From Paludisphaera soli (GTDB taxonomy: Bacteria > Planctomycetota > Planctomycetia > Isosphaerales > Isosphaeraceae), in contig NZ_JAALJI010000010.1 of the NCBI RefSeq assembly GCF_011064595.1, forward strand, positions 62,001 to 126,000: DNA of 64,000 bases, in the 5' to 3' direction. Positions 1-64,000 of this stretch are shown in pieces. The position numbers and the translations under genes are program-made. The notes beneath the pieces are model-generated. The model did not search any database. It was not told the origin of the DNA and saw nothing but the letters and a program-made list of their open reading frames with translations. Each line of letters begins with the position of its first letter. The first letter of the stretch is position 1.

Positions 1-549
1 GTCAACCGCGGTCCCGACTCCCGCGGCGTCCTCGACGCGCTGGCCGACCTGAAGGATCGCTGCCGCCTCGTCCCGATCCTCGGCAATCACGACGAGATGC
101 TCCTCCGCGCGCACTCCGGCCTCCCCGCTCCCGCGACCGTCCCGGGCGGCCCGCCTGGCGATCGGCCCGACCGGGACTGGGGCCGCGAGCTGGAAAAGCT
201 CAGCCCGGCGAATCTAGCCTTCCTCAGGACCTGCGTCGATTCGCACGAGGCGCCAGACCACTTCTTCGTCCACGCCGCCTACGACCCCGCCCAGCCGCTC
301 GACCGCCAGCCGGCGTCGCTCCTGCGCTGGCACTCGCTGAAGTTCGGCGTGCCGCGGCGTCATTTCTCGGGGAAGACGGCCGTCGTCGGCCATTCGTCCC
401 AGAAGAACGGCAAGATCCTCGACCTGGGCCATATCGTCTGCATCGACACCTACTGCCACGGCGGCGGCTGGCTCACCGCCCTCGACGTCGTCACCGGCCG
501 GACCTGGCAGGCCGATCGCGAGGGCAGGCTCCGTCGCCCCCAACGCTGA
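1..549 (+). CDS. Metallophosphoesterase, 3' part only
   Basis: This is the C-terminal part of a calcineurin-like phosphoesterase; the 5' end lies outside the window. The frame is open from base 1 and carries an N-R-G-P-D-S-like segment followed by the metal-binding GNHDE motif (about residues 28-32 of the visible part). Two later histidine motifs, FVHAAY and VVGHSS, fit the remaining metal ligands of the fold. The architecture resembles the small bacterial PPP-type Ser/Thr or diadenosine-tetraphosphate phosphatases. The family is firm from these motifs, but the substrate cannot be told. An internal ATG at 97 lies after the catalytic motif, so it is not the true start. Confidence 0.85.
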   Translation, partial: VNRGPDSRGVLDALADLKDRCRLVPILGNHDEMLLRAHSGLPAPATVPGGPPGDRPDRDWGRELEKLSPANLAFLRTCVDSHEAPDHFFVHAAYDPAQPLDRQPASLLRWHSLKFGVPRRHFSGKTAVVGHSSQKNGKILDLGHIVCIDTYCHGGGWLTALDVVTGRTWQADREGRLRRPQR

Positions 550-972
550 TCGTCACTCGACGCGCCTGCCCGATTTGCTTTTTTCGGTCCACGCGTTCCC
601 CAACTCTCCGGGATGTCCCACCATAATCTGGGGAAATGCGCCCGCCCCTCAGGCCGCGCCCGGCGATTCGGGCGGCGGAATGCTCGCGAGACGACGACCG
701 CCTCGCTTCGGGCGTGGCGAAGTGCGCCGAACGAAGCCGATCCCGGGCCCCTCCACCTGTCCACAAAGCCTATTCCAGAAGCAAGATGCATCCGACGGCT
801 TCGTTTTCGGGTCCGGTCGAACGAACCCGATTCGGCCCGGCTCGCGTCGGGGAGGCTCGCCGAAGTTCCGGGGCCCGTCGGGTTGGTCCAATCACTCAGG
901 GGGCTTATGATGAACCCAGCCAGGATCTCCAGGGCATCCAGACAGCTTCGTCGAAGCGGACGTGGAATCATC
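550..972. other. Intergenic stretch with dispersed repeats upstream of pckA
   Basis: No convincing gene lies here, although the pckA reading frame stays open back to 613. The segment from about 728 to 840 carries copies of a short motif, CGAACGAAGCC(G/A)AT, that recurs in the gap at 28.4-28.9 kb. A purine-rich AGGGGG sits at 898-903, just upstream of an in-frame ATG at 907, so an alternative pckA start lies within this stretch. No clear promoter hexamers were seen. Confidence 0.6.
728..835. repeat. Short dispersed repeat, CGAACGAAGCC type, two direct copies
   Basis: CGAACGAAGCCGATCCCGG lies at 728-746 and a related copy, CGAACGAACCCGATTCGG, at 818-835. A reverse-oriented relative, GGCTTCGTTTTCGGG, lies near 796-811. 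The same core recurs at 28411-28424, 28812-28825 and about 28895-28920 in another intergenic region, and I did not notice it in coding sequence here. This pattern suggests a genome-wide intergenic repeat rather than chance, but its function is unknown. Confidence 0.6.
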
Positions 973-2544
973 ATGAGCGGCCATGAGAAGGAAGTCGTGA
1001 AGTCGCACGGGCTCGAGACGCTGGGCATCGCGCGGAAGGCGCCGACCCACTGGAACCCGCCGGCGCCGGCCCTGTACGAGCACGCCGTGCGTCGCGGGGA
1101 GGGGCTGATCGCCCATCTCGGCCCCTTCGTCGTCGACACGGGCCGCCACACCGGCCGGTCGCCCGGCGACAAGTTCACCGTCAAGGAGCCCGGCAGCCGC
1201 GACCGGATCTGGTGGGGCGAGCACAATCACCCGATCTCCGAGGAATCCTTCGACCGCGTCTGGGACCGTCTGCGGGCCTACCTGGCCGACAAGGAGCTGT
1301 TCGTCCAGGACTGCTACGGCGGCGCCGATCCTCGCTTTCGGCTCCCGGTCCGGGTCGTCACTCAGTACGCCTGGCACAGCCTCTTCATCCGGGACTTGCT
1401 CATCCGCGAGCACGACGAGGACGTCCTGCGCGAGTTCCTCCCCGAGTTCACGATCGTCGACGCCCCCGAGTTCCAGGCCGATCCCGCAACCGATGGCACC
1501 CGGTCCGGCACCTTCATCCTCATCAACCTCGCGAGGAAGCTCGTCCTGATCGGCGGCACCCGCTACGCCGGCGAGATCAAGAAGTCGGTCTTCTCGATCC
1601 TCAACTACCTCCTCCCCCTGCGTGGGGTGCTGGGGATGCACTGCTCGGCCAATTACGGCGCGGACCGCGACGACGCGGCGCTGTTCTTCGGCCTCTCGGG
1701 GACCGGCAAGACGACCCTCTCGACCTCGCCCGACCGGACCCTCATCGGCGACGACGAGCACGGCTGGAGCGAGGACGGAGTCTTCAACTTCGAGGGGGGC
1801 TGCTACGCCAAGGCCATCCGCATCCGCGAGGAGACCGAGCCCGAGATCTACGACACCACCCGGCGGTTCGGCACCTTGCTGGAAAACGTGGTCATCGACC
1901 CGGACACCCGGCGGCTCGACCTCGACAGCGCGGAACTCACCGAGAACACCCGGGCGGCGTACCCCATCACGCACATCCCCCACGCCGACCCGGCGGGCGT
2001 GGCGGGCCATCCCCGGCACATCTTCTTCCTGACCTACGACGCCTTCGGCGTGCTGCCGCCGATCGCCCGGCTGACCGCCGACCAGGCCATGTTCCACTTC
2101 CTCGCCGGTTACACCTCGAAGGTCGCCGGGACCGAAACGGGCGTGAACGAGCCCCAGGTGGTGTTCAGCCCCTGCTTCGGCGGGCCGTTCCTGCCGCTCC
2201 ACCCCAGGGTCTACGCGAAGTTGCTGGGCGAGAAGATCCACCGCCACGAGGTCCGCTGCTGGTTGGTCAACACCGGGAACACCGGCGGGCCCTACGGCGT
2301 CGGCAGGCGGATCGCCATGCCGATCACCCGGTCGCTCGTCCATGCGGCGCTGGCGGGCGAGCTGAACGAGATCGCGACCGAGCCCGACGAGGCGTTCCGC
2401 CTCGGCCGGCTGACCTCATGCCCCGGCCTGGCCCCGGACGTGCTCGACCCCCGGGCCTCGTGGCCCGACCCGGAGGCGTATGACCGGAAGGCCGCCGAGC
2501 TGGCGGCCCGCTTCGCGGAGAACCACGACAGGTTCCAGGCCTGA
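973..2544 (+). CDS. pckA: Phosphoenolpyruvate carboxykinase (ATP)
   Basis: This cytosolic enzyme converts oxaloacetate and ATP to phosphoenolpyruvate, CO2 and ADP, the first step of gluconeogenesis. The 523-residue product matches the usual 520-540. It shows an RSPGDKF substrate-binding motif, a P-loop GLSGTGKTTLS (about residues 240-250, Lys246) and the metal/kinase-2 motif LIGDDEHGW (257-265), which are the hallmarks of the ATP-dependent family. The start at 973 places the homologous N-terminus directly after MSGHEK. In-frame ATGs at 907 and 910, which have a better ribosome-binding site (AGGGGG at 898-903), would add about 21-22 residues. The gene converges on hpnR, and the two stop codons share one hairpin. 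Confidence 0.95.
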   Translation: MSGHEKEVVKSHGLETLGIARKAPTHWNPPAPALYEHAVRRGEGLIAHLGPFVVDTGRHTGRSPGDKFTVKEPGSRDRIWWGEHNHPISEESFDRVWDRLRAYLADKELFVQDCYGGADPRFRLPVRVVTQYAWHSLFIRDLLIREHDEDVLREFLPEFTIVDAPEFQADPATDGTRSGTFILINLARKLVLIGGTRYAGEIKKSVFSILNYLLPLRGVLGMHCSANYGADRDDAALFFGLSGTGKTTLSTSPDRTLIGDDEHGWSEDGVFNFEGGCYAKAIRIREETEPEIYDTTRRFGTLLENVVIDPDTRRLDLDSAELTENTRAAYPITHIPHADPAGVAGHPRHIFFLTYDAFGVLPPIARLTADQAMFHFLAGYTSKVAGTETGVNEPQVVFSPCFGGPFLPLHPRVYAKLLGEKIHRHEVRCWLVNTGNTGGPYGVGRRIAMPITRSLVHAALAGELNEIATEPDEAFRLGRLTSCPGLAPDVLDPRASWPDPEAYDRKAAELAARFAENHDRFQA

Positions 2545-2568
2545 CCCTGGACCGGCTCCGGTCAGGCC
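2538..2568. terminator. Hairpin shared by convergent pckA and hpnR
   Basis: GGCCTGACC (2538-2546) pairs perfectly with GGTCAGGCC (2560-2568) across a 13-nt loop. The stop codon of pckA (2542-2544) lies in the left arm and the stop codon of hpnR (2562-2564, minus strand) in the right arm. Only 17 nt separate the two genes. There is no T-run on either side, so this is a candidate bidirectional transcription end rather than a textbook intrinsic terminator. Confidence 0.5.
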
Positions 2569-4115
2569 GAGGGCTTGCCGCCGATCCGGGTCTCCTCGAC
2601 GAACGCCTCGGTTTGGGCGTCGATCGAGCGGCCCCGTCGGCCCGGCGACGGGTGGATGTACAGGGTATGCGGGTCCACCACGTCCTGATGTGCGGGGGGG
2701 GGCGTCATCGGGTAGCGGACCGGCTGGCGATGGTCGGCGAGCTGCAGCTCGGGGTTGAAGACGCTGTTGAACTTCCAGAGCATCTTGAGCGTGTTGGTCT
2801 GCCCCCGCCGCAGGTTGTCGGCCAGGATCCCGCCGAGCGCCACGAAGGCCTTCCAGCCCAGGTGCTTGCGGTTGAGGACCTGCTGGGTCTTGACCAGCTC
2901 GGCGTAGAAATCCTCGATCGGCAGCTTGGTCGGCAGCACCGCGTGCTGGATGTCGAACAGCCGGTAGTCGTGGGTGGTGAGCTTGCGCGACTCGGTGACC
3001 CAGCTCTCGGTGCCGGGATAGGGGGTGTTCACGCTGATGTTGACGATCTCGGGGATCTCCAGGCACCACTGCCGGATGACCTCGAACTGCTTCCGGTCCC
3101 ACGACGGGTCGGCGATCAGGTTGATCGCGACCATGATCCCCAGTGACCGCGCGAACTCCAGGGCCTCGAAGCTCTTGGAGAGCGTCACCCGCTTGCGAAA
3201 GCGCTTCAGGCCCTCCTCGTCGATCGCCTCGACGCCCAGGAACATGTACTGGAGGCCCAGCGTCTTCCAGAACTTGAAGACATCCTTGTTGCGCAGGAGG
3301 ACGTCGCCCCGGGTCTCCAGGTAGTACTGCTTGCGGATCCCCCGGCGGGCGATCCCCTCGCCGATCGCCATGCCGTGCTCGGCCTGGATGAAGGCCACGT
3401 CGTCGACGATGAAGACGCCCGGCTCGCGGATCGAGGCCAGCTCGTCGACCGACGCCTCGGCCGACTTCACCCGGTAGCTCCGGCCGTAGAACGTCCAGGC
3501 GCTGCAGAACGAGCAGTCCCAGGGGCAGCCCCGGCTGAACTCGATCGAGGCGCAGGGGTCCAGGACCCCGATGAAGTACTTGCGGCGGTGACGCAGCAGG
3601 TCGCGCGCGGGGGTCAGGTCGTTCAGGTCGTGGACGAACGCCGCCCGGGGGCCGTGTCCCGAAGGCGCGACGACGCCGGGGATGTCCAGGAGGCTCGTCG
3701 GGTCGCGGTCGGCGGCGGCTTCGATCAGGCGGGCGACGGCGGCCTCCCCCTCCCCCTTCAGCACGCAGTCGATGGCCCCCTCGGCGTGCCGCAGGACGTC
3801 CTCGGCGACGAACGAGGCGCTATGGCCGCCGGCGAAGAGGAAGGCGTCCGGGAGCCGCTGCCGCGTCGCCTTCGCCAGGTCGATCACCTCGGGGATGTTC
3901 GCCAGGTAGTTGAGCGAGTAGGCGACGGCGTCGGGCCGCCAGGAGTCGATCGCCCGGAGATAGGCTGCGTGGTCCTCGACCTGGAGGTCGATCAGGCGGA
4001 CGTCGTGGCCGGCCCGTCGCAGCTCCGCCGCGATCGTCTCGATCCCCAGCGGCTCCAGCCGCAGGAAGACCTTCGTGTACATCAGCGAGCTGGGGTGGAC
4101 GGCCAGGATCTTCAT
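2562..4115 (-). CDS. hpnR: B12-binding radical SAM enzyme, hopanoid C-3 methylase-like
   Basis: The predicted role is SAM- and cobalamin-dependent methylation of hopanoids at C-3. The 517-residue protein has an N-terminal cobalamin-binding (Rossmann-like) domain (about residues 1-150). A radical SAM domain follows, with the cluster motif CPWDCSFC (Cys197, Cys201, Cys204), and a long C-terminal part ends in a TLYIHPSPGR...EAFVEETR segment. The opening MKILAVHPSSLMYTK and the LWKFNSVFNPELQLADH stretch match my memory of HpnR proteins closely; sister B12-radical SAM families do not open this way. The start at 4115 is chosen because homology begins there; the open frame to 4304 is an artefact of base composition. 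No other hopanoid genes (shc, hpn) are nearby. The exact substrate is inferred. Confidence 0.8.
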   Translation of the reverse strand: MKILAVHPSSLMYTKVFLRLEPLGIETIAAELRRAGHDVRLIDLQVEDHAAYLRAIDSWRPDAVAYSLNYLANIPEVIDLAKATRQRLPDAFLFAGGHSASFVAEDVLRHAEGAIDCVLKGEGEAAVARLIEAAADRDPTSLLDIPGVVAPSGHGPRAAFVHDLNDLTPARDLLRHRRKYFIGVLDPCASIEFSRGCPWDCSFCSAWTFYGRSYRVKSAEASVDELASIREPGVFIVDDVAFIQAEHGMAIGEGIARRGIRKQYYLETRGDVLLRNKDVFKFWKTLGLQYMFLGVEAIDEEGLKRFRKRVTLSKSFEALEFARSLGIMVAINLIADPSWDRKQFEVIRQWCLEIPEIVNISVNTPYPGTESWVTESRKLTTHDYRLFDIQHAVLPTKLPIEDFYAELVKTQQVLNRKHLGWKAFVALGGILADNLRRGQTNTLKMLWKFNSVFNPELQLADHRQPVRYPMTPPPAHQDVVDPHTLYIHPSPGRRGRSIDAQTEAFVEETRIGGKPSA

Positions 4116-4132
4116 GAGCGCTCCGCGCGGCC

Positions 4133-4150
4133 CCCGGGAATGGTGAAATC
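4133..4150 (+). repeat. Direct repeat, copy 1 of 2, in hpnR-miaB gap
   Basis: CCCGGGAATGGTGAAATC here is repeated as CCCGGGAATGATAAAATC at 4310-4327, with 16 of 18 positions identical. Copy 1 lies just upstream of the hpnR start and copy 2 overlaps the putative miaB -10 element. It could be a shared operator, or chance in a GC-rich background. Confidence 0.4.
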
Positions 4151-4297
4151 TTGCCAAAAGGTTTATATCAAGCGGGCCGGCCCGACGCCAGGGCGGCTCC
4201 CCTCGGGCCGGCCCGGCCGCGAGCGCGCCAAACCCCGCCGCCCGCCCGACCGGCAAGGTCATCCGCACTCCGACGCCCCTCGTCGCATCGAGAGCCG

Positions 4298-4326
4298 TTC
4301 CCATTATCGCCCGGGAATGATAAAAT
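4298..4326 (+). promoter_or_regulatory. Candidate sigma-70 promoter of miaB
   Basis: TTCCCA (4298-4303) and TAAAAT (4321-4326) are separated by 17 bases. The -10 matches the consensus at five of six positions, and the -35 at four of six. It lies about 95 nt upstream of the miaB start. The second copy of the 18-bp direct repeat (4310-4327) covers the -10 element. Confidence 0.35.
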
Positions 4327-4419
4327 CCACCCTTCGACGAGAGGCCGGCCCCGGCCCCGACGTGTCCCCGTTCCTCGCGTGACAGGCCGCGCCGCCCGCC
4401 GCCTGGGAGTGTCCGAGCG

Positions 4420-5850
4420 ATGGCCGACCAGCCGACCTCGCAGCCGAAGAAGCTCTACATCGAGACCGTCGGCTGCCAGATGAACGTCCTCGACAGCGAG
4501 CTCGTCGTCGCCCGCCTGCGCGACGACGGCTACGAGCTGACCGACGACATCGACCAGGCCGACGCCATCCTCTACAACACCTGCTCGGTCCGCCAGCACG
4601 CCGAGGACAAGATCTACAGCGCCCTGGGCCGGATCAAGCACCTCAAGAAGAAGAAGCCCGAGCTGGCCGTCGGGGTGCTCGGCTGCATGGCCCAGAAGGA
4701 CCAGGGCCAGATCCTCAAGCGCGCCCCCCACGTCGACGTGGTGATCGGCCCCGGACAGCTCGGCCGCGTCCCCGAGCTGATCGCCAAGGCGAAGGCCGAG
4801 GCGACGCCCCAGATGGCCGTCAGCCTGGCCCGCAACGCGGGCAGCCGCGAGCACGTCACGTCCAGCTTCGACAGCTACGACGCCGACCGCGAGCCCGCCG
4901 TCCGCCCCAGTACGTTCCAGGCGTATCTCCGGGTCATGATGGGGTGCGACAAGTTCTGCACCTACTGCATCGTCCCCTCGGTCCGGGGGCCGGAGCAGAG
5001 TCGCCCGCCGTCGGGGATCGTCGCCGAGGCCCGGCTGCTCGCCATGCAGGGGGTCAAGGAGATCACCCTCGTCGGCCAGACCGTCAACAGCTACAAGCAC
5101 AAGGAGGCCGACGGCCGGATCACCCGGCTCTCGGACCTTCTCGCCCGGCTCCACGACGTCGACGGCGTCGAGCGGATCAAGTTCATCACGAGCTTCCCCA
5201 ACGACATGACCGACGACCTGCTCCAGGCCGTCCGCGACCTGCCCAAGGTCTCGCGCTACATCCACGTCCCCGCCCAGAGCGGCTGCGACCTCGTCCTCAA
5301 GCGGATGAAGCGGATGTACACGGCCGCCTTCTACGAGGAGATGCTGGCCCGGCTCCGCGAGACCATCCCCGGCTCGTCGGTCTCCAGCGACTTCATCGTC
5401 GGCTTCTGCGGCGAGACCGACGAGTCGTTCGAGAAGACCGTCGGCCTGCTGGAGCGCTCCCGGTTCAAGAACAGCTTCATCTTCAAGTACAGCCCCCGCA
5501 CCGGCACCAAGGCCGACGACCTCTACCCCGACGACGTGCCCGAGGAGGTCAAGCGGCGCCGCAACCACGTCCTCCTGGACCTCCAGACGAGGATCAGCCT
5601 GGAAGACAACCGGGCCTTCATCGGCCGCGAGGAGACGGTGCTCGTCGAGGGCCGCAGCCGCTCCACCACCCGCAAGGAGGGCTGGGAGGGCCCCGACCAG
5701 CTCACCGGCCGGACGCACTGCGACCGCATCGTCGTGTTCGACGGTCCCGACGAGCTTTCCGGCCGGCTGACGCGGGTCCGGATCGAGAACGCCAGCGCCG
5801 TGACGCTGTTCGGCCGCGTCGCCGAAGGCCAAGTCGCGGGCCCGGTTTGA
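4420..5850 (+). CDS. miaB: tRNA-2-methylthio-N6-isopentenyladenosine synthase (MiaB)
   Basis: This radical SAM methylthiotransferase converts i6A37 to ms2i6A37 in tRNAs that read UNN codons. The 476-residue protein has the full family layout. An N-terminal UPF0004 domain carries auxiliary-cluster cysteines Cys19 (in VGCQMN), Cys55 (in YNTCSVR) and Cys89 (in LGCMAQ). A radical SAM domain follows with CDKFCTYC (Cys176, Cys180, Cys183), and a C-terminal TRAM-like RNA-binding domain covers about residues 395-470. The length agrees with the family. The partner miaA is not in this window. It is followed after 11 nt by the SMI1/KNR4 gene, so the two are probably co-transcribed. Confidence 0.95.
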   Translation: MADQPTSQPKKLYIETVGCQMNVLDSELVVARLRDDGYELTDDIDQADAILYNTCSVRQHAEDKIYSALGRIKHLKKKKPELAVGVLGCMAQKDQGQILKRAPHVDVVIGPGQLGRVPELIAKAKAEATPQMAVSLARNAGSREHVTSSFDSYDADREPAVRPSTFQAYLRVMMGCDKFCTYCIVPSVRGPEQSRPPSGIVAEARLLAMQGVKEITLVGQTVNSYKHKEADGRITRLSDLLARLHDVDGVERIKFITSFPNDMTDDLLQAVRDLPKVSRYIHVPAQSGCDLVLKRMKRMYTAAFYEEMLARLRETIPGSSVSSDFIVGFCGETDESFEKTVGLLERSRFKNSFIFKYSPRTGTKADDLYPDDVPEEVKRRRNHVLLDLQTRISLEDNRAFIGREETVLVEGRSRSTTRKEGWEGPDQLTGRTHCDRIVVFDGPDELSGRLTRVRIENASAVTLFGRVAEGQVAGPV

Positions 5851-5861
5851 AGGGGGCTCCG

Positions 5862-6587
5862 ATGCCGAGCCAGCTCCAGGAGCTGGTGAACTGCTGGATG
5901 GCCTGGGGCGGCGTGGACGCTGCGCTCGGGCCCGACGCGACGGCGCTGGCGGCCGGGTTCGACGACGACGCGGTGCGACCGGGCGCCTCGCCGGGAGCCC
6001 TCGCGGGCTGGGAGAACCGCCACGGCTTCCGGCTCCCCGCCGGCCTCCGCGCCTGGCTGCTGCTCTCGGACGGGCTCCATCGCCGGGCCCCGCTGATCCA
6101 CCCCATCTCGGCCATCGGGCCGATGATCCTGTTCGCCCCGATGGACGAGCTGCACATCCAGCCCGAGAGCTGGTTCGAGCTGGGCAACCCGAACGTGGAG
6201 ACGGTCTGCATCGACCTGGCCTACCGCTGGCCCGGGGGCGGCTGTCCGATCTTCGCCTCGGGCGACGAGGCGGCCGGCACCAAGCCCCGCATCATCGCCC
6301 GGAGCTTCGAGGAGTGGTTCCTGAAGCTCCTGGCCGAGGGGGGCCGCGAGTACTGGCTCGACCCCGATTTCGCCGCGTTCGGGAACCCCTGGGAGGCCCA
6401 CCGCCGGTTCACCCCGCCCCCGGAGCTGCCGGGCCCCCTCCGCCCGTTCACCGCCGCGGTCGGGCCGCTCGTCTGGGCGGGGGTCGACGAGCGCGAGATC
6501 GCCGCGAGGACCGGCTTGACCCACGACGACGTCGAGGCCATCATCCGGCACCTCCAGCACGTTCCGCCCAACCTGGCGTCCCCGTGA
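5862..6587 (+). CDS. SMI1/KNR4 family protein
   Basis: The 241-residue soluble protein has the SMI1/KNR4 (SUKH) signature in its first half: a WENRHGFRLPAGLRAWLLLSDG core (about residues 46-67). Further on, a conserved aspartate-rich and W-P-rich stretch is followed by the typical FEEWF segment. The C-terminal ~70 residues are a small helical extension (ERE-IAARTGLTHDDVEAIIRHL) that looks like a helix-turn-helix, which is unusual for the family. The start at 5862 follows the purine run AGGGGG at 5851-5856. SUKH proteins often act as immunity proteins, but no toxin gene is adjacent, and the setting between miaB and glnE argues for a housekeeping or regulatory role. Confidence 0.75.
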   Translation: MPSQLQELVNCWMAWGGVDAALGPDATALAAGFDDDAVRPGASPGALAGWENRHGFRLPAGLRAWLLLSDGLHRRAPLIHPISAIGPMILFAPMDELHIQPESWFELGNPNVETVCIDLAYRWPGGGCPIFASGDEAAGTKPRIIARSFEEWFLKLLAEGGREYWLDPDFAAFGNPWEAHRRFTPPPELPGPLRPFTAAVGPLVWAGVDEREIAARTGLTHDDVEAIIRHLQHVPPNLASP

Positions 6588-6612
6588 CGCCCCGGCCCCG
6601 GGGGGCGTCGTC

Positions 6613-9600
6613 GTGAATCTCGAATGGTTCGTCCGGCAGCTCGAATTCCCGACCCTGACCCGCAAGTGGCTCAACGGCCTGGGCGTGCGCGACCTGGACC
6701 GCGGCGAGCGCGACGTCGAGGACCTCGCCCGTCACGCCGGGCCCGAGGGCCGGCAGCTCCTCGCCCGGATCGCCGGCCAGTTCGACTCGATCCTGCCGCG
6801 AAGCTCCGACCCGGGCATGGCCCTGACGAACTTCGAACGCTACGTCGCCGCCCTGCCCGACCCCTCGCTCGGACTGGCGCGGCTGGCGGCGCGCCCCCGG
6901 ACGACCGAGATCCTGCTGCAGGTCTTCAGCACCAGCCAGCACCTCAGCGAGCTGCTGATCCGCAGCCCCGACCTGATCGACTGGCTCCAGGCGGGGGCCG
7001 AGCGCCGCGACCGCCGGACCCTGATCGCCGACCTCTGGAACATCCTGACCTCGGGCGAGCCCCAGGAGGACCCCCGGATCGCCCTCCGCCGGTTCCGGCT
7101 CCGCGAGACGCTGCGGATCGGCTACAACGACATCGTCCGCGGCTTCCCGCTGGAAGTCACCACCGCCGACCTGTCGCACCTGGCCGACGCCTGCATCGAA
7201 GCGGCGACCCGGGTGGCCCGGATCGGCATGGTGCGCCGCTACGGCGAGCCCACGGGCTCTCACGGCCGGCCCGCCCGGTTCTCGGTCCTCGGCCTGGGGA
7301 AGCTCGGCGGCGTCGAGCTGAACTACAGCTCGGACATCGACCTCATCTTCCTCTACGACGAGGACGGCGCGACCGCCGGCCTCCGCTCGGTCACGAACGC
7401 CGAGTTCTTCGCGAGGATGAGCGCGGAGGTGGTGCGGCTCCTCTCCGACCACACGGCGCTCGGGATGGCCTACCGGGTCGACATGCGGCTCCGGCCCGAG
7501 GGGGACCAGGGAGTCCTCGCCCGCTCGTTCGACGCCACGATGGGCTATTACGTCACCCGCGGCCGCACCTGGGAGCGGCAGGCCCTGATCAAGTGTCGGA
7601 CGGTCGCCGGCGACGCGGAGCTGGGCGCCGCCTTCATCGAGGCCGTCACGCCGTTCGTCTACCGGCGCTACCTGAGCGCGTCGGAGATCTCGGAGATCAA
7701 GTCGCTGAAGCGTCGGATCGAGCAGCGCACGGTCTCCGCAGGCCGCGCCGAGTTCGAGGTCAAGACGGGCCACGGCGGCATCCGCGACGTGGAGTTCGTC
7801 GTCCAGTTCCTCCAGCTCCTGCACGGCGGCGAGTACCCTGTCGTCCGCAGCACGAACACCCTGGAGGCCGTCGACCGGCTGGAGCAGGTGGGCTCGCTGA
7901 CGGCCGAGGAGCGGAGCGTGATGGACGACACCTACCGCTTCCTCCGCCAGGTCGAGCACCGGCTCCAGATGCTCTTCGACCGCCAGACCCACGAGATGCC
8001 CCGGCAGCTGGAAGAGGTCCGGACGCTGGCGATCCGCATGGGCTACGCCCCGCTCAGCGTCCTGGAGGATCGCGAAGGTCCGGCCCGCCGCTTCCTCGTC
8101 GACTACCGGAGCAAGACCGAGCTGAATCGGCGGATCCTCAACCACATCCTCCACGACGCCTTCCTCGTGGGCGACGGCGACGGCGACCGCGCCGAGGCCG
8201 ACCCGATCGTCGACCTCGTGCTCGACCCGCACTCCACCGAGGAGCACGCGTCGGAGGTGCTCGCCCGCTACCCGTTCCGCGACCGGGCGGCCGCCTACAA
8301 CAACCTCATGGCGCTGGCGAGGGAGGACTTCGCGTTCCTCTCGCACGCCCGCTGCCGCCACTTCCTGGCCTCAATCGCCCCCCGCCTGCTCCAGGCCGTG
8401 GGCCGCACCGCCGACCCGGACTTGACGCTGGCGAATCTGGAGAAGGTCTCGGCCTCGCTGGGGGCCAAGGCCATCCTGTGGGAGCTGTTCAACATCAACC
8501 CGCCGAGCCTGCGGCTCTACGTGGAACTTTGCGCCACCAGCCAGCTCGTCTCGCGGATCCTGACCAACAACCCGGGGATGATCGACGACCTGATGGACTC
8601 GCTGGTCGTCGACCGCCCCCTCCCCGGCGCGGCGATCAAGGCCGAGCTGGCCGAGCTGACCCGGGGGGCCGAGGACCTGGCCCCGATCCTCTGGAGCTTC
8701 CGCAACAAGGAGTGGGTCCGCATCGGCACCCGCGACGTCCTCTCGCGCGAGCCGATCCGCGAGGTCGCCCGCGAGTTGGCCGACGTGGCCGAGGCGATCG
8801 TCGGCCAGGTGGCGCGCGACCAGTGGTCGCGACGGGCCGAGCGGTTCGGATCCCCCACCCGGGCCGACGACGGCCGTCGCGACCGCTGGGCGATCCTCGC
8901 CCTGGGGAAGCTCGGCGGCCGGGCGCTCAATTATCACAGCGACCTCGACCTGGTCTTCCTCCACGAGAGCGACGGCTGCACGACCGGCGGGGTCGAGTCG
9001 ACCTCCAACCAGCAGTTCGTCACCGACGTGGCGCAGCGGCTGCTCAAGGCGATGGGCCGCGACGCCGCCACCGGGGTCCTCTACCAGGTCGACACCCGCC
9101 TGCGGCCCCACGGCGCGGCCGGCCCCCTCGTCAACACGCTCCGGGCGTTCGCCGACTACTACGAGACGTCGGCCCAGTCGTGGGAGAAGCTCGCGCTGAC
9201 GCGCGGGCGGGTCGTCTTCGCCACCGGCGGCTTCGGCCGCCACGTCAGCGACGCGATCCGGGCCGTCCTGACCAGGCCCGTCGACGCCGCGGCCCTCGGC
9301 GCCGAGGTCGTCGCCATGCGGCGGCGGCTCGAGGACTCGCGGGGCCGCAAGGACCTGAAACGCGGAGTCGGCGGCCTGGCCGACGTCGAGTTCGCCGTCC
9401 ACTACCAGACGCTCATCCACGCCGCGCGCCACCCCGACGTCCTTCGGCCCAACACCTGGGAGGCCCTCGACGCCCTGGCCGTCGTCGGCGTCCTCAGCCC
9501 GGCCCTGCACGACGAGCTGCGGGACATCTACAACTTCCTGTTCAGCGTCGACGCCCGCCTCCGCCTGATCCACGACCGGGCCGGCGCGGAACTGCCCGAG

Positions 9601-9759
9601 GATCCCGACGACCTGACCCGCCTGGCCCGTCGCCTGAAATACGACGCGGACGACCCGACGCTCGCCGTCTCCACGTTCCTGCTCGACTCCGCCCGCTACA
9701 GCACCCGCGCCCGCGCCATCTTCCAGCAGCTCGTCCCCGACGGCGACGCCGCGACCTGA
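6613..9759 (+). CDS. glnE: Glutamine synthetase adenylyltransferase/deadenylyltransferase
   Basis: This bifunctional enzyme attaches and removes AMP on glutamine synthetase and so couples nitrogen assimilation to PII signalling. The 1048-residue protein carries two nucleotidyltransferase domains, as expected. The first has LGKLGGVELNYSSDIDLIF (from about residue 228) and the second LGKLGGRALNYHSDLDLVF (from about 764); each has the G-K-L-G-G and D-x-D metal-binding motifs. A helical GlnD-like linker follows each domain. The length is slightly above the proteobacterial ~950. The start is GTG at 6613. No glnA or PII gene is in the window. Confidence 0.95.
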   Translation: MNLEWFVRQLEFPTLTRKWLNGLGVRDLDRGERDVEDLARHAGPEGRQLLARIAGQFDSILPRSSDPGMALTNFERYVAALPDPSLGLARLAARPRTTEILLQVFSTSQHLSELLIRSPDLIDWLQAGAERRDRRTLIADLWNILTSGEPQEDPRIALRRFRLRETLRIGYNDIVRGFPLEVTTADLSHLADACIEAATRVARIGMVRRYGEPTGSHGRPARFSVLGLGKLGGVELNYSSDIDLIFLYDEDGATAGLRSVTNAEFFARMSAEVVRLLSDHTALGMAYRVDMRLRPEGDQGVLARSFDATMGYYVTRGRTWERQALIKCRTVAGDAELGAAFIEAVTPFVYRRYLSASEISEIKSLKRRIEQRTVSAGRAEFEVKTGHGGIRDVEFVVQFLQLLHGGEYPVVRSTNTLEAVDRLEQVGSLTAEERSVMDDTYRFLRQVEHRLQMLFDRQTHEMPRQLEEVRTLAIRMGYAPLSVLEDREGPARRFLVDYRSKTELNRRILNHILHDAFLVGDGDGDRAEADPIVDLVLDPHSTEEHASEVLARYPFRDRAAAYNNLMALAREDFAFLSHARCRHFLASIAPRLLQAVGRTADPDLTLANLEKVSASLGAKAILWELFNINPPSLRLYVELCATSQLVSRILTNNPGMIDDLMDSLVVDRPLPGAAIKAELAELTRGAEDLAPILWSFRNKEWVRIGTRDVLSREPIREVARELADVAEAIVGQVARDQWSRRAERFGSPTRADDGRRDRWAILALGKLGGRALNYHSDLDLVFLHESDGCTTGGVESTSNQQFVTDVAQRLLKAMGRDAATGVLYQVDTRLRPHGAAGPLVNTLRAFADYYETSAQSWEKLALTRGRVVFATGGFGRHVSDAIRAVLTRPVDAAALGAEVVAMRRRLEDSRGRKDLKRGVGGLADVEFAVHYQTLIHAARHPDVLRPNTWEALDALAVVGVLSPALHDELRDIYNFLFSVDARLRLIHDRAGAELPEDPDDLTRLARRLKYDADDPTLAVSTFLLDSARYSTRARAIFQQLVPDGDAAT

Positions 9760-9790
9760 CGGGCGACGACGATGTACCCGGAGACCCGCC

Positions 9791-10609
9791 ATGCCCTTCG
9801 GCCCGCTCTTGATGGGACTCGCGATCCTCGCCTCCGCCCCCCCGGAGGGCCGCCGCGCCGACCTGCGGGACGGGGCCAAACTGTTCATCCCGGCGGGCTT
9901 CCGGGAAGTCGACGGCAAGGTGAACATCCTCTTGCACCTTCACGGGACGCCGACCGTGACCGAGCCCGCGCTCGCCGCCCTGGACTGGAACGCGGTGCTC
10001 GTCTCGTTCAACCGGAGCGGCCTCTCCTCGGCCTACCGGGAGCCTTTCTCCGACCCCGCGCTCTTCCCGCGACTGCTCGACGAGGCGGCGCGGGCCGCGG
10101 CGACCGAGTCGGGAGCCCGTCCCGAGGTCGGCAAGGTCCTCCTCAGCAGCTTCAGCGCGGGGTTCGGCGGGGTCCGCGAGATCCTCAAGACGCCGGCCTC
10201 GTTCGACCGGATCGACGCGATCGTGATGGCCGACTCGATCTACTGCGGCTACGCCGGCGACCCGGCCGAGAAGCGGGTGGACCCGGACCTCATGGAAGGC
10301 TTCGAGCGGTTCGCGCGCGAGGCCGCCGAGGGCCGAAAACGCTTGCTCGTCAGCCATTCGGCCCAGGTCCCGCCGGGCTACGCCAGCACGACCGAGACGG
10401 CCGACTATCTCCTCAAGGCCGTGGCCGCGTCGCCCGAGCCGGCCGACGTCGATTGGGGAGACGGCTGGCGTCAGACCCGGAAGGCGACGCGGGGGAAGTT
10501 CGAGGTCCTCGGTTTCGCGGGCGATGGGCCCGAGGATCACATGCGGCACCTGCGCCGGATCGTGGACCTCTGGAAGCTCGTCCCCGACCCGTTCGCCGAG
10601 AAGGGCTGA
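9791..10609 (+). CDS. Secreted alpha/beta-hydrolase-like protein
   Basis: The 272-residue protein begins with a short hydrophobic segment (MPFGPLLMGLAILASAPP) that could be a signal peptide. A strand-loop LLHLHG (about residues 39-44) fits an oxyanion region, and SSFSAGFGG (about 118-126) looks like a nucleophile elbow. Downstream come an aspartate in VMADSIYCGY and a histidine in GPEDHMRHL, which together would make a catalytic triad. I do not recognise a named family. It starts 31 nt after glnE and may be read from the same transcript. It converges on the DUF1080 gene, 15 nt away. Confidence 0.65.
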   Translation: MPFGPLLMGLAILASAPPEGRRADLRDGAKLFIPAGFREVDGKVNILLHLHGTPTVTEPALAALDWNAVLVSFNRSGLSSAYREPFSDPALFPRLLDEAARAAATESGARPEVGKVLLSSFSAGFGGVREILKTPASFDRIDAIVMADSIYCGYAGDPAEKRVDPDLMEGFERFAREAAEGRKRLLVSHSAQVPPGYASTTETADYLLKAVAASPEPADVDWGDGWRQTRKATRGKFEVLGFAGDGPEDHMRHLRRIVDLWKLVPDPFAEKG

Positions 10610-10624
10610 CCGATCCTCGGAGGT

Positions 10625-11278
10625 TCACTCGGCCTTCGCGGCCTTCAGCTCCTTGACCTCGACCGCCCGGAAGGCGATGGTCCCGCCGTGGTTCTGGAGG
10701 CAGACGTAGCCCTTCAGCGGCTTCTCCTTGAGCGGCTCGACCTGGCTCTGGTCGACGTCCTGGATCAACTCGCCGTTGAGGACGATCCGGATGCGCGGGC
10801 CTTCGCAGGTGACTTCCAGGGTGTTCCATTCGCCCGCGGGCTTGATGGCGTTCACCTTCGGGGCGATGTAGCGGTAGAGCGAGCCCGTGCTGTGCACCGA
10901 CGCCGGCTTGCCCGCGTCGTCGAGGAGCTGAATCTCGTACGAGTAGAAGGAGGGGCGGGTCGAGCGGGAGGAGTCCGGGACGAACGCGGTGGTGCGGAAT
11001 CCGACGCCGCTGTTGCAGCCGGGGGCCATCCGGAATTCGACGTGGAACGTGAAGTCGTCGAATTCCCGCTCCTTGTAGCGGAGGAACCCGAACCCCTTGC
11101 CGCGACAGACCAGGAGCCGGTCCTCGACAGTCCAGACGGGTCGTTTGGAGCCGTCGACCTCGGCTTCGGAGACCCCCTCGGCGACCCAGCCGTCGAGGCT
11201 CCGGCCGTCGAAGAGCGGGATCGCCGCGTCGTCGGCGGCGAAGGCGAGGAGGCCCAGGACGAGGAAGGCGGTCGGCAT
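10625..11278 (-). CDS. DUF1080 (3-keto-disaccharide hydrolase-like) secreted protein
   Basis: The 217-residue protein has a cleavable-looking N-terminus (MPTAFLVLGLLAFAADDAA) followed by the DUF1080 opening FDGRSLDGW. A concanavalin-like fold includes the NSGVGFRT segment, a YEIQLLDD strand and a closing LQNHGGTIAFRAVEVKEL, all typical of the family. The family is expanded in Planctomycetes and Bacteroidetes and is linked to glycan and 3-keto-sugar breakdown outside the cytoplasm. The length is at the short end of the family, so this is a single-domain member. It stands alone, convergent with the hydrolase gene. Confidence 0.88.
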   Translation of the reverse strand: MPTAFLVLGLLAFAADDAAIPLFDGRSLDGWVAEGVSEAEVDGSKRPVWTVEDRLLVCRGKGFGFLRYKEREFDDFTFHVEFRMAPGCNSGVGFRTTAFVPDSSRSTRPSFYSYEIQLLDDAGKPASVHSTGSLYRYIAPKVNAIKPAGEWNTLEVTCEGPRIRIVLNGELIQDVDQSQVEPLKEKPLKGYVCLQNHGGTIAFRAVEVKELKAAKAE

Positions 11279-11410
11279 CGTCGTTCGCTCCGAGGGGGTG
11301 CCGTCGAAGGGCGCCGCCCGAGGCCTCGGGCGGCGTTTCGGGACGATCCTAGCACGGAGGCGAGGGGCGATGCGACCCGCCGGGCCGGCCCCGGGCGATT
11401 TCCGACCGGG

Positions 11411-12991
11411 TCAGGCCGAGCCCACGCGGCGGGGCACCGCGCGTCCGACGCCGGGGGTCTGCACGTCGTCGGACGGGCCGTCCTCGTGGTACTCGGCGTC
11501 GGTGTTGACCTTCCAGGTGTCGTACTTCCCCTGGCCGAGGATGTTCCGCGCGGCGAGCGTGGCGGTCATCATCGAGTGGTCCTGATTATTGTACTTGTGC
11601 ATCCCGTTGCGGCCGGCCAGCTCCAGGTTGTCGAAGTTCGCCAGCCAGCCCCGGATGACCTCCAGGTGCTTGCGGTACTCGTCGTCGTAGACCGGGTAGG
11701 CCTTGGGCATGCGGACGACGCAGCCGTCGATCACCTCGCTCGCCGGCACCAGCCCCATCGCGTCGATCTCGCGGCGGCCGAGTTCGAGGAGGTCCGCGTC
11801 GGACATCGTCCAGAGCTCGTCGCCCTCGAAGCAGAAGTACTCCAGGCCGAGGCTCGACTTGGTGGGGTCGGGCACGAGGTCGGGCGACCAGTTCTTGAAG
11901 TTCTGGATCCGGCCGACGCGGACGTCCGGCTCGTGCACGTAGATCCAGGTGTCGGGGAACGTCTCGGCCCGGTCGACGATCAGGACGACCGAGAGGAAGT
12001 CGCGGTAGCCGAGCGACTCGGCGGCCTTGCGGACCTCGTCGGGGGCGGCCGGGTTCATGGAACGGATCAGCTCGCGGACGGGGAGCGTGGAGAGGAACTG
12101 GCGGCCCGTGTAGCGGTAGGTCTTCCCGGCCTCGTCGCGGGCGACGACCGAGGTCACGGACGAGCCGTCGTGGTCGATCCGGACGACGCGGCGGTCCATG
12201 TGGACCGCGCCGCCCATCTCGCGGATGCGGTCGCGGGCCGTCTCCCACATCTGGCCGGGGCCGAGGCGGGGGTAGTGGAACTCCTCGATGAGGGTCTTGA
12301 TGACCTCCCCCTTCTTGGAGCCGAGCCCCCCCTTGAGCGCGCCGAAGACCGCCCGGACGAGGCTCAGCCCCTTGATCCGCTGGGCGGCCCAGTCGGCCGA
12401 GATGGCCGAGGTGGGCATCCCCCAGACCTTCTCGGTGTAGGACTTGAAGAAGGTCTCGAAAAGCACCCGGCCGAACCGGTTGACGACCCAGTCCTCGAAG
12501 CTCCGCTCCGGCTTGATCGGCCGGATGCGGGCCTTGATGTAGCTGAGGAGGATCCGGGCCGAGCGCGCCAGGCCGAGCTTCCAGAGCGCGTCGACCGGCT
12601 TGAGCGGGTAGTCGAAGAACTTGCGGTCGTAGTAGATCCGGCTGAGTCGGGGCCGCTTGATGAACTGGTCGCCCAGGATCTCCCGCCAGAGGTCGTTGAC
12701 CTCCTGGCTCTTGGAGAAGAAGCGGTGGCCGCCGATGTCGAAGCGGTAACCCTTGTACTCGTCGGTCCGGCTGATGCCGCCGACGAGCCTGGGGTCGGCC
12801 TCGAGGACCGCGCAGGTGCGGCCGTTCCTGGCGAGTTCGTAGGCCCCGGTGAGCCCGGCGGGGCCGCCGCCGGCGATCACCGTCTCATAGGCTTCGATCA
12901 CCGCCTCGGAGCCGGGTTCCTCGACGCGCGTCCAGCGGTGGGGGACGGCCCCCGTGCGCGTCGTCGGCGACTGTGGCGACTCCATGCCCAT
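11411..12991 (-). CDS. FAD-dependent amine oxidase/desaturase-type oxidoreductase
   Basis: The 526-residue protein has a dinucleotide-binding motif GGGPAGL (about residues 41-47) after a ~35-residue leader. FDIGGHRFFSKS follows, a motif of UDP-galactopyranose mutase-like and protoporphyrinogen oxidase-like flavoproteins. A C-terminal FAD motif, NLELAGRNGMHKYNNQDHSMMT, closes the domain. The start at 12991 is favoured by GAGGAG six bases upstream; a second ATG follows two codons later. The open frame continues further upstream without homology. Planctomycete relatives often sit near glycosyltransferases, but none is present here, so the substrate is unknown. Confidence 0.82.
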   Translation of the reverse strand: MGMESPQSPTTRTGAVPHRWTRVEEPGSEAVIEAYETVIAGGGPAGLTGAYELARNGRTCAVLEADPRLVGGISRTDEYKGYRFDIGGHRFFSKSQEVNDLWREILGDQFIKRPRLSRIYYDRKFFDYPLKPVDALWKLGLARSARILLSYIKARIRPIKPERSFEDWVVNRFGRVLFETFFKSYTEKVWGMPTSAISADWAAQRIKGLSLVRAVFGALKGGLGSKKGEVIKTLIEEFHYPRLGPGQMWETARDRIREMGGAVHMDRRVVRIDHDGSSVTSVVARDEAGKTYRYTGRQFLSTLPVRELIRSMNPAAPDEVRKAAESLGYRDFLSVVLIVDRAETFPDTWIYVHEPDVRVGRIQNFKNWSPDLVPDPTKSSLGLEYFCFEGDELWTMSDADLLELGRREIDAMGLVPASEVIDGCVVRMPKAYPVYDDEYRKHLEVIRGWLANFDNLELAGRNGMHKYNNQDHSMMTATLAARNILGQGKYDTWKVNTDAEYHEDGPSDDVQTPGVGRAVPRRVGSA

Positions 12992-13313
12992 GAGCGGCTC
13001 CTCGTGACCTTCCTGATCCGATGGACCCCTCGGGCGGGGTCCGGAAACGCGGTCCATCGCGTCCTCGATCCGACGTCTCGGCGACGGGCGGGCCGAGTTT
13101 TGGCATAAATGCCGGGGGCGGTCAACGTCGATCAAAATCGTCGCGACCTGTCGCCCTTGACCGCTTTCGTCCGATCATGAAAATGGCCGAGCCGTTCGAC
13201 GCCGCCCCCCCGGCCCGGCCGGGAAGGGCGCACGGCCGGCCCCCGTCGCGAGTCTCCTCCTTACGGACGGGGGCGCCGACTCCGACGGGTATCCGTTCCC
13301 CAGGAACACCCAA
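12992..13313. other. Intergenic region between divergent genes
   Basis: These 322 bases contain no supported gene. A small dyad GGCAT-AA-ATGCC sits at about 13102-13113, and TTGACC-like hexamers occur on both strands (for example near 13157), but none has a convincing -10 at proper spacing. Promoters for both flanking genes are expected here. Confidence 0.45.
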
Positions 13314-13607
13314 ATGACTGCCGAACAGTTCGAGACGGTCCTCGACGAGATCCGCCGCCGACAGGGGACGCGTCATCCGCTCGTGCAGCTCGCCACGGCG
13401 GAGAGGACGATCCGCGGCCGCGTGGGCGATTTCGTCGTCGATCGGTCCTCGCGTCGCAACCCGCAGTCCCCCTACGGGATCGTCTCGATCGAGCCCCCCG
13501 GCCTGGTGCCGGGCCCGCTGCAGCTCGTCCAGGTCGCCGAGATCCTCCCGGACGGCGTCCGCGAACTCCCCGCCCGCCAGCCCGCACTGGCCGGCTCCGG
13601 CGTCTGA
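13314..13607 (+). CDS. Small hypothetical protein, 97 residues
   Basis: I do not recognise this protein. It is hydrophilic, with an opening helix (TAEQFETVLDEIRRRQ) resembling planctomycete small conserved proteins, a basic middle, and a proline-rich tail. There is no signal peptide or membrane segment. Support for a real gene comes from a good ribosome-binding site (AGGAA about eight bases upstream of the ATG) and a strong hairpin terminator starting 26 nt after the stop. No function is assigned. Confidence 0.6.
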   Translation: MTAEQFETVLDEIRRRQGTRHPLVQLATAERTIRGRVGDFVVDRSSRRNPQSPYGIVSIEPPGLVPGPLQLVQVAEILPDGVRELPARQPALAGSGV

Positions 13608-13632
13608 CGCCCCATAAAGGTCGAAACCACGG

Positions 13633-13671
13633 GACCGGCGCCGGGCGGGAGGAACCGCCCCGACGCCGGTC
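13633..13671 (+). terminator. Intrinsic-type terminator after the 97-residue gene
   Basis: The outer stem GACCGGCG (13633-13640) pairs with CGCCGGTC (13664-13671), and the inner stem GGGCGG (13643-13648) pairs with CCGCCC (13655-13660), around an AGGAA-containing loop. A short T-rich tail (TCGTCGTTT) follows. It lies between the 97-residue gene and the PEP-CTERM gene and separates the two units. Confidence 0.6.
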
Positions 13672-13797
13672 TCGTCGTTTCGAAGGCCGTCGAGATGCCC
13701 TTGCCCGATGACCGGCGCGTCAATACAGTCCGGAATCGACCAGAGCCCGTCCGGTCGGAATCGGCGGGACGACGGACTTCAACGAGGTGATGCGACC

Positions 13798-14514
13798 ATG
13801 ATGCGGTCAAGGACGGCCCTCGCGACGTGGCTGACGGCGTTCGCGGCGATGAGCGCCGCGGGCGGATCGGCGAGGGCTTCGAAGCTGCTGACGTTCGACG
13901 ACGTGTACGGCGTCGCGTCCGAAATGCCGATCTACAGCGGATACGGCGGGCTGGACTGGCAGAACGTCGAGGCCATGAACGTCGATTGGTGGCGAAACAC
14001 CGGCAATCCCGCCAACGGGTACGTCCACGGCCTCACGTCGGGGTCCCAGGTCGCCTGGGTGCCGACGAACGGATCCGGCACGGCTACGGCCGTCCTCAGC
14101 AGCCCGACCCCATTCGCCTTCACGGGCGCCGCGTTGACCTCGGCGTGGATGGACGACCTGACGGTCCGGGTCGACGGCTATTTGAAGGACCGGCTCGTCG
14201 GCTCGCGGACGGTCGTCCTCAACACGGACGCCCCGACGCTCGCCGCCTTCCCGTTCGACGCGGTCGACGCGGTGCGGCTCACGGCCTCGGGCGGGACGCT
14301 TAATCCGGCGTATGGATCGTCGGACGAGCCCGGCTGGCTCCCCGCCCTCAACTTCGTGCTCGACGACGTCCGGCTCGACGTCGCGTCCGGGCCCGACGGG
14401 GCCCCGCCGACCGAGCCAACCGACCCGACCCCCGTGCCCGAGCCGTCGACGCTGGCCCTCGCCGGGCTGCTCGCCGCCGGCTGGTGGCTCCGGCCGCGAC
14501 GTCGCGTCGCCTGA
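13798..14514 (+). CDS. PEP-CTERM sorting-domain protein
   Basis: The 238-residue exported protein has an N-terminal signal peptide (about residues 1-24, ending near SARASK). A beta-rich middle resembles the PEP-CTERM extracellular modules that open with LLTFDD. The C-terminal sorting signal is VPEPSTLALAGLLAAGWWLRPRRR: a V-P-E-P motif, one hydrophobic helix and an arginine-rich end. Such proteins are processed by an exosortase and are often linked to exopolysaccharide; no exosortase gene is in the window. GAGGTGAT seven bases upstream supports the start at 13798 (a second ATG follows directly). The repeat-free middle gives no clue to its ligand. Confidence 0.9.
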   Translation: MMRSRTALATWLTAFAAMSAAGGSARASKLLTFDDVYGVASEMPIYSGYGGLDWQNVEAMNVDWWRNTGNPANGYVHGLTSGSQVAWVPTNGSGTATAVLSSPTPFAFTGAALTSAWMDDLTVRVDGYLKDRLVGSRTVVLNTDAPTLAAFPFDAVDAVRLTASGGTLNPAYGSSDEPGWLPALNFVLDDVRLDVASGPDGAPPTEPTDPTPVPEPSTLALAGLLAAGWWLRPRRRVA

Positions 14515-14648
14515 GCGAGACGGCGGACCGCTCGAACGCGACCGCCGCGGATTCCTCCGAATATCGAGAGAAGACTCCCCGACGCGTCCCGGGCTCCGGA
14601 CTCCTGGGCCTGGGACGGGCGGGCGAAGGCCCACGCAAGATCGAGCGG

Positions 14649-17084
14649 TCAGGGCCGCCATCCCAGGACCGTCGGCGCCACTTCGAGGCGGCCGGCGAGC
14701 CGCTGGAACGTCTGCCGCAGGGCGTCGTCCAGTTCCTCGGCGTCGGTCAGGCCCATGAAGGCGTCGAGGAACTCGTTCTGGGCCTCCCAGAGGTCGGGCT
14801 TGATCCCCATGGCCGCGGCGGCGTCCAGCAGGCGTTCCCCGCAGCTCGCCGCGGCCGCCGCGTCGCCGTTGCGCAGCTCGCGCATCTGCCGCCTCAGCCC
14901 CTCGGAGAGGGCCTTGCCCAGCGCGTCGCGCTGGGGCGTGTAACCCCACGCCTTGCCCCGGTCGCAGAGGTGCTCGATCTCGACGAGCCGGGACTCGTCC
15001 CCCTCCACCATGGCCTCGATCTGCTCGTGGAGGTTGGCGTCGAGGAAGGTGAGCGCTGCGGCCCGCAAGGGCTTGGGGATCGGGTAGTTCAGGCGGCCGA
15101 GCCGGTTCAGGACCTCCTCGTCCTGGTTGGCGAGCCTCGCGAACGTGCGCCGGTAGTCCTCGAACCGATCGGCGAGGACGATCCCGATGATCCGCCGCTG
15201 CTCGTCGCGGAACAGGTCGTCGAGACGGTGGGTCGAGCCGTGGAAGTCGCGGTTCAGGATGGTCAGCACGTCGGCGAGCGAGCCGGAGCGGTAGGTCGCC
15301 AGCAGCTCGGCCCGGAAGGCCGCGAAGGCGTCGGCGTCGAGGTCGCGGCAGAGGACCGTGTGGAAATCCAGGCCGCCGAAGTGGACGACGACGAAGTGGC
15401 CCTCGGCCCTGCTCCAGGTGCGTCGCGAGCGGCCGACGAGCCGGCCGATCGCCAGGTGCCCGGCGCCTCGGGTGCGGATGACCACGTCGTCGGCCTCCAC
15501 GGCGTAGGCCTGCGCGTCCGCGTCGCCCACGCCCTCGTCGCCGTTCCGGTAGATCAGGCTGATGGCGTGGTGGGCCAGCACGCGATCCAGGTCGACCCCG
15601 GCCGGCCGGATGCACTTCTCCCAGACCCCCTTGCCGTCGCCGTATTCGGGCAAGTTGCTCGGCGCCTTCTCCAGGGCCGCGACGAACTCCTCCTCCAGCT
15701 CGCGTCCGAAATGGCGGGCGAGCGTGATCGCCCGCGCGGCGTACTGGAGGCACTGCGTCGTCTCCAGGCCGCTGATCTCGTCGAAGAACCAGCCGCACGA
15801 CGTGTACATCAGCATGGAGTCGAGCTGGATCTCCAGCAGGCGGAGGGCGTCCGTGGTCTGCTGCTCGTCCAGGTCCGGATGGCCGAACTCCTCCAGGAAC
15901 GCGCGGATCGACTCGGGATCGTACCGGTCCAGGATCACCCGGATGTAGCCGTTCCGGGCCGCCCAGGGGTCGGGGAAGCAGGTCCGGCCGCGGGTCCCGA
16001 ACAGGTGGTCGACGTGCCGCTTGAGGCCGTCGAGCGCGTCGCGGAGCGGCCCGCGCCACCTCTGATGCCAGTCGCCCCGGGTCTTGCAGCCGCAGTCGGA
16101 CCGCCAGCGCTCGACGCCGTGGGCGCAGCTCCACGAGCTGTCCTGGTGGATGTCCACCTCCCACTCGGGCGGGTGCAGCTCCAGGAACTCGCCGTAATTG
16201 GTCACCCGGACCTCGGGGTCCTTGGCGATCCGTTCGAGGACGTAGGCCAGCGCCATGTCGCCGTGGGCGTGGTGGTGCCCGTAGGATTCGCCGTCGGTGG
16301 CGATGTGCATGAGCTGGGCGTGGCCGCGATGGTCGTCGAACCCGCCGAACAGCCGCGACAGGAACTTCTCGCCCCGGTCCAGGAGCCTCTCGAACGCGAC
16401 CTGCTGGGAGATGATGCCGTCGTAGAAGAACAGGGCGATCGAACGCCCCGAAGGCAGGCGCTGGAGGTAGGCCCGCGAGGGGTCGATGCCCCCCTGCTCC
16501 CCGGTCCAGGACTTCTCGCCGAGCTTCCGCCAGCGCCTGGCCTGGCGGGGGGCCAGAACGGTGAACTTGATGCCGGTGGCGGCCAGGGCCTCCAGCGAGG
16601 CCAGGTCGACGGCCGTCTCGGCCAGCCACATCCCCTCGGGGTCTCGGCCGAACCTGTGACGGAAGTCCTCGACGCCCCAGGCCACCTGGGTCTCCTGATC
16701 CCTCGCGGTCGCCAGGGGAAGGATCATGTGGTTGTAGGCCTGGGCCAGGGCGTTGCCGTGGCCCCCGCGCCGCTCCCGGCTGACGCGGTCGGCCTCGACG
16801 ATCTTGTCGAGCACGTCGGGCGCGGCGCCGGCCATCCAGTGCAGGAGCGTGGGGCCGAAGTTGAAGCTCATCCAGGCGTAGTTGTTCAGGATGTTGATGA
16901 TCCGCCCGCGACCGTCCAGCAGCCGGGCGCGGGCGTTGGGGGCGTAGCTCTCGTGGGTGATCCGCTCGTTCCAGTCGTGGAACGGGGAGGCCGAATCCTG
17001 GACCTCCACCACGCCCAGCCACGGATTCTCGCGGGGGGGCTGGTAGAAATGGCCGTGGATGCAGATGTAACGCGGATGCGACAT
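14649..17084 (-). CDS. Glycoside hydrolase family 57-type protein with DUF3536
   Basis: The 811-residue cytosolic protein opens with the GH57 motif ICIHGHFYQPPRENPW (about residues 7-22). It contains ATDGESYGHHHAHGD (from about residue 266), whose glutamate fits the GH57 nucleophile position. The C-terminal half is the DUF3536 domain. Related enzymes act on alpha-1,4-glucans (amylase or 4-alpha-glucanotransferase). It shares no operon with other glycogen genes; the gene upstream on the same strand is the YgfZ-like gene, 112 nt away. The hydrolase fold is clear; the exact reaction is inferred. Confidence 0.88.
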   Translation of the reverse strand: MSHPRYICIHGHFYQPPRENPWLGVVEVQDSASPFHDWNERITHESYAPNARARLLDGRGRIINILNNYAWMSFNFGPTLLHWMAGAAPDVLDKIVEADRVSRERRGGHGNALAQAYNHMILPLATARDQETQVAWGVEDFRHRFGRDPEGMWLAETAVDLASLEALAATGIKFTVLAPRQARRWRKLGEKSWTGEQGGIDPSRAYLQRLPSGRSIALFFYDGIISQQVAFERLLDRGEKFLSRLFGGFDDHRGHAQLMHIATDGESYGHHHAHGDMALAYVLERIAKDPEVRVTNYGEFLELHPPEWEVDIHQDSSWSCAHGVERWRSDCGCKTRGDWHQRWRGPLRDALDGLKRHVDHLFGTRGRTCFPDPWAARNGYIRVILDRYDPESIRAFLEEFGHPDLDEQQTTDALRLLEIQLDSMLMYTSCGWFFDEISGLETTQCLQYAARAITLARHFGRELEEEFVAALEKAPSNLPEYGDGKGVWEKCIRPAGVDLDRVLAHHAISLIYRNGDEGVGDADAQAYAVEADDVVIRTRGAGHLAIGRLVGRSRRTWSRAEGHFVVVHFGGLDFHTVLCRDLDADAFAAFRAELLATYRSGSLADVLTILNRDFHGSTHRLDDLFRDEQRRIIGIVLADRFEDYRRTFARLANQDEEVLNRLGRLNYPIPKPLRAAALTFLDANLHEQIEAMVEGDESRLVEIEHLCDRGKAWGYTPQRDALGKALSEGLRRQMRELRNGDAAAAASCGERLLDAAAAMGIKPDLWEAQNEFLDAFMGLTDAEELDDALRQTFQRLAGRLEVAPTVLGWRP

Positions 17085-17196
17085 GATCGGGCTCGTTCGG
17101 GATGCGGACGCGCGACGCCGAGCGTGGACGGGGCGGCCCTGATGAGGATCGGGGATCGGATCGCTTGGGCCGTCGGGAGAGGGCGGCCGGAGGGGT

Positions 17197-18216
17197 TCAG
17201 GATCGGGGCGGGAGCATCGGCGGATCGGCGACCGACGCCGGGAACGTCGCGCCGTCCTCGGGGCGACGCCAGACCAGGGAAGTCCCGGGCTCGGCGTGGG
17301 CGACCCGGACGATCCCCAGGCCGACGGCCGCGCCCCAGCCCGGCGAGAACGCCGCCGAGCTTACCGTTCCGACCGCCTTGCCGTCGGCCTCGAGCGCCGC
17401 GCCCAGCGACGGAGTCGGATCGCCGGGGGCGAAGCGCAGCCCCTTGAGGATCTTGTTCACATGACCCAGCGCGTCGAGCCGGGCCACCGTCTCCTGCCCG
17501 AGGTAGCAGCCCTTGACGAAGCTGATCGCGCGGTCGTCGCGCGCGATCTCCTGGGGCAGGTTCTTCTCGGTGACCTCGCGGCCGAAGACCGGCGTCCCCG
17601 CCTCGATGCGGAGCGCCTCGAAATCCTCGGCCGTCAGCTCCGCGAGGTCGGCATTCTTCATCATTTCGATCAGGGCCGGGGCGTCGGCCGCCGGCGCGAT
17701 CAGCGTGAAGCCCGGCCGCCCGGTCGGCGACTCGCGGATGCAGAGGACGTCCACGTCGCCCGCCCGCGTCGCGGTTGAGGCCGGGTCCCCGGCCTCGGGC
17801 GCCGAGCCTCCCGCGCGTTCCAGCCATTCGGCGGCGCGGGGGCCGGCGACGTGGTACTCGACGGTGGTCGCCGAGACGTCCTCCATCGTCACGTCGTCGA
17901 AGACGCCGTACTTCTGGAGGTGGGCCCGGGCCAGGTCCAGGCCGCCGGCGTCGGCGCGGAGGAGGAAGCCCTCGGAGCGGGCGACGATCGCGACGTAGGC
18001 CAGGGTCTTCCCCTGGAGGCTCGTCACGAAGGCCTCGCAGCCCCGACCTGTCGCCAGCCGCTTCACGTCGTTCGTCGTGACGTTGTGCAGGAATTTCGCC
18101 GCGTCGGGCCCGGAGACGTCCCACCGGACGCGCGCGGAGCGGTCGATCCACGCCGCAGCTTCGTCGACCGCCCGATACGGCTCGAGACTCGTGCTCATGA
18201 AATCCGTGGAACCCAT
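17197..18216 (-). CDS. ygfZ: YgfZ/GcvT-type folate-binding protein
   Basis: The 339-residue protein belongs to the glycine-cleavage T-protein fold. It carries the YgfZ signature KGCYLGQE (Cys237), which distinguishes YgfZ from true aminomethyltransferases. The N-terminus WDVSGPDAAKFLHNVTTNDV is also typical. YgfZ proteins use folate and help maintain or assemble certain Fe-S enzymes, MiaB among them; miaB is in this window but not adjacent. Two starts are possible (18216 and 18198); neither has a strong ribosome-binding site. The longer form is listed. Confidence 0.88.
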   Translation of the reverse strand: MGSTDFMSTSLEPYRAVDEAAAWIDRSARVRWDVSGPDAAKFLHNVTTNDVKRLATGRGCEAFVTSLQGKTLAYVAIVARSEGFLLRADAGGLDLARAHLQKYGVFDDVTMEDVSATTVEYHVAGPRAAEWLERAGGSAPEAGDPASTATRAGDVDVLCIRESPTGRPGFTLIAPAADAPALIEMMKNADLAELTAEDFEALRIEAGTPVFGREVTEKNLPQEIARDDRAISFVKGCYLGQETVARLDALGHVNKILKGLRFAPGDPTPSLGAALEADGKAVGTVSSAAFSPGWGAAVGLGIVRVAHAEPGTSLVWRRPEDGATFPASVADPPMLPPRS

Positions 18217-18311
18217 CCAAGGCGTTAGGGGATCGACGGTCCTGGCCCGTGCCGATCGCGCGGGCTTCGACCTCGATTATAGCCCATCTCGGCCCGGGCG
18301 TCTCTCCCGGC

Positions 18312-19523
18312 TCAGGCCTCGTCGCGATCGGCGAGCTCGACCCGCACGCGGTCGGCGCGATCGACGAGTAGGCACGAGTCCGACCGGGACGCGAGCTTGA
18401 TCGCCTCTTCCGGCCGCTCCAGGGGGACCATCGACAGGTCCTCGACGAGCTGGGCGTCGAGCCGGCTGAGCAGGTAGACGTCGGCCCAGGCGAGGACGTG
18501 GGCGAGCATCTTCCCCAGCAGGTGGTCCGGGTCGGCCTCGCACCCCTGCAGGACCTCGCGGGCCTCGGCGTCGCCGGCCGAGGCGAGCCGCTGGAGGGAC
18601 GGGCCGAGAGGCCCGCCGGCCCGGGAGAGGGCGACGATCTTGCCCCCGCGACGGACCAGCCGCCCGGCGGTCGTCAGTCCCGCGACCAGCTCGTGCAGGC
18701 TCGTCGGCCCCTCCGCGCCGCCGACCCCCGCGACCACCAGTTCGGCCCGAGACTCCGGCCGGAACGTCCAGGTCCGGTCGAGCGCGGCCATGCCGGCGTC
18801 GCGGACCGCGTCGACCCGCCCGGCGAGGAACTCGACGGGCCCGCGCGAGCCGGGGACGAGGCCGATCTGGAAGTGGGCGCCGAGGAGCGTCCCCACCTCC
18901 ACCCCCTCGTCGTCCGGCAGGTAGCGGGGCGAGCGGCCCGGCGGGGCGTCGCGATGCGACCGGCGGTAGACGTCGCGCGTCGCCTCGTCGCTCAGGTCGG
19001 GATAGACGACGCTCCAGGGGCCGTGAGGGCCGGTGAGCGGGTCCTGCCGGATCAGGCCGATCGGCAGGGCCACGTCGGCGTCGGTCAGGGTGCGGTTGAG
19101 GTAGACGCGGCTCCCCTTCTCCGTGGTGGCGAGGTAGGCGAGCTTCTCGCGGGTCGCGGGGTCGTGGGCCTCTCTCGCCCCGATCCGAGGGCCTGCGTCG
19201 AACGGCTCGACCCGGCCGGCGGGCTCCACGAGGCTGATCGCGTCGGCCTCCACCCCGGCCCCTTCCAGCACATCGGTCACGACGTCGAGGAGGAACCGAG
19301 GGTTCGCGACGTCGGGCCCCAGCGCGACGACCACGCGATCGCCCGGGACGACGATCTGACGCAGGGGGGGATATCCCGTCGGTCGTTCCAGGGCGTCGCG
19401 GAGGGCGGCCTCGGCCTCGTTCGCCGACATCCCCCCGGGGGCCGCGAAGGCGTCGACGAGGGCCTCGTCCGCCATCTCCCATTCCAGTCGTTCGCCGCCG
19501 AATTCAAGGACGTGTCGCGACAC
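18312..19523 (-). CDS. LarA-fold (DUF2088) protein lacking LarA catalytic residues
   Basis: The 403-residue protein has the general layout of nickel-pincer lactate racemase LarA: an N-terminal DUF2088-like Rossmann domain (VVPGDRVVVALGPDVANPRFLLDVV, about residues 58-82) and a middle NRTLTDADVALPIG segment. At the positions where LarA has DHTRP, GFHRP and SHFFAGFSGGRK, this protein reads GPDVANP, EPAGRVE and RQDPLTGPHGPW. By eye it therefore lacks the cofactor-anchoring lysine and both catalytic histidines. It cannot be assumed to bind the nickel pincer. The start is GTG at 19523. It stands alone between the YgfZ and SDR genes, with no larB, larC or larE nearby. Confidence 0.65.
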   Translation of the reverse strand: MSRHVLEFGGERLEWEMADEALVDAFAAPGGMSANEAEAALRDALERPTGYPPLRQIVVPGDRVVVALGPDVANPRFLLDVVTDVLEGAGVEADAISLVEPAGRVEPFDAGPRIGAREAHDPATREKLAYLATTEKGSRVYLNRTLTDADVALPIGLIRQDPLTGPHGPWSVVYPDLSDEATRDVYRRSHRDAPPGRSPRYLPDDEGVEVGTLLGAHFQIGLVPGSRGPVEFLAGRVDAVRDAGMAALDRTWTFRPESRAELVVAGVGGAEGPTSLHELVAGLTTAGRLVRRGGKIVALSRAGGPLGPSLQRLASAGDAEAREVLQGCEADPDHLLGKMLAHVLAWADVYLLSRLDAQLVEDLSMVPLERPEEAIKLASRSDSCLLVDRADRVRVELADRDEA

Positions 19524-19647
19524 GCAAGCTCGCTTTCATACCCGTCGAAGGCCGTGGGTCACCGGTCCGCCCGTCCTGGGCGGCCTCCTGGAATCATAGG
19601 TAAGGCGTCGGAAGCCGGTCAAGCGGGCCCGGAGGCCCCGCGCCGGG

Positions 19648-20526
19648 TCAATCCGGAGGCCGAGCGAGGCCGGTCATCTCGACGCTCACGTTCCAGAGCC
19701 GCCGGGCGGCCGTCGCGTCGTGCGAGGCGCGGGAGGAGCGGGCGGGCTTGCTCGCGTAGAAGTACTCGCCGGTGACGTCCGCCACCTCGGGCGACGAGGC
19801 CAGGTGGATCGTCGTCGCCGCCCCCTGCTCGGGCGTGATCGCGAACAGGTTCGCGAACCCGCGCATGACTCGGCCCTTCCAGGTCGCGTCGCGGAAGATC
19901 GCCGTGTTCACATAGCCGGGATGCAGGGCATTGGTCGTGACGGCCCTCCCCTGGAGCCGACGCGCCAGCTCCTTCGTGAACAGGATGTTGGCGAGCTTCG
20001 ACCGCTGGTAGGCACGCCAGCCGCTGTAGCGCTTGCGGCCTTCGAGGTCGTCGAAATCCAGCGACACGCCCCGATGCGCCCCCGACGCCACGTTGACGAT
20101 CCGCGCCGAGGGGCCGGATTGCAAGAGCGGCAGCAGCAGATTCGTCAGCAGGAACGGGGCCAGGTGATTCACCGCGAAGGTCTGTTCGATCCCGTCGACG
20201 GTCTCTTGCCTCTCCAGGAATAGGCCCCCGGCGTTGTTGATCAGCACGTCGAGCCGCTCGGCGCGTCCGCGCACGTCTTCGGCCAGCTTCCGGACCTCCG
20301 CCTGGGAGGCGAAGTCCGCGCCCAGTGGCTCGACCTGGGCGGAGCCGACCTCGCCTCGGAGCCGTTGGGCCGCGTCGCCGGCCGTCTCCGCCGAGCGCCC
20401 GACCAGGAGCACCCGGGCGCCGGCGCGGGCCAGCTCGCGGGCCGCGACGTAGCCGATCCCGGACGTCGCGCCGGTGACCAGGCAGGTCCTGTCCTTCATC
20501 GAGGGGATGGGCGGGCTCGTCGGCAT
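19648..20526 (-). CDS. Short-chain dehydrogenase/reductase
   Basis: The 292-residue NAD(P)-dependent oxidoreductase has the classical SDR set. These are TGATSGIG near the N-terminus (about residues 18-25), NNAGG, a serine in NVASG, and the catalytic YQRSK pair. The C-terminal tail resembles the retinol dehydrogenase/WW-domain oxidoreductase-like subgroup. The substrate is unknown. It begins 12 nt after the cupin gene stop, and both read on the minus strand, so they form a two-gene unit. Confidence 0.9.
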   Translation of the reverse strand: MPTSPPIPSMKDRTCLVTGATSGIGYVAARELARAGARVLLVGRSAETAGDAAQRLRGEVGSAQVEPLGADFASQAEVRKLAEDVRGRAERLDVLINNAGGLFLERQETVDGIEQTFAVNHLAPFLLTNLLLPLLQSGPSARIVNVASGAHRGVSLDFDDLEGRKRYSGWRAYQRSKLANILFTKELARRLQGRAVTTNALHPGYVNTAIFRDATWKGRVMRGFANLFAITPEQGAATTIHLASSPEVADVTGEYFYASKPARSSRASHDATAARRLWNVSVEMTGLARPPD

Positions 20527-20538
20527 GGGGTCGTCGTT

Positions 20539-20904
20539 TCACTCCGGGTCGCGGCGGGCGGCGTCGAGCGTGAACGCGGGGAGGCAGACTGCGACGTACT
20601 CCGCGCCCTCGTCCTCGGGGGTGCTGTAGCGGACCCATTCGCCGGCGGCGACCCGCACGGCCTGGCCTTGGCGGACGTCGAGGACGCCGTCGCGGTGCTC
20701 GACCCGGAGCAGGCCGCGGAGGACCAGCGTGTACTCGTCGAACGTCGGCGTCTGGCCGGGCTCGACCCAGCCGCCGGGGCTCCGCATGTGGGCGACGCTC
20801 AGTCCGGCCTCGCCGGTGTTGACCCGGCCGACGTACTCGTCGATCAGCTTCGGCTTGGTGCCCGCGGCTTCCACGCGGCTGGGTCCGGGGATCAGGGTGG
20901 GCAT
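20539..20904 (-). CDS. Cupin-domain protein
   Basis: The 121-residue single-domain protein has the small beta-barrel cupin pattern: a first motif around GGWVEPGQTPTFDEYTLVLRGLLRV and a second motif around VRQGQAVRVAAGEWVRYSTP. The usual metal-binding histidines of motif 1 are largely absent (the position where H-x-H is expected reads P-T-F-D-E), so it may not bind a metal. It is first in a unit with the SDR gene. The role is probably small-molecule binding or an ancillary enzyme; it remains unassigned. Confidence 0.82.
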   Translation of the reverse strand: MPTLIPGPSRVEAAGTKPKLIDEYVGRVNTGEAGLSVAHMRSPGGWVEPGQTPTFDEYTLVLRGLLRVEHRDGVLDVRQGQAVRVAAGEWVRYSTPEDEGAEYVAVCLPAFTLDAARRDPE

Positions 20905-21070
20905 GTCGCGGCTCCCTCCGGCGATCGGGGCGGTTTCGGTAGTCGAATGCTACTGGCCGGCCGATCGGACCGTCAAGCGCCGGCGGGCGGGCCTACTTGA
21001 CGAGGCCGCAGGCCGGGCCGATGATCCGTCGTGCGGGCGTGGATCGCGTCGGGCCTGGACGGGGAGTCGA

Positions 21071-21568
21071 ATGGTGGCGGGCAATCGGTCGGTGGCGGCC
21101 CAGGCGGCCGGTCTGGTGGGCTTCCTGCTCGTGACGGCGGCGGCGGCGGCGCTCGGGTCGATGGCGACGATCCCGAACGTCGATTCCTGGTACGCCGGGC
21201 TCCGCAAGCCTCCCTGGACTCCCCCCAACTGGCTCTTCGGCCCGGCCTGGACGCTCCTCTACACGCTCATGGCCGTCGCCGCCTGGCTGGTCTGGCGGCG
21301 TCGCGACGTCGACCCCCAGGCCCGACGGAACGCCCTCGGGTGCTGGGCCTTCCAGCTCGCGTTGAACGCCGCCTGGTCCTGGCTCTTCTTCGGCTTCCAG
21401 AAGCCCGGCCTGGCGTTCGTGGAGCTGGTCTCGCTCTGGTTGATGATCCTGGCGACCCTGGTCAGCTTCGCCGGGATCGACAGGAAGGCCGCCGCGCTGC
21501 TGGTCCCCTACCTCATGTGGGTCACCTACGCCTGGGCCCTGAACGGGGCGATCTACCGGCTGAATTGA
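21071..21568 (+). CDS. tspO: TspO/MBR family protein
   Basis: The 165-residue integral membrane protein has five predicted transmembrane helices and the tryptophan-rich TspO hallmarks WYAGLRKPPWTPPNW (about residues 40-54) and FGPAWTLLY. Next come an LNAAWSWLFFGFQ segment and a closing YAWALNGAIYRLN. TspO proteins bind tetrapyrroles and cholesterol-like ligands and act in stress or photo-oxidative responses. The start at 21071 has GGGGAG four bases upstream; the frame remains open further upstream, but without homology. It is divergent from the cupin-SDR unit, with 166 nt between them. Confidence 0.93.
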   Translation: MVAGNRSVAAQAAGLVGFLLVTAAAAALGSMATIPNVDSWYAGLRKPPWTPPNWLFGPAWTLLYTLMAVAAWLVWRRRDVDPQARRNALGCWAFQLALNAAWSWLFFGFQKPGLAFVELVSLWLMILATLVSFAGIDRKAAALLVPYLMWVTYAWALNGAIYRLN

Positions 21569-21622
21569 GGAGCGTTCCGCGCCGGGGGATCGGAAATCGT
21601 CGAACTCCGCCGGGCCCGGGGT

Positions 21623-21628
21623 TACAAT
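21623..21628 (+). promoter_or_regulatory. Possible -10 element of the oxidoreductase gene
   Basis: TACAAT at 21623-21628 matches the sigma-70 -10 consensus at five of six positions in an otherwise GC-rich stretch, 53 nt upstream of the ATG at 21681. No convincing -35 hexamer lies 16-18 bases upstream. Confidence 0.3.
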
Positions 21629-21680
21629 AAGGATCGAGACGCGGCGACCGACCAGGCATCCTCGACGGAGTTCCCGGCCC

Positions 21681-22847
21681 ATGCCTCCGATCACCCTCAA
21701 CCGACGCCGATTCCTCGGCTGCTCGGCGGCGAGCCTCGCCCTGGCGCCGGGGCCGGCGGGCCAGGCCGCGCCCGTCGTCGGCGAGGCGACGGGGCCGGTG
21801 CGCGTCGGGTTGGTCGGCGTCGGCAACCGGGGCACGACGCTGCTGCGGACCCTCCTGGAGCTGCCCGGGGTCTCGGTCACGGTCGTCTGCGACCCCGAGC
21901 CGCGACACCGCGCGCGGGGCGAGGGGATCGTCGAGAAGGCGACGGGGCGCCGGCCCGAGGCCGTCCCCGACCCTCGCCGGATCCTCGATAGATCCGACCT
22001 CGACGCGGTCGTCGTGGCCGTCCCCTGCGACCTGCACGAAACGATCTCGTGCCAGGCCCTCGCCGCGGGCAAGCACCTGTACGCCGAGAAGCCGATGGCG
22101 ATCACCGTCGCCGGCTGCGACCGGCTGATCGCCGAATCCGCCCGGGCCCCGGGCGTCGTCGTCCACGTCGGCTTCCAGCGCCGGTCTAATCCGAGGTATC
22201 AGGAGGCCGTCGGCCTGATCCGAGGCGGCGGGCTCGGCCCCCTGATCGAGGCCCGCGCCTCCTGGACCAGCAGCAACGGGCCGCTGACCGGCCACGACGG
22301 CTGGCTCGGCGACCGCCGACGCTCGGGCGACTTCATGGTCGAGCAGGCGGTGCACATCTGGGACGTGCTGAACTGGATCCACGGCGGGCCGCCCGAACGG
22401 GCCGTCGGCTGGGGACGGCGAGGCCTCTTCTCGCGGGAACACCCCACGCGCGACGTGACTGACCACTACGGCGTGGAGCTGGCCTGGGCCGACGGCTTCC
22501 GCGCCTCGTTCGTGCAGAGCTACGTCGCCCCGGCCGACGAGAACTTCACCGGCTCGCACCTGCGCGTCCTGGGGCTGGACGGCGGCTTCGACTTCGGCTC
22601 GGGCGTGCTGACCTATCGCGACCGCGATCGAGCCCGACGATCCATCCAGCCGGGGACGCGGAACGACACCAGGCTGGCGCTCGAGGCCTTCGTCGCGGCG
22701 GTCCGATCCGAGTCGCCCCCCGTCCCGCCGGTCACGCTCCAGGACGCCCGCTCCGCCACGCTCACCGGTCTGCTCGTGCGCAAGGCCGTCGACGAGGGTC
22801 GCACCGCGACGCTCGACGAAATCACCGACGCCGCGACGCCCGGCTGA
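21681..22847 (+). CDS. Tat-exported Gfo/Idh/MocA-family oxidoreductase
   Basis: The 388-residue protein starts with a twin-arginine signal (NRRRFLGCSAASLALAPG), so it is probably exported folded with its cofactor. After that comes the Rossmann domain (VRVGLVGVGNRGTTLL) and the AEKPMAI motif, which holds the conserved lysine of the E-K-P family signature. The C-terminal half is the dimerisation/substrate domain. Planctomycetes carry many such Tat-exported copies, generally linked to carbohydrate oxidation. It stands on its own strand and ends 8 nt before the convergent small hypothetical gene. Confidence 0.92.
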   Translation: MPPITLNRRRFLGCSAASLALAPGPAGQAAPVVGEATGPVRVGLVGVGNRGTTLLRTLLELPGVSVTVVCDPEPRHRARGEGIVEKATGRRPEAVPDPRRILDRSDLDAVVVAVPCDLHETISCQALAAGKHLYAEKPMAITVAGCDRLIAESARAPGVVVHVGFQRRSNPRYQEAVGLIRGGGLGPLIEARASWTSSNGPLTGHDGWLGDRRRSGDFMVEQAVHIWDVLNWIHGGPPERAVGWGRRGLFSREHPTRDVTDHYGVELAWADGFRASFVQSYVAPADENFTGSHLRVLGLDGGFDFGSGVLTYRDRDRARRSIQPGTRNDTRLALEAFVAAVRSESPPVPPVTLQDARSATLTGLLVRKAVDEGRTATLDEITDAATPG

Positions 22848-22855
22848 TTCAGACT

Positions 22856-23260
22856 TCAGCCGATCAGTTCGAGCGTCCGCTTCACGAAGGAAGAGGCGTT
22901 CGCCAGCGCATCGCCCGGCGCGAGCTTCAGCCGCTGCGCCAGTTCGAAGCGGCGGAGGTGCTCGGAGTCCAGCTCGCCGGTCTTCACATAGAGGGCCTCG
23001 CACGCCAGGATCAGGCAGCGCAGGCCCATCTCGCGATAGCCCCGGGCGTAGACCAGGGCGCGGAGGCAGCAGAACATCGCCTCATAGCAGAGGAAGACGA
23101 CGTCCGCCGGGTCCCCCTGCCGGCTCGCGTGGATGTTCGAGGCCCCTTCCAGGCGGTCGGCGGCCTTCGCGAGCAGCTCGCCGATCCGCGCCGGGGCCTC
23201 CGGATCCTCGACGAGGTAGGGGCTCTCCAGGCACTTCGCGAAGGTATTGATGATCGCCAT
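22856..23260 (-). CDS. Hypothetical protein after nuoN, HEPN-like helical fold
   Basis: The 134-residue protein is predicted all-helical, with a cysteine-containing pair of helices (DVVFLCYEAMFCCLRALVYARGY ... LRCLILACEAL) that resembles HEPN-type four-helix bundles. The RNase motif R-x4-6-H of toxic HEPN proteins is not seen. It starts 12 nt after the nuoN stop, so it is probably translated from the complex I transcript. I cannot name a function; the family call is a fold-level guess. Confidence 0.5.
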   Translation of the reverse strand: MAIINTFAKCLESPYLVEDPEAPARIGELLAKAADRLEGASNIHASRQGDPADVVFLCYEAMFCCLRALVYARGYREMGLRCLILACEALYVKTGELDSEHLRRFELAQRLKLAPGDALANASSFVKRTLELIG

Positions 23261-23272
23261 GACCGCGGGATC

Positions 23273-24994
23273 TCATTCGGGACGGGAGGGGGTGGTCCAG
23301 GCGACGGGGCGGGGCCGCGCGGTCGCCCCGGCGGCGGGGGTGGCGTCCGTGACGGCCGTCGCGTCGAGCGTCGTCGCGGTGAGCATCGGCCGCGCGATCG
23401 CCCGCATGAGGTCCATGAGCGGGCTTGGGACGATCCCGCAAGCGGTGACGACGACGGTCGCGACCACGATTGGGACCGCGATCGCCGACTTCGCCCGCTG
23501 CAGCCCCCCCACCGACGGAGCCTCGCGGAGATACATGGCCTTCAGCACCCGGACGTAATAGAAGGCCGAGACCACCGAATTGAACAGCCCGAGGGCGACC
23601 AGCCAGGCCAGCACGATCCGCGTCCCCGAGGGGCCCTGCCGGAGCGCCTCCATGAAGATGGCGAGCTTGCCGAAGAACCCCGCGAACGGCGGCACCCCGA
23701 TCAGCGAGAGCATGAGGACGACGATGCACACCGCCAGCGCGGGCGAGGTGCGGGCCAGGCCGTCGAGGTCGGCGATCGCATCGCCGTCCCGGTCGCGGGC
23801 CAGCCAGGCGGCGACCGCGAAGGCACCTACGTTGGCGAACGCGTAGACCACCAGGTAATAGAGTACGGCCCCGGCCGCCTCGGGCCCGGCCGTCGACACG
23901 CTCGCCGCGGCGACGCCCACCAGGATGTAGCCGGCGTGCGCGATCGAGGAATACGCCAGCATCCGCTTGTAGTTCCGCTGCGCGAGCGCGGCGAGGTTGC
24001 CGTACGTCATGGTCGCCGCCGCGAGGACGACGACCACGCCCAGCCAGCCCGGGCCCATCAGCTCGTTCGACGGGTTGGACCAGGGGCCGAGCGCGTGCAG
24101 GAAGACCTTGAGCATGACCACGAAGCTGGCGACCTTCGAGCCGGTGGCGATCCAGGCCGACACCGGCGCGGGCGCGCCTTCATACACGTCGGGCGCCCAC
24201 ATGTGGAACGGGACCGCCGCGACCTTGAAGCCGAATCCGACGAGCATCAGCAGCAGCGCCGCGCCGCCGACGAGGTTCCCCGCCAGTCCCTCGTGCCCGC
24301 CCCGGCCGAGCACCCGGCCGATCGCGTCGAAGTAGGTCGTGCCGGTCAGGCCGTAGACGAAGCTCAGGCCGTAGAGGAAGAGCGCCGAGGAGACCGAGCC
24401 GTAGATGAAGTACTTGAGCCCCGCCTCTGCCGACCGCGGTTTCGACTTCTCGAAGGCCGAGGCCAGGTACAGGCAGATGGTCATCGTCTCCAGAGCGATG
24501 AAGAGGGTCGCCAGCTCCTCCGAGGCCGCCAGCAGCATCATGCCGACCGTCGCCCAGAGCAGCAGCGCGAAGTACTCGCCCAGGTCGTCGGTGAACGCAT
24601 AGGCGGTCGACGTCCAGACCACCAGGCCGAGCAGCGTCAGGAACAGGACGTTCAGCACGTCCGTCGGCAGCCCGCTCGCCAGCGTCCCGAAGAAGATCAG
24701 GCCGTCGGGCCGCGAGAAGTACGACGCGAACGACTCGCCGAGGAGCCGATCGAGCCGGGGGGCGTCCGACTGGGCCAGGGAGTCGATCCCGAAGAGCGCC
24801 ACGGCCGAGGCCAGCGCGAGGCCCACGCCGATCAGCGTCAGCCGACCGACCGCCAGCCGCCGCGACTCGGCGTCGCGACGTCGATAGCGGGCGAGGTCGG
24901 CGGCGACGACGACCAGCCCCCAGGCCGAGAGCAGCACGGCCGGGGCGACGCGGAGGAAATCTCGCAAATCCATCGGTAGGGCGTTCACGGGCAT
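23273..24994 (-). CDS. nuoN: NADH-quinone oxidoreductase subunit N
   Basis: This antiporter-like subunit of the complex I membrane arm takes part in proton translocation. The 573-residue protein is longer than the usual ~480-490 because of an extended segment near residues 55-105. Recognisable family segments are LYLASAFEKSK, GLKYFIYGSVSSALFLYGLSF, a conserved lysine in the QRNYKRMLAYSSIAHAGYI stretch, and GVPPFAGFFGKL. About fourteen transmembrane helices are expected. It follows nuoK by 39 nt. An in-frame ATG at 24973 (MDLRDF) is a possible alternative start. nuoL and nuoM, normally beside nuoN, are missing. Confidence 0.95.
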   Translation of the reverse strand: MPVNALPMDLRDFLRVAPAVLLSAWGLVVVAADLARYRRRDAESRRLAVGRLTLIGVGLALASAVALFGIDSLAQSDAPRLDRLLGESFASYFSRPDGLIFFGTLASGLPTDVLNVLFLTLLGLVVWTSTAYAFTDDLGEYFALLLWATVGMMLLAASEELATLFIALETMTICLYLASAFEKSKPRSAEAGLKYFIYGSVSSALFLYGLSFVYGLTGTTYFDAIGRVLGRGGHEGLAGNLVGGAALLLMLVGFGFKVAAVPFHMWAPDVYEGAPAPVSAWIATGSKVASFVVMLKVFLHALGPWSNPSNELMGPGWLGVVVVLAAATMTYGNLAALAQRNYKRMLAYSSIAHAGYILVGVAAASVSTAGPEAAGAVLYYLVVYAFANVGAFAVAAWLARDRDGDAIADLDGLARTSPALAVCIVVLMLSLIGVPPFAGFFGKLAIFMEALRQGPSGTRIVLAWLVALGLFNSVVSAFYYVRVLKAMYLREAPSVGGLQRAKSAIAVPIVVATVVVTACGIVPSPLMDLMRAIARPMLTATTLDATAVTDATPAAGATARPRPVAWTTPSRPE

Positions 24995-25033
24995 CGGTCG
25001 ATGGTCCAGGGGGGCGCGTCGATCCGGTCGGCT

Positions 25034-25363
25034 TCAGCCCGACATCGTCTCGTAGCGGTCGACGTCCACGGCGCGCCAGCGTCGGTAGCAGAGCAGGATC
25101 AGGCCGATCCCGACGGCCACCTCGGCCGCCGCGACCGTGATTACCAGGAGGGCCAGGATCACGCCCGGCAGCGGCCCGGCCCCGGGAGCCGGCGTCCCGT
25201 ACCGCCAGAAGGCGACGAGGTTGACGTTCGCCGCGTTCAGCATGATCTCGATCGCCATCAGCACGGCGATCGCGTTGCGACGCAGCAGCACGCCGACCAG
25301 GCCGGTCGCGAAGGCCGCCGCCGCGAAGTAGAGGAACCAGCTCAGGGGGATGTCGTTCGCCAT
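25034..25363 (-). CDS. nuoK: NADH-quinone oxidoreductase subunit K
   Basis: The 109-residue membrane subunit has three predicted helices. It carries the two membrane glutamates typical of NuoK: one in VLMAIEIMLNAANVN and one in TVAAAEVAVGIGL. Length and motifs match the family (about 100 residues). The start at 25363 (MANDIPLSW) is preferred because homology begins there and a GAGAAAG purine run lies upstream; an ATG at 25384 would add seven basic residues. It follows nuoJ by 25 nt. Confidence 0.94.
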   Translation of the reverse strand: MANDIPLSWFLYFAAAAFATGLVGVLLRRNAIAVLMAIEIMLNAANVNLVAFWRYGTPAPGAGPLPGVILALLVITVAAAEVAVGIGLILLCYRRWRAVDVDRYETMSG

Positions 25364-25388
25364 GTTCTTTCTCGGGCGTGCCACGCGT

Positions 25389-26048
25389 TCAGGATGCGGC
25401 CGTGCCGACCGGCTCCGCGGAATCGGCGGGGAGCGCCTCGACCGTCGGGGGAAGCTCCGCCGCGCCGACCTCGTCCCGGTGGGCCAGGGCGACCGCCCCG
25501 ACGAGCGCGGCGGTGAGCAGCAGGCCGGCGAGTTCGAAGGCCATCGCGTACCGCGTCAGGAACTCCTCGCCGACGACCCGGCCCATGTCCTCCACCGCCC
25601 GCCGACGCTCGGCGGCCCACGCCGGCTCCCCCTCGCGCTCGACCAGCGACGGCCGCGCAGCCTCGCCCGCCCAGGGGCTCGCGCCCGAAGGCGACACGGC
25701 GTTGTTGATCCCGAAGACCAGGGCGCCGAAGAGGCAGAGCCCGGCGACCAGGCCGGGCAGCCGCCAGGGGCCCGACAGGCTCGTCGCGTCGTCCCCGCGC
25801 GTGTTCCGCGTCAGCATGATCCCGAACATCAAGAGGATGGCCACGGCCCCGATGTAGATCAAGACCTGCACCGCGGCCAGGAACTCCGCCTCCAGCATCA
25901 CGAACAGGCAGGCGACGCAGAAGAAGAAGCCCACCAGATGGAGCGCGGCGTGGACCAGGTTGCGGGACAGCACGGTCCCCAGCGCGGCCAGCAGGCCGAG
26001 CGCGGCGATCGCCAGAAAGAGGATCCGGGCCACGACGACTTCTCCCAT
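25389..26048 (-). CDS. nuoJ: NADH-quinone oxidoreductase subunit J
   Basis: The 219-residue membrane-arm subunit has the NuoJ N-terminus (LSRNLVHAALHLVGFFFCVACLFVML) and the FLAAVQVLIYIGAVAILLMFG helix containing the conserved tyrosine region. It is longer than the usual ~170-200 because of a hydrophilic insert near residues 115-165 (the stretch with GEPAWAAERRRAVEDMGRVV). This insert lies between helices and may be lineage-specific. It follows nuoH by 32 nt in the same direction. Confidence 0.93.
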   Translation of the reverse strand: MGEVVVARILFLAIAALGLLAALGTVLSRNLVHAALHLVGFFFCVACLFVMLEAEFLAAVQVLIYIGAVAILLMFGIMLTRNTRGDDATSLSGPWRLPGLVAGLCLFGALVFGINNAVSPSGASPWAGEAARPSLVEREGEPAWAAERRRAVEDMGRVVGEEFLTRYAMAFELAGLLLTAALVGAVALAHRDEVGAAELPPTVEALPADSAEPVGTAAS

Positions 26049-26080
26049 GCGGCGAGCCCGCCGCGACGCTCACTTCCGAT

Positions 26081-27358
26081 TCAGCGCGAAGCCTCGGCGA
26101 TCGTCCCGACGGTCGGCCAGTCGGCGTCGACCGCCCTCGCGGCGGCGAGCTTCCGGTTCGCCCGGAAGACGAGTTGGACGCCCAGCACGACCGGCAAGCC
26201 GGCGGCGATCATCCCCCACGCCCAGTTCCTGGCGGTCAGGGCCCCGGGACGGACGACGACCTCGTACCAGATGGCCGCGAACACGATGTTCAGGATGCAG
26301 AGCGGGACGAGGTACTTCCACGCGAAGTTCATCAGCCGGTCGATCCGCATCCGGGGCAGGGTCGCGCGGACCCAGAACATCGCAAACACGAACAGCAACA
26401 CCTTGAGCGAGAACACCGCCAGCAGGATCCCGTCCACGAGCAGGTACGAGCCGACCGAGCCGTCCAGCAGGTTGACCGGGAACGCCGAGAACGGCAAGGG
26501 GGTCCCGCCCCCCAGGAAGAGGACCGTCGCCACGCAGCTCACCGAGAAGACGCCCAGGTACTCGGCCAGGAAGAACAGCCCGAACCTCATCCCGGAATAC
26601 TCGGTGTGGTAGCCGGCGACGATCTCGGACTCGGCCTCGGGCAGGTCGAACGGCGTGCGGTTGACCTCGGCCACGCTGGCGATCAGGAACGTGAGGAACG
26701 CCAGGAACCCCGGCGGGTTGAGGGCGTTCCAGCCGTAGGCGACCTGATGGTCGAAGATCGAGACCAGGCTCAGGCTCCCGGCCCAGAGGACCACGGGGAT
26801 CGTCGAGAGCACCTGCGGGATCTCGTACGAGACGAGCTGCGCCACCGCCCGCATCGCCCCCAGCAGCGAATACTTGTTGTGGCTGGACCAGCCGGCCAGG
26901 AAGATCCCCAGCGGGCTGATGCTGGAGACGGCGATCAGGTAGACCAGGCCCGACGGCGGGTCGATGGGGACCAGCCCCACGGCGAACGGGACCACCGCCA
27001 GCGTCAGGAACGCCGAGACCAGCACCAGCACCGGTGCGAGCAGGTGGACGACCTGGTCGGCCGATCGCGGGACGATGTTCTCCTTCACCAGGAGCTTGAG
27101 CCCGTCGGCGACCGACTGCAGCAGTCCGAACGGCCCGACCCGGTTGGGCCCGATCCGGTCCTGGAACCGCGCGGCGACCTTGCGTTCGAGCCACACCATG
27201 TAGGCGACGATGCCGGGGAAGAGGCCCGCGAAGCCGACGATCAGCCAGAGGCCCCAGATCACGCAGGTGCTGACCGTCAGGTCGACCCGATGCGATTGTG
27301 CGAACAGAGGCGTCCCGTACAAGGCCGACCCGACGTCCACCGTCCCCCCTCTCCCCAC
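26081..27358 (-). CDS. nuoH: NADH-quinone oxidoreductase subunit H
   Basis: This subunit of the membrane arm helps form the quinone-binding site at the junction with the BCD/I part. The 425-residue protein shows the family motifs WLERKVAARFQDRIGPNRVGPFGLLQSVADGLKLL, in which E-R and R-I-G-P-N-R are diagnostic, and RTPFDLPEAESEIVAGYHTEYSG. Both are conserved. The start is GTG at 27358 with GAGG six bases upstream. It follows nuoA by 30 nt. Confidence 0.95.
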   Translation of the reverse strand: MGRGGTVDVGSALYGTPLFAQSHRVDLTVSTCVIWGLWLIVGFAGLFPGIVAYMVWLERKVAARFQDRIGPNRVGPFGLLQSVADGLKLLVKENIVPRSADQVVHLLAPVLVLVSAFLTLAVVPFAVGLVPIDPPSGLVYLIAVSSISPLGIFLAGWSSHNKYSLLGAMRAVAQLVSYEIPQVLSTIPVVLWAGSLSLVSIFDHQVAYGWNALNPPGFLAFLTFLIASVAEVNRTPFDLPEAESEIVAGYHTEYSGMRFGLFFLAEYLGVFSVSCVATVLFLGGGTPLPFSAFPVNLLDGSVGSYLLVDGILLAVFSLKVLLFVFAMFWVRATLPRMRIDRLMNFAWKYLVPLCILNIVFAAIWYEVVVRPGALTARNWAWGMIAAGLPVVLGVQLVFRANRKLAAARAVDADWPTVGTIAEASR

Positions 27359-27388
27359 CGTCGTCCTCGACGGCGAACCGGGCCGGGC

Positions 27389-27748
27389 TCAGACCCAGCG
27401 CAAGACGCCCTTCGCCCACGCATATGCCAGGCCCGCCGACAGGAGGGCCAGGAACACCACCATCTCCACCAGGGCGAACGTCCCGAGGCCGCCGTAGGCG
27501 ACCGCCCAGGGGTAGAGGAACACCGTCTCCACATCGAAGACGACGAACATGATGGCGTAGATATAATACTGGATCCGGAAGCGGACCCAGGTCTCGCCGT
27601 GCGTCTTCACGCCGCATTCGTAGGTGTCGCCCTTCGCCAGCGACCGCTTGCGCGGCGCGATGAGGGCGACGAGCGCCAGCGGCGCCAGGGCGAAGCCGAT
27701 CGCCGTCAGCAGCAGGAGCCCGACGAAGACGTAGTTGTAGGCGACCAT
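27389..27748 (-). CDS. nuoA: NADH-quinone oxidoreductase subunit A
   Basis: The 119-residue membrane-arm subunit has three predicted helices. It carries the diagnostic YECG motif (about residues 43-46) and the FRIQYYIYAIMFVVFDVETVF stretch with acidic residues in helix 2. Normally nuoA opens the operon; here it follows an 89-residue unknown gene (31 nt gap) and lies downstream of nuoBCD and nuoI, so the order is rearranged. Confidence 0.95.
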   Translation of the reverse strand: MVAYNYVFVGLLLLTAIGFALAPLALVALIAPRKRSLAKGDTYECGVKTHGETWVRFRIQYYIYAIMFVVFDVETVFLYPWAVAYGGLGTFALVEMVVFLALLSAGLAYAWAKGVLRWV

Positions 27749-27779
27749 GCTCGGCCCGACCTTTCGCCCGACCGGCCGC

Positions 27780-28049
27780 TCAGACGGCGGCCGGGGCCAG
27801 GACCTCGACCTCGGTGTTCTCGTCGAGCGCGACCTCGGTGATCTGGCCGTCGACGCAGCGGATCCGCAGGGTGGCCTGGCGGCAGGCCGACGCCTTGCCC
27901 CCCATCTCGATCCCGCCGACGGGACGCTGGCCCTCGCGTTCCACGACCCCCTCGAACATCGTCTTCCAGCGGCGGTGGCCGACGCGGACGAACTGGACCA
28001 CGCGGACCCTGGCGCCCGGGACGTACTTGGGAGTGCGAATGGGAATCAT
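27780..28049 (-). CDS. Uncharacterised 89-residue protein inside the complex I locus
   Basis: I do not recognise this protein. It is small, basic and probably beta-rich: YVPGARVRVVQFVRVGHRRWKT, then a strand-turn FEGVVEREGQRP, then TLRIRCVDGQITEVALDENTEVEVL. The spacing of strands suggests an SH3/KOW-like barrel, an inference from pattern only. A basic patch in the first half could bind nucleic acid or a protein surface. It is the first gene of the second nuo block and precedes nuoA by 31 nt in the same direction. The start at 28049 is chosen because sequence upstream loses protein-like character; no clear ribosome-binding site was seen. Confidence 0.65.
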   Translation of the reverse strand: MIPIRTPKYVPGARVRVVQFVRVGHRRWKTMFEGVVEREGQRPVGGIEMGGKASACRQATLRIRCVDGQITEVALDENTEVEVLAPAAV

Positions 28050-28390
28050 GATCGGGAGGTCGCTTGCGAAGGATGCGGCGCGCCGCGGAGCGGGAGGGCG
28101 CGCGGGCGGGTGATGCGGCCGGCCCCCGCGATGCCGGCCGGACGGCCCGGGGGTCGGCCCCCGTGGCCTGATCTTAAGGCAGGACGCCCCGACGGGCAAG
28201 CCCCTGCCCCGCCGGGCGGGCACCGCTCGCGGCCGACGGGAAACGCCGGCGACCTCTCTTCCCATCTTCCCGATTCCGCGATTCGCGATCGTGGACCATG
28301 GTCATCGTGGGGGATGCTGCGCGTCTCGTCGACCTCACCCCGGCGATCCGGCCTCGCCTTCCCCAGATGACCTGACGCCTCCAAGACGGC

Positions 28391-28925
28391 ACACGAACCC
28401 AGATGCGCGCCGAACGAAGCCAATTCACCACGCAATCCTAAATCACTGAATCCAGATGCTTTACATCAGAACCACAGCCCCAAATCCGCGCGCAAACAAA
28501 CCCAACCGAAGCCAACATCGGAGGCTCCTCGTGGAACGCCGCCGGCCCAGAATCATCGAAGGGCTGCCCCCGGGTGCCACGGGTTCTCCGAACCCGTGGA
28601 TCTGCGTCGGCTCGCTCCCCTGCCATTGCTGGAATCCCCGGCCGGTCCACGGGTTCGGAGAACCCGTGGCACCCAAAAGAGACACATCGCGCGTTGGTGC
28701 GGTCTCATGTGGACCCGCCGTCTCTGGGGTGCAGAGGGCCGGGCGGGGCAGTCACCGTCGATGTCGAAGCACGAAGCCCGGAGGGGGCTGCGGCGACCCT
28801 TCGAATCACGTCGAACGAAGCCAATCTTCTTTGGCGACACAAACACCGATCAAGATTGCCTTTGCGACTCGAAATCGCCTCCAGATGCACACGCGAGCGA
28901 ACCCAATCGAAGCCGATCCCGGAGC
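28391..28925. repeat. Cluster of dispersed CGAACGAAGCC motifs
   Basis: CGAACGAAGCCAAT lies at 28411-28424 and again at 28812-28825. Degenerate copies lie at about 28497-28514 (CAAACCCAACCGAAGCCAAC) and 28895-28920 (GCGAACCCAATCGAAGCCGAT). The same motif occurs upstream of pckA at 728-746 and 818-835. All copies noticed lie outside genes and in the same orientation. Confidence 0.6.
28572..28674. repeat. Perfect 28-bp inverted repeat with hairpin arms
   Basis: Bases 28572-28599 and 28647-28674 are exact reverse complements, separated by 47 bases. Each arm contains its own palindrome (28577-28599 and 28647-28669): CCACGGGTTC pairs with GAACCCGTGG across a three-base loop. The element can therefore fold as two small hairpins or as one long one. 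It lies downstream of nuoI on the transcribed strand and could end or attenuate transcription, or be a REP-like mobile repeat. Confidence 0.8.
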
Positions 28926-28985
28926 ATCCGGCCGCTCGGGTCCGAGGGCCGCATCGCGGTCCGGCGCGTCGCCGGAACGCCGGGT

Positions 28986-29651
28986 TCAGGCCTCGACGCC
29001 CAGGGCCTTCTGGAGCCTTCGATCTTTCTTCTTGGCGACCTTCGCCCGCTCGGCGACCTCCTCGGGGCCGGACCAGGCCTCGGGGTGGGTCTGGGCGTAG
29101 TAGGCGCTGGAGACGAGCAGGTCCTGCAGGCCGAAGACGTGGGTCTGGTGCCGCTCGGAGTTCGCCAGCTCGAAGTTCTGGTCCATCTTGATGGCGTCGA
29201 ACGGGCAGTACTCGGCGCAGAGGCCGCAGTTCATGCAGACGTCCATGTCGATGAAGAAGTCCTCGGGGAGCGGGACCACGGTCCCCTTCGGACTCTTGGC
29301 CTGGACCATCCAGATGCACTGGGGGGGGCAGACCTTCGCGCAGATGTTGCACGAGGTGCAGCGGACGTTGCCGTCCTCGTCGTCGTAGACCAGGACCGGC
29401 AGGACCCGGAACCGTTCGTAGACCGGCAGCCGCTCGTCGGGGTACTCGACGGTGAACAGCCCCTCGGTCGTCGCGTCCTGGACGACGACGCGTTCCTCCC
29501 CCCGCGCCGGCCCTCGGAAGAGGTCGACGAGGAGGCCGCCGCCGCCCCGGCGCCGGAGCGCGAGTCCGTCGCGGAAGTCCCGCGCGAACGTGACCAGGAA
29601 TCGCCTGAGCGTGACCGCGTGGCCGCGGATCACCCCTCGCCCAATCGTCAT
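28986..29651 (-). CDS. nuoI: NADH-quinone oxidoreductase subunit I
   Basis: This peripheral-arm subunit carries two [4Fe-4S] clusters that pass electrons towards NuoB. The 221-residue protein has both ferredoxin motifs, CTSCNICAKVCPP (from about residue 98) and CMNCGLCAEYCPF (from about 139). The N-terminal helix resembles the membrane-associated segment of NuoI. A lysine-rich tail (RAKVAKKKDRRLQKAL) extends the C-terminus. AAGGAAG six bases upstream supports the start. It follows nuoBCD by 12 nt. Confidence 0.95.
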   Translation of the reverse strand: MTIGRGVIRGHAVTLRRFLVTFARDFRDGLALRRRGGGGLLVDLFRGPARGEERVVVQDATTEGLFTVEYPDERLPVYERFRVLPVLVYDDEDGNVRCTSCNICAKVCPPQCIWMVQAKSPKGTVVPLPEDFFIDMDVCMNCGLCAEYCPFDAIKMDQNFELANSERHQTHVFGLQDLLVSSAYYAQTHPEAWSGPEEVAERAKVAKKKDRRLQKALGVEA

Positions 29652-29663
29652 ATCAGCTTCCTT

Positions 29664-32219
29664 TTATCGATCGACCTCGCCCAGCACGATGTCGAGGCTC
29701 CCCAGGATGCCGACGACGTCCGCGATGGTCCGGCCCAGGCACATCCGCTCGAGCGCCGTGAGGTTGATGAAGCTGGGGCTGCGGACGTGGTAGCGGTAGG
29801 CCGCGGCCGAGCCGTCGGCCACGACGTAGAAGCCCAGCTCCCCCTTGGGGTTCTCGACGCGGCCGTAGGCCTCGCCCGCCGGCACCTTGATCTGATAGCT
29901 CTTCTTGCCGGCCAGCACCGGCCCTTCGGGGATCTTGCGGACCGCTTGTTTGAGGATCCGGACGCTCTCGCGCATCTCCAAAATGCGGATGTAGTAGCGG
30001 TCGTACAGGTCGCCCGCGCGGCCGGTCGGGACGGCGAACTCGAAGCGGTCGTAGATCCCGTAGGGGGCCGCCCGGCGGACGTCGTAGGCGACTCCCGAGG
30101 CCCGCAGTACGGGGCCCCCGGTCGAGTAGCCCACCGCGTCCTCGGCCGACAGGACGCCGACCCCCTTGGTGCGGTCCAGGAGGATCTCGTTGCCGGAGAG
30201 GTAGCGGTCCAGCTCGTCGATCTTGCGGTCGAGCCGGTCCTCGACGATCGCCCGGCAGCGGTCGAGCCAGCCGGGCGGGAGGTCGGCCGCGACGCCGCCG
30301 AACCGGAAGTAGTTGCACATCATGCGGCTGCCCGACGCCCACTCGAAGAGGTCCAGGATCAGTTCCCGCTCCTCGATCGCGTAGAGGGCCGGCGTGAAGA
30401 ACGCGCCCAGGTCGTTGAGCAGGAAGCCGACCGACCACATGTGGCTGGCGACCCGCGTCAGCTCGGCCATGATCACGCGGATGTACTCGGCCCGCTCGGG
30501 GGGTTTCGCCTCGTCGCCCATCAGCTGCTCGATCGCCAGGGCGTAGCCGAAGTTGTTCCCCATGCTGGTCAGGTAGTCGAGCCGGTCGGTGAACGGGAAG
30601 TTCATGAGGAACGTGTTGCGCTCGCCGATCTTCTCGTGGTTCCGGTGCATGTAGCCCATGACGGGCTTGAGGCCGACGATCGTCTCGCCGTCGAGCCGGA
30701 CGTTCATCCGGAAGACGCCGTGGGTGCTGGGATGCTGCGGCCCCATGCTGACCTGGAACTGGTCCGACTCCAGCTCCTCGACCTGCACGCCTCCGGGGAG
30801 CGGGGCCTCCCCTTTGGGGTCGTTGGAGCCGGAGAGGCTGGCCCAGTCCTTGAAGCCCTGGGGGATCTTGAGGTTCGTGCCGTGCGGGTTCAGCTCCTCG
30901 GCGCGGACGTGGCGGCCGAACCCCTCGTCCACCCGGCTGGCGAAGACCTTCGTCGGGGCCTCGTAGTACGGCTCCAGGTAGTCCTTGCGGAGCGGGTGGT
31001 AGGCGAAGCCCTCCCACATCAGGATCCGCTTCAGCTCGGGATGCCCGACGAAGCGGACCCCCATCATGTCGTAGACCTCGCGCTCCTGGAGGTCGGCGCC
31101 GCGATAGACGTGGTAGAGCGAGGGGAGTTCCCCCTCCCCTTCGGCCTCGGCGACCCGCACGCGAAGCAGGATGAGCGACCCGGGGCGGCTCGTGCTGTCG
31201 AGGTGGTAGTTCACCTCGATGCAGTCCTGGTAATGGACGCTCTGGAGGCTCGCCAGGTAGTCGTAGCGGATCGGGTTGCGATCGCGGAGGAACCGGGCCG
31301 CGTCGACGAGCTTCTCGGCCGGGATCAGGAGGCCCGCCTGGACGATCGCGGCCGTCCCGGCGCCCAGCTCGGCGTTCAGGCGGTCGGCCAGCTCCGCCAG
31401 GCCGGCGTCGCCGAGCCAGACGGCGCTGGGGCGGGCGACGGCCTGCTTCGGCTTCTTCACGGGCTTGCCGGAGGGGGCTTCGGCCGGCGGGGGGTCGACC
31501 GGGTCGGCCGTCGGGGCGGGGATCAGCCGGGGCTTCTCCAGGCCGGCCTCGCGCTTCTCGATCAGCCCCTGGGCGGTGCGCTCGGCGGCCAGCTCGACGG
31601 TCCGCAGGTCGACGAGGTCGGGGCCGAGGGCCGGGATCGGCACGTCGCGCTCGACGCCGCCGCGATACCAGGGGGCCTGGACGATCGTCTCGCCGTCGAT
31701 CTTGCGCTGGAGGGCGATGAGGCCGTTGAGGAGCGCCTGGGGGGTCGGCGGGCATCCCGGGACGTAGACGTCGACCGGCAGGTGCTTGTCAACGCCCGAG
31801 ACGACGTTGTACCCCTCCTTGAACGGCCCGCCGCCCGACGCGCAGGCGCCCATCGCCATGACGTACTTGGGCTCAGGCATCTGGTCGTAGAGCCGGGCGA
31901 TCAGGGGCATCATCGTCTTGGTGACGGTGCCGGAGACGATCATCAGGTCGGCCTGGCGGGGGGAGCCCCGGAAGACCTCGGCCCCGAACCGGGCGATGTC
32001 GAAGCGGCTCGACGCGGTGCAGATCATCTCGATCGCGCAGCAGGCCAGGCCGAAGCCCAGCGGCCAGAGGCTGGACCGCCGCCCCCAGTTGTAGACCACG
32101 TCGACCATTCCCAGGAGCTTCTCCCAGTTCGTCACGAGGACGTACCGCTCCAGCTCCTTCTGGAGGATGGGGTCGATGGTCGTCGTCCACTCGGGGCGGA
32201 CCGGGGGCTGGTTGGTCAT
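29664..32219 (-). CDS. nuoBCD: Fused NADH-quinone oxidoreductase subunits B, C and D
   Basis: One 851-residue reading frame covers three normally separate subunits. NuoB (about residues 1-240) has the N2 cluster ligands in [16 protein letters not shown] and VPGCPPTP. NuoC (about 275-430) has [22 protein letters not shown]. NuoD (about 465-851) opens with [16 protein letters not shown] and ends DIVLGEVDR. Linkers between modules are rich in P, A and K/E (for example the stretch with [14 protein letters not shown]). No stop or frameshift was seen at either junction. The start at 32219 (MTNQPPV) is taken where NuoB-like sequence begins; the frame stays open upstream. It is the first gene of the complex I locus. 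Confidence 0.93.
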
Positions 32220-32593
32220 GGCGAGGCGTCGAATCGATGGGGGCGTCCGCACGATCGGGGCGGCTATCCGGACGGGTCGGCCGATCGCGTCGCGGCCGCG
32301 GCGGAGAGGCGCCGCCGGGGATTCGACGCGGAACACGGGACCGGCCGCGTCCATCACGCTCATGCTAAACCGCGCCGGCCGCTTCCGCCAGGGGTGACCC
32401 GCGCGGCCCCCCGCCGCCGGGGCGTCCGGGGCCGCATTCCGGCTGGTCACCGGCGGCCCCGCCGCGTTATGATCGGGCGTGTCGCGGCGCCGGAACGTTT
32501 CGGCGGGCGACCGGCCCGACGCCGCCCCGGGCGACGGCCCGCCGGCGACCTTCCCCCGAGGCCGCTCGGCCCTCCCCCCACGCGATCGAAGCC
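32220..32593. other. Divergent intergenic region, nuoBCD and ABC-F gene
   Basis: No gene is supported in these 374 bases, although the nuoBCD frame stays open to 32450. Promoters for both flanking genes are expected, but no hexamer pair stood out. No terminator-like hairpin with a T-run was seen. Confidence 0.4.
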
Positions 32594-34507
<1,914 letters not shown>

Positions 34508-34540
34508 GCCCCCCACGACGACCCGACGGCGCCTGAACCC

Positions 34541-35404
34541 ATGCCCGACCCCCGCAAGATCCTCGCCCTCGTCCACAAGGCCGCCGACCTGATGCGGCGC
34601 ACGCCCGGCCGCGTCGGCTCGGTGGTGCGCGCCTTCGCCGACGAGGTCATGGTCGTGGGGGACCTCCACGGCAACATGCGGGCGTTCAAGTGGGTGCTGG
34701 CCGAGGCCGCGCTCGACCAGAACCCGCAGCGGCACCTGGTGCTCCAGGAGCTCGTCCACGAGATCAACCGGCACAACGACGACCGTCCCGACCTGTCGCA
34801 CCGGCTCGTGGATCTGGTCTGCGCCCTGAAGTGCCAGTACCCGGACCGCGTGCACGTCGTCCTGGGCAACCACGAGCTTTCCGAGCTGACCGGCCGCGTC
34901 ATCGGCAAGGACGGCCGCACCCTGAACGAGCGGTTCCGCGAGGGCGTCCTGCGCAGCTACGGCGAGGCGTCCGACGCGATCTACGACGCTTACCTGAAGC
35001 TCTTCGCCGATCTGCCGCTCGCCGTCCGGACGCCCAACCGCGTGTTCATCTGCCACACCCTGCCCGACGGCGACTGGCTCGACGGCCTGGACCTGAGCGT
35101 CCTCGACGCCGACTCCTGGCCCCCCGAGGCGATGAAGCGCCGGGGGGCCGTCTACGCCATGACCTGGGGCCGCGACACCTCCGACGAGACCGCCGACCGC
35201 TTCGCCGCGATGGTCGACGCCGACCTGTTCGTCACCGGCCACCAGCCCTGCGACGAGGGCTTCCGCCAGGCCAACCGCCGAACGCTCATCATCGACGGCA
35301 CCGACCCCTACCCGACCTACTGCCGCTTCCCCGCGCGGACGCCGATCGGCATCGACGACCTCGTGAAGTCGGTCAAGGTCCTCGGCCTGGAGCCCTCCGC
35401 CTGA
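34541..35404 (+). CDS. Calcineurin-like metallophosphoesterase
   Basis: The 287-residue protein carries the binuclear-metal motif set: VVGDLHGN (about residues 38-45), VLGNHELSEL (about 107-116), FICHTLPDG, and a final VTGHQP. It resembles the PPP-type phosphatases (Ser/Thr or Ap4A) in layout. An N-terminal helical cap precedes the core. The spacing of 33 nt from the ABC-F gene suggests co-transcription. The substrate is not known. Confidence 0.86.
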   Translation: MPDPRKILALVHKAADLMRRTPGRVGSVVRAFADEVMVVGDLHGNMRAFKWVLAEAALDQNPQRHLVLQELVHEINRHNDDRPDLSHRLVDLVCALKCQYPDRVHVVLGNHELSELTGRVIGKDGRTLNERFREGVLRSYGEASDAIYDAYLKLFADLPLAVRTPNRVFICHTLPDGDWLDGLDLSVLDADSWPPEAMKRRGAVYAMTWGRDTSDETADRFAAMVDADLFVTGHQPCDEGFRQANRRTLIIDGTDPYPTYCRFPARTPIGIDDLVKSVKVLGLEPSA

Positions 35405-35518
35405 AGCGGCCGGTCCGCGCCGCAGTCTCTTGAGTCGGACGTCGGGCCCGCTACCATGGGGGCTTGCCCGGGCGTCGGTCGACGGCCCGGCGGCCCCACC
35501 CGCGCGGAGTCGTCACCC

Positions 35519-37957
35519 ATGAAGCGTCTCGCTCTCGTGCTCGCGTCGCGAGCCCTGGCCGTCCTGGCAATCGCCGCCGGCTCTCCCTTGGTCGCCGCCG
35601 AACCGCCCCCCGGAGCGTCCGCGATGATCTACACGCCCGCCGACCTCCCCGCCCTGGCGGACGGCGTCCCGCTCGGCCCGGACGAGACGCGCACGCTTCG
35701 CCTGTGGGGGCCCGCGAACCGCGACTGGAGCGCGACCCGCGAGGGCGACGTCCTCACCTTGCGATCCGCCGCCGCCCCCGGGCAGCCGACCCCGCGCTGG
35801 CTCGACCTCGGCCCGGTCAAGGGCTCGGAGGCCGGCTCGATCAAGCTCGTCGTGAGGACGGCCGACGAACCGCCCAAGGTCAAGGAGGGCGAGACGCCCC
35901 CGCCCCCACCCGCCCCGGCGCTCCTGGTCCTCGATCCCGAAGCGACCGGCGACCCGGCGAGGCTGCTGGACGTCGCGCGCGGGGTCGTCGACTCGGCCGC
36001 TCCCAGTCCCGACCGGCGCCGGGGACAGGTCCGCACCAACCGCGAAGGGGCCGACTTCCACGCCCCCGCGACGGCCGCCGCCTGGCGCGACCGCGCGGCG
36101 CACCTCCGCGACCAGATGTGGGTCGCGCTCGGGCTCCGCCCCCTGCCCACGAAGACGCCCCTGAACCCCAGGGTCTACGGGCGGATCGAGCGCGACGGCT
36201 ACACGATCGAGAAGGTCGTCCTCGAAACCCTCCCCGGCTTCACGCTGAGCGGCAACCTGTACCGACCGATGCGCGAGTCGACGGCCAAGCTCCCGGCGAT
36301 CCTCTGCCCCCACGGGCACTGGGACGTCGGCCGGATGAGCGAGGACGTCCAGCACCGCTGCATCCGCTGGGCCAAGCTCGGCGCGGTCGTCTTCATGTAC
36401 GACATGGTCGGCTACAACGACTCCAAGCCGTTCGGCCACGCCTTCCTCAACGACCGCCTGAAGCGATGGGGCCTGAGCCTGTTCACCCTCCAGACCTGGA
36501 ACAGCATCCGGGCTCTCGACTGGATCTCCACGCTCCCGGACGTCGACCCGGCGCGGATCGGCTGCACCGGGGAGTCGGGCGGCGGGACCCAGACGTTCAT
36601 CCTCGCGGCGCTCGACGAACGCATCAAGGTCTCGGCACCCGTCGTCATGGTCTCCGAGGGATTCCAGGGGGGCTGCGTCTGCGAGAACGCCGCGGGCCTC
36701 CGCCTTGGGACCGACAACGTCGAGTTCGCCGCCCTGGCCGCCCCCCGGCCGATGATCCTGGTTGGAGCGACGGGCGACTGGACCGCGAACACCCTGACGC
36801 GATCCTTCCCGGCGATCCGCGGCGCCTACTCGCTGATCGGCTCGCCCGACCGGCTTGAGGCGGTCGTCCACGACTTCCCTCACAACTACAACCAGACCAG
36901 CCGGAACTCGGTCTACGCCTTCATGGGCCGCTGGTTGCTGGGGTTGGAGGATTCCGCCGCCACCCGCGAGGGCGAGCAGGCCCCCGAGACCGCCGACACG
37001 CTCCTGGCCTTCGACGCCGAGCATCCGGCGCCCGCCGACCTCAGGTCCCCCGCTCAGCTCGAAGACGACCTGATCCGCTCGATGGAGCATGGCCTGGCGA
37101 GCCTCTCCCCGACGAACGAGGCTGCCGACTGGGACGCCTCGCGACGGTATCTGGAGTCGATCCATGAGGTCCGCGTCGGGCTCACGGTCCCGACCTCCGA
37201 GGCGATCACCGCGAGCGTGGTCCGCCAGGTCGCCCGCGAGGGCCTCTCCATCGTCCACCATCGAATCGGCCGGCGTGGCGAGGGGGACGCGGTCCCGGTC
37301 GTCCGGATCGTCCCCGCGCGGGCGAACGGCCGCACGACCGTGATCGCCGACGACCGGGGCAAGGCGGGGCTCGTCTCCCCTTCGGGCGAGCTGTCGGAAC
37401 TGGCCCGGGCGCTCCTCGAACGCGGGCAGACCGTCGTCGGCTTCGACCCGCTCTTCGTGGGCGAGTCGATCGACGCGGATCGCCCGATCGCGCATCGCCC
37501 CGAGGTCGTCCACGGCCCGACCTACAACCCGACGGTCGCCGCCGATCAGATGCAGGACCTGGCGACGGTCGTCGCCTGGGCCCGATCGCAACCCGACGTC
37601 CGCGAGGTTTCGCTCTTCGCCTCGGGCCTCGCCGGCCGCCAGGCGTTGCTGGCCCGGCCGCGACTCGGCCCGCTCGCGAGGACGGTCGTCGACCTCGACG
37701 GCGGGGACGACGAGGATGGGGCCGGTCCGCTGCCGGCCCAGGTCGACCTGCCGGGCGTCCAGCAGTTCGGCGGGCTCCGCGCCGCCGCTTCGCTGGCCGC
37801 CCCGGCGCCCCTGCGGATCGTCCGGCCCGGGCCGAAGTTCGCCCGCGACTGGCCGGAGGCCGCCTACGGCAAAGTTGACGCTGCGGGGATGCTCCGCTTC
37901 GACGACGGCCCCGTCGCGGAGGCGGACCTCGCCCGCTGGATCGATGCGGGCGAATGA
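35519..37957 (+). CDS. Large secreted alpha/beta hydrolase (acetylxylan esterase-like)
   Basis: The 812-residue exported protein has a signal peptide (residues 1-27, ending AAE). The first hydrolase domain (about 190-500) has a nucleophile elbow CTGESGGGTQ, an acidic position in LVGATGDWT and a histidine in VVHDFPHNYN. A second, shorter alpha/beta-like domain at the C-terminus (about 620-770) has its own FASGLAG turn. The pattern is that of planctomycete polysaccharide esterases and dipeptidyl-type hydrolases; the substrate is inferred. The start at 35519 follows CGGAG; the frame is open further upstream. It ends 13 nt before the convergent SdpI-like gene. Confidence 0.8.
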   Translation: MKRLALVLASRALAVLAIAAGSPLVAAEPPPGASAMIYTPADLPALADGVPLGPDETRTLRLWGPANRDWSATREGDVLTLRSAAAPGQPTPRWLDLGPVKGSEAGSIKLVVRTADEPPKVKEGETPPPPPAPALLVLDPEATGDPARLLDVARGVVDSAAPSPDRRRGQVRTNREGADFHAPATAAAWRDRAAHLRDQMWVALGLRPLPTKTPLNPRVYGRIERDGYTIEKVVLETLPGFTLSGNLYRPMRESTAKLPAILCPHGHWDVGRMSEDVQHRCIRWAKLGAVVFMYDMVGYNDSKPFGHAFLNDRLKRWGLSLFTLQTWNSIRALDWISTLPDVDPARIGCTGESGGGTQTFILAALDERIKVSAPVVMVSEGFQGGCVCENAAGLRLGTDNVEFAALAAPRPMILVGATGDWTANTLTRSFPAIRGAYSLIGSPDRLEAVVHDFPHNYNQTSRNSVYAFMGRWLLGLEDSAATREGEQAPETADTLLAFDAEHPAPADLRSPAQLEDDLIRSMEHGLASLSPTNEAADWDASRRYLESIHEVRVGLTVPTSEAITASVVRQVAREGLSIVHHRIGRRGEGDAVPVVRIVPARANGRTTVIADDRGKAGLVSPSGELSELARALLERGQTVVGFDPLFVGESIDADRPIAHRPEVVHGPTYNPTVAADQMQDLATVVAWARSQPDVREVSLFASGLAGRQALLARPRLGPLARTVVDLDGGDDEDGAGPLPAQVDLPGVQQFGGLRAAASLAAPAPLRIVRPGPKFARDWPEAAYGKVDAAGMLRFDDGPVAEADLARWIDAGE

Positions 37958-37970
37958 GTTCGCTCGTCCC

Positions 37971-38633
37971 TCAGAGGGCGCCGCGCCGCTCCAGGGCCTT
38001 GTAGTGGAAGAACGAGTAGACGACCGGCACGAACACCGTGGCCATGAGCACCCCGAAGGCGATCGCCAGCGGGGCCCCGCTCGCGACCACGGCCAGGCCC
38101 ACCACCGACCCGGCGACCATCAGCCAGGCCGCCAGGCGGTGGGTGTCGTTCCAGACCCGGTCGCTGGAGAGCGTCCAGGGGACGCGGATTCCGATGTAGA
38201 AGTTCTTGCGCACCTTCCCCATCACGTTCCCCATCAGCCCGAAGAAGACGAACATCCCGGCCAGCAAGGCCCGGCCCATGTCCACCCGACGCGGGCCGCC
38301 GCCGATCTCCTGGTACGTCGTCAGCAGGATCACGACCTGGATGTAGGCGAGCAGGCCGACGATCGCGGCCAGGATGAACAGGTAGGTCGAGCGGAAGGAA
38401 TCGACCTCGAACTTCGCCGGGGAGAGCGTGGGCAGCATCGCGAAGAGGACGAGCAGCCCCGTCGTGACGGCCGGCATCAGGAAGATCGTCGCCTTGCCGC
38501 CGTGGCCGTCGACCTGGCCGTGGATGTTCCAGTGCGTCGGGATCGAGTCGGGCAGGCCCGGGTAGCACCAGGCCGACAGGCCCCAGAGGCCGGCCGTGAG
38601 CCCGATCGCGACGAACCAGTAAGCCCGCGTCAT
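37971..38633 (-). CDS. SdpI-family membrane protein
   Basis: The 220-residue integral membrane protein has about six helices. The first part (residues 1-70) is DUF1648-like: PDSIPTHWNIHGQVDGHGGKAT. The second part is an SdpI domain: MGNVMGKVRKNFYIGIRVPWTLSSDRVWNDTHRLA, which is diagnostic. In Bacillus, SdpI gives immunity to the SdpC toxin and sequesters the repressor SdpR at the membrane. Here the start overlaps the stop of an ArsR-type regulator by four bases (ATGA), giving the same repressor-immunity pairing, but no sdpC-like toxin gene is nearby. Confidence 0.88.
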   Translation of the reverse strand: MTRAYWFVAIGLTAGLWGLSAWCYPGLPDSIPTHWNIHGQVDGHGGKATIFLMPAVTTGLLVLFAMLPTLSPAKFEVDSFRSTYLFILAAIVGLLAYIQVVILLTTYQEIGGGPRRVDMGRALLAGMFVFFGLMGNVMGKVRKNFYIGIRVPWTLSSDRVWNDTHRLAAWLMVAGSVVGLAVVASGAPLAIAFGVLMATVFVPVVYSFFHYKALERRGAL

Positions 38634-38911
38634 CGCCCCCCTCCCTTCTCGCCCGGCCCGCCGAACAGGTCCCAGATCCGCGCCATCACGTCCTGGAGGA
38701 CCGTCGTATTGAGGGCGTAGTAGATCAGCTGACCCTCGCGGCGGCTGGTGACCAGGTCGGCGTCCCTCAGCACCGCGAAATGGTGCGACATCGAGGGCTT
38801 CGACATGTCGAAGTGCGTCGCCAACTCCCCCGCGGTCAGCTCCCCGCGTCCGAGGAGCTGGAGGATCTTCCGCCGCGTCGGGTCGGACAGCGCCTTGAAG
38901 ACCTCGTTCAT
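38630..38911 (-). CDS. ArsR-family (SdpR-like) transcriptional repressor
   Basis: The 93-residue winged-helix protein opens MNEVFKALSDPTRRKILQLL, typical of ArsR regulators. A recognition helix SKPSMSHHFAVLRDADLV (about residues 38-55) and a wing (SRREGQLIYYAL) follow. There are no metal-binding cysteine motifs (E-L-C-V-C-D) in helix alpha3, so it is not a metal sensor; the SdpR type fits better. It is translationally coupled to the SdpI-like gene. A dyad 40 nt upstream (38951-38970) is a likely autoregulatory operator. Confidence 0.92.
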   Translation of the reverse strand: MNEVFKALSDPTRRKILQLLGRGELTAGELATHFDMSKPSMSHHFAVLRDADLVTSRREGQLIYYALNTTVLQDVMARIWDLFGGPGEKGGGR

Positions 38912-38950
38912 CGCCCACCCGACCGTCTTTTCGTCGAACCCCGGAGAGAT

Positions 38951-38970
38951 ATTTAGGACGCCGTCTAAAT
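38951..38970. promoter_or_regulatory. Operator-like dyad upstream of the ArsR gene
   Basis: ATTTAG (38951-38956) and CTAAAT (38965-38970) form a perfect 6-bp inverted repeat with eight bases between. It is the most AT-rich spot in the local GC-rich sequence, 40 bases upstream of the ArsR-type start. On the minus strand, TAAATAT at the repeat edge could serve as a -10 element, so repressor binding would block transcription. ArsR proteins commonly bind imperfect dyads of this kind. Confidence 0.55.
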
Positions 38971-39013
38971 TTTCGAGCCTGCGGCGGTCGAGGTCAAGGG
39001 GCGGGCGATCGGC

Positions 39014-39607
39014 TCAGGATTCGTCGAGCGAGACCTCGGGAGTCGGGGCGGCGAGGGGCGTGTAGGAGAGCAGGTCGCCTACCAGGTTCTCGGGGTCTTC
39101 CGACACCAAGAGCGGGTCGAGGAAGCGGCGGCGGATGAAGCCGGCGTCGGCCCCGAATTCAAGGAGGGCGAGCAGCGGGTCGAAGTAGCCCTCGACGTTC
39201 AGCAGGCCGATCGGTTTGCGGTGGATGCCCAGGCCGGCCCAGCTCAAAATCTCGAAGAATTCCTCGTAGGTCCCGATGCCTCCGGGCAGGGTGAGGAACG
39301 CCGAGGACCTCTCGGCCATGAGCGCCTTGCGCTCGTGCATGCCGGCGACGACGTGGAGTTCGGTGAGCCCGTGGTGCGCGATCTCGGCGGACGAGAGGAC
39401 CTCGGGGATGACGCCGACGACCTCGCCGCCGTTCGCGAGCGTCGCGTCCGCGACGACGCCCATCAGGCCGACTCGGCCGCCCCCGTAGACTAGCCCGACC
39501 TTGCGGCGCGCCAGGGCCTCGCCGATCCGGACCGCGTTCTCGCGAAACGCAGGAGACTTGCCGAACGAGGAGCCGCAGAAGACGCAGATGCGTGGACGTT
39601 CTTGCAT
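39014..39607 (-). CDS. LOG family protein (TIGR00730)
   Basis: The 197-residue protein has the Lonely Guy signatures: ICVFCGSSFG at the N-terminus, GGGRVGLMG (about residues 44-52), and PGGIGTYEEFFEILSW (about 108-123) with the catalytic glutamates. Bacterial LOG proteins act as nucleoside 5'-monophosphate phosphoribohydrolases. It reads on the same strand as, and follows by 29 nt, the four-helix membrane protein gene. The start at 39607 is chosen because the LOG fold begins right there. Confidence 0.93.
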   Translation of the reverse strand: MQERPRICVFCGSSFGKSPAFRENAVRIGEALARRKVGLVYGGGRVGLMGVVADATLANGGEVVGVIPEVLSSAEIAHHGLTELHVVAGMHERKALMAERSSAFLTLPGGIGTYEEFFEILSWAGLGIHRKPIGLLNVEGYFDPLLALLEFGADAGFIRRRFLDPLLVSEDPENLVGDLLSYTPLAAPTPEVSLDES

Positions 39608-39636
39608 AGGTCGGGCGTGTTCCCTGGACGCCCCGG

Positions 39637-40485
39637 TCAGGACCGCGCGGAGGTCATCTTCGCGTCGGTCGTGTTCCGGAGCACGGTCGCGTAATAGAGG
39701 CCGAGCAGGCCGACGATGTAGAAGAGGGCGACGCCGATCCCGACGCCCAGGGGCACGGCGACCTCGGGGCCCCCCTCCCCCGGATTGAGCCTCTCGGGCG
39801 CGCCCGGGGGAAGGGCCGGGGCCGGTCCCCCCGCGAAGAGTCCGTACGCCAGCATCCCCGCCGCGAGGCCGGCCGAGCCTCCCCCCAGCACGACGACCAG
39901 CAGGTGCATGATGTAGAAGATCGAGAGCGGATTCACCCGCTCGACGCGCTTGGTGTGAAGCCCCAGGAGCGCGTTGAGCTTGGTCACCTCGTAGATCAGG
40001 CCGATGCGGGCGCGGATCAGCAGGAAGCTGATGAAGACGGCCAGGACCGCGAGCGTCAGGAACGTCGTCGGGAGGCACCAGTACTGGATCGCCCGCAGGG
40101 GGATGATCGGCGCGACCTCGGCCTTGACGTTCAAGAGCCCGGTCGCCGCCGCCACCAGGATCGAGGCCACCGCCAGGAAGATCCCCACCGATCGGTTGCG
40201 GTCGGTGACGAGCTGGTGGATCGTCCGCGAGACGTGCAGGAAGCGGACCTCGGGCGCGATCGGGGGGTGGGCGTCGGGCTTCCATCCGGCGGCGGCCTCC
40301 TCGCCGAGCATCTCGATCTCGGCGAGCCGGCGGTCGATCGACTCGTCCCCCCCGACCTCGCTCGCCAGCCCCCCGACGTGCTCCCGGACCCTCGGGTCCA
40401 GCACCGGCGACGGGGGGACGGTCGTCGCGGGCGGGGTGCCGGGGAGGGCGATCGATGCCTCGGACTTCTCGGTGGGGACGCTCAT
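39637..40485 (-). CDS. Membrane protein of unknown function, four helices
   Basis: I do not recognise this 282-residue protein. Residues 1-95 are soluble and acidic with a proline-rich start (ALPGTPPATTVPPSPVL). Four hydrophobic segments follow (about residues 100-120, 135-157, 185-210 and 240-262). The first membrane pair is followed by a conserved-looking cytoplasmic stretch, IRARIGLIYEVTKLNALLGLHTKRVERVNPL. It is upstream of and co-directional with the LOG gene (29 nt). There are no catalytic motifs. Confidence 0.72.
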   Translation of the reverse strand: MSVPTEKSEASIALPGTPPATTVPPSPVLDPRVREHVGGLASEVGGDESIDRRLAEIEMLGEEAAAGWKPDAHPPIAPEVRFLHVSRTIHQLVTDRNRSVGIFLAVASILVAAATGLLNVKAEVAPIIPLRAIQYWCLPTTFLTLAVLAVFISFLLIRARIGLIYEVTKLNALLGLHTKRVERVNPLSIFYIMHLLVVVLGGGSAGLAAGMLAYGLFAGGPAPALPPGAPERLNPGEGGPEVAVPLGVGIGVALFYIVGLLGLYYATVLRNTTDAKMTSARS

Positions 40486-40688
40486 GGCGACGGTTCCGGC
40501 GAAGGAGGGACGGGCCCGTTGGGGAAAGCCTCCCCGACATCATGCGACACGCGGGCCGGCCGCCGCAAGACGGGCCGCCCGCCGCGTCGCCCCGGGGCGG
40601 GCAAGGGATTCAACCGGGCTCGCCACGCCGTTATCATGAGGGCCTCGCTCGGGGCAAGGTTCGCGAGGGCGACGGGGGACGACGGGTC

Positions 40689-41684
40689 ATGCGCGCGGCT
40701 TTCATCGAACAGAACGGGCCCCCCGAGGCGATCCGGGTCGGCGAGTTGCCGACGCCCGAGCCCGGGCCCGGCCAGGCCCTCGTGCGGATCCGCGCCGTGG
40801 CGATCAACCCGATCGACCTGTACCTCCGGTCGGGCCAGGTGGCGATGCCGATGGCCTTCCCCTACGTCATCGCCAGCGACTTCGCGGGGGTCGTCGAGAA
40901 GCTCGGCCCCGGGGCGACCGGCGTCCAGGTCGGCGATCGCGTCTGGGGGTCGAATCAGGGGCTCCTGGGTCGGCAAGGGGTCGCGGCCGAGTTCGCCGCG
41001 ATCGACCAGGAATGGCTTTACCCCACGCCGGCTTTGCTCCCCGACGTCGACGCCGCCGCCATGGCGCTGGTGGGGATCACGGCCCACCTGGGCCTCTTCC
41101 ATCGCGGCGGCTTGCGCGCGGGCGAGTCCGTCTACGTCCCCGGCGGCGCGGGGGGCGTGGGGTCGATGGTCGTGCAGATGGCCAAGGCCGTCGGCGCCCG
41201 CGTCGCCACTTCCGCCGGCAGCCCGGAGCGGGTCGAACTGTGCCGCCGGCTCGGCGCCGACCTGGCGCTGGATTACAAGGCCGACGACGTCCCGGCCCGG
41301 CTCCGCGAGTTCGCTCCCGAGGGGATCGACGTCTGGTACGAGACCCAGCGCGAGCCCGACCTGGAGACGAACATCCCCCTGCTGCGCAAGCGCGGGCGGA
41401 TGATCCTCATCGCCGGCCGATCCGCCAGGCCGATACTCCCCCTGGGCTCGTTCTACCCCCGTGACGGCTCGCTCCTGGGCTTCGCCATGTTCAACGCCAC
41501 GGCCGAGGAGCAGCGCCCGGCCGGGGCCGAAATGGTGCGTTGGATCGAGGAGGGCCGGCTCAAGGCCCTGGTCGGCCACGAGTTCGCGCTCGAGGACGCG
41601 GCCGAGGCCCACCGCTTCCTCGAATCCAACACCCTGGGGGGCGCCGGCTCCCTGGCGGGCAAGGTCGTCCTCCTCGTCGACTGA
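40689..41684 (+). CDS. Zinc-independent quinone oxidoreductase (MDR family)
   Basis: The 331-residue NADPH-dependent oxidoreductase belongs to the medium-chain dehydrogenase/reductase superfamily. The catalytic-domain start VGELPTPEPGPGQALVRIRAVAINPID, the Rossmann motif VPGGAGGVGSMVVQMAK (about residues 152-168) and the GADLALDYK stretch match the zeta-crystallin/quinone oxidoreductase group. The zinc-binding cysteines and histidines of alcohol dehydrogenases are missing. The next gene starts 81 nt downstream on the same strand. Confidence 0.9.
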   Translation: MRAAFIEQNGPPEAIRVGELPTPEPGPGQALVRIRAVAINPIDLYLRSGQVAMPMAFPYVIASDFAGVVEKLGPGATGVQVGDRVWGSNQGLLGRQGVAAEFAAIDQEWLYPTPALLPDVDAAAMALVGITAHLGLFHRGGLRAGESVYVPGGAGGVGSMVVQMAKAVGARVATSAGSPERVELCRRLGADLALDYKADDVPARLREFAPEGIDVWYETQREPDLETNIPLLRKRGRMILIAGRSARPILPLGSFYPRDGSLLGFAMFNATAEEQRPAGAEMVRWIEEGRLKALVGHEFALEDAAEAHRFLESNTLGGAGSLAGKVVLLVD

Positions 41685-41765
41685 ACTCGGCCCGCACCGT
41701 CCATCCCCTCGGTCGGACGAACGACGCCGTCCGACCCGCATCCCCCCATCCGAGGCGACAGCCCC

Positions 41766-42716
41766 ATGAACCTGCTGACGACGTACTCCGGCTCGATGAT
41801 GGAGGGATTCCTCCCGGCCGGATGGGACCTCGCGAAGATCGACGCCTGCTGCTCCCAGCCCGCCGCGACGATCGCCGACCGCCAGCCCTGGTGGAACCCC
41901 CGCTTCGAAGCCCTCCCGTGCGCCGACGTGGCCGACTTCGACGTCATGATGGGCCACGAGATCGCCTCCACGATCAAGGACGCGCGCGACCGGGGGAAGC
42001 CCGCCGCGTTCATCCTGCCGGTCGGGCCGATGGGCATGTATCGCTGGGCCGTGTACTTCCTCAAGGAGTGGAAGGTCTCGTGCGAACACGTCCACGGCTT
42101 CAACATGGACGAATGGAGCGATAAGGACGGGACGACCCTGCCGTCGGACCACCCGGGGGCCTTCCAGTACGCCATGGAGCACGCCTTCTACGGGCCGCTC
42201 GGCGCGTCGACCGTGCCCGCCTCGCAGCGCTTCTTCGCGACGCCCGATCGGCTGCCGCAGTACGCCGATCGCATCGCCGATCTGAAGGCCAAGGGGGCGG
42301 AGTTGACGGTGGTGTTCGGCATCGGCCGAGTCTGCCACATCGCCTTCTGGGAGCCCCATTTCGCAGCCGAGTACGCCTTGGTCGAGGACTGGAAGGCCGC
42401 GACCCACCGCCTCGGCGCGCGGCTGCATCCGCTGACGATCGAGCAGAACGCCATCACCAGCTTCAAGAGCCGGACGACGCTCGTCCCGGCCTTCGCCAAC
42501 ACGATCGGCCCCGGCCTGTTCCTCCAGGCCGAGCGGATCATCGGCGGGGCCGAGGGGGTCTTCGGCCGGGGCATGCAGTGGCAGGGCGCCAGCCTCTGGA
42601 TGACGCTCCGCTACGGCCCCGACCCCTGGGTCCCCAGCTCCTTCATGCCCACCCTGCCCGGCCGCCTCTTCTACCACGAAGAACTCGCCGGCCCGCTCGA
42701 ACCCGACCTGAATTGA
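41766..42716 (+). CDS. Divergent glucosamine-6-phosphate deaminase (NagB)-like protein
   Basis: The 316-residue protein has the NagB/RpiA fold with HGFNMDEWS (Asp115 at the proton-transfer Asp position of NagB) and [13 protein letters not shown] (residues 185-197). In canonical NagB the second motif reads G-x-G-x-D-G-H-I-A-F-N-E-P. Here the ring-opening Asp is Val189, Gly is Cys190 and Asn is Trp195, while His191 and Glu196 remain. It is also longer than NagB (~265) owing to N-terminal and central insertions. Sugar-phosphate binding is plausible; deamination of glucosamine-6-phosphate is not assured. A strong terminator follows its stop. Confidence 0.72.
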
Positions 42717-42731
42717 CGCGTAGGAGAAGCC

Positions 42732-42759
42732 CGCCCCGACGACCGCCGTCGTCGGGGCG
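42732..42759 (+). terminator. Intrinsic terminator after the NagB-like gene
   Basis: CGCCCCGACGAC (42732-42743) pairs perfectly with GTCGTCGGGGCG (42748-42759) around a CGCC loop; the 12-bp stem is followed by a T-rich GTTCATTTCTTC stretch. It lies 15 nt after the stop of the NagB-like gene. As it also lies just past the end of the convergent redoxin gene, it may serve both strands. Confidence 0.75.
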
Positions 42760-42765
42760 CGGCGT

Positions 42766-44625
42766 TCATTTCTTCCGGCGATCCCGCTGATCGGCGAAGA
42801 TCTCGCGGAGGTCGTCCTTCTCGCCCGGGAGGGTCAGGTCCTGGCCCTTCTTCGTGACGGCGATGAAGCCGATGCACATCTCGTCGGTGGTCGCCTCGCC
42901 CCATCGCACGCGCCGCGGGGCGTCGCGGTTGGGATTGCGGGGGTTGGACGCCGAGTTGTCGAAATGCGCCACGGCCCGCACGATCGAACCCTTAGGGAGG
43001 TCGATCGGCTCCTTGAAGTAGTACTGGGACTGCCAGTTGAAGTCCCAGTCGTCGATGCGGATCAGGTCGCGGCTCCGACCGTCGGGGAAGGTCACGGACA
43101 TGGCCATGTCCTTGCCGAGCCGGTGCATGTGCGGGGCGACCGCCCAGGCCTCGACGTCCACGGGCACGGTCCACTCGGCGCGGACCTCGATGTTCGACTC
43201 GCCGGGGGACAGGTCCAGGTCGAAGTTGAACGCGCCGTTCCAGTGGAGGGTTTGCTTCACCGGCTTGCGCGCCAACTTCAGGCCGATGCGGGTGCGATCG
43301 ACCTCCGGCTTGCCGGAAGGGTGGTAATGGACCTGAACGACCACGTCGGCCTTCCTCGGCAGCGAGCGGCCGACGCCGTCGGCAAGGATGCTCGGCGCGG
43401 CCCCGGGGGCCCAGCCTCCCAGGTCGCCCCGGACCTCGACCGACGGCCCGGAGAAGCAGGTGTAGCCGGGCCCCGCCTCGGCCGCGTCTTTCTTCCGGGC
43501 CTCCCCCGAGTCGTCGACGTAGCCCAAGACGTGGTGGACCACCCGAGGGTTCCCCGGCCTGTACTCCACCCCGGCGATGTAGACGTCTTCCGGCAGGGCG
43601 GTGGCGAGGACGAAACAGCGATAGAGGTCGTCGCCCGACTCGGGGATGGCGAAGTCCGTGCCGATGTCGAGCACCAGGTCCGGCCCCCCTTCCATCGACC
43701 ATTCCTCGGGGAAGTCCCGGGGGGCGGGGAGATCCTTCGGGTCCCCCTCGGGGGCCCCGGCCTCGGCCCAGGCGACGAGGGTCTCTACGTCCGTCGACGA
43801 CAGGGAGCGATCGTGGCGGAACTTCGGCCCGACGCCCGGCGCGGCCTTCCAGGGGGGCATGGTCCGTTCCTCGGCGACCGCGGCGAGGTCGCCGGCCCGC
43901 TTGCGAGCCTGTTCATAGGTGTCGAGCGCGAACGGGCCGAGCTGACCCTTGCGATGGCATTCGCGGCAATTGTTCTGGAGCACCGGCGCGACGTCCTTCG
44001 CATACGTCGGAGGGGCCGAAGGCTCGGGCAGCGGGCAACCCACCGCCTTCTGGAAAGGCGCCTTCACTTCCTCGCCCGCGAGGACTGCGGCCAGCGCCGG
44101 CTTGAGATCGCCCTGGCCGGGGTTGGCGTTGCGGACGCCCCGGCCCGCGAACTGGTCGTCGATCCGACCTTGGTAGCGGACCCGCCCCCGGTCGTCGACC
44201 ACGAACGCCTCGGGCGTGACCGTCGCGCCGATCGCCCTGGCGAGCCGACCGCGCCGGTCGGCGCTGATCGCGAGCTTGAGGTCGTATTCCTTTGCGTGGG
44301 CCGCGAGGTCGGCGTCGCTCAGGTCGGGGTCGACGCAGACGCCGATCCAACGGACCTTCGGGGGCGGGAACTCGTTGTAGAGGGCGTTGAGGGTCGGGTT
44401 GACGGCGTTGGCGATCGGGCATTCCGTCGAGTAGAAGATCAGGACCGTCGCCCCGCCGGGCTGCGGGGCGGCATCGAGGACCGCCCCGTCCGGCGCCCGC
44501 AGGCGGCCGAGCCGCTCCAGCAGATCCGCCGCCCGGTCGTCGCCGCGGGCGGTCGCGGCCGTCGCCGCTAGGAGCATGGCGAGGGTCGAGAACCATCCAG
44601 TTCGCCACGTCGATCGAACGTCCAC
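42766..44625 (-). CDS. Thioredoxin - cytochrome c - copper monooxygenase fusion
   Basis: The 619-residue exported protein joins three modules. After a signal peptide (residues 1-27) comes a redoxin domain (about 35-190) with FYSTECPIAN. The expected second cysteine of a thioredoxin C-x-x-C is absent. A c-type heme segment follows with CRECH (Cys220, Cys223, His224). The C-terminal half resembles the copper type II ascorbate-dependent monooxygenase fold: His364-His365, His433-Tyr-His435, and His499-Met-His501 are the likely copper ligands. The start is GTG at 44625 with GGAGG six bases upstream. The substrate is unknown. Confidence 0.8.
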   Translation of the reverse strand: MDVRSTWRTGWFSTLAMLLAATAATARGDDRAADLLERLGRLRAPDGAVLDAAPQPGGATVLIFYSTECPIANAVNPTLNALYNEFPPPKVRWIGVCVDPDLSDADLAAHAKEYDLKLAISADRRGRLARAIGATVTPEAFVVDDRGRVRYQGRIDDQFAGRGVRNANPGQGDLKPALAAVLAGEEVKAPFQKAVGCPLPEPSAPPTYAKDVAPVLQNNCRECHRKGQLGPFALDTYEQARKRAGDLAAVAEERTMPPWKAAPGVGPKFRHDRSLSSTDVETLVAWAEAGAPEGDPKDLPAPRDFPEEWSMEGGPDLVLDIGTDFAIPESGDDLYRCFVLATALPEDVYIAGVEYRPGNPRVVHHVLGYVDDSGEARKKDAAEAGPGYTCFSGPSVEVRGDLGGWAPGAAPSILADGVGRSLPRKADVVVQVHYHPSGKPEVDRTRIGLKLARKPVKQTLHWNGAFNFDLDLSPGESNIEVRAEWTVPVDVEAWAVAPHMHRLGKDMAMSVTFPDGRSRDLIRIDDWDFNWQSQYYFKEPIDLPKGSIVRAVAHFDNSASNPRNPNRDAPRRVRWGEATTDEMCIGFIAVTKKGQDLTLPGEKDDLREIFADQRDRRKK

Positions 44626-44729
44626 GGTCGTCCTCCCCGGGGTGATGCGACGGCATGTCGCTACCCCCAGAGTAGAGGCCCGCGCCCGCTCCTGGCAAGC
44701 GTCGGCTCGCCGGCGAGGGATCGCTCGGG

Positions 44730-46448
44730 TCAGAAGAAGAGCTGCATCCGGGCCAGGAACAGGTCGTTGGTCTTGCTCCACTGGCCGACGTTGGAGAAGA
44801 CCGGCTGGCCGAACTCGGAATGCTCCCAGGTGAACATGAACTTCAGGTACTGGTTGATGTGCCAGTTGAAGCCGAGGTCGGTGATGAACAGGCTGCGAGT
44901 CCAGAGGTTCGGGTCCGACAGTCCGTTGGTGAAGACTTCCCGGCCGATCTCCATCTGCTGATAGCGGGCCGTCAGCTCCCAGGCGCCGAGCCCGAACTCG
45001 CCCGCCTTCAGGTTGAGCGGCCGGAGCGGCTTGACGATCCCCAGGCCGCTACGGGTCTCTCCCGTCAGCATGTAGCCGGCCTGGAGGTAGAACGAATCGA
45101 CCGGGAGGTGCGTCCGGTAGGCCGGGCGATTGGCGAGGGCGTAGTCCTGAAAGCCCCCCGCCCACTCGCCGATCACCGCCAGTTGGCGGTAGAACCAGGC
45201 CGCGTGCAGGTCCCAAAAGGTCATCGGGCCGACCTCGCGGACGTTCGGGCTGAAGGCCAGGAACGGCACGCCGGCCACCGAGTTGCCGGCGATGGGGACG
45301 ATCGTCCTCAGGATCAGCGGGGCGGGCAGGTTGTCGTTCGTCCCGCCGAACACCGAGCCGCCGATGTTGAAGTTCTCGAGGACCGACCCCTCGTCGTTGA
45401 CGAACGGCTTCCAGTTGATGAACGCGCTCACGAATTTGGAATCGAGGTTGGCGACGTAGCCGTTGCGGGCCCCGTTGTAGATGCCGGCGGCGTAGTCGAA
45501 CGTCTTGTTGAAGAGCCGCCCGAACCCCATCACGCCGAGGTCGCGGTTCTGGCCGAAGTTGTTGAAGAACACCGAACGCTCGGGCTGGATCAGGCCCTGG
45601 ATCGGGTCGACCATGAACTCGTAGGTGAACGGCGTCTTCATCCGACCGGCGCGCACTCGCATCCGCGGATCGAAGTCGAAGTCCAGGAACACGTCCAGCG
45701 TGTTGATCGCGTCGAACCCGTGGGCGAACGAGAGGAAGTAGCCGACCGGCTTGGTGATCCGCCCGCTGAACATGAACCACTGTCGGGGGAGCAGGAAGCT
45801 GTCGCGCTGGGTCAGGTGGCCGCCTTGCTCGTAACCCCGGTACTCGAACTGCGTCAGGTTGTGGAACTGGAAGATGTACTCGTCGTCGTCGCTCCTCAGT
45901 TCGAATCCCGGCCCGAACTTGGCGGTGACCTTCTTGCTCTCGAGCGTCGCCGGGATGTTGAACCGCGAGTTCGGTGGCGGGTTGGGAGGGAGCGATTGGC
46001 CTGGGGCCGAGGCGCCGCCGGGGGCCGACGGGGCTTCCACCGTTGCGGGCACGCCCGAGTCGGGGGCCGCGGTGCCCGGCTCGCTGCTGACGCCCGGGGG
46101 TGGGGTCGCTCCCGGGGAAGAGCGGTCGGTCGACGCACCTCCCGAGGTCCCGACGTTTGAACCGACCGGCGAGCCCACACCGCCCTGCATCTGGTTAGAC
46201 AGCCGCTCGACCATCGCTTCCAGCTGACGGACCCGAACCTCCAGCGCCGCCTCGCGAGCCGTCGGCCCAGCCTCGACCGATGGAGTGGAAGCCTCGGGCA
46301 GGGATGGCGACGGGATCGAGGGGGCTTCCCCCACCGCCTCGGCCAGGGGGACTTCCTGGGCTTGCGAGTTGGAGACAGTCGAGAAGACGCAAATCCAGAG
46401 GCCGGCCGCGAACCGGATCGGCGTCTTCACGGCTCGACGATGGATCAT
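44730..46448 (-). CDS. Phosphate-selective porin (OprO/OprP-like)
   Basis: The 572-residue outer-membrane protein has a signal peptide (residues 1-30, ending SQAQ). A coiled coil follows (about 62-82, AREAALEVRVRQLEAMVERL), then a long Ser/Gly/Pro-rich linker (83-155), then a beta-barrel of the porin O/P family (about 160-572). The barrel shows GYFLSFAHGFDAINTLDVFLDF and ends in ...RMQLFF, an aromatic C-terminus typical of outer-membrane porins. The long linker and coiled coil may span or anchor in the periplasm. The start at 46448 has GGGGAA upstream. It reads towards the redoxin gene, 104 nt away. Confidence 0.87.
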   Translation of the reverse strand: MIHRRAVKTPIRFAAGLWICVFSTVSNSQAQEVPLAEAVGEAPSIPSPSLPEASTPSVEAGPTAREAALEVRVRQLEAMVERLSNQMQGGVGSPVGSNVGTSGGASTDRSSPGATPPPGVSSEPGTAAPDSGVPATVEAPSAPGGASAPGQSLPPNPPPNSRFNIPATLESKKVTAKFGPGFELRSDDDEYIFQFHNLTQFEYRGYEQGGHLTQRDSFLLPRQWFMFSGRITKPVGYFLSFAHGFDAINTLDVFLDFDFDPRMRVRAGRMKTPFTYEFMVDPIQGLIQPERSVFFNNFGQNRDLGVMGFGRLFNKTFDYAAGIYNGARNGYVANLDSKFVSAFINWKPFVNDEGSVLENFNIGGSVFGGTNDNLPAPLILRTIVPIAGNSVAGVPFLAFSPNVREVGPMTFWDLHAAWFYRQLAVIGEWAGGFQDYALANRPAYRTHLPVDSFYLQAGYMLTGETRSGLGIVKPLRPLNLKAGEFGLGAWELTARYQQMEIGREVFTNGLSDPNLWTRSLFITDLGFNWHINQYLKFMFTWEHSEFGQPVFSNVGQWSKTNDLFLARMQLFF

Positions 46449-46648
46449 CGTTCCCCGGCCCCCTCCGCACCCAGCCAACTCAAGGTCCACCCGCAGACAA
46501 GCTAGCGGGTGAAGTCCAAGCTTAGGAATCGGCTCCCGACTCGACCGGCTGCAACGATTATCCGGAGAGGATCCCGCGCGATCGTCGCAAACCTGCTGCA
46601 TCGGAAGACTTCCAAATCCCCCCCGCCTGGAGGAAAGATGAGCCTTCG

Positions 46649-46969
46649 TTAATTTTCCGATTCCTGTTTGGATCCATCCAGCGAAAGGCTGACGGGTGCA
46701 ATCTCCAGGTCGCGGGGCGCGTGAGGCTCCGATCGGGAGATCGACGGCGGCGACCCGTCGACCAGGTCGACGCCGAGCGAGGTCGCCGGCAGGACCGACC
46801 CGGCCGGGGTGGCACGGAGATCACGCCCGATGGTGGTACCCTCCGCGATGGGAGGGCGAGGTGTTCGGGTCCGACGGCCTCCGCAGCCCGGCGAGGCCGC
46901 CAGCAGGCCGAGGAGCGGGAGCACGAGGATCCGCAAGGCCCCCGCCCGCCCGGCGTCGTGATGGATCAT
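46649..46969 (-). CDS. Small putative lipoprotein
   Basis: The 106-residue product has a hydrophobic N-terminal segment (ALRILVLPLLGLLAA) followed by SPGC, a near-match to a lipobox (Cys at about residue 29). The rest is low-complexity and hydrophilic. There is no recognised domain. It lies upstream of and co-directional with the porin gene (about 200 nt), so an accessory role for the porin is possible but speculative. GGAG nine bases before the ATG at 46969 is the only start support. Gene status is uncertain. Confidence 0.5.
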   Translation of the reverse strand: MIHHDAGRAGALRILVLPLLGLLAASPGCGGRRTRTPRPPIAEGTTIGRDLRATPAGSVLPATSLGVDLVDGSPPSISRSEPHAPRDLEIAPVSLSLDGSKQESEN

Positions 46970-47075
46970 GGGAGGCCGCTCCGAGCAGGATGGGGGATTG
47001 GTTCGAGTACCCACATCTGATGGGATCGGCGGGGGGCCGGGCCGGCTTGAGCGATCGTGACGGCCGGGATGCTCG

Positions 47076-47924
47076 TCAGGGGGCCGTGTCGAGGAACTCG
47101 ATGGTGGAAGTGCCGGCCATGAGCAGGAAGCCGGCCAAAAGGGCGAGCGAGAGCTTCATGCGATCATGGGAGTGGAATTGCAGCTCGGGGAGGAGGTCGC
47201 TCAACGAGATGCAGAGGAACGTGCCCGCGGAGAAAGCCAGGGCGATCGCCGTCAAGGATTCGGCCTGATGAGGCGCGAGCCGATCGACCCCGATGAAGAA
47301 GCAGGCCGCTCCGAGGGGGATCATCAGCGCGAAGCCCAGGTTCACGAGATGGGCCGGGCGGACCGACACGCCGGCGCGGATCATCAGCGAGACGATCGTC
47401 ATCGCGTCGGCCGGCTTGTGCAGGACGGTCGCGAGGAAGACCCCCCAGGCCATACCGCCGACCCTCCCCTGCTCGGCATAGTCGGCCGCGACCGCGCTGG
47501 CGAGTGCGACGCCGCCGACCAGCGAATGCACCGCCAGGCCGAACGCGGCCGTACCCCAGGATAGGGGATGGCCGCCGGCCTCCTTCCGACCGCCGCGATG
47601 GTGGCCGGGGGCGTGATCGTGGTCGTGATGCTGGTGGGCCTCGGCCTCGGTGGATTCATGCTGGTGGAACGAGAAGAACCGTTCCAGGAAGAAGAGCGCC
47701 AGCAGGCCCATGGCGGTCCACTGGACCGTGCCGGGGCCTCCCATCTCGACCGATTCGGGGAGCATGTGGAAGAACGCCGCGCCGAGCATGGTTCCGGCGG
47801 AGAAGCTCAGGTAGACCTGGAGCCGCGTGTGGGTCAGCACCAGGGCCAGCGGCGTCAATCCCCCCAGCAAGCTGACGCCGACGATGAGCGCGCAATACAC
47901 CGTTAGGACGACGGGCATGGCCAT
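47076..47924 (-). CDS. ZIP-family divalent metal transporter
   Basis: The 282-residue membrane protein has about eight helices. A histidine-rich cytoplasmic loop (HQHHDHDHAPGHH, about residues 96-108) lies between helices 3 and 4. The helix-4 metal motif FGLAVHSLVGGVALA and helix-5 motif ATVLHKPADAMTI match the ZIP signature histidines. The usual substrates are zinc or other divalent metals, taken into the cytoplasm. It follows the small basic protein gene across an intergenic stretch with a terminator, so the two are transcribed separately. Confidence 0.92.
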   Translation of the reverse strand: MAMPVVLTVYCALIVGVSLLGGLTPLALVLTHTRLQVYLSFSAGTMLGAAFFHMLPESVEMGGPGTVQWTAMGLLALFFLERFFSFHQHESTEAEAHQHHDHDHAPGHHRGGRKEAGGHPLSWGTAAFGLAVHSLVGGVALASAVAADYAEQGRVGGMAWGVFLATVLHKPADAMTIVSLMIRAGVSVRPAHLVNLGFALMIPLGAACFFIGVDRLAPHQAESLTAIALAFSAGTFLCISLSDLLPELQFHSHDRMKLSLALLAGFLLMAGTSTIEFLDTAP

Positions 47925-47973
47925 CGGGGACGCGGACCTCGGGGGGAGGAGGCGGAGGTGGATACAAAGCGAA

Positions 47974-47997
47974 ATCCCCGACCTGGAGGCCGGGGAT
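47974..47997 (-). terminator. Intrinsic terminator of the small basic protein gene
   Basis: ATCCCCG (47974-47980) pairs with CGGGGAT (47991-47997), extended inward by CCT/AGG. On the minus strand the stem is followed by TTTCGCTTTG, a T-rich tail. It lies about 77 nt beyond the stop of the 65-residue gene and before the ZIP gene start. Confidence 0.65.
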
Positions 47998-48074
47998 CGC
48001 TCGAACGAACGGCTCGGAGAGGTCCGGCGAGGCGCAGGGCCGGGGATCGGCCGGGCGCGACGGGTCGGTCCGGC

Positions 48075-48272
48075 TTACTTGACGCCGGGCCGCTTCGGAC
48101 CGGTCTGGCCGGGGGCCAGCTTGCGCGACTTCGTCTTGGGGAGGTTGTACACCCCGGCGGCCGGCGTCCACTTCTCATCTTCCTGGAGGAGGGCCAGACG
48201 TTCCGGGCGCGTGAGGACGCCCCGCTGACGGGTCAGCCCGCTCGCCTTCTTGAGACTCTTGTCCAACGACAT
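48075..48272 (-). CDS. Small basic protein, TIGR04137 type
   Basis: The 65-residue lysine/arginine-rich protein opens MSLDKSLKKASGLTRQRGVLTRPERLALL and ends in a proline-glycine-lysine tail. The S-x-D-K-S-L-K start, the R-x-x-V-L-x-R-x-E-R helix and a later VYNLPKTKSRK segment match the conserved small basic protein of Chlamydiae, Verrucomicrobia and Planctomycetes (TIGR04137). Its function is not established; the basic character suggests nucleic acid or ribosome contact. GGAG eight bases upstream and a downstream terminator support a real single-gene unit. Confidence 0.88.
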   Translation of the reverse strand: MSLDKSLKKASGLTRQRGVLTRPERLALLQEDEKWTPAAGVYNLPKTKSRKLAPGQTGPKRPGVK

Positions 48273-48328
48273 TCGATCGACTCCAACTGCGTGGCCGTCC
48301 CGTTACTCGCTTCCCGGGATTTTGAATC

Positions 48329-50305
48329 TCAGATCTTACCCCCCGTCGGTCCCCGACGCAAGTCGGCCTCGGCGGGGCGGGCGGCCCACGCGGCCGTCCC
48401 GCGGGGCCCGCCTTCGCGGAGCGACTCGATCGTCTCGGTGTAGGCGCCGGTCAGCCTGCGACGGCTCAGGAGCCCGACGAGCCGGTCGGGGGCCTCGGCC
48501 GCGACGACGGGGATCTCGTCGATGTTCAGCTCGGTCATGCGCCGGAGGGCCGTGTGCAGGTCGTCGTCGGCCGTGACGGTCGACACCGGGCGGGTGGCCA
48601 GGTCGTCGGCCACGACCAGCGGGCCCCACGCGTCCGAACCCAACAGGGCGAGCCGCAGGTCCCGGAGCGTGAAGACGCCCGTCAGCCGGCCGTCGGCGTC
48701 GATCACGGGGAAGAGGCTCTCGGACGACCTCGCGACCTCCTGCAGGAGCCGGTCGAACGGCAGCCCGGCGGGCATCGGCCGGATCCCCTCGGTCCGCACC
48801 CCCGCCTCACCGACCTTGATCCCGGACAGCACGTCCACCACGAAGTCGCCCTGATGGGCGGGGCTGTCGATCGGCGTGGCCACCTGCTCCTCGTACATCG
48901 TCCAGCGCCGGGAGATCGCCATGTTCAGCCCGCAGGCCAGCATCAGGGGGACGAGCAGGCTGTAGGACCCGGTCATCTCGCTGACCATTACGATGGAGGT
49001 CAGGGGCGTCTTCGAGACCCCGGCGAAGAAGCCCCCCATGCCGACCAGGACGAACGCCGAGGTCTCGGTCGCCTCGCCGATCCCCAGGGAGTGCAGGAAC
49101 TGGCCGTACGCCCCCCCGAGCATCCCGCCGATCAGCATCGAAGGTCCGAAGACGCCGCCGCTCCCGCCCGAGCTGATCGTGAAACCCGTCGCCACGATCT
49201 TCAAGAGTGCGACGGCCAGCAGCAGGCCCATCGACATGTTGGGGACGAACGCCGTCTCGCCCTCGCCCAGCAACGCGGCGGGCTCGCCGATCGCCCCCCA
49301 CTGGACCCAGCCGTATCCCCCCGCCATGACCTGCGGGAAAGCCAGCGCCAGGAGCCCCACCAGCGCCCCGCCCACGGCCGGCTTGAGGGCTCTCGGGATC
49401 GGCATCGGATGGAACAGGCGGTCGCGGAGGCCGTAGAAGGTCCTGGTGTACAGCCAGCCGACGCCCGTGCAGAGGAACGTCAGGCCGACGTAGAGGGGCA
49501 GGTCGCCCAGCCCCTGGAACGTCAACGGCGGCATGGCGAAGACGGGATGGGGCGTCACGAACAGGGCGAACGTCGAATACGCGACGATCGCGCTGGCCAG
49601 GCAAGGGAGGAGCGCGGCCGACTCGAAGGCCGTGGAGGCGTACAGGACTTCGCCCGCGAACAGGGCCCCCCCGAGCGGAGCCCGGAAGATCGCGCCGACG
49701 CCCCCGGCCGCCCCGGCCAGCATCAACACCCGGCGCTCGTCGGTCGAGAGCCGCAGCACACGAGCCAGATACGAGCCGAACCCGGAGCCGATCTGGGCGA
49801 TCGGCCCCTCCTGCCCCGCCGAGCCCCCGGTCCCGATCGTGACGATCGAGGCGATCGTCTTCACGAACGGCACCCGGGTCCGGATCATCCCGGCGCCGCG
49901 ATGGAAGGCCCGGATCATCGCGTCGGTCCCGTGCCCCTCCGCCTCGGGGGCGAGTGTGAAGACGAGCAGCCCGGAGATCAGGCCGCCGACCGTGGGGATC
50001 AAGACGACCGTCCACCAGGGCCAAGGATACGAGACGCCGACGGCCCCCCCCTCGGGCGTCGGCGGCATCGAGAAATGCATGAGATCGCCCAGGACGTGGA
50101 CGTACATAAGGTGAAGCAGCTTCAGGAAGGCCACCGCCCCCAGGCCCGCGACCACCCCGACCACGGGGCTGCACAGCCCCGCCCGCCCCACGCCGGGCGT
50201 CGCCCACAAGGTCGCGAGCCGTCGCAGGGCGGCGGCGAGGGGGGCGGGGCGGCCGGTCGGGCTCGGTCCGTTCATGGGCTCGGTCGGGGGCGGGGCGCTC
50301 GGCAT
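48329..50305 (-). CDS. ClC-type chloride channel with CBS domains
   Basis: The 658-residue membrane protein has a ClC core (about residues 40-460) with the selectivity motifs GQEGPIAQIGSGFG (external glutamate gate present) and GGVFGPSMLIGG. Two C-terminal CBS domains (about 500-640) bind adenine nucleotides in relatives. It moves chloride or exchanges it for protons. The ATG at 50305 has AAGGA seven bases upstream. The gene starts 12 nt after the APC permease stop and is likely co-transcribed. The SxxGP motif near the N-terminus of classic ClC transporters is poorly conserved, so channel versus exchanger is open. Confidence 0.93.
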   Translation of the reverse strand: MPSAPPPTEPMNGPSPTGRPAPLAAALRRLATLWATPGVGRAGLCSPVVGVVAGLGAVAFLKLLHLMYVHVLGDLMHFSMPPTPEGGAVGVSYPWPWWTVVLIPTVGGLISGLLVFTLAPEAEGHGTDAMIRAFHRGAGMIRTRVPFVKTIASIVTIGTGGSAGQEGPIAQIGSGFGSYLARVLRLSTDERRVLMLAGAAGGVGAIFRAPLGGALFAGEVLYASTAFESAALLPCLASAIVAYSTFALFVTPHPVFAMPPLTFQGLGDLPLYVGLTFLCTGVGWLYTRTFYGLRDRLFHPMPIPRALKPAVGGALVGLLALAFPQVMAGGYGWVQWGAIGEPAALLGEGETAFVPNMSMGLLLAVALLKIVATGFTISSGGSGGVFGPSMLIGGMLGGAYGQFLHSLGIGEATETSAFVLVGMGGFFAGVSKTPLTSIVMVSEMTGSYSLLVPLMLACGLNMAISRRWTMYEEQVATPIDSPAHQGDFVVDVLSGIKVGEAGVRTEGIRPMPAGLPFDRLLQEVARSSESLFPVIDADGRLTGVFTLRDLRLALLGSDAWGPLVVADDLATRPVSTVTADDDLHTALRRMTELNIDEIPVVAAEAPDRLVGLLSRRRLTGAYTETIESLREGGPRGTAAWAARPAEADLRRGPTGGKI

Positions 50306-50317
50306 CTCGGGTCCTTG

Positions 50318-51724
50318 TCAGGTCGCTTCGTTCGAGTCCTCGATCGGCGGCGTCGGCCCGCCCGGGACCGCTCGCAGCGCGTCCCAGGCGACGAAGACGA
50401 CGATACCCAAGGCCAGAGACCCCAGGCCATAGGCGATGATGTGCCACTCCGAGGTCCCGAAGACGAACAGCCAGCCCAAAAGCGCCGCGACGGCCGGCAG
50501 CGGGTACAGCGGCATCCGGAACCTCAGGCGGGCCACGACCTCGGGCCGGCGGCGGATCCAGAAGACCGTCAGGATCTGGCCGACGAACTGGATCAGGATC
50601 CGCGAGGTCAAGAGCGCCATGATGACCGTCGCCAGGTCGGCCAGGCAGGCCAGCATCCCCAGCCCGCCGATCAGCATGAGCGAACGGTGAGGGAAGTCTC
50701 CCTTGGGGTGCGTCGCTGCGAAGAAGCGCGGGAAGTGCCCGGCCTTCGCCGAGGCGTACGGCACCCGGCTATAGCCGAGCAGGGCTGAGAACGTGGAGGC
50801 CAGCGCCGTCCAGATGATCATAAGCGTGAGGAAGCCCGCCGCGCGGGGGCCGACCACGCGTTGCATCATGTCGCTGGCGACGTGCGTGGACTTCATCGCC
50901 TCTTGCCAGGGGAGCACCCCCAGGATGCTCAGGTTCATCGTCAGGTAGATCGCCGCGACGGCCAGCACCGAGATCAAGATGGCGCGGGGGATCGTCCGCG
51001 AGGGGTTCTCGACCTCGTCGCCCAGGTAGGAGATCTGGTAGTAGCCCAGGAAGTCGTACATCGCGATGGCGAGCGCCGCGCCGAGGCCGGTCGCGTTGGC
51101 GGCGCTCAGGTCGAAGGCGTGCTCGGGGAACGTGAAGGCCAGCCCGGCGTCGAAGTTCGCGATCCCGGTCGCGATCACCCATCCGACCGTGCAGAGCATG
51201 CCGATCCAGAGGACGACCATCAGCCGGCCGGCCATCTCGATCCGACGGTAGGCGAGGAGCGTCACCAGCCCCATCACGCCGACGCCGAGGAGGTTGAACC
51301 ACGGCACGGGCGAGTCCAGCCCGGGGACGATCGCCCCCCAGTTCCAGGCCGTCTCCTTCAGGACGGGAAAGAAAAACGCGGCGTACTGCGACAGGCCGAT
51401 CGCCCCGGTCGCGATCTCCAGGGGCCCGCTGAAGAGGAACTGCCAGACGAACAGGAACTTGAGCGCCCGGCCGGTCCGGGAGTCGCCGTAGGCGGCGTCG
51501 AAGAAGTGGTACGTCCCCCCCGAGCCCGGGAAGGCCGAGGCCAGCTCGCACCAGACGAAGCCGTCGGCGAGCGCCACCAGCGCGCCGAGGATCCAGCCCA
51601 GCATCGCCTGGGGGCCGCCCATCGTGGCGATGATGGCCGGTATGGTGATGAAGGGCCCCACTCCCACCATCATCGACATATTCAGGCTGACCGCCTGCAG
51701 CAGGCGCAATCGACGTTGCAGCAT
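50318..51724 (-). CDS. APC-superfamily amino acid permease
   Basis: The 468-residue membrane protein has about twelve helices. The opening helix MMVGVGPFITIPAIIATMGGPQ and the following ALVALADGFVWCELASAFPGSGGTYHFFD are typical of amino acid/polyamine/organocation transporters. The conserved YYQISYLGDEVENPSRTIPRAI stretch lies in the cytoplasmic loop of helix 6. The substrate cannot be told. The start at 51724 (MLQRRLRLLQAV) is taken where the family begins. It leads the ClC gene by 12 nt and is divergent from the cysteine hydrolase gene, 142 nt away. Confidence 0.9.
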   Translation of the reverse strand: MLQRRLRLLQAVSLNMSMMVGVGPFITIPAIIATMGGPQAMLGWILGALVALADGFVWCELASAFPGSGGTYHFFDAAYGDSRTGRALKFLFVWQFLFSGPLEIATGAIGLSQYAAFFFPVLKETAWNWGAIVPGLDSPVPWFNLLGVGVMGLVTLLAYRRIEMAGRLMVVLWIGMLCTVGWVIATGIANFDAGLAFTFPEHAFDLSAANATGLGAALAIAMYDFLGYYQISYLGDEVENPSRTIPRAILISVLAVAAIYLTMNLSILGVLPWQEAMKSTHVASDMMQRVVGPRAAGFLTLMIIWTALASTFSALLGYSRVPYASAKAGHFPRFFAATHPKGDFPHRSLMLIGGLGMLACLADLATVIMALLTSRILIQFVGQILTVFWIRRRPEVVARLRFRMPLYPLPAVAALLGWLFVFGTSEWHIIAYGLGSLALGIVVFVAWDALRAVPGGPTPPIEDSNEAT

Positions 51725-51866
51725 CGGAAACGTCCCGGTCGGCTTCGGTTGCCCCCTGGCGGGGAAGGAGGTCCCATGATGGGGCGGCACGGCCTTTGCC
51801 GCAATGCCTCCCCGCCGCCACGGCCCCGCCCGGGCGGGTCTCCTCTCCAGGTCCAGGAACCAGACC

Positions 51867-52532
51867 ATGGCCGACAAGAATTCCGACCTCCACGGCTTCG
51901 CCCCCGACAAGGCCGACGGCGCGCTGCTGCTCATCGACGTCGTCAACGGCTTCGACTTCCCCGACGCCGACAAGCTCCTCGCCCAGGCGCTCCCGATCGC
52001 CGGGCCGCTGGCGAAGCTGGCCGCCCGGGCCCGCGCGGCCGGCGTCCCGGTGATCTACGTGAACGACAACTTCGGCCGATGGCGGTCGGACTTCTCGACC
52101 CTCGTCCAGCACTGCCTGGAACCGGACGCGCCCGGTCGGGAGTTCGTCGCCCGCCTCACGCCCGAGGAGTCGGACTACATCGTCATCAAGCCCAAGCATT
52201 CCGGGTTCTTCTCGACGACCCTGGGGACGCTGCTCGAATACCTGGGGACGAAGACCTTGATCCTCGCCGGCGTGACCACCGACATCTGCGTCCTCTTCAC
52301 GGCCAACGACGCCTACATGCGCGACTACGGCCTGATCATCCCCGAGGACTGCACAGCCGCCGTCGAGGGGGGGGACTCGCGCAACGCCCTGAAGTTGATG
52401 GAGCGCGTGCTCAAGGCCGACGTCCGGCCCTCGACCGAGATCGACCTGGCGGCCCTGGCGAGGGCCACCCAGGATCCGGCCCCGCCCCGCCGGGACGGGA
52501 ATTCCGAGCCCGCAACGCCCCCGAAAGGCTAG
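51867..52532 (+). CDS. Isochorismatase-family cysteine hydrolase
   Basis: The 221-residue cytosolic enzyme has the family triad: Asp24 in LLLIDVVNGFD, Lys108 in IKPKHSGF, and Cys141 in GVTTDICV, with the cis-peptide-containing GVTTD motif. Relatives hydrolyse amides such as nicotinamide, biuret or isochorismate. AGGAA about eight bases upstream supports the ATG at 51867. The C-terminal ~25 residues are a proline-rich tail outside the core. The TPR gene follows after 50 nt. Confidence 0.9.
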   Translation: MADKNSDLHGFAPDKADGALLLIDVVNGFDFPDADKLLAQALPIAGPLAKLAARARAAGVPVIYVNDNFGRWRSDFSTLVQHCLEPDAPGREFVARLTPEESDYIVIKPKHSGFFSTTLGTLLEYLGTKTLILAGVTTDICVLFTANDAYMRDYGLIIPEDCTAAVEGGDSRNALKLMERVLKADVRPSTEIDLAALARATQDPAPPRRDGNSEPATPPKG

Positions 52533-52582
52533 AATCGGTTCGGGGCCGGTCGGGATCGACGCGCGAATGCTGGGGCCGAGTC

Positions 52583-53326
52583 ATGAGCACACGTTTCGGG
52601 GTCGCAGCCGTCGTCCTGGCCCTCCTCTCGACGGCCCCGGCCCGCTCGCGGTCCGACGAGCCGGTCGCCAGGCCGGGGGTGGTCAGCGACTGGTCGTACT
52701 ACAACAACATGGCCTGGTCCGCCTTCGCGCGGGGGGACCTGGAGATCGCCGAGGTCCGATTCGGCAAGGCGATCGAGAAGATCCGCCCCTACCCGAAGGC
52801 GCACGGCCGCCTCCTGACGCGGAGCTACCACGACCTCTCGCGGGTCCTCTGCGCCCAGGGCCGCTTCGCCGAGGCGGAGCCGCTGGCGAAGTGGGTCGTC
52901 GAGGCCCGCCAGGCGGATCCGAAGACCCGCGACGACGCCCTGTTCGACAGCTATTACCTCCTGGCCGTGATCGAGCGCTCGCTGCGGAAGGAGGCCGAGG
53001 CCCTCCCCCTGCTCGTTCGCGCGATCGCGATCGAAGAGAAGAACGTGAGCCTGTCCGACCCACGCCTCGCGCTGACGATCAAGGAGCTGGCCGACCTGGA
53101 GACGAAGCTGGGCTCCTACGCGGAGGCCGACGCGAACTACCGCCGGGCGATCCGCATCCACGAGTACGCCGAGACCCCCACCCCCGACCTGGCCGACGCC
53201 CTGGAGGGCCGCGCCGCCGCGCTCGACAAGCTCGGCCGGGCGGACGAGGCCCGGGCCTGCGAGGCGAGGGCCAAGGAGGTCCGAGAGCGAGCGGCCGCGG
53301 CGGCGGTCAGGCCAGGATCTCGTTGA
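52583..53326 (+). CDS. Exported TPR-repeat protein
   Basis: The 247-residue protein has a signal peptide (residues 1-24, MSTRFGVAAVVLALLSTAPARS) and then an all-helical tetratricopeptide array (about 35-235). Repeats such as YYNNMAWSAFARGDLEIAEVRFGKAI and ADANYRRAIRIHEYA follow the 34-residue pattern, giving about five repeats. It is likely a periplasmic scaffold. Its last 20 bases overlap the end of the convergent DUF1501 gene. Confidence 0.83.
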   Translation: MSTRFGVAAVVLALLSTAPARSRSDEPVARPGVVSDWSYYNNMAWSAFARGDLEIAEVRFGKAIEKIRPYPKAHGRLLTRSYHDLSRVLCAQGRFAEAEPLAKWVVEARQADPKTRDDALFDSYYLLAVIERSLRKEAEALPLLVRAIAIEEKNVSLSDPRLALTIKELADLETKLGSYAEADANYRRAIRIHEYAETPTPDLADALEGRAAALDKLGRADEARACEARAKEVRERAAAAAVRPGSR

Positions 53327-54743
53327 CCACCCGGCCGTGGACGTCCGTCAGCCGGAAGTCGCGGCCCTGGAAGCGGTAGTTCAACCTGGTGTGGTCGAAG
53401 CCCAGCAGGTGCAGGATGGTCGCGTTCAGGTCGTGGACGTGGACCTTGTCTCGCGCGACGCTGAAGCCCAGGTCATCGGTCTCGCCGTGGCTGATCCCCG
53501 GCTTCAATCCGCCCCCGGCCATCCACATGGTGAAGGCGTTGGGGTGATGGTCGCGGCCGTCCGAGCCCCCCTGCACCATCGGCGTTCGGCCGAACTCGCC
53601 GCCCCAGACGACCAGCGTGTCCTCCAGCATCCCACGCTGCTTCAGGTCCTGGACGAGCGCGGCGCAGGCCTGGTCGGTCTCGCCGCAGTTGTTCTTGAGG
53701 TCGGCCGTGAGGTTGCCGTGCTGGTCCCAGGCCTCGTGGAAGATCTCCACGAACCGGACGCCGCGCTCCAGCAGGCGGCGGGCCAGGAGGCAGGTGCCGG
53801 CGAACGACCCCTTGCCGGGCTCGACGCCGTACATGTCCAGGACGTGCTGGGGCTCCCTGGAGAGGTCCATCACGTCCGGGGCCGACATCTGCATCTGGAA
53901 GGCGGTCTCGTACGAGTTGATCCGGGTGGCGATCTCGGGGTCTCCCATCACCTCCAGACGCTGGGCGTCGAGGCTGTGGATGGCGTCGAGCGAATCGCGC
54001 TGGACCTGGCGGTCGACCCCTTCGGGGTTGGAGAGGTAGAGGACCGGGTCGCCCCCTGTGCGGAACTGGACCCCCTGGTAGACGGTCGGCAGGAAGCCGC
54101 TCCCCCAGTTCGAGTTGCCGCCGCTGGGGCCCTTCTTGCCGGTGCTGAAGACGACGAAGCCCGGCAGGTCGTTCGCCTCCGAGCCCAGGCCGTAGCAGGT
54201 CCAGGCCCCGAGGCTCGGCCGGCCGAAGATCATCGAGCCGGTGCTCATCATGATCTGGCCGGGGGCGTGGTTGAACGCGTCGGTGGACATCCCCTTGACG
54301 ACCGTCACGTCGTCGACGACCCGGGCCAGGTGCGGCAGCAGCTCGGAAAGCTCCGTGCCCGACTGGCCGTGGCGGCCGAACTCGAACTTGGGGCCGAGCA
54401 GCTTAGCGTCGGGGTTGATGAACGCGGCGCGGTAGCCCTTGAGCAGCTCGGCCGGCGGCAGGGTGCCGTCGAACTTCGCGAGCTGGGGCTTGGAGTCAAA
54501 CATCTCCAGGTGAGACGGCCCGCCGGCCATGAACAGGAAGATGACGCGCTTCACCTTGGGAGGGAAATGCGGTGCCTTGACGGCCATCGGCCCGGAGGCC
54601 GTCGGCGACCCCGCGCGGGCGTCGGCCGCCAGCAGCTCGCGGAAGGCCATCGCGCCCAGGCCGACGCCGCACTGGCCGAGGAACCACCTTCGCGAGACGT
54701 CGAGCGGGTCGTGACCCCGGTGGAGACGATCCTGGCAATTCAT
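53307..54743 (-). CDS. DUF1501 protein, Tat-exported
   Basis: The 478-residue protein begins with a twin-arginine signal (SRRWFLGQCGVGLGAMAF) and belongs to the sulfatase/alkaline phosphatase-like DUF1501 family. Visible motifs are KRVIFLFMAGGPSHLEMFDSKP, HAPGQIMMSTGSMI, VWGGEFGRTPMVQGGSDGRDHH and a closing LLGFDHTRLNYRFQGRDFRLTDVHG. The family is almost specific to Planctomycetes and relatives and nearly always follows a PSD1 gene, as here (14 nt). The joint role is probably in extracytoplasmic degradation of complex glycans; direct activity is unproven. Confidence 0.92.
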   Translation of the reverse strand: MNCQDRLHRGHDPLDVSRRWFLGQCGVGLGAMAFRELLAADARAGSPTASGPMAVKAPHFPPKVKRVIFLFMAGGPSHLEMFDSKPQLAKFDGTLPPAELLKGYRAAFINPDAKLLGPKFEFGRHGQSGTELSELLPHLARVVDDVTVVKGMSTDAFNHAPGQIMMSTGSMIFGRPSLGAWTCYGLGSEANDLPGFVVFSTGKKGPSGGNSNWGSGFLPTVYQGVQFRTGGDPVLYLSNPEGVDRQVQRDSLDAIHSLDAQRLEVMGDPEIATRINSYETAFQMQMSAPDVMDLSREPQHVLDMYGVEPGKGSFAGTCLLARRLLERGVRFVEIFHEAWDQHGNLTADLKNNCGETDQACAALVQDLKQRGMLEDTLVVWGGEFGRTPMVQGGSDGRDHHPNAFTMWMAGGGLKPGISHGETDDLGFSVARDKVHVHDLNATILHLLGFDHTRLNYRFQGRDFRLTDVHGRVVNEILA

Positions 54744-54757
54744 GAGTGACCTCCCGC

Positions 54758-57700
54758 TTATTCCTTGGTGATCGTCTCGTCCAGGTTCAGCAGCACCCGA
54801 GCCACGACCGTCCAGCTCGCGTGCTCGGCGGCCGACTCGCCCGCAACGCCCGAGAGCTTGGCGGGGTCGGCCTCGCCCGACGCGAACCGTTCGGCCTGCT
54901 TGCGCAGCAAGGTCGACAGCACCTCCACCTCCTGCGCCGTCGGCTTCCGCGCCAGGCAGCGTCGGAAGGCGTAGACGAGCCGGTCGGCCTCGGTCGAGCC
55001 CCCTTCCTTGAGGACCAGCGTCGCCAGCGACCGGGCCGCGTCGAGGGCCATCGGCTCGTTCAACAGCGCGAGCGCCTGCAGCGGCGTGTTCGACCGGGCC
55101 CGGCGGACGCAGGCGAAATCGCCGTTGGGCGCGTCGAACGCCTGGAGCATCGGATATGGGATCGAGCGGTAGCGGAACGTGTAGAGGGCCCGGCGATATC
55201 GGGCGGAGCCGGCGGACTCGGGCCAGGCTTTCGGGCCGTAGCTCGACGGCGGCTGGAACAGGAAGGCCGGCGCGGGCGGGTTGACGCTCGGGCCGCCGAT
55301 CGTGGGATCGAGCAGCCCCCCCGCCGCCAGCATCACGTCGCGCACGACTTCCGCGTCGGCGCGGACCCGGGCCCCCCGCGCCAGCAGGCGGTTGAACGGG
55401 TCCTTGGCGAGCAGCTCGGGCGTCGCCCGCGAGGCCTGCCGGTAGGCGTTGGACTCGACGATCAGGCGGTGGAGCGTCTTCAGGCTCCAGCCCCGATCCA
55501 TGAACTCGACCGCCAGCCAGTCCAGCAGCTCGGGGTGCGAGGGGGTCTCGCACTGCGAGCCCAGGTCCTCGCTCGTCGAGGTGAGCCCGGTGCCGAAGTA
55601 AGACTGCCAGACGCGATTCACCGCCGCGCGGGCGGTGGTGGGCGCCTTGCGATCCACGAGCCATTCGGCGAAGGTCAGCCGCGTCGGCGCGGCCTCGGAG
55701 GTCGGCGGCGGGTTCAGGAAGGCGGGGAATCCGGGCTGCACGGGCTCGGCCGGCTTGAGGAAGTCGCCGCGCTCCAGGCGATGGGTCTCTCGGGGCCTCT
55801 CGCGAAGGACGAGCTGCGAAGCCCCTTCGGGATGCTGCTTCCAGAGGGCCTCGATCCGCTCGTTGGCCTCCGCCCACTCGGGGACTGTCGTGCGGAAGTG
55901 GCCGAAGACGGCGGCGGCCAGTACGGCCGTGCGGGCCTCGGGAGCGACCGCGAGGGCCTCGCGGACGGCGACCGGGATCGGGTCGGCCTGGGCGTCGGGC
56001 GCCTCGGCGACCGAGAATCGGAAACGGCCGAAGTTGTTGTTCTGGTTGTCGTCGCTGTTCCAGCCCCCGTGCCGCTGGGTGAGCTTGAAGGTCAGGACCA
56101 CGCCCGAGGGGAATGAGACGGGCTTGTCGAAGGTGAACACGGCCTTGCGAGGGACATTGCGGCGGCCTGGCCCGGCGTCGATCCCCCAGGCCGTCTCATC
56201 CTTGCGGTCGATCGCAAAGGCGATCGGGCCCGTCACGCGCCGACGCTTGCTCTTATCGTCGAAGATCGGCTCCAGCTCGGCTTCGGGCGGGTTCACGTCG
56301 GCGGTGGCCCAGGCGATCGCGACCTCTTTCCGCTCGTTCGGCTTGTCGGCGGGGGCGGCCTCGACGTGGAACTCGGTGAGGGCGAGCAGGCCCTTGGTCG
56401 AACGGCCCGGCCCGGAGAGCGGCAGGCTGGGGTCGTTGAGGAGTTCGAGCCGGACGGCCGAGACGCTCGCGACGGGCTGCAAGGCGGTGAACTGAGCCGT
56501 GTGGAGGGTCGGGGCGTAGCCGGAGGCCAGCAGCGAGCCGTCCTCCAGCAGCGTATGCTTCTGGCCGCTGCCGTTATTGGCGTCGACGTCGGTCCGCACG
56601 ACGCTCCAGCTCGGGCCCGGATCGCGGACCGACTCTTCCCAGGACCGCATCCGGTCGGCCCAGTCGGGATTTTCCTTGCGGAGGCCTTCCTCGATCGCGG
56701 CGACCCCCTTGAGGATCTCCTCGCGGCGATGCAGCTCCTCGGGCGTGTAGACCGCGACGGCGGCCTCGTCCACGCTGTTGAGGAAGGCGAACATCCGGTA
56801 GTAGTCCTCGTGCGTGATCGGGTCGTACTTGTGGGTGTGGCACTGGGCGCACTGGATCGTCAGGCCGAGCACGGCCTTGCCGACGGCGTCCATCCGATCG
56901 AACATCGCCTCGACCCGGAACTGCTCGGGGTCGACGCCCCCCTCCTCGTTGATCATCGAATTCCGCAGGAAGCCGGTCGCGACGACCTGGTCCTGCGTGG
57001 GGGATGGCAGCAGGTCGCCCGCGAGCTGCTCGACGATGAAGCGGTCGTACGGCAGGTCGCGATTGAACGCCCCGACGACCCAATCGCGGTAGAAATGGAC
57101 GAAGCGGGGCTTGTCCTTCTCGTACCCGTCGGAGTCGGCGTAGCGCGCGGCGTCGAGCCAGACGCGGCCCCAGCGCTCGCCGTAATGCGGCGAATCGAGC
57201 AGTCGGTCGACGAGCCGCTCGTACGCCCCCGGGCGGTCGTCGGCGAGGAACGCGTCGACCTCGGCGATCGTCGGCGGCAGCCCGATCAGGTCGAGGCTCA
57301 GTCGCCGGATCAAGGTGGGCCGGTCGGCCTCGGGCGACGGCGCGAGTCCCTCCCCGTCGAGCCGGTGCAGAATGAAGGCGTCGATCGGGTTGCGGACCCA
57401 CTCGGGCCGCGAGACCTGCGGAGTCTCGGGCCGCTCGGGGGGGAGGAAGGCCCAATGGCCCTCGTACTCGGCCCCTTCGGCGATCCAGGTCTCCAGGATC
57501 TTCGTCTCTTCGGGCGTGAGCGGCTTGCCGACCTTGGCCGGCGGCATCTTGGCGTCGGCGTCGTCGGTCGTCGCGCGGAGGATCAGTTCGCTGTTCTCGG
57601 CGTCGCCGGGGATGATGGCCGGGTCGCCGCTGGCGGCCGGCGACGTGGCGTCGTGGGCGGTGTCGAGCCGGAGCTTCCCCTTGCGCTGGGTGGCGTCCGG

Positions 57701-57901
57701 TCCGTGGCACTGGAAGCATTTATCTGACAGGATGGGCCGGACGTCGCGGTTGAACCGCACGGTCTTCCCCGAGGGGGAGGTTTCGCCGGCCCCCGCGCCG
57801 TCCGCGAGGAAGGCGGCCAGGACCGCCAGGGCGAGACGGCCGGCCCGCGGGAACGAACGGCTGCGGGCGACTTCCTCGACTGATCTTTCCCTCATCATCA
57901 T
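54758..57901 (-). CDS. PSD1 / planctomycete cytochrome c domain protein (DUF1549-DUF1553)
   Basis: The 1047-residue exported protein has a signal peptide (about residues 1-39). A PSCyt1 heme domain follows with CFQCH (Cys62, Cys65, His66). DUF1549 (PSCyt2, about 165-375), a middle discoidin/FA58C-like stretch and DUF1553 (PSD1, about 735-1000) complete it. Three tandem ATGs (57901, 57898, 57895) follow GAGG; the first is listed. It forms a two-gene unit with the DUF1501 gene, a pairing highly expanded in Planctomycetes. A role in secreted-polymer oxidation is inferred from context, not shown. Confidence 0.93.
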   Translation of the reverse strand: MMMRERSVEEVARSRSFPRAGRLALAVLAAFLADGAGAGETSPSGKTVRFNRDVRPILSDKCFQCHGPDATQRKGKLRLDTAHDATSPAASGDPAIIPGDAENSELILRATTDDADAKMPPAKVGKPLTPEETKILETWIAEGAEYEGHWAFLPPERPETPQVSRPEWVRNPIDAFILHRLDGEGLAPSPEADRPTLIRRLSLDLIGLPPTIAEVDAFLADDRPGAYERLVDRLLDSPHYGERWGRVWLDAARYADSDGYEKDKPRFVHFYRDWVVGAFNRDLPYDRFIVEQLAGDLLPSPTQDQVVATGFLRNSMINEEGGVDPEQFRVEAMFDRMDAVGKAVLGLTIQCAQCHTHKYDPITHEDYYRMFAFLNSVDEAAVAVYTPEELHRREEILKGVAAIEEGLRKENPDWADRMRSWEESVRDPGPSWSVVRTDVDANNGSGQKHTLLEDGSLLASGYAPTLHTAQFTALQPVASVSAVRLELLNDPSLPLSGPGRSTKGLLALTEFHVEAAPADKPNERKEVAIAWATADVNPPEAELEPIFDDKSKRRRVTGPIAFAIDRKDETAWGIDAGPGRRNVPRKAVFTFDKPVSFPSGVVLTFKLTQRHGGWNSDDNQNNNFGRFRFSVAEAPDAQADPIPVAVREALAVAPEARTAVLAAAVFGHFRTTVPEWAEANERIEALWKQHPEGASQLVLRERPRETHRLERGDFLKPAEPVQPGFPAFLNPPPTSEAAPTRLTFAEWLVDRKAPTTARAAVNRVWQSYFGTGLTSTSEDLGSQCETPSHPELLDWLAVEFMDRGWSLKTLHRLIVESNAYRQASRATPELLAKDPFNRLLARGARVRADAEVVRDVMLAAGGLLDPTIGGPSVNPPAPAFLFQPPSSYGPKAWPESAGSARYRRALYTFRYRSIPYPMLQAFDAPNGDFACVRRARSNTPLQALALLNEPMALDAARSLATLVLKEGGSTEADRLVYAFRRCLARKPTAQEVEVLSTLLRKQAERFASGEADPAKLSGVAGESAAEHASWTVVARVLLNLDETITKE

Positions 57902-58256
57902 CCGTCCTCGCCACGACCACGAACGGAGCAGAGCACGCATCGGCGGCATGAAGATCGGGCCGGCCGACCCCCACGATTGTACACGGTCGGCCCGCTCCTG
58001 GCACCGTCCCGGCCTTTCGGATTGCGTTCGCGAGGCTGATCCGGCGGATGGAAAGGATGCAGGCGCCTCGGTTTGGAGTGCTTCGGCCCCCCGTCCGCGC
58101 CGAATTCGCTCGGGATCGATCGGGAGCCGATCGAGCGGTTTCGGGCCGGTCCGAGGTTGCCGGGGTCCCCGGCTTTGCAGTAGAGTGGGCCGGCCCGCCC
58201 CCTCGTCCCAAGTTATGCATAGATGTCGTGTTAGCTCACGCCCGGGAGCCCCAGAC
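57902..58256. other. Divergent intergenic region, PSD1 and acyl-activating enzyme genes
   Basis: These 355 bases hold no supported gene. A -10-like TACAAT lies on the minus strand at 57976-57981, about 75 nt before the PSD1 start, without a good -35. TTATGCATAGAT near 58213-58224 is AT-rich and may include the plus-strand -10. No other structure was seen. Confidence 0.45.
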
Positions 58257-59936
58257 ATGAGCGGAAGCGATCGGACCGCCGCCTCTCCTACGACGAATCA
58301 GGGTAGCGGCGGCCACGGGATATTCAGGCCCCTGTCCCCCCTCCGCCCCGGCTGGCGTTCGCTCCTGCACGCGTTCGTGATCCGGGCGCGGAAGACCCCC
58401 TCCCGGATCGCGATCCAGGATAGCTTCGGGGCCAAGCTGACCTATTCCCAGACCCTCATGAAGGCCGCGGCGCTGAGCCGGGTGCTCTCCCGCGAGCTGG
58501 GCGACGAGGAGTTCGTCGGCCTGATGCTGCCGCCGATGGTCCCCTCGGCGGTCGCGAACCTGGCGCTGGGGTTCCTGGGGAAGGTCGCGGTCAACCTGAA
58601 CTACACGACGAACCAGGCAATGGTCGACTCGGCGGTGGCCCAGTGCGGCATCCGCCGGGTGATCACGTCGAGTCGGGTGCTGGAGAAGTGCCCGATCCGG
58701 CCCTCGGCCGACCTGCTGATGCTGGAGGACGTGCCGGCCAAGGTGCGGGCCTCCGACAAAGCGTTCGCGGCGCTGGTCGCCAAGGCCGTGCCGATCCCCG
58801 CCCTGGGCCGCTTCCTGCCCGGCCTCCGGACGCGCGGGCTGGACGACCTGGCGACGGTCATCTTCACGTCCGGGTCGACCGGCGATCCCAAGGGGGTGAT
58901 GCTCACCCACCGCAACATCCTCAGCAACGTGCTCCAGATCGACGAGCAGATCGAGTTGGCCGAGCGCGAGATGATCCTGGGCATCCTCCCCTTCTTCCAC
59001 TCGTTCGGCTACACGATCGGGATCTGGACGGCCCTGGTGCTGGGCAAGTCGGTGGTCTACCACGTCAACCCGCTCGACGCGCGGACGATCGGCAAGCTCT
59101 GCGAGGAGCATGACGTCACCCTGATCGCCGGCACCCCGTCGTTCACCCGGATGTACCTGAAGGCCTGCCGGGCCGACCAGTTCAAGGCCCTGAAGCACCT
59201 GCTCCTGGGCGCCGAGAAATTGAAGGACGAGACCTACCGCGAGATCAAGGCGACCCTGGGGATCGAGCCCATGCAGGGCTACGGCACGACCGAGCTGTCG
59301 CCGGTGGTGTCGGTCAACGTCCCGGCCGAGACGACGCTCCCCGACGGCCGCAAGCTCTACGCCAACAAGCCCGGCAGCGTGGGGCTCCCCGTCCCCGGCA
59401 CGGCCGTGAAGACCGTCGACCCCGAGACCGGGGAGGACCTGAAGTCGGGGGCGACCGGCCTGATCTGCGTGAAGGGCCCCCAGGTGATGCCGGGATACCT
59501 CCACAAGCCCGAGGCCACGGCCAAGGTGCTCAAGGACGGCTGGTACTCCACCGGCGACCTCGGGTTCGTCGACGACGACGGGTTCCTCACCATCACCGAC
59601 CGCTTGAGTCGGTTCTCGAAGATCGCCGGCGAGATGGTCCCCCACGTCGGCGTGGAGTCCGCGATCATGGCGGCGGCGGGCGTCGACGAGAATCAGGTGG
59701 CCGTCACCTCGATCCCCGACCCCAAGCACGGCGAACGGCTCTGCGTGCTGTATACCGAACTCGGCGGCGCGACCCCGGACGACGTGCACCACCGTCTGGT
59801 CGACGCCGGAGTTCCCCGGCTCTGGATCCCCTCCGTACGGGATTTCGTCCGGATCGACGAGATCCCCATCACCGGCACCGGGAAGATTGACCTCCGGGCC
59901 CTGCGGGACCTGGCGGTGAAGCAGCCGGTGGCCTGA
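58257..59936 (+). CDS. AMP-binding acyl-activating enzyme
   Basis: The 559-residue protein belongs to the adenylate-forming superfamily (fatty acyl-CoA/ACP synthetase type). Motifs: TVIFTSGSTGDPKGVMLTHRN (A3, about residues 203-223), YGTTELSP (A5), the YSTGDLGFVDDDGF stretch (A7/A8) and a C-terminal lysine in ITGTGKIDL (A10). It most resembles the ligase half of Aas-type 2-acylglycerophosphoethanolamine acyltransferases, but lacks the acyltransferase half, which is normally fused or adjacent. The substrate is inferred to be a long-chain fatty acid. The ATG at 58257 has GGGAG 11 bases upstream. A hairpin terminator follows. Confidence 0.9.
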   Translation: MSGSDRTAASPTTNQGSGGHGIFRPLSPLRPGWRSLLHAFVIRARKTPSRIAIQDSFGAKLTYSQTLMKAAALSRVLSRELGDEEFVGLMLPPMVPSAVANLALGFLGKVAVNLNYTTNQAMVDSAVAQCGIRRVITSSRVLEKCPIRPSADLLMLEDVPAKVRASDKAFAALVAKAVPIPALGRFLPGLRTRGLDDLATVIFTSGSTGDPKGVMLTHRNILSNVLQIDEQIELAEREMILGILPFFHSFGYTIGIWTALVLGKSVVYHVNPLDARTIGKLCEEHDVTLIAGTPSFTRMYLKACRADQFKALKHLLLGAEKLKDETYREIKATLGIEPMQGYGTTELSPVVSVNVPAETTLPDGRKLYANKPGSVGLPVPGTAVKTVDPETGEDLKSGATGLICVKGPQVMPGYLHKPEATAKVLKDGWYSTGDLGFVDDDGFLTITDRLSRFSKIAGEMVPHVGVESAIMAAAGVDENQVAVTSIPDPKHGERLCVLYTELGGATPDDVHHRLVDAGVPRLWIPSVRDFVRIDEIPITGTGKIDLRALRDLAVKQPVA

Positions 59937-59946
59937 TCCCCGCCCT

Positions 59947-59971
59947 CCGCCGGCGCGGCGAGCGCCGGCGG
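59947..59971 (+). terminator. Intrinsic terminator after the acyl-activating gene
   Basis: CCGCCGGCGC (59947-59956) pairs perfectly with GCGCCGGCGG (59962-59971) around a GGCGA loop; the stem is followed by ATTCATTTC. It lies 10 nt after the stop. The T-rich tail TTCATTTC recurs in the terminator at 42732-42759. Confidence 0.7.
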
Positions 59972-60048
59972 ATTCATTTCCCGGCGCGATTTTGGTAGAA
60001 GAGGAACGAGGGGGACGAAGAGGCGGCCGGGAGGCGTCGGAGATCCGC

Positions 60049-61386
60049 ATGGACCTGCTGCTGCGCGTGACGTCCGGTCCTCACATCGGCGAGGAGCAGC
60101 GGATCGATCAGCGCGACGATTTCGTCGTCGGCCGCTCCTCGCGCGCCTCCTTCCCCATGGTGCGGGACCTCCTGCTCTCGCGCGACCACTTCCGGATCGA
60201 GAAGCGGAACTTCGCCTACCACCTGATCGACCTGGGGAGCACGAACGGCACCAAGGTCAACGGCCTCCGCGTCGAGCGCGTGCCGCTCCGCGAAGGAGAC
60301 GTGATCACGGCCGGGCAAAGCTCGTTCGAGGTCCTGGTGTTCGGATCCCACGCCGGGGGGCCGCCCGCCGCCGTCTGCGCCGGCTGCGGGGCCCGCATCC
60401 TCCCCCCGGCCCCCGGCGATTCCCAATCCGGAGAGAAGACCGGCGTCCTCGCCCCCGAGGGGACGGCGGCCGTCGACGCCCGGCTCTGCGACGCATGCCG
60501 CGCCAAGCGTGGGCAATTCCCCGAGACCGATCCCGACTACCTGATCGAGGAGCTGATCGGCGAGGGGGGCATGGGCGAGGTCTACCGCGCCGTGCACCTC
60601 TCCGCCAACCGCCGCGTGGCCATCAAGATGATGCGCGCCAGCGCCACGGCCGACGACAAGGCCTTCGGCTACTTCCAGCGCGAGATCCGGGTCCTGAAGG
60701 ACCTGCTTACCCCCGGCGGCAAGGGTCATCCCGGCATTGTGGAGTTCTACGACCTCTTCGAGGTTGACGGGCACTACCAGCTCATCATGGAGTTCGTGGA
60801 CGGCAAGAACGCCCTGGAGTGGGCGCGGCAGTTCCAGCCCCTGCCCGTCCCCACGGTCGCCCAGATCGGCCGCCAGCTCCTCTCGGCCCTCGCCTACGCC
60901 CACGGCAAGGGCTACGTGCACCGCGACGTCAAGCCGTCCAACCTCCTGGTGATGGGTCCGGTGCACCGCCCTCGCGTGAAGCTCTCGGACTTCGGGCTCG
61001 CCAAGAGCTTCGTCGAGGGCAACCTGTTCTCGACGATGACCCGGCAGGGGGACGTCGGCGGCTCGACCGGATTCCTCTCCCCGGACCACATCCGCGAGTT
61101 CCGCCACGTCAAGGAGCCGGCCGACATCTACAGCGCCGGGGCCACCCTGTACTATCTCCTGACGAACGAGTACCCCTATTACGGCTTCAACCCCCGTCAG
61201 GCCAACTCGTACGAGTTGATCCTGGAGTCTCCCCCCATCCCCCTCCGCGCGTTCCGGCCGGACGCCCCCGAGGAGTTGGAGCGGATCCTCCAGAAAGCCC
61301 TCCAGAAGCAGCCCCGCGCCCGCTGGAAGTCGGCCCAGGCGATGAGCGACGCCCTGCAGGAGTTGCTGCTGATCACCCAGGCCTGA
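60049..61386 (+). CDS. FHA - zinc ribbon - Ser/Thr protein kinase
   Basis: The 445-residue cytosolic signalling protein has an N-terminal FHA phosphopeptide-binding domain (about residues 1-95; LLSRDHF and DLGSTNGTKVNG). A CxxC...CxxC zinc ribbon follows (Cys110, Cys113, Cys147, Cys150). A Hanks-type kinase domain (about 165-440) has the glycine loop GEGGMGEV, Lys193, HRDVKPSN (His291-Arg-Asp) and DFGLA (from Asp314), so it should be catalytically active. The absence of a transmembrane segment separates it from PASTA-type kinases. The start follows GGAG at six bases. An upstream in-frame ATG-like extension was ruled out. Confidence 0.93.
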   Translation: MDLLLRVTSGPHIGEEQRIDQRDDFVVGRSSRASFPMVRDLLLSRDHFRIEKRNFAYHLIDLGSTNGTKVNGLRVERVPLREGDVITAGQSSFEVLVFGSHAGGPPAAVCAGCGARILPPAPGDSQSGEKTGVLAPEGTAAVDARLCDACRAKRGQFPETDPDYLIEELIGEGGMGEVYRAVHLSANRRVAIKMMRASATADDKAFGYFQREIRVLKDLLTPGGKGHPGIVEFYDLFEVDGHYQLIMEFVDGKNALEWARQFQPLPVPTVAQIGRQLLSALAYAHGKGYVHRDVKPSNLLVMGPVHRPRVKLSDFGLAKSFVEGNLFSTMTRQGDVGGSTGFLSPDHIREFRHVKEPADIYSAGATLYYLLTNEYPYYGFNPRQANSYELILESPPIPLRAFRPDAPEELERILQKALQKQPRARWKSAQAMSDALQELLLITQA

Positions 61387-61586
61387 TCGCGGCCGCCGCC
61401 GGATCGGGCGCCCTCCCAGCCGGCGCGGCCCGAGACATCGGTCCGCCGACGCCGCACATCGCTCTCGTTTTGCGTCGGGGCCATCGTGTAAGATGAAAGA
61501 ATGGCGAAGCGGGGGGGCTCGACGGCCGCCGCGCTGCCATCTCGTCGGTTCGTGCGACGTCGGCATCCTGGCGCGAGGGAAGTGAT

Positions 61587-62450
61587 TTGGACCGTCTGGG
61601 AACAGTCGCCGTCGTGGGCGTCGGCCTGATCGGCGGCTCGATCGGGATGGCCCTGCGCGGCCGAGGCCTGGCCCGCGAGGTCGTCGGCGTCGGCCGCGAC
61701 ATGACCAGCCTGGAGCAGGCCCGCTCGCGAGGGGCGATCGACCGCGCGACGACCGACATGGCCTCGGGCGTCGCCGAAGCCGACGTCGTGGTCGTCTGCA
61801 CGCCCGTCGGCCGGGTCGCCGAGGACGTCCGCCGCGCGTCCGAGTCGGCCCCGAAGGCGGCCCTGATCACCGACGCCGGCAGCACCAAGCGGGCGATCGT
61901 CGAGGCCGTGGACCGGTCGCCCCGGGCCGCCGCGATGTTCGTCGCCGCCCACCCCATGGCGGGCTCCGAGCGATCGGGCTCCGCCTTCGCCCGGGCCGAC
62001 CTCTACGAAGGGCGGGTCTGCGTCCTCACCCCCTCTCCCCGCACCGCCCTCGATCGCCTGGAACGGGCCCGGAGTTTCTGGTCGGGCCTGGGCTGCCGGA
62101 TCGTCGAGATGGGCCCCGCCGAGCACGACGAGGTGGTGGCCTACACCAGCCACCTGCCCCACGCCCTGGCGGCCTCGCTGGCGGCCACCGTCCCCGCAGA
62201 CTGGCACCCGCTGGCGGCGGGCGCCTTCCGGGACTGCACCCGCGTGGCCGCCGCCGACACCGAGCTCTGGACGGCCATCTTCCGCGACAACCGCGGCCCC
62301 CTGATGAACGCCGTGGGCAAGCTCCAGGACCGCCTCTCCTCGCTCAAGTACGCCCTCATGAACGACGACGAGGAGTCGATCCGCCGCTGGTGGAGCGACG
62401 CCCGCGCCCGCCGCTCGTTGTTCGAGGCCCAGCAGCCCCCCGGGCCCTGA
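61587..62450 (+). CDS. tyrA: Prephenate dehydrogenase
   Basis: This NAD(P)-dependent enzyme of tyrosine biosynthesis converts prephenate to 4-hydroxyphenylpyruvate. The 287-residue protein opens with the Rossmann motif [17 protein letters not shown] (about residues 7-23). Later family segments follow: [16 protein letters not shown], which holds the conserved HPMAG histidine, and [10 protein letters not shown]. The start is TTG at 61587, with GAGGGAAG just upstream. There is no ACT or chorismate mutase domain. purL begins 91 nt downstream, so the two are not closely coupled. Confidence 0.92.
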
Positions 62451-62541
62451 CCCCGCCGCCCGAGAGGGCGAGCCGACAGACCGACCGCACCCCCGCGACC
62501 GAACGAACGTCGAAACCTCCTCTTGTGTGTTGAAATCAAGC

Positions 62542-64000
62542 ATGCTCTGGCACCTCGACATCGAGCCCGCGTCCGATCAGCCCGACTCGACCGGCCTCCG
62601 GGCCTCCCAGGAAGCCGTGGAATCCGGACTGCCCGGTCCTTGGCGCATCGCCTCCAGCCGCGGCTATCTCGTGGAGGGGGGCCTCACGGCCGACGACCTC
62701 CGCGACGCCGCGCGCCAGGTCCTCGTCGACCCGGTCGTCGAGACGTTCCGCGTCGCCCCCTGCCCGGCCGCCGACGGCCCGTCCGCGACCGTCGTCCACG
62801 TCTCCCCCAAGCCGGGCGTGACCGACCCCGAGGGCGAAAGCGCGCTGGGACTTCTGGGCGACCTGGGCTTCGCCGTCGAGGGGGTCCGGAGCATCCGCAG
62901 CTACCGCATCGAGGGGCCCGCCGAGCAGCTCCCCCGGCTGATCCAGCGCGTCCTGGCGAACGACGCCGTCGATCAGGTCGTCGTCGGCCCCCTGAACCTG
63001 GATCGGCTGGGCGAGGGCAAGCCTTACGACTTCGCGCTGGTGACGGTGCCGATCCTCGCCATGGACGACGCGGCGCTCGTCAAGGCGAGCAAAGACGGCC
63101 AGCTCTCGCTCAGCCTGGCCGAGATGCGGACCATCCAGGCCCACTTCCGCGACCAGGGCCGCGACCCCACCGATTGCGAGTTGGAGACGATCGCCCAGAC
63201 CTGGAGCGAGCACTGCTCCCACAAGACGCTCCGGGGCCGGATCGACTTCGACGGCAAGCCGATCGACAACCTGCTGAAGCGGACGATCTTCGCCGCGACC
63301 CAGGAACTCGACCTCGACTGGCTCGTCAGCGTCTTCTCCGACAACGCCGGCGTCGTCCGGTTCGACGACGAGTACGACGTCTGCTTCAAGGTGGAGACCC
63401 ACAACCACCCCTCCGCCATCGACCCCTTCGGCGGGGCGAACACGGGCATCGGCGGCGTCATCCGCGACGCGCTCGGGACCGGACTGGGGTCGAAGCCGAT
63501 CTGCAACACCGACGTCTTCTGCGTCGCCCCGCCCGACCTCGCGCCGGATCAGCTCCCGGCCGGCGTGCTCCACCCGAAGCGGGTGCTCAAGGGGATCGTC
63601 GCGGGCGTGCGGGACTACGGCAACCGGATGGGCATCCCCACGGTCAACGGCGCGCTCGCCGTCGACCCGGCCTACCTGGCGAATCCGCTGGTGTTCTGCG
63701 GCACCGTCGGCGTGCTCCCGCGCGGCAAGGCGTTCAAGAGCGTTGAGCCCGGCGACAGGATCGTCGCCATCGGCGGCCGCACCGGCCGCGACGGCATCCA
63801 CGGCGCCACGTTCAGCTCGGTGGAGCTGACCAGCGAGAGCGAGTCGCTCTCGGGCGGCTCCGTCCAGATCGGCAACGCCATCACCGAGAAGATGGTCCTG
63901 GACGTCATCGTGCGGGCCCGCGACCTCGGCCTCTTCCGCGCCCTGACCGACTGCGGCGCGGGGGGCTTCAGCTCGGCCGTCGGCGAGATGGGTGCCGACC
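62542..64000 (+). CDS. purL: Phosphoribosylformylglycinamidine synthase with PurS-like N-terminus, 5' part
   Basis: This enzyme of purine synthesis makes FGAM from FGAR, glutamine and ATP. The first 486 residues are visible; the gene runs off the window. Residues ~1-75 and ~80-155 each resemble a PurS unit (for example [27 protein letters not shown]). The PurL synthetase core starts near residue 160 with [39 protein letters not shown], the classic PurL opening with the SEHCSHK motif. [23 protein letters not shown] follows. The tandem PurS-like halves are fused, unlike the separate purS of Bacillus. No strong ribosome-binding site was seen before the ATG. Confidence 0.93.

Follow-up and report, generated by a model that had tools for sequence, protein, structure and literature searches.

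Whether planctomycetes are among the sources of 3-methylhopanoids, which are used as geological biomarkers, is the question raised by a B12-radical SAM gene in Paludisphaera soli. The gene lies in a window of 64,000 nucleotides (C2:62001-126000) from a 7.97 Mb draft genome, assembled in 197 contigs and 99.97% complete, and an earlier note made from the sequence alone had proposed that it encodes HpnR, the hopanoid C-3 methylase. Our analysis places it as an ordinary member of the known HpnR family. Its product is, with high confidence, a true HpnR, that is, a cobalamin-dependent radical SAM enzyme predicted to methylate hopanoids at C-3, whose substrate would be supplied by HpnC, HpnD, HpnE, squalene-hopene cyclase (SHC), HpnH and probably HpnG of the same host.

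The gene and its family

The reading frame is uninterrupted over 517 amino acids, from an ATG at 4115 to a stop at 2562 on the minus strand. The mechanical open reading frame extends to 4304, and the TIGR04367 match begins with the first residue of the frame that opens at 4115. The gene, its parts and its two neighbours are as follows.

613..2544, plus strand: pckA (PEP carboxykinase), convergent neighbour; TIGR00224, 635.2 bits against a cut-off of 590.05
2562..4115, minus strand: hpnR, hopanoid C-3 methylase, 517 aa; TIGR04367, 892 bits against a cut-off of 650, model positions 1-488 of 490
3066..3545, minus strand: HpnR radical SAM domain, residues 191-350; PF04055, 58.3 bits, cut-off 29.5
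3504..3527, minus strand: CxxxCxxC motif (CPWDCSFC), HpnR residues 197-204; read directly from the sequence
3726..4076, minus strand: HpnR N-terminal B12-binding domain, residues 14-130; PF02310, 81 bits, cut-off 32.1
4420..5850, plus strand: miaB (tRNA methylthiotransferase), divergent neighbour; TIGR01574, 465 bits against a cut-off of 355.3

The order of the domains in Pfam searches, B12-binding and then radical SAM with CxxxCxxC, is the layout expected of the family. CxxxCxxC is the usual [4Fe-4S] ligand motif in radical SAM enzymes, and every one of the 59 rows in our HpnR alignment has a CxxxCxxC. The earlier note had read the protein as HpnR over its whole length, pointing to CPWDCSFC and LWKFNSVFNPELQLADH, and both stretches are indeed found in the translated frame. 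Its remark that hpnR has no other hopanoid gene next to it is correct for the genes on either side: pckA (in which homology starts near residue 130 of the mechanical open reading frame 613..2544) and miaB are genomic context only, and miaB lies outside the hopanoid pathway.

Among the 20 NCBIfam families that match the protein, HpnR (TIGR04367) is the best, at about five times the score of the runner-up; the match is full-length and above the cut-off, as the note had anticipated, and no other family, HpnJ included, matches better. BchE and HpnJ belong to the same B12-radical SAM superfamily and match more weakly, along part or most of the protein, but it scores far below both cut-offs (the runner-up BchE, TIGR02026, 171.5 bits against 481.35; HpnJ, TIGR03471, 71.2 bits against 577.6) and is a member of neither. 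No HpnP model is among the 20 matches, and the library may hold no such model.

Comparison with known HpnR proteins is consistent with this placement. The protein is collinear with HpnR of Methylococcus capsulatus over 514 aligned positions, with 70.4% identity (362 of 514) and CxxxCxxC in both, and shc and hpnH are over cut-off in both genomes; the P. soli gene differs in residing in a planctomycete, between pckA and miaB. According to PMC5462960, hpnR is required for C-3 methylation in M. capsulatus. HpnR proteins of Nitrospira/Leptospirillum and of Burkholderiaceae, at about 68-71% identity, rank with the closest non-planctomycete proteins in the best 80 of 474 loci, but their groups are separate from the Isosphaeraceae rows in the tree. 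The 58 other alignment rows (25 of them planctomycete) have 163 columns with conservation of at least 97%, and the P. soli protein agrees at 162 of these, the sole exception being I for L at residue 400. A homology search yielded no solved HpnR structure, the best PDB match being 9ccb, a radical SAM protein (46.6 bits).

Substrate, cobalamin and the predicted product

The earlier note had named shc and hpn genes elsewhere in the genome as a check on its reading, and a squalene-hopene cyclase is present in the host, together with hpnH, hpnC and hpnE over cut-off and below-cut-off matches to hpnD and hpnG. On contig C117, shc (about 721.6-721.8 bits, cut-off 431.1) is followed on one strand by hpnH (about 441.1-441.3 bits, cut-off 225.05) and an HpnG-like gene (108.9 bits, under the cut-off of 187.1); on contig C176, hpnC (335.9 bits, cut-off 250.45), hpnD (265.7 bits, just under the cut-off of 278.6) and hpnE (451.5 bits, cut-off 283.05) are neighbours. 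As the host has genes leading from farnesyl diphosphate through squalene and hopene to adenosylhopane, HpnR would have a substrate. We infer that HpnC, HpnD and HpnE would make squalene, that SHC would cyclise it and that HpnH, and probably HpnG, would elongate the hopene product; HpnR would then add a methyl group at C-3 of ring A to a fraction of the hopanoids, probably bacteriohopanepolyols.

The cofactor may come from outside the cell. In the host genome cobQ (TIGR00313) was not found, and the same search matches 13 of 14 control genomes (7 over cut-off). This result, which concerns one family and not the whole cobalamin pathway, suggests that the host imports its cobalamin and that methylation at C-3 may hinge on the supply of B12; because cobQ was not found, HpnR would be idle without B12.

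An hpnR gene does not prove a product, since, in PMC12583986, 4 of the 12 Alphaproteobacteria with hpnR yielded no 3-methylhopanoid, and most producers had less than 0.3%. HpnR could therefore be real in P. soli and yet silent, with no 3-methylhopanoid formed under natural conditions, a reading fully compatible with the identity of the enzyme. We consider it unlikely, if still credible: the non-producing Alphaproteobacteria and the lack of a cobQ match in the host favour it, whereas the gene is kept without an internal stop in all six genomes of the genus and in the 17 of 45 family genomes that carry it, G407 excepted.

That the protein is instead a close HpnR paralogue, methylating another lipid or small molecule and not hopanoids, seems to us very improbable. 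The B12-radical SAM methylases form a large superfamily, the protein has matches in 20 families and neither gene flanking hpnR is a hopanoid gene, all of which would suit such a paralogue. The score, however, is far over the equivalog cut-off, the identity to M. capsulatus HpnR and the agreement at conserved columns are as high as given above, and the host genome holds hopanoid genes; nor is an isolated position unusual, as hpnR in Alphaproteobacteria, like hpnP, usually lies away from other hopanoid genes (PMC12583986). A true HpnR, predicted to act on hopanoids, is the reading that we carry forward.

Distribution and history in planctomycetes

Profile searches found HpnR above cut-off in 17 of 45 Isosphaeraceae genomes, distributed by genus as 6/6 in the host genus, 2/3 in g268, 1/1 in g277, 5/5 in g279 and 3/3 in g2, and in none of the other 16 genera of the family covered by these 45 genomes. 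Aquisphaera insulae (JC669) is a named carrier. One of the 17 family copies (L114, in G407) has an internal TGA and a model match from position 8, and is either a true pseudogene or the result of an error in the assembly. Of 392 genomes drawn evenly from the phylum, the host included, 12 have HpnR above cut-off, and beyond these G037 holds an HpnR fragment only. Among 398 genomes drawn from the phylum to which M. capsulatus belongs, HpnR was found in M. capsulatus alone.

Each of the 20 HpnR-matching planctomycete genomes checked for SHC, G037 among them, has a match to it (19 over cut-off). HpnH was scored in M. capsulatus and in 28 HpnR-matching planctomycetes and exceeds its cut-off in 28 of these 29 genomes; the exception is G214, which is 67% complete. 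Within Isosphaeraceae, an SHC match occurs in 44 of 45 genomes (43 over cut-off), so that co-occurrence of HpnR and SHC in this family is no independent support.

Gene order is partly shared. Of 17 Isosphaeraceae loci, 10 have miaB close to hpnR; these come from four genera (6/6, 1/5, 2/3 and 1/1), and the count in g268 is 0 of 2. For the 12 loci of other groups the count is zero. Absences in this comparison count for little, as locus lengths differ. In the host genus miaB is beside hpnR in all six genomes. The host genome is a draft in 197 contigs, which leaves room for a contaminating or misbinned contig, an explanation to which we give virtually no weight, hpnR being present in 6/6 genomes of the genus with miaB beside it in each and the Isosphaeraceae rows forming one group (100/98).

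For the phylogeny, 59 of 98 rows were kept in the alignment, with rows more than 93% alike by a crude ungapped count dropped. Two rows, the fragment L101 and L016 (from which one residue was extracted), were removed before trees were built, as were eight loci presumed to be same-genome duplicates from their equal identities to the P. soli HpnR. The long-branch rows L094, L099 and L100 fall together at the midpoint root of the quick tree, and the careful tree was built without them. The non-planctomycete rows are only those within the best 80 of 474 loci for the P. soli protein, among which no acetic acid bacteria, Acidobacteria or Actinobacteria are named; with outside sampling of this kind, we make no claim on the root of HpnR.

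In the careful tree, 16 Isosphaeraceae rows, including those of the host and of Aquisphaera insulae, form one group (100/98), with Burkholderiaceae as weakly supported neighbours (91/79). The host's family group, f1, was equated with Isosphaeraceae because the HpnR of Aquisphaera insulae falls with the f1 rows and because its genome matches the f1 member G393 in the position and score of the cyclase. Together with the proximity of miaB, the grouping of the Isosphaeraceae rows points to one old acquisition of hpnR in the family, after which the gene was probably inherited for the most part vertically and lost in some lineages. In the free tree, five further planctomycete rows are separate from the Isosphaeraceae (100/100). 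A single planctomycete HpnR group, with all 23 rows constrained, was rejected (p-AU 0.0045); holding the planctomycete rows together without two anammox rows was not rejected (p 0.15), and the free tree lacks such a group. Both P values are somewhat flattering, as the constraint groups were named with the quick tree in view.

Anammox carriers and the 3-methylhopanoid record

3-Methylhopanes have long been read as traces of aerobic methane oxidation, and since 2012 hpnR has been known from further carriers, according to PMC5462960 and PMC12583986. The former describes hpnR in methanotrophs, acetic acid bacteria, Actinobacteria, Nitrospirae and Acidobacteria, and PMC8590665 reports anoxic 3-methylhopanoid production in Rhodopila. 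Planctomycete cyclase sequences occur in soil, peatland, estuarine, hypersaline and marine samples (PMC12195314). Our literature search, which was incomplete in coverage, turned up no paper describing hpnR in planctomycetes or anammox bacteria, and an earlier report is possible. What is new here is the lineage that carries HpnR, and the anammox case is its strongest extension.

Within the 33 genomes of family f46 examined, HpnR was found in two genomes of genus g114.

L149:8838-10385: full-length HpnR of G248, 861.8 bits
L150:8688-10235: full-length HpnR of G106, 865.8 bits

The hydrazine synthase alpha subunit matches the solved structure 5c2v over 777 residues in both genomes (G248, 1572.8 bits; G106, 1588.6 bits), and from these full-length matches both are anammox bacteria. 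HZS_alpha (PF18582) was discarded as an anammox marker because it is not specific: 5 of 14 genomes exceed its cut-off, and in G306 it matches 11 times. Both g114 genomes also hold shc and hpnH; in G248, hpnR, shc, hpnH and hydrazine synthase are together on one 3.46 Mb contig, an arrangement that speaks against contamination. The two anammox HpnR rows sit among 15 Nitrospirota rows (96/85). The simplest reading is that g114 gained hpnR laterally from a Nitrospirota-like donor, because of this position and because the 23-row planctomycete constraint was rejected and the one without the two anammox rows was not.

As a prediction from genes, planctomycetes are likely to be additional sources of the 3-methylhopanoid biomarker. 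With Aquisphaera insulae JC669, a carrier that has a strain designation, this question can be tested directly; an anammox carrier would place a capacity for C-3 methylation at anoxic interfaces. A broader proposal, which we put forward tentatively and rate as possible, is that 3-methylhopanoid capacity extends across several planctomycete families, including the anammox genus g114 with its hpnR apparently from a Nitrospirota-like donor, and that the 3-methylhopanes of redox-stratified sediments may partly be theirs rather than those of aerobic methanotrophs.

A closer physical link between hpnR and hopanoid synthesis was seen in two genera of f60 planctomycetes, in which, by gene lists from simple open reading frame choosers, hpnR and shc are on one strand. 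One gene, for succinate-CoA ligase beta, lies between them in G220, and two, for succinate-CoA ligase beta and a lactate-permease-like protein, lie between them in G198.

L151:7645-14378 and L152:7452-12382: hpnR-shc stretches of group f60
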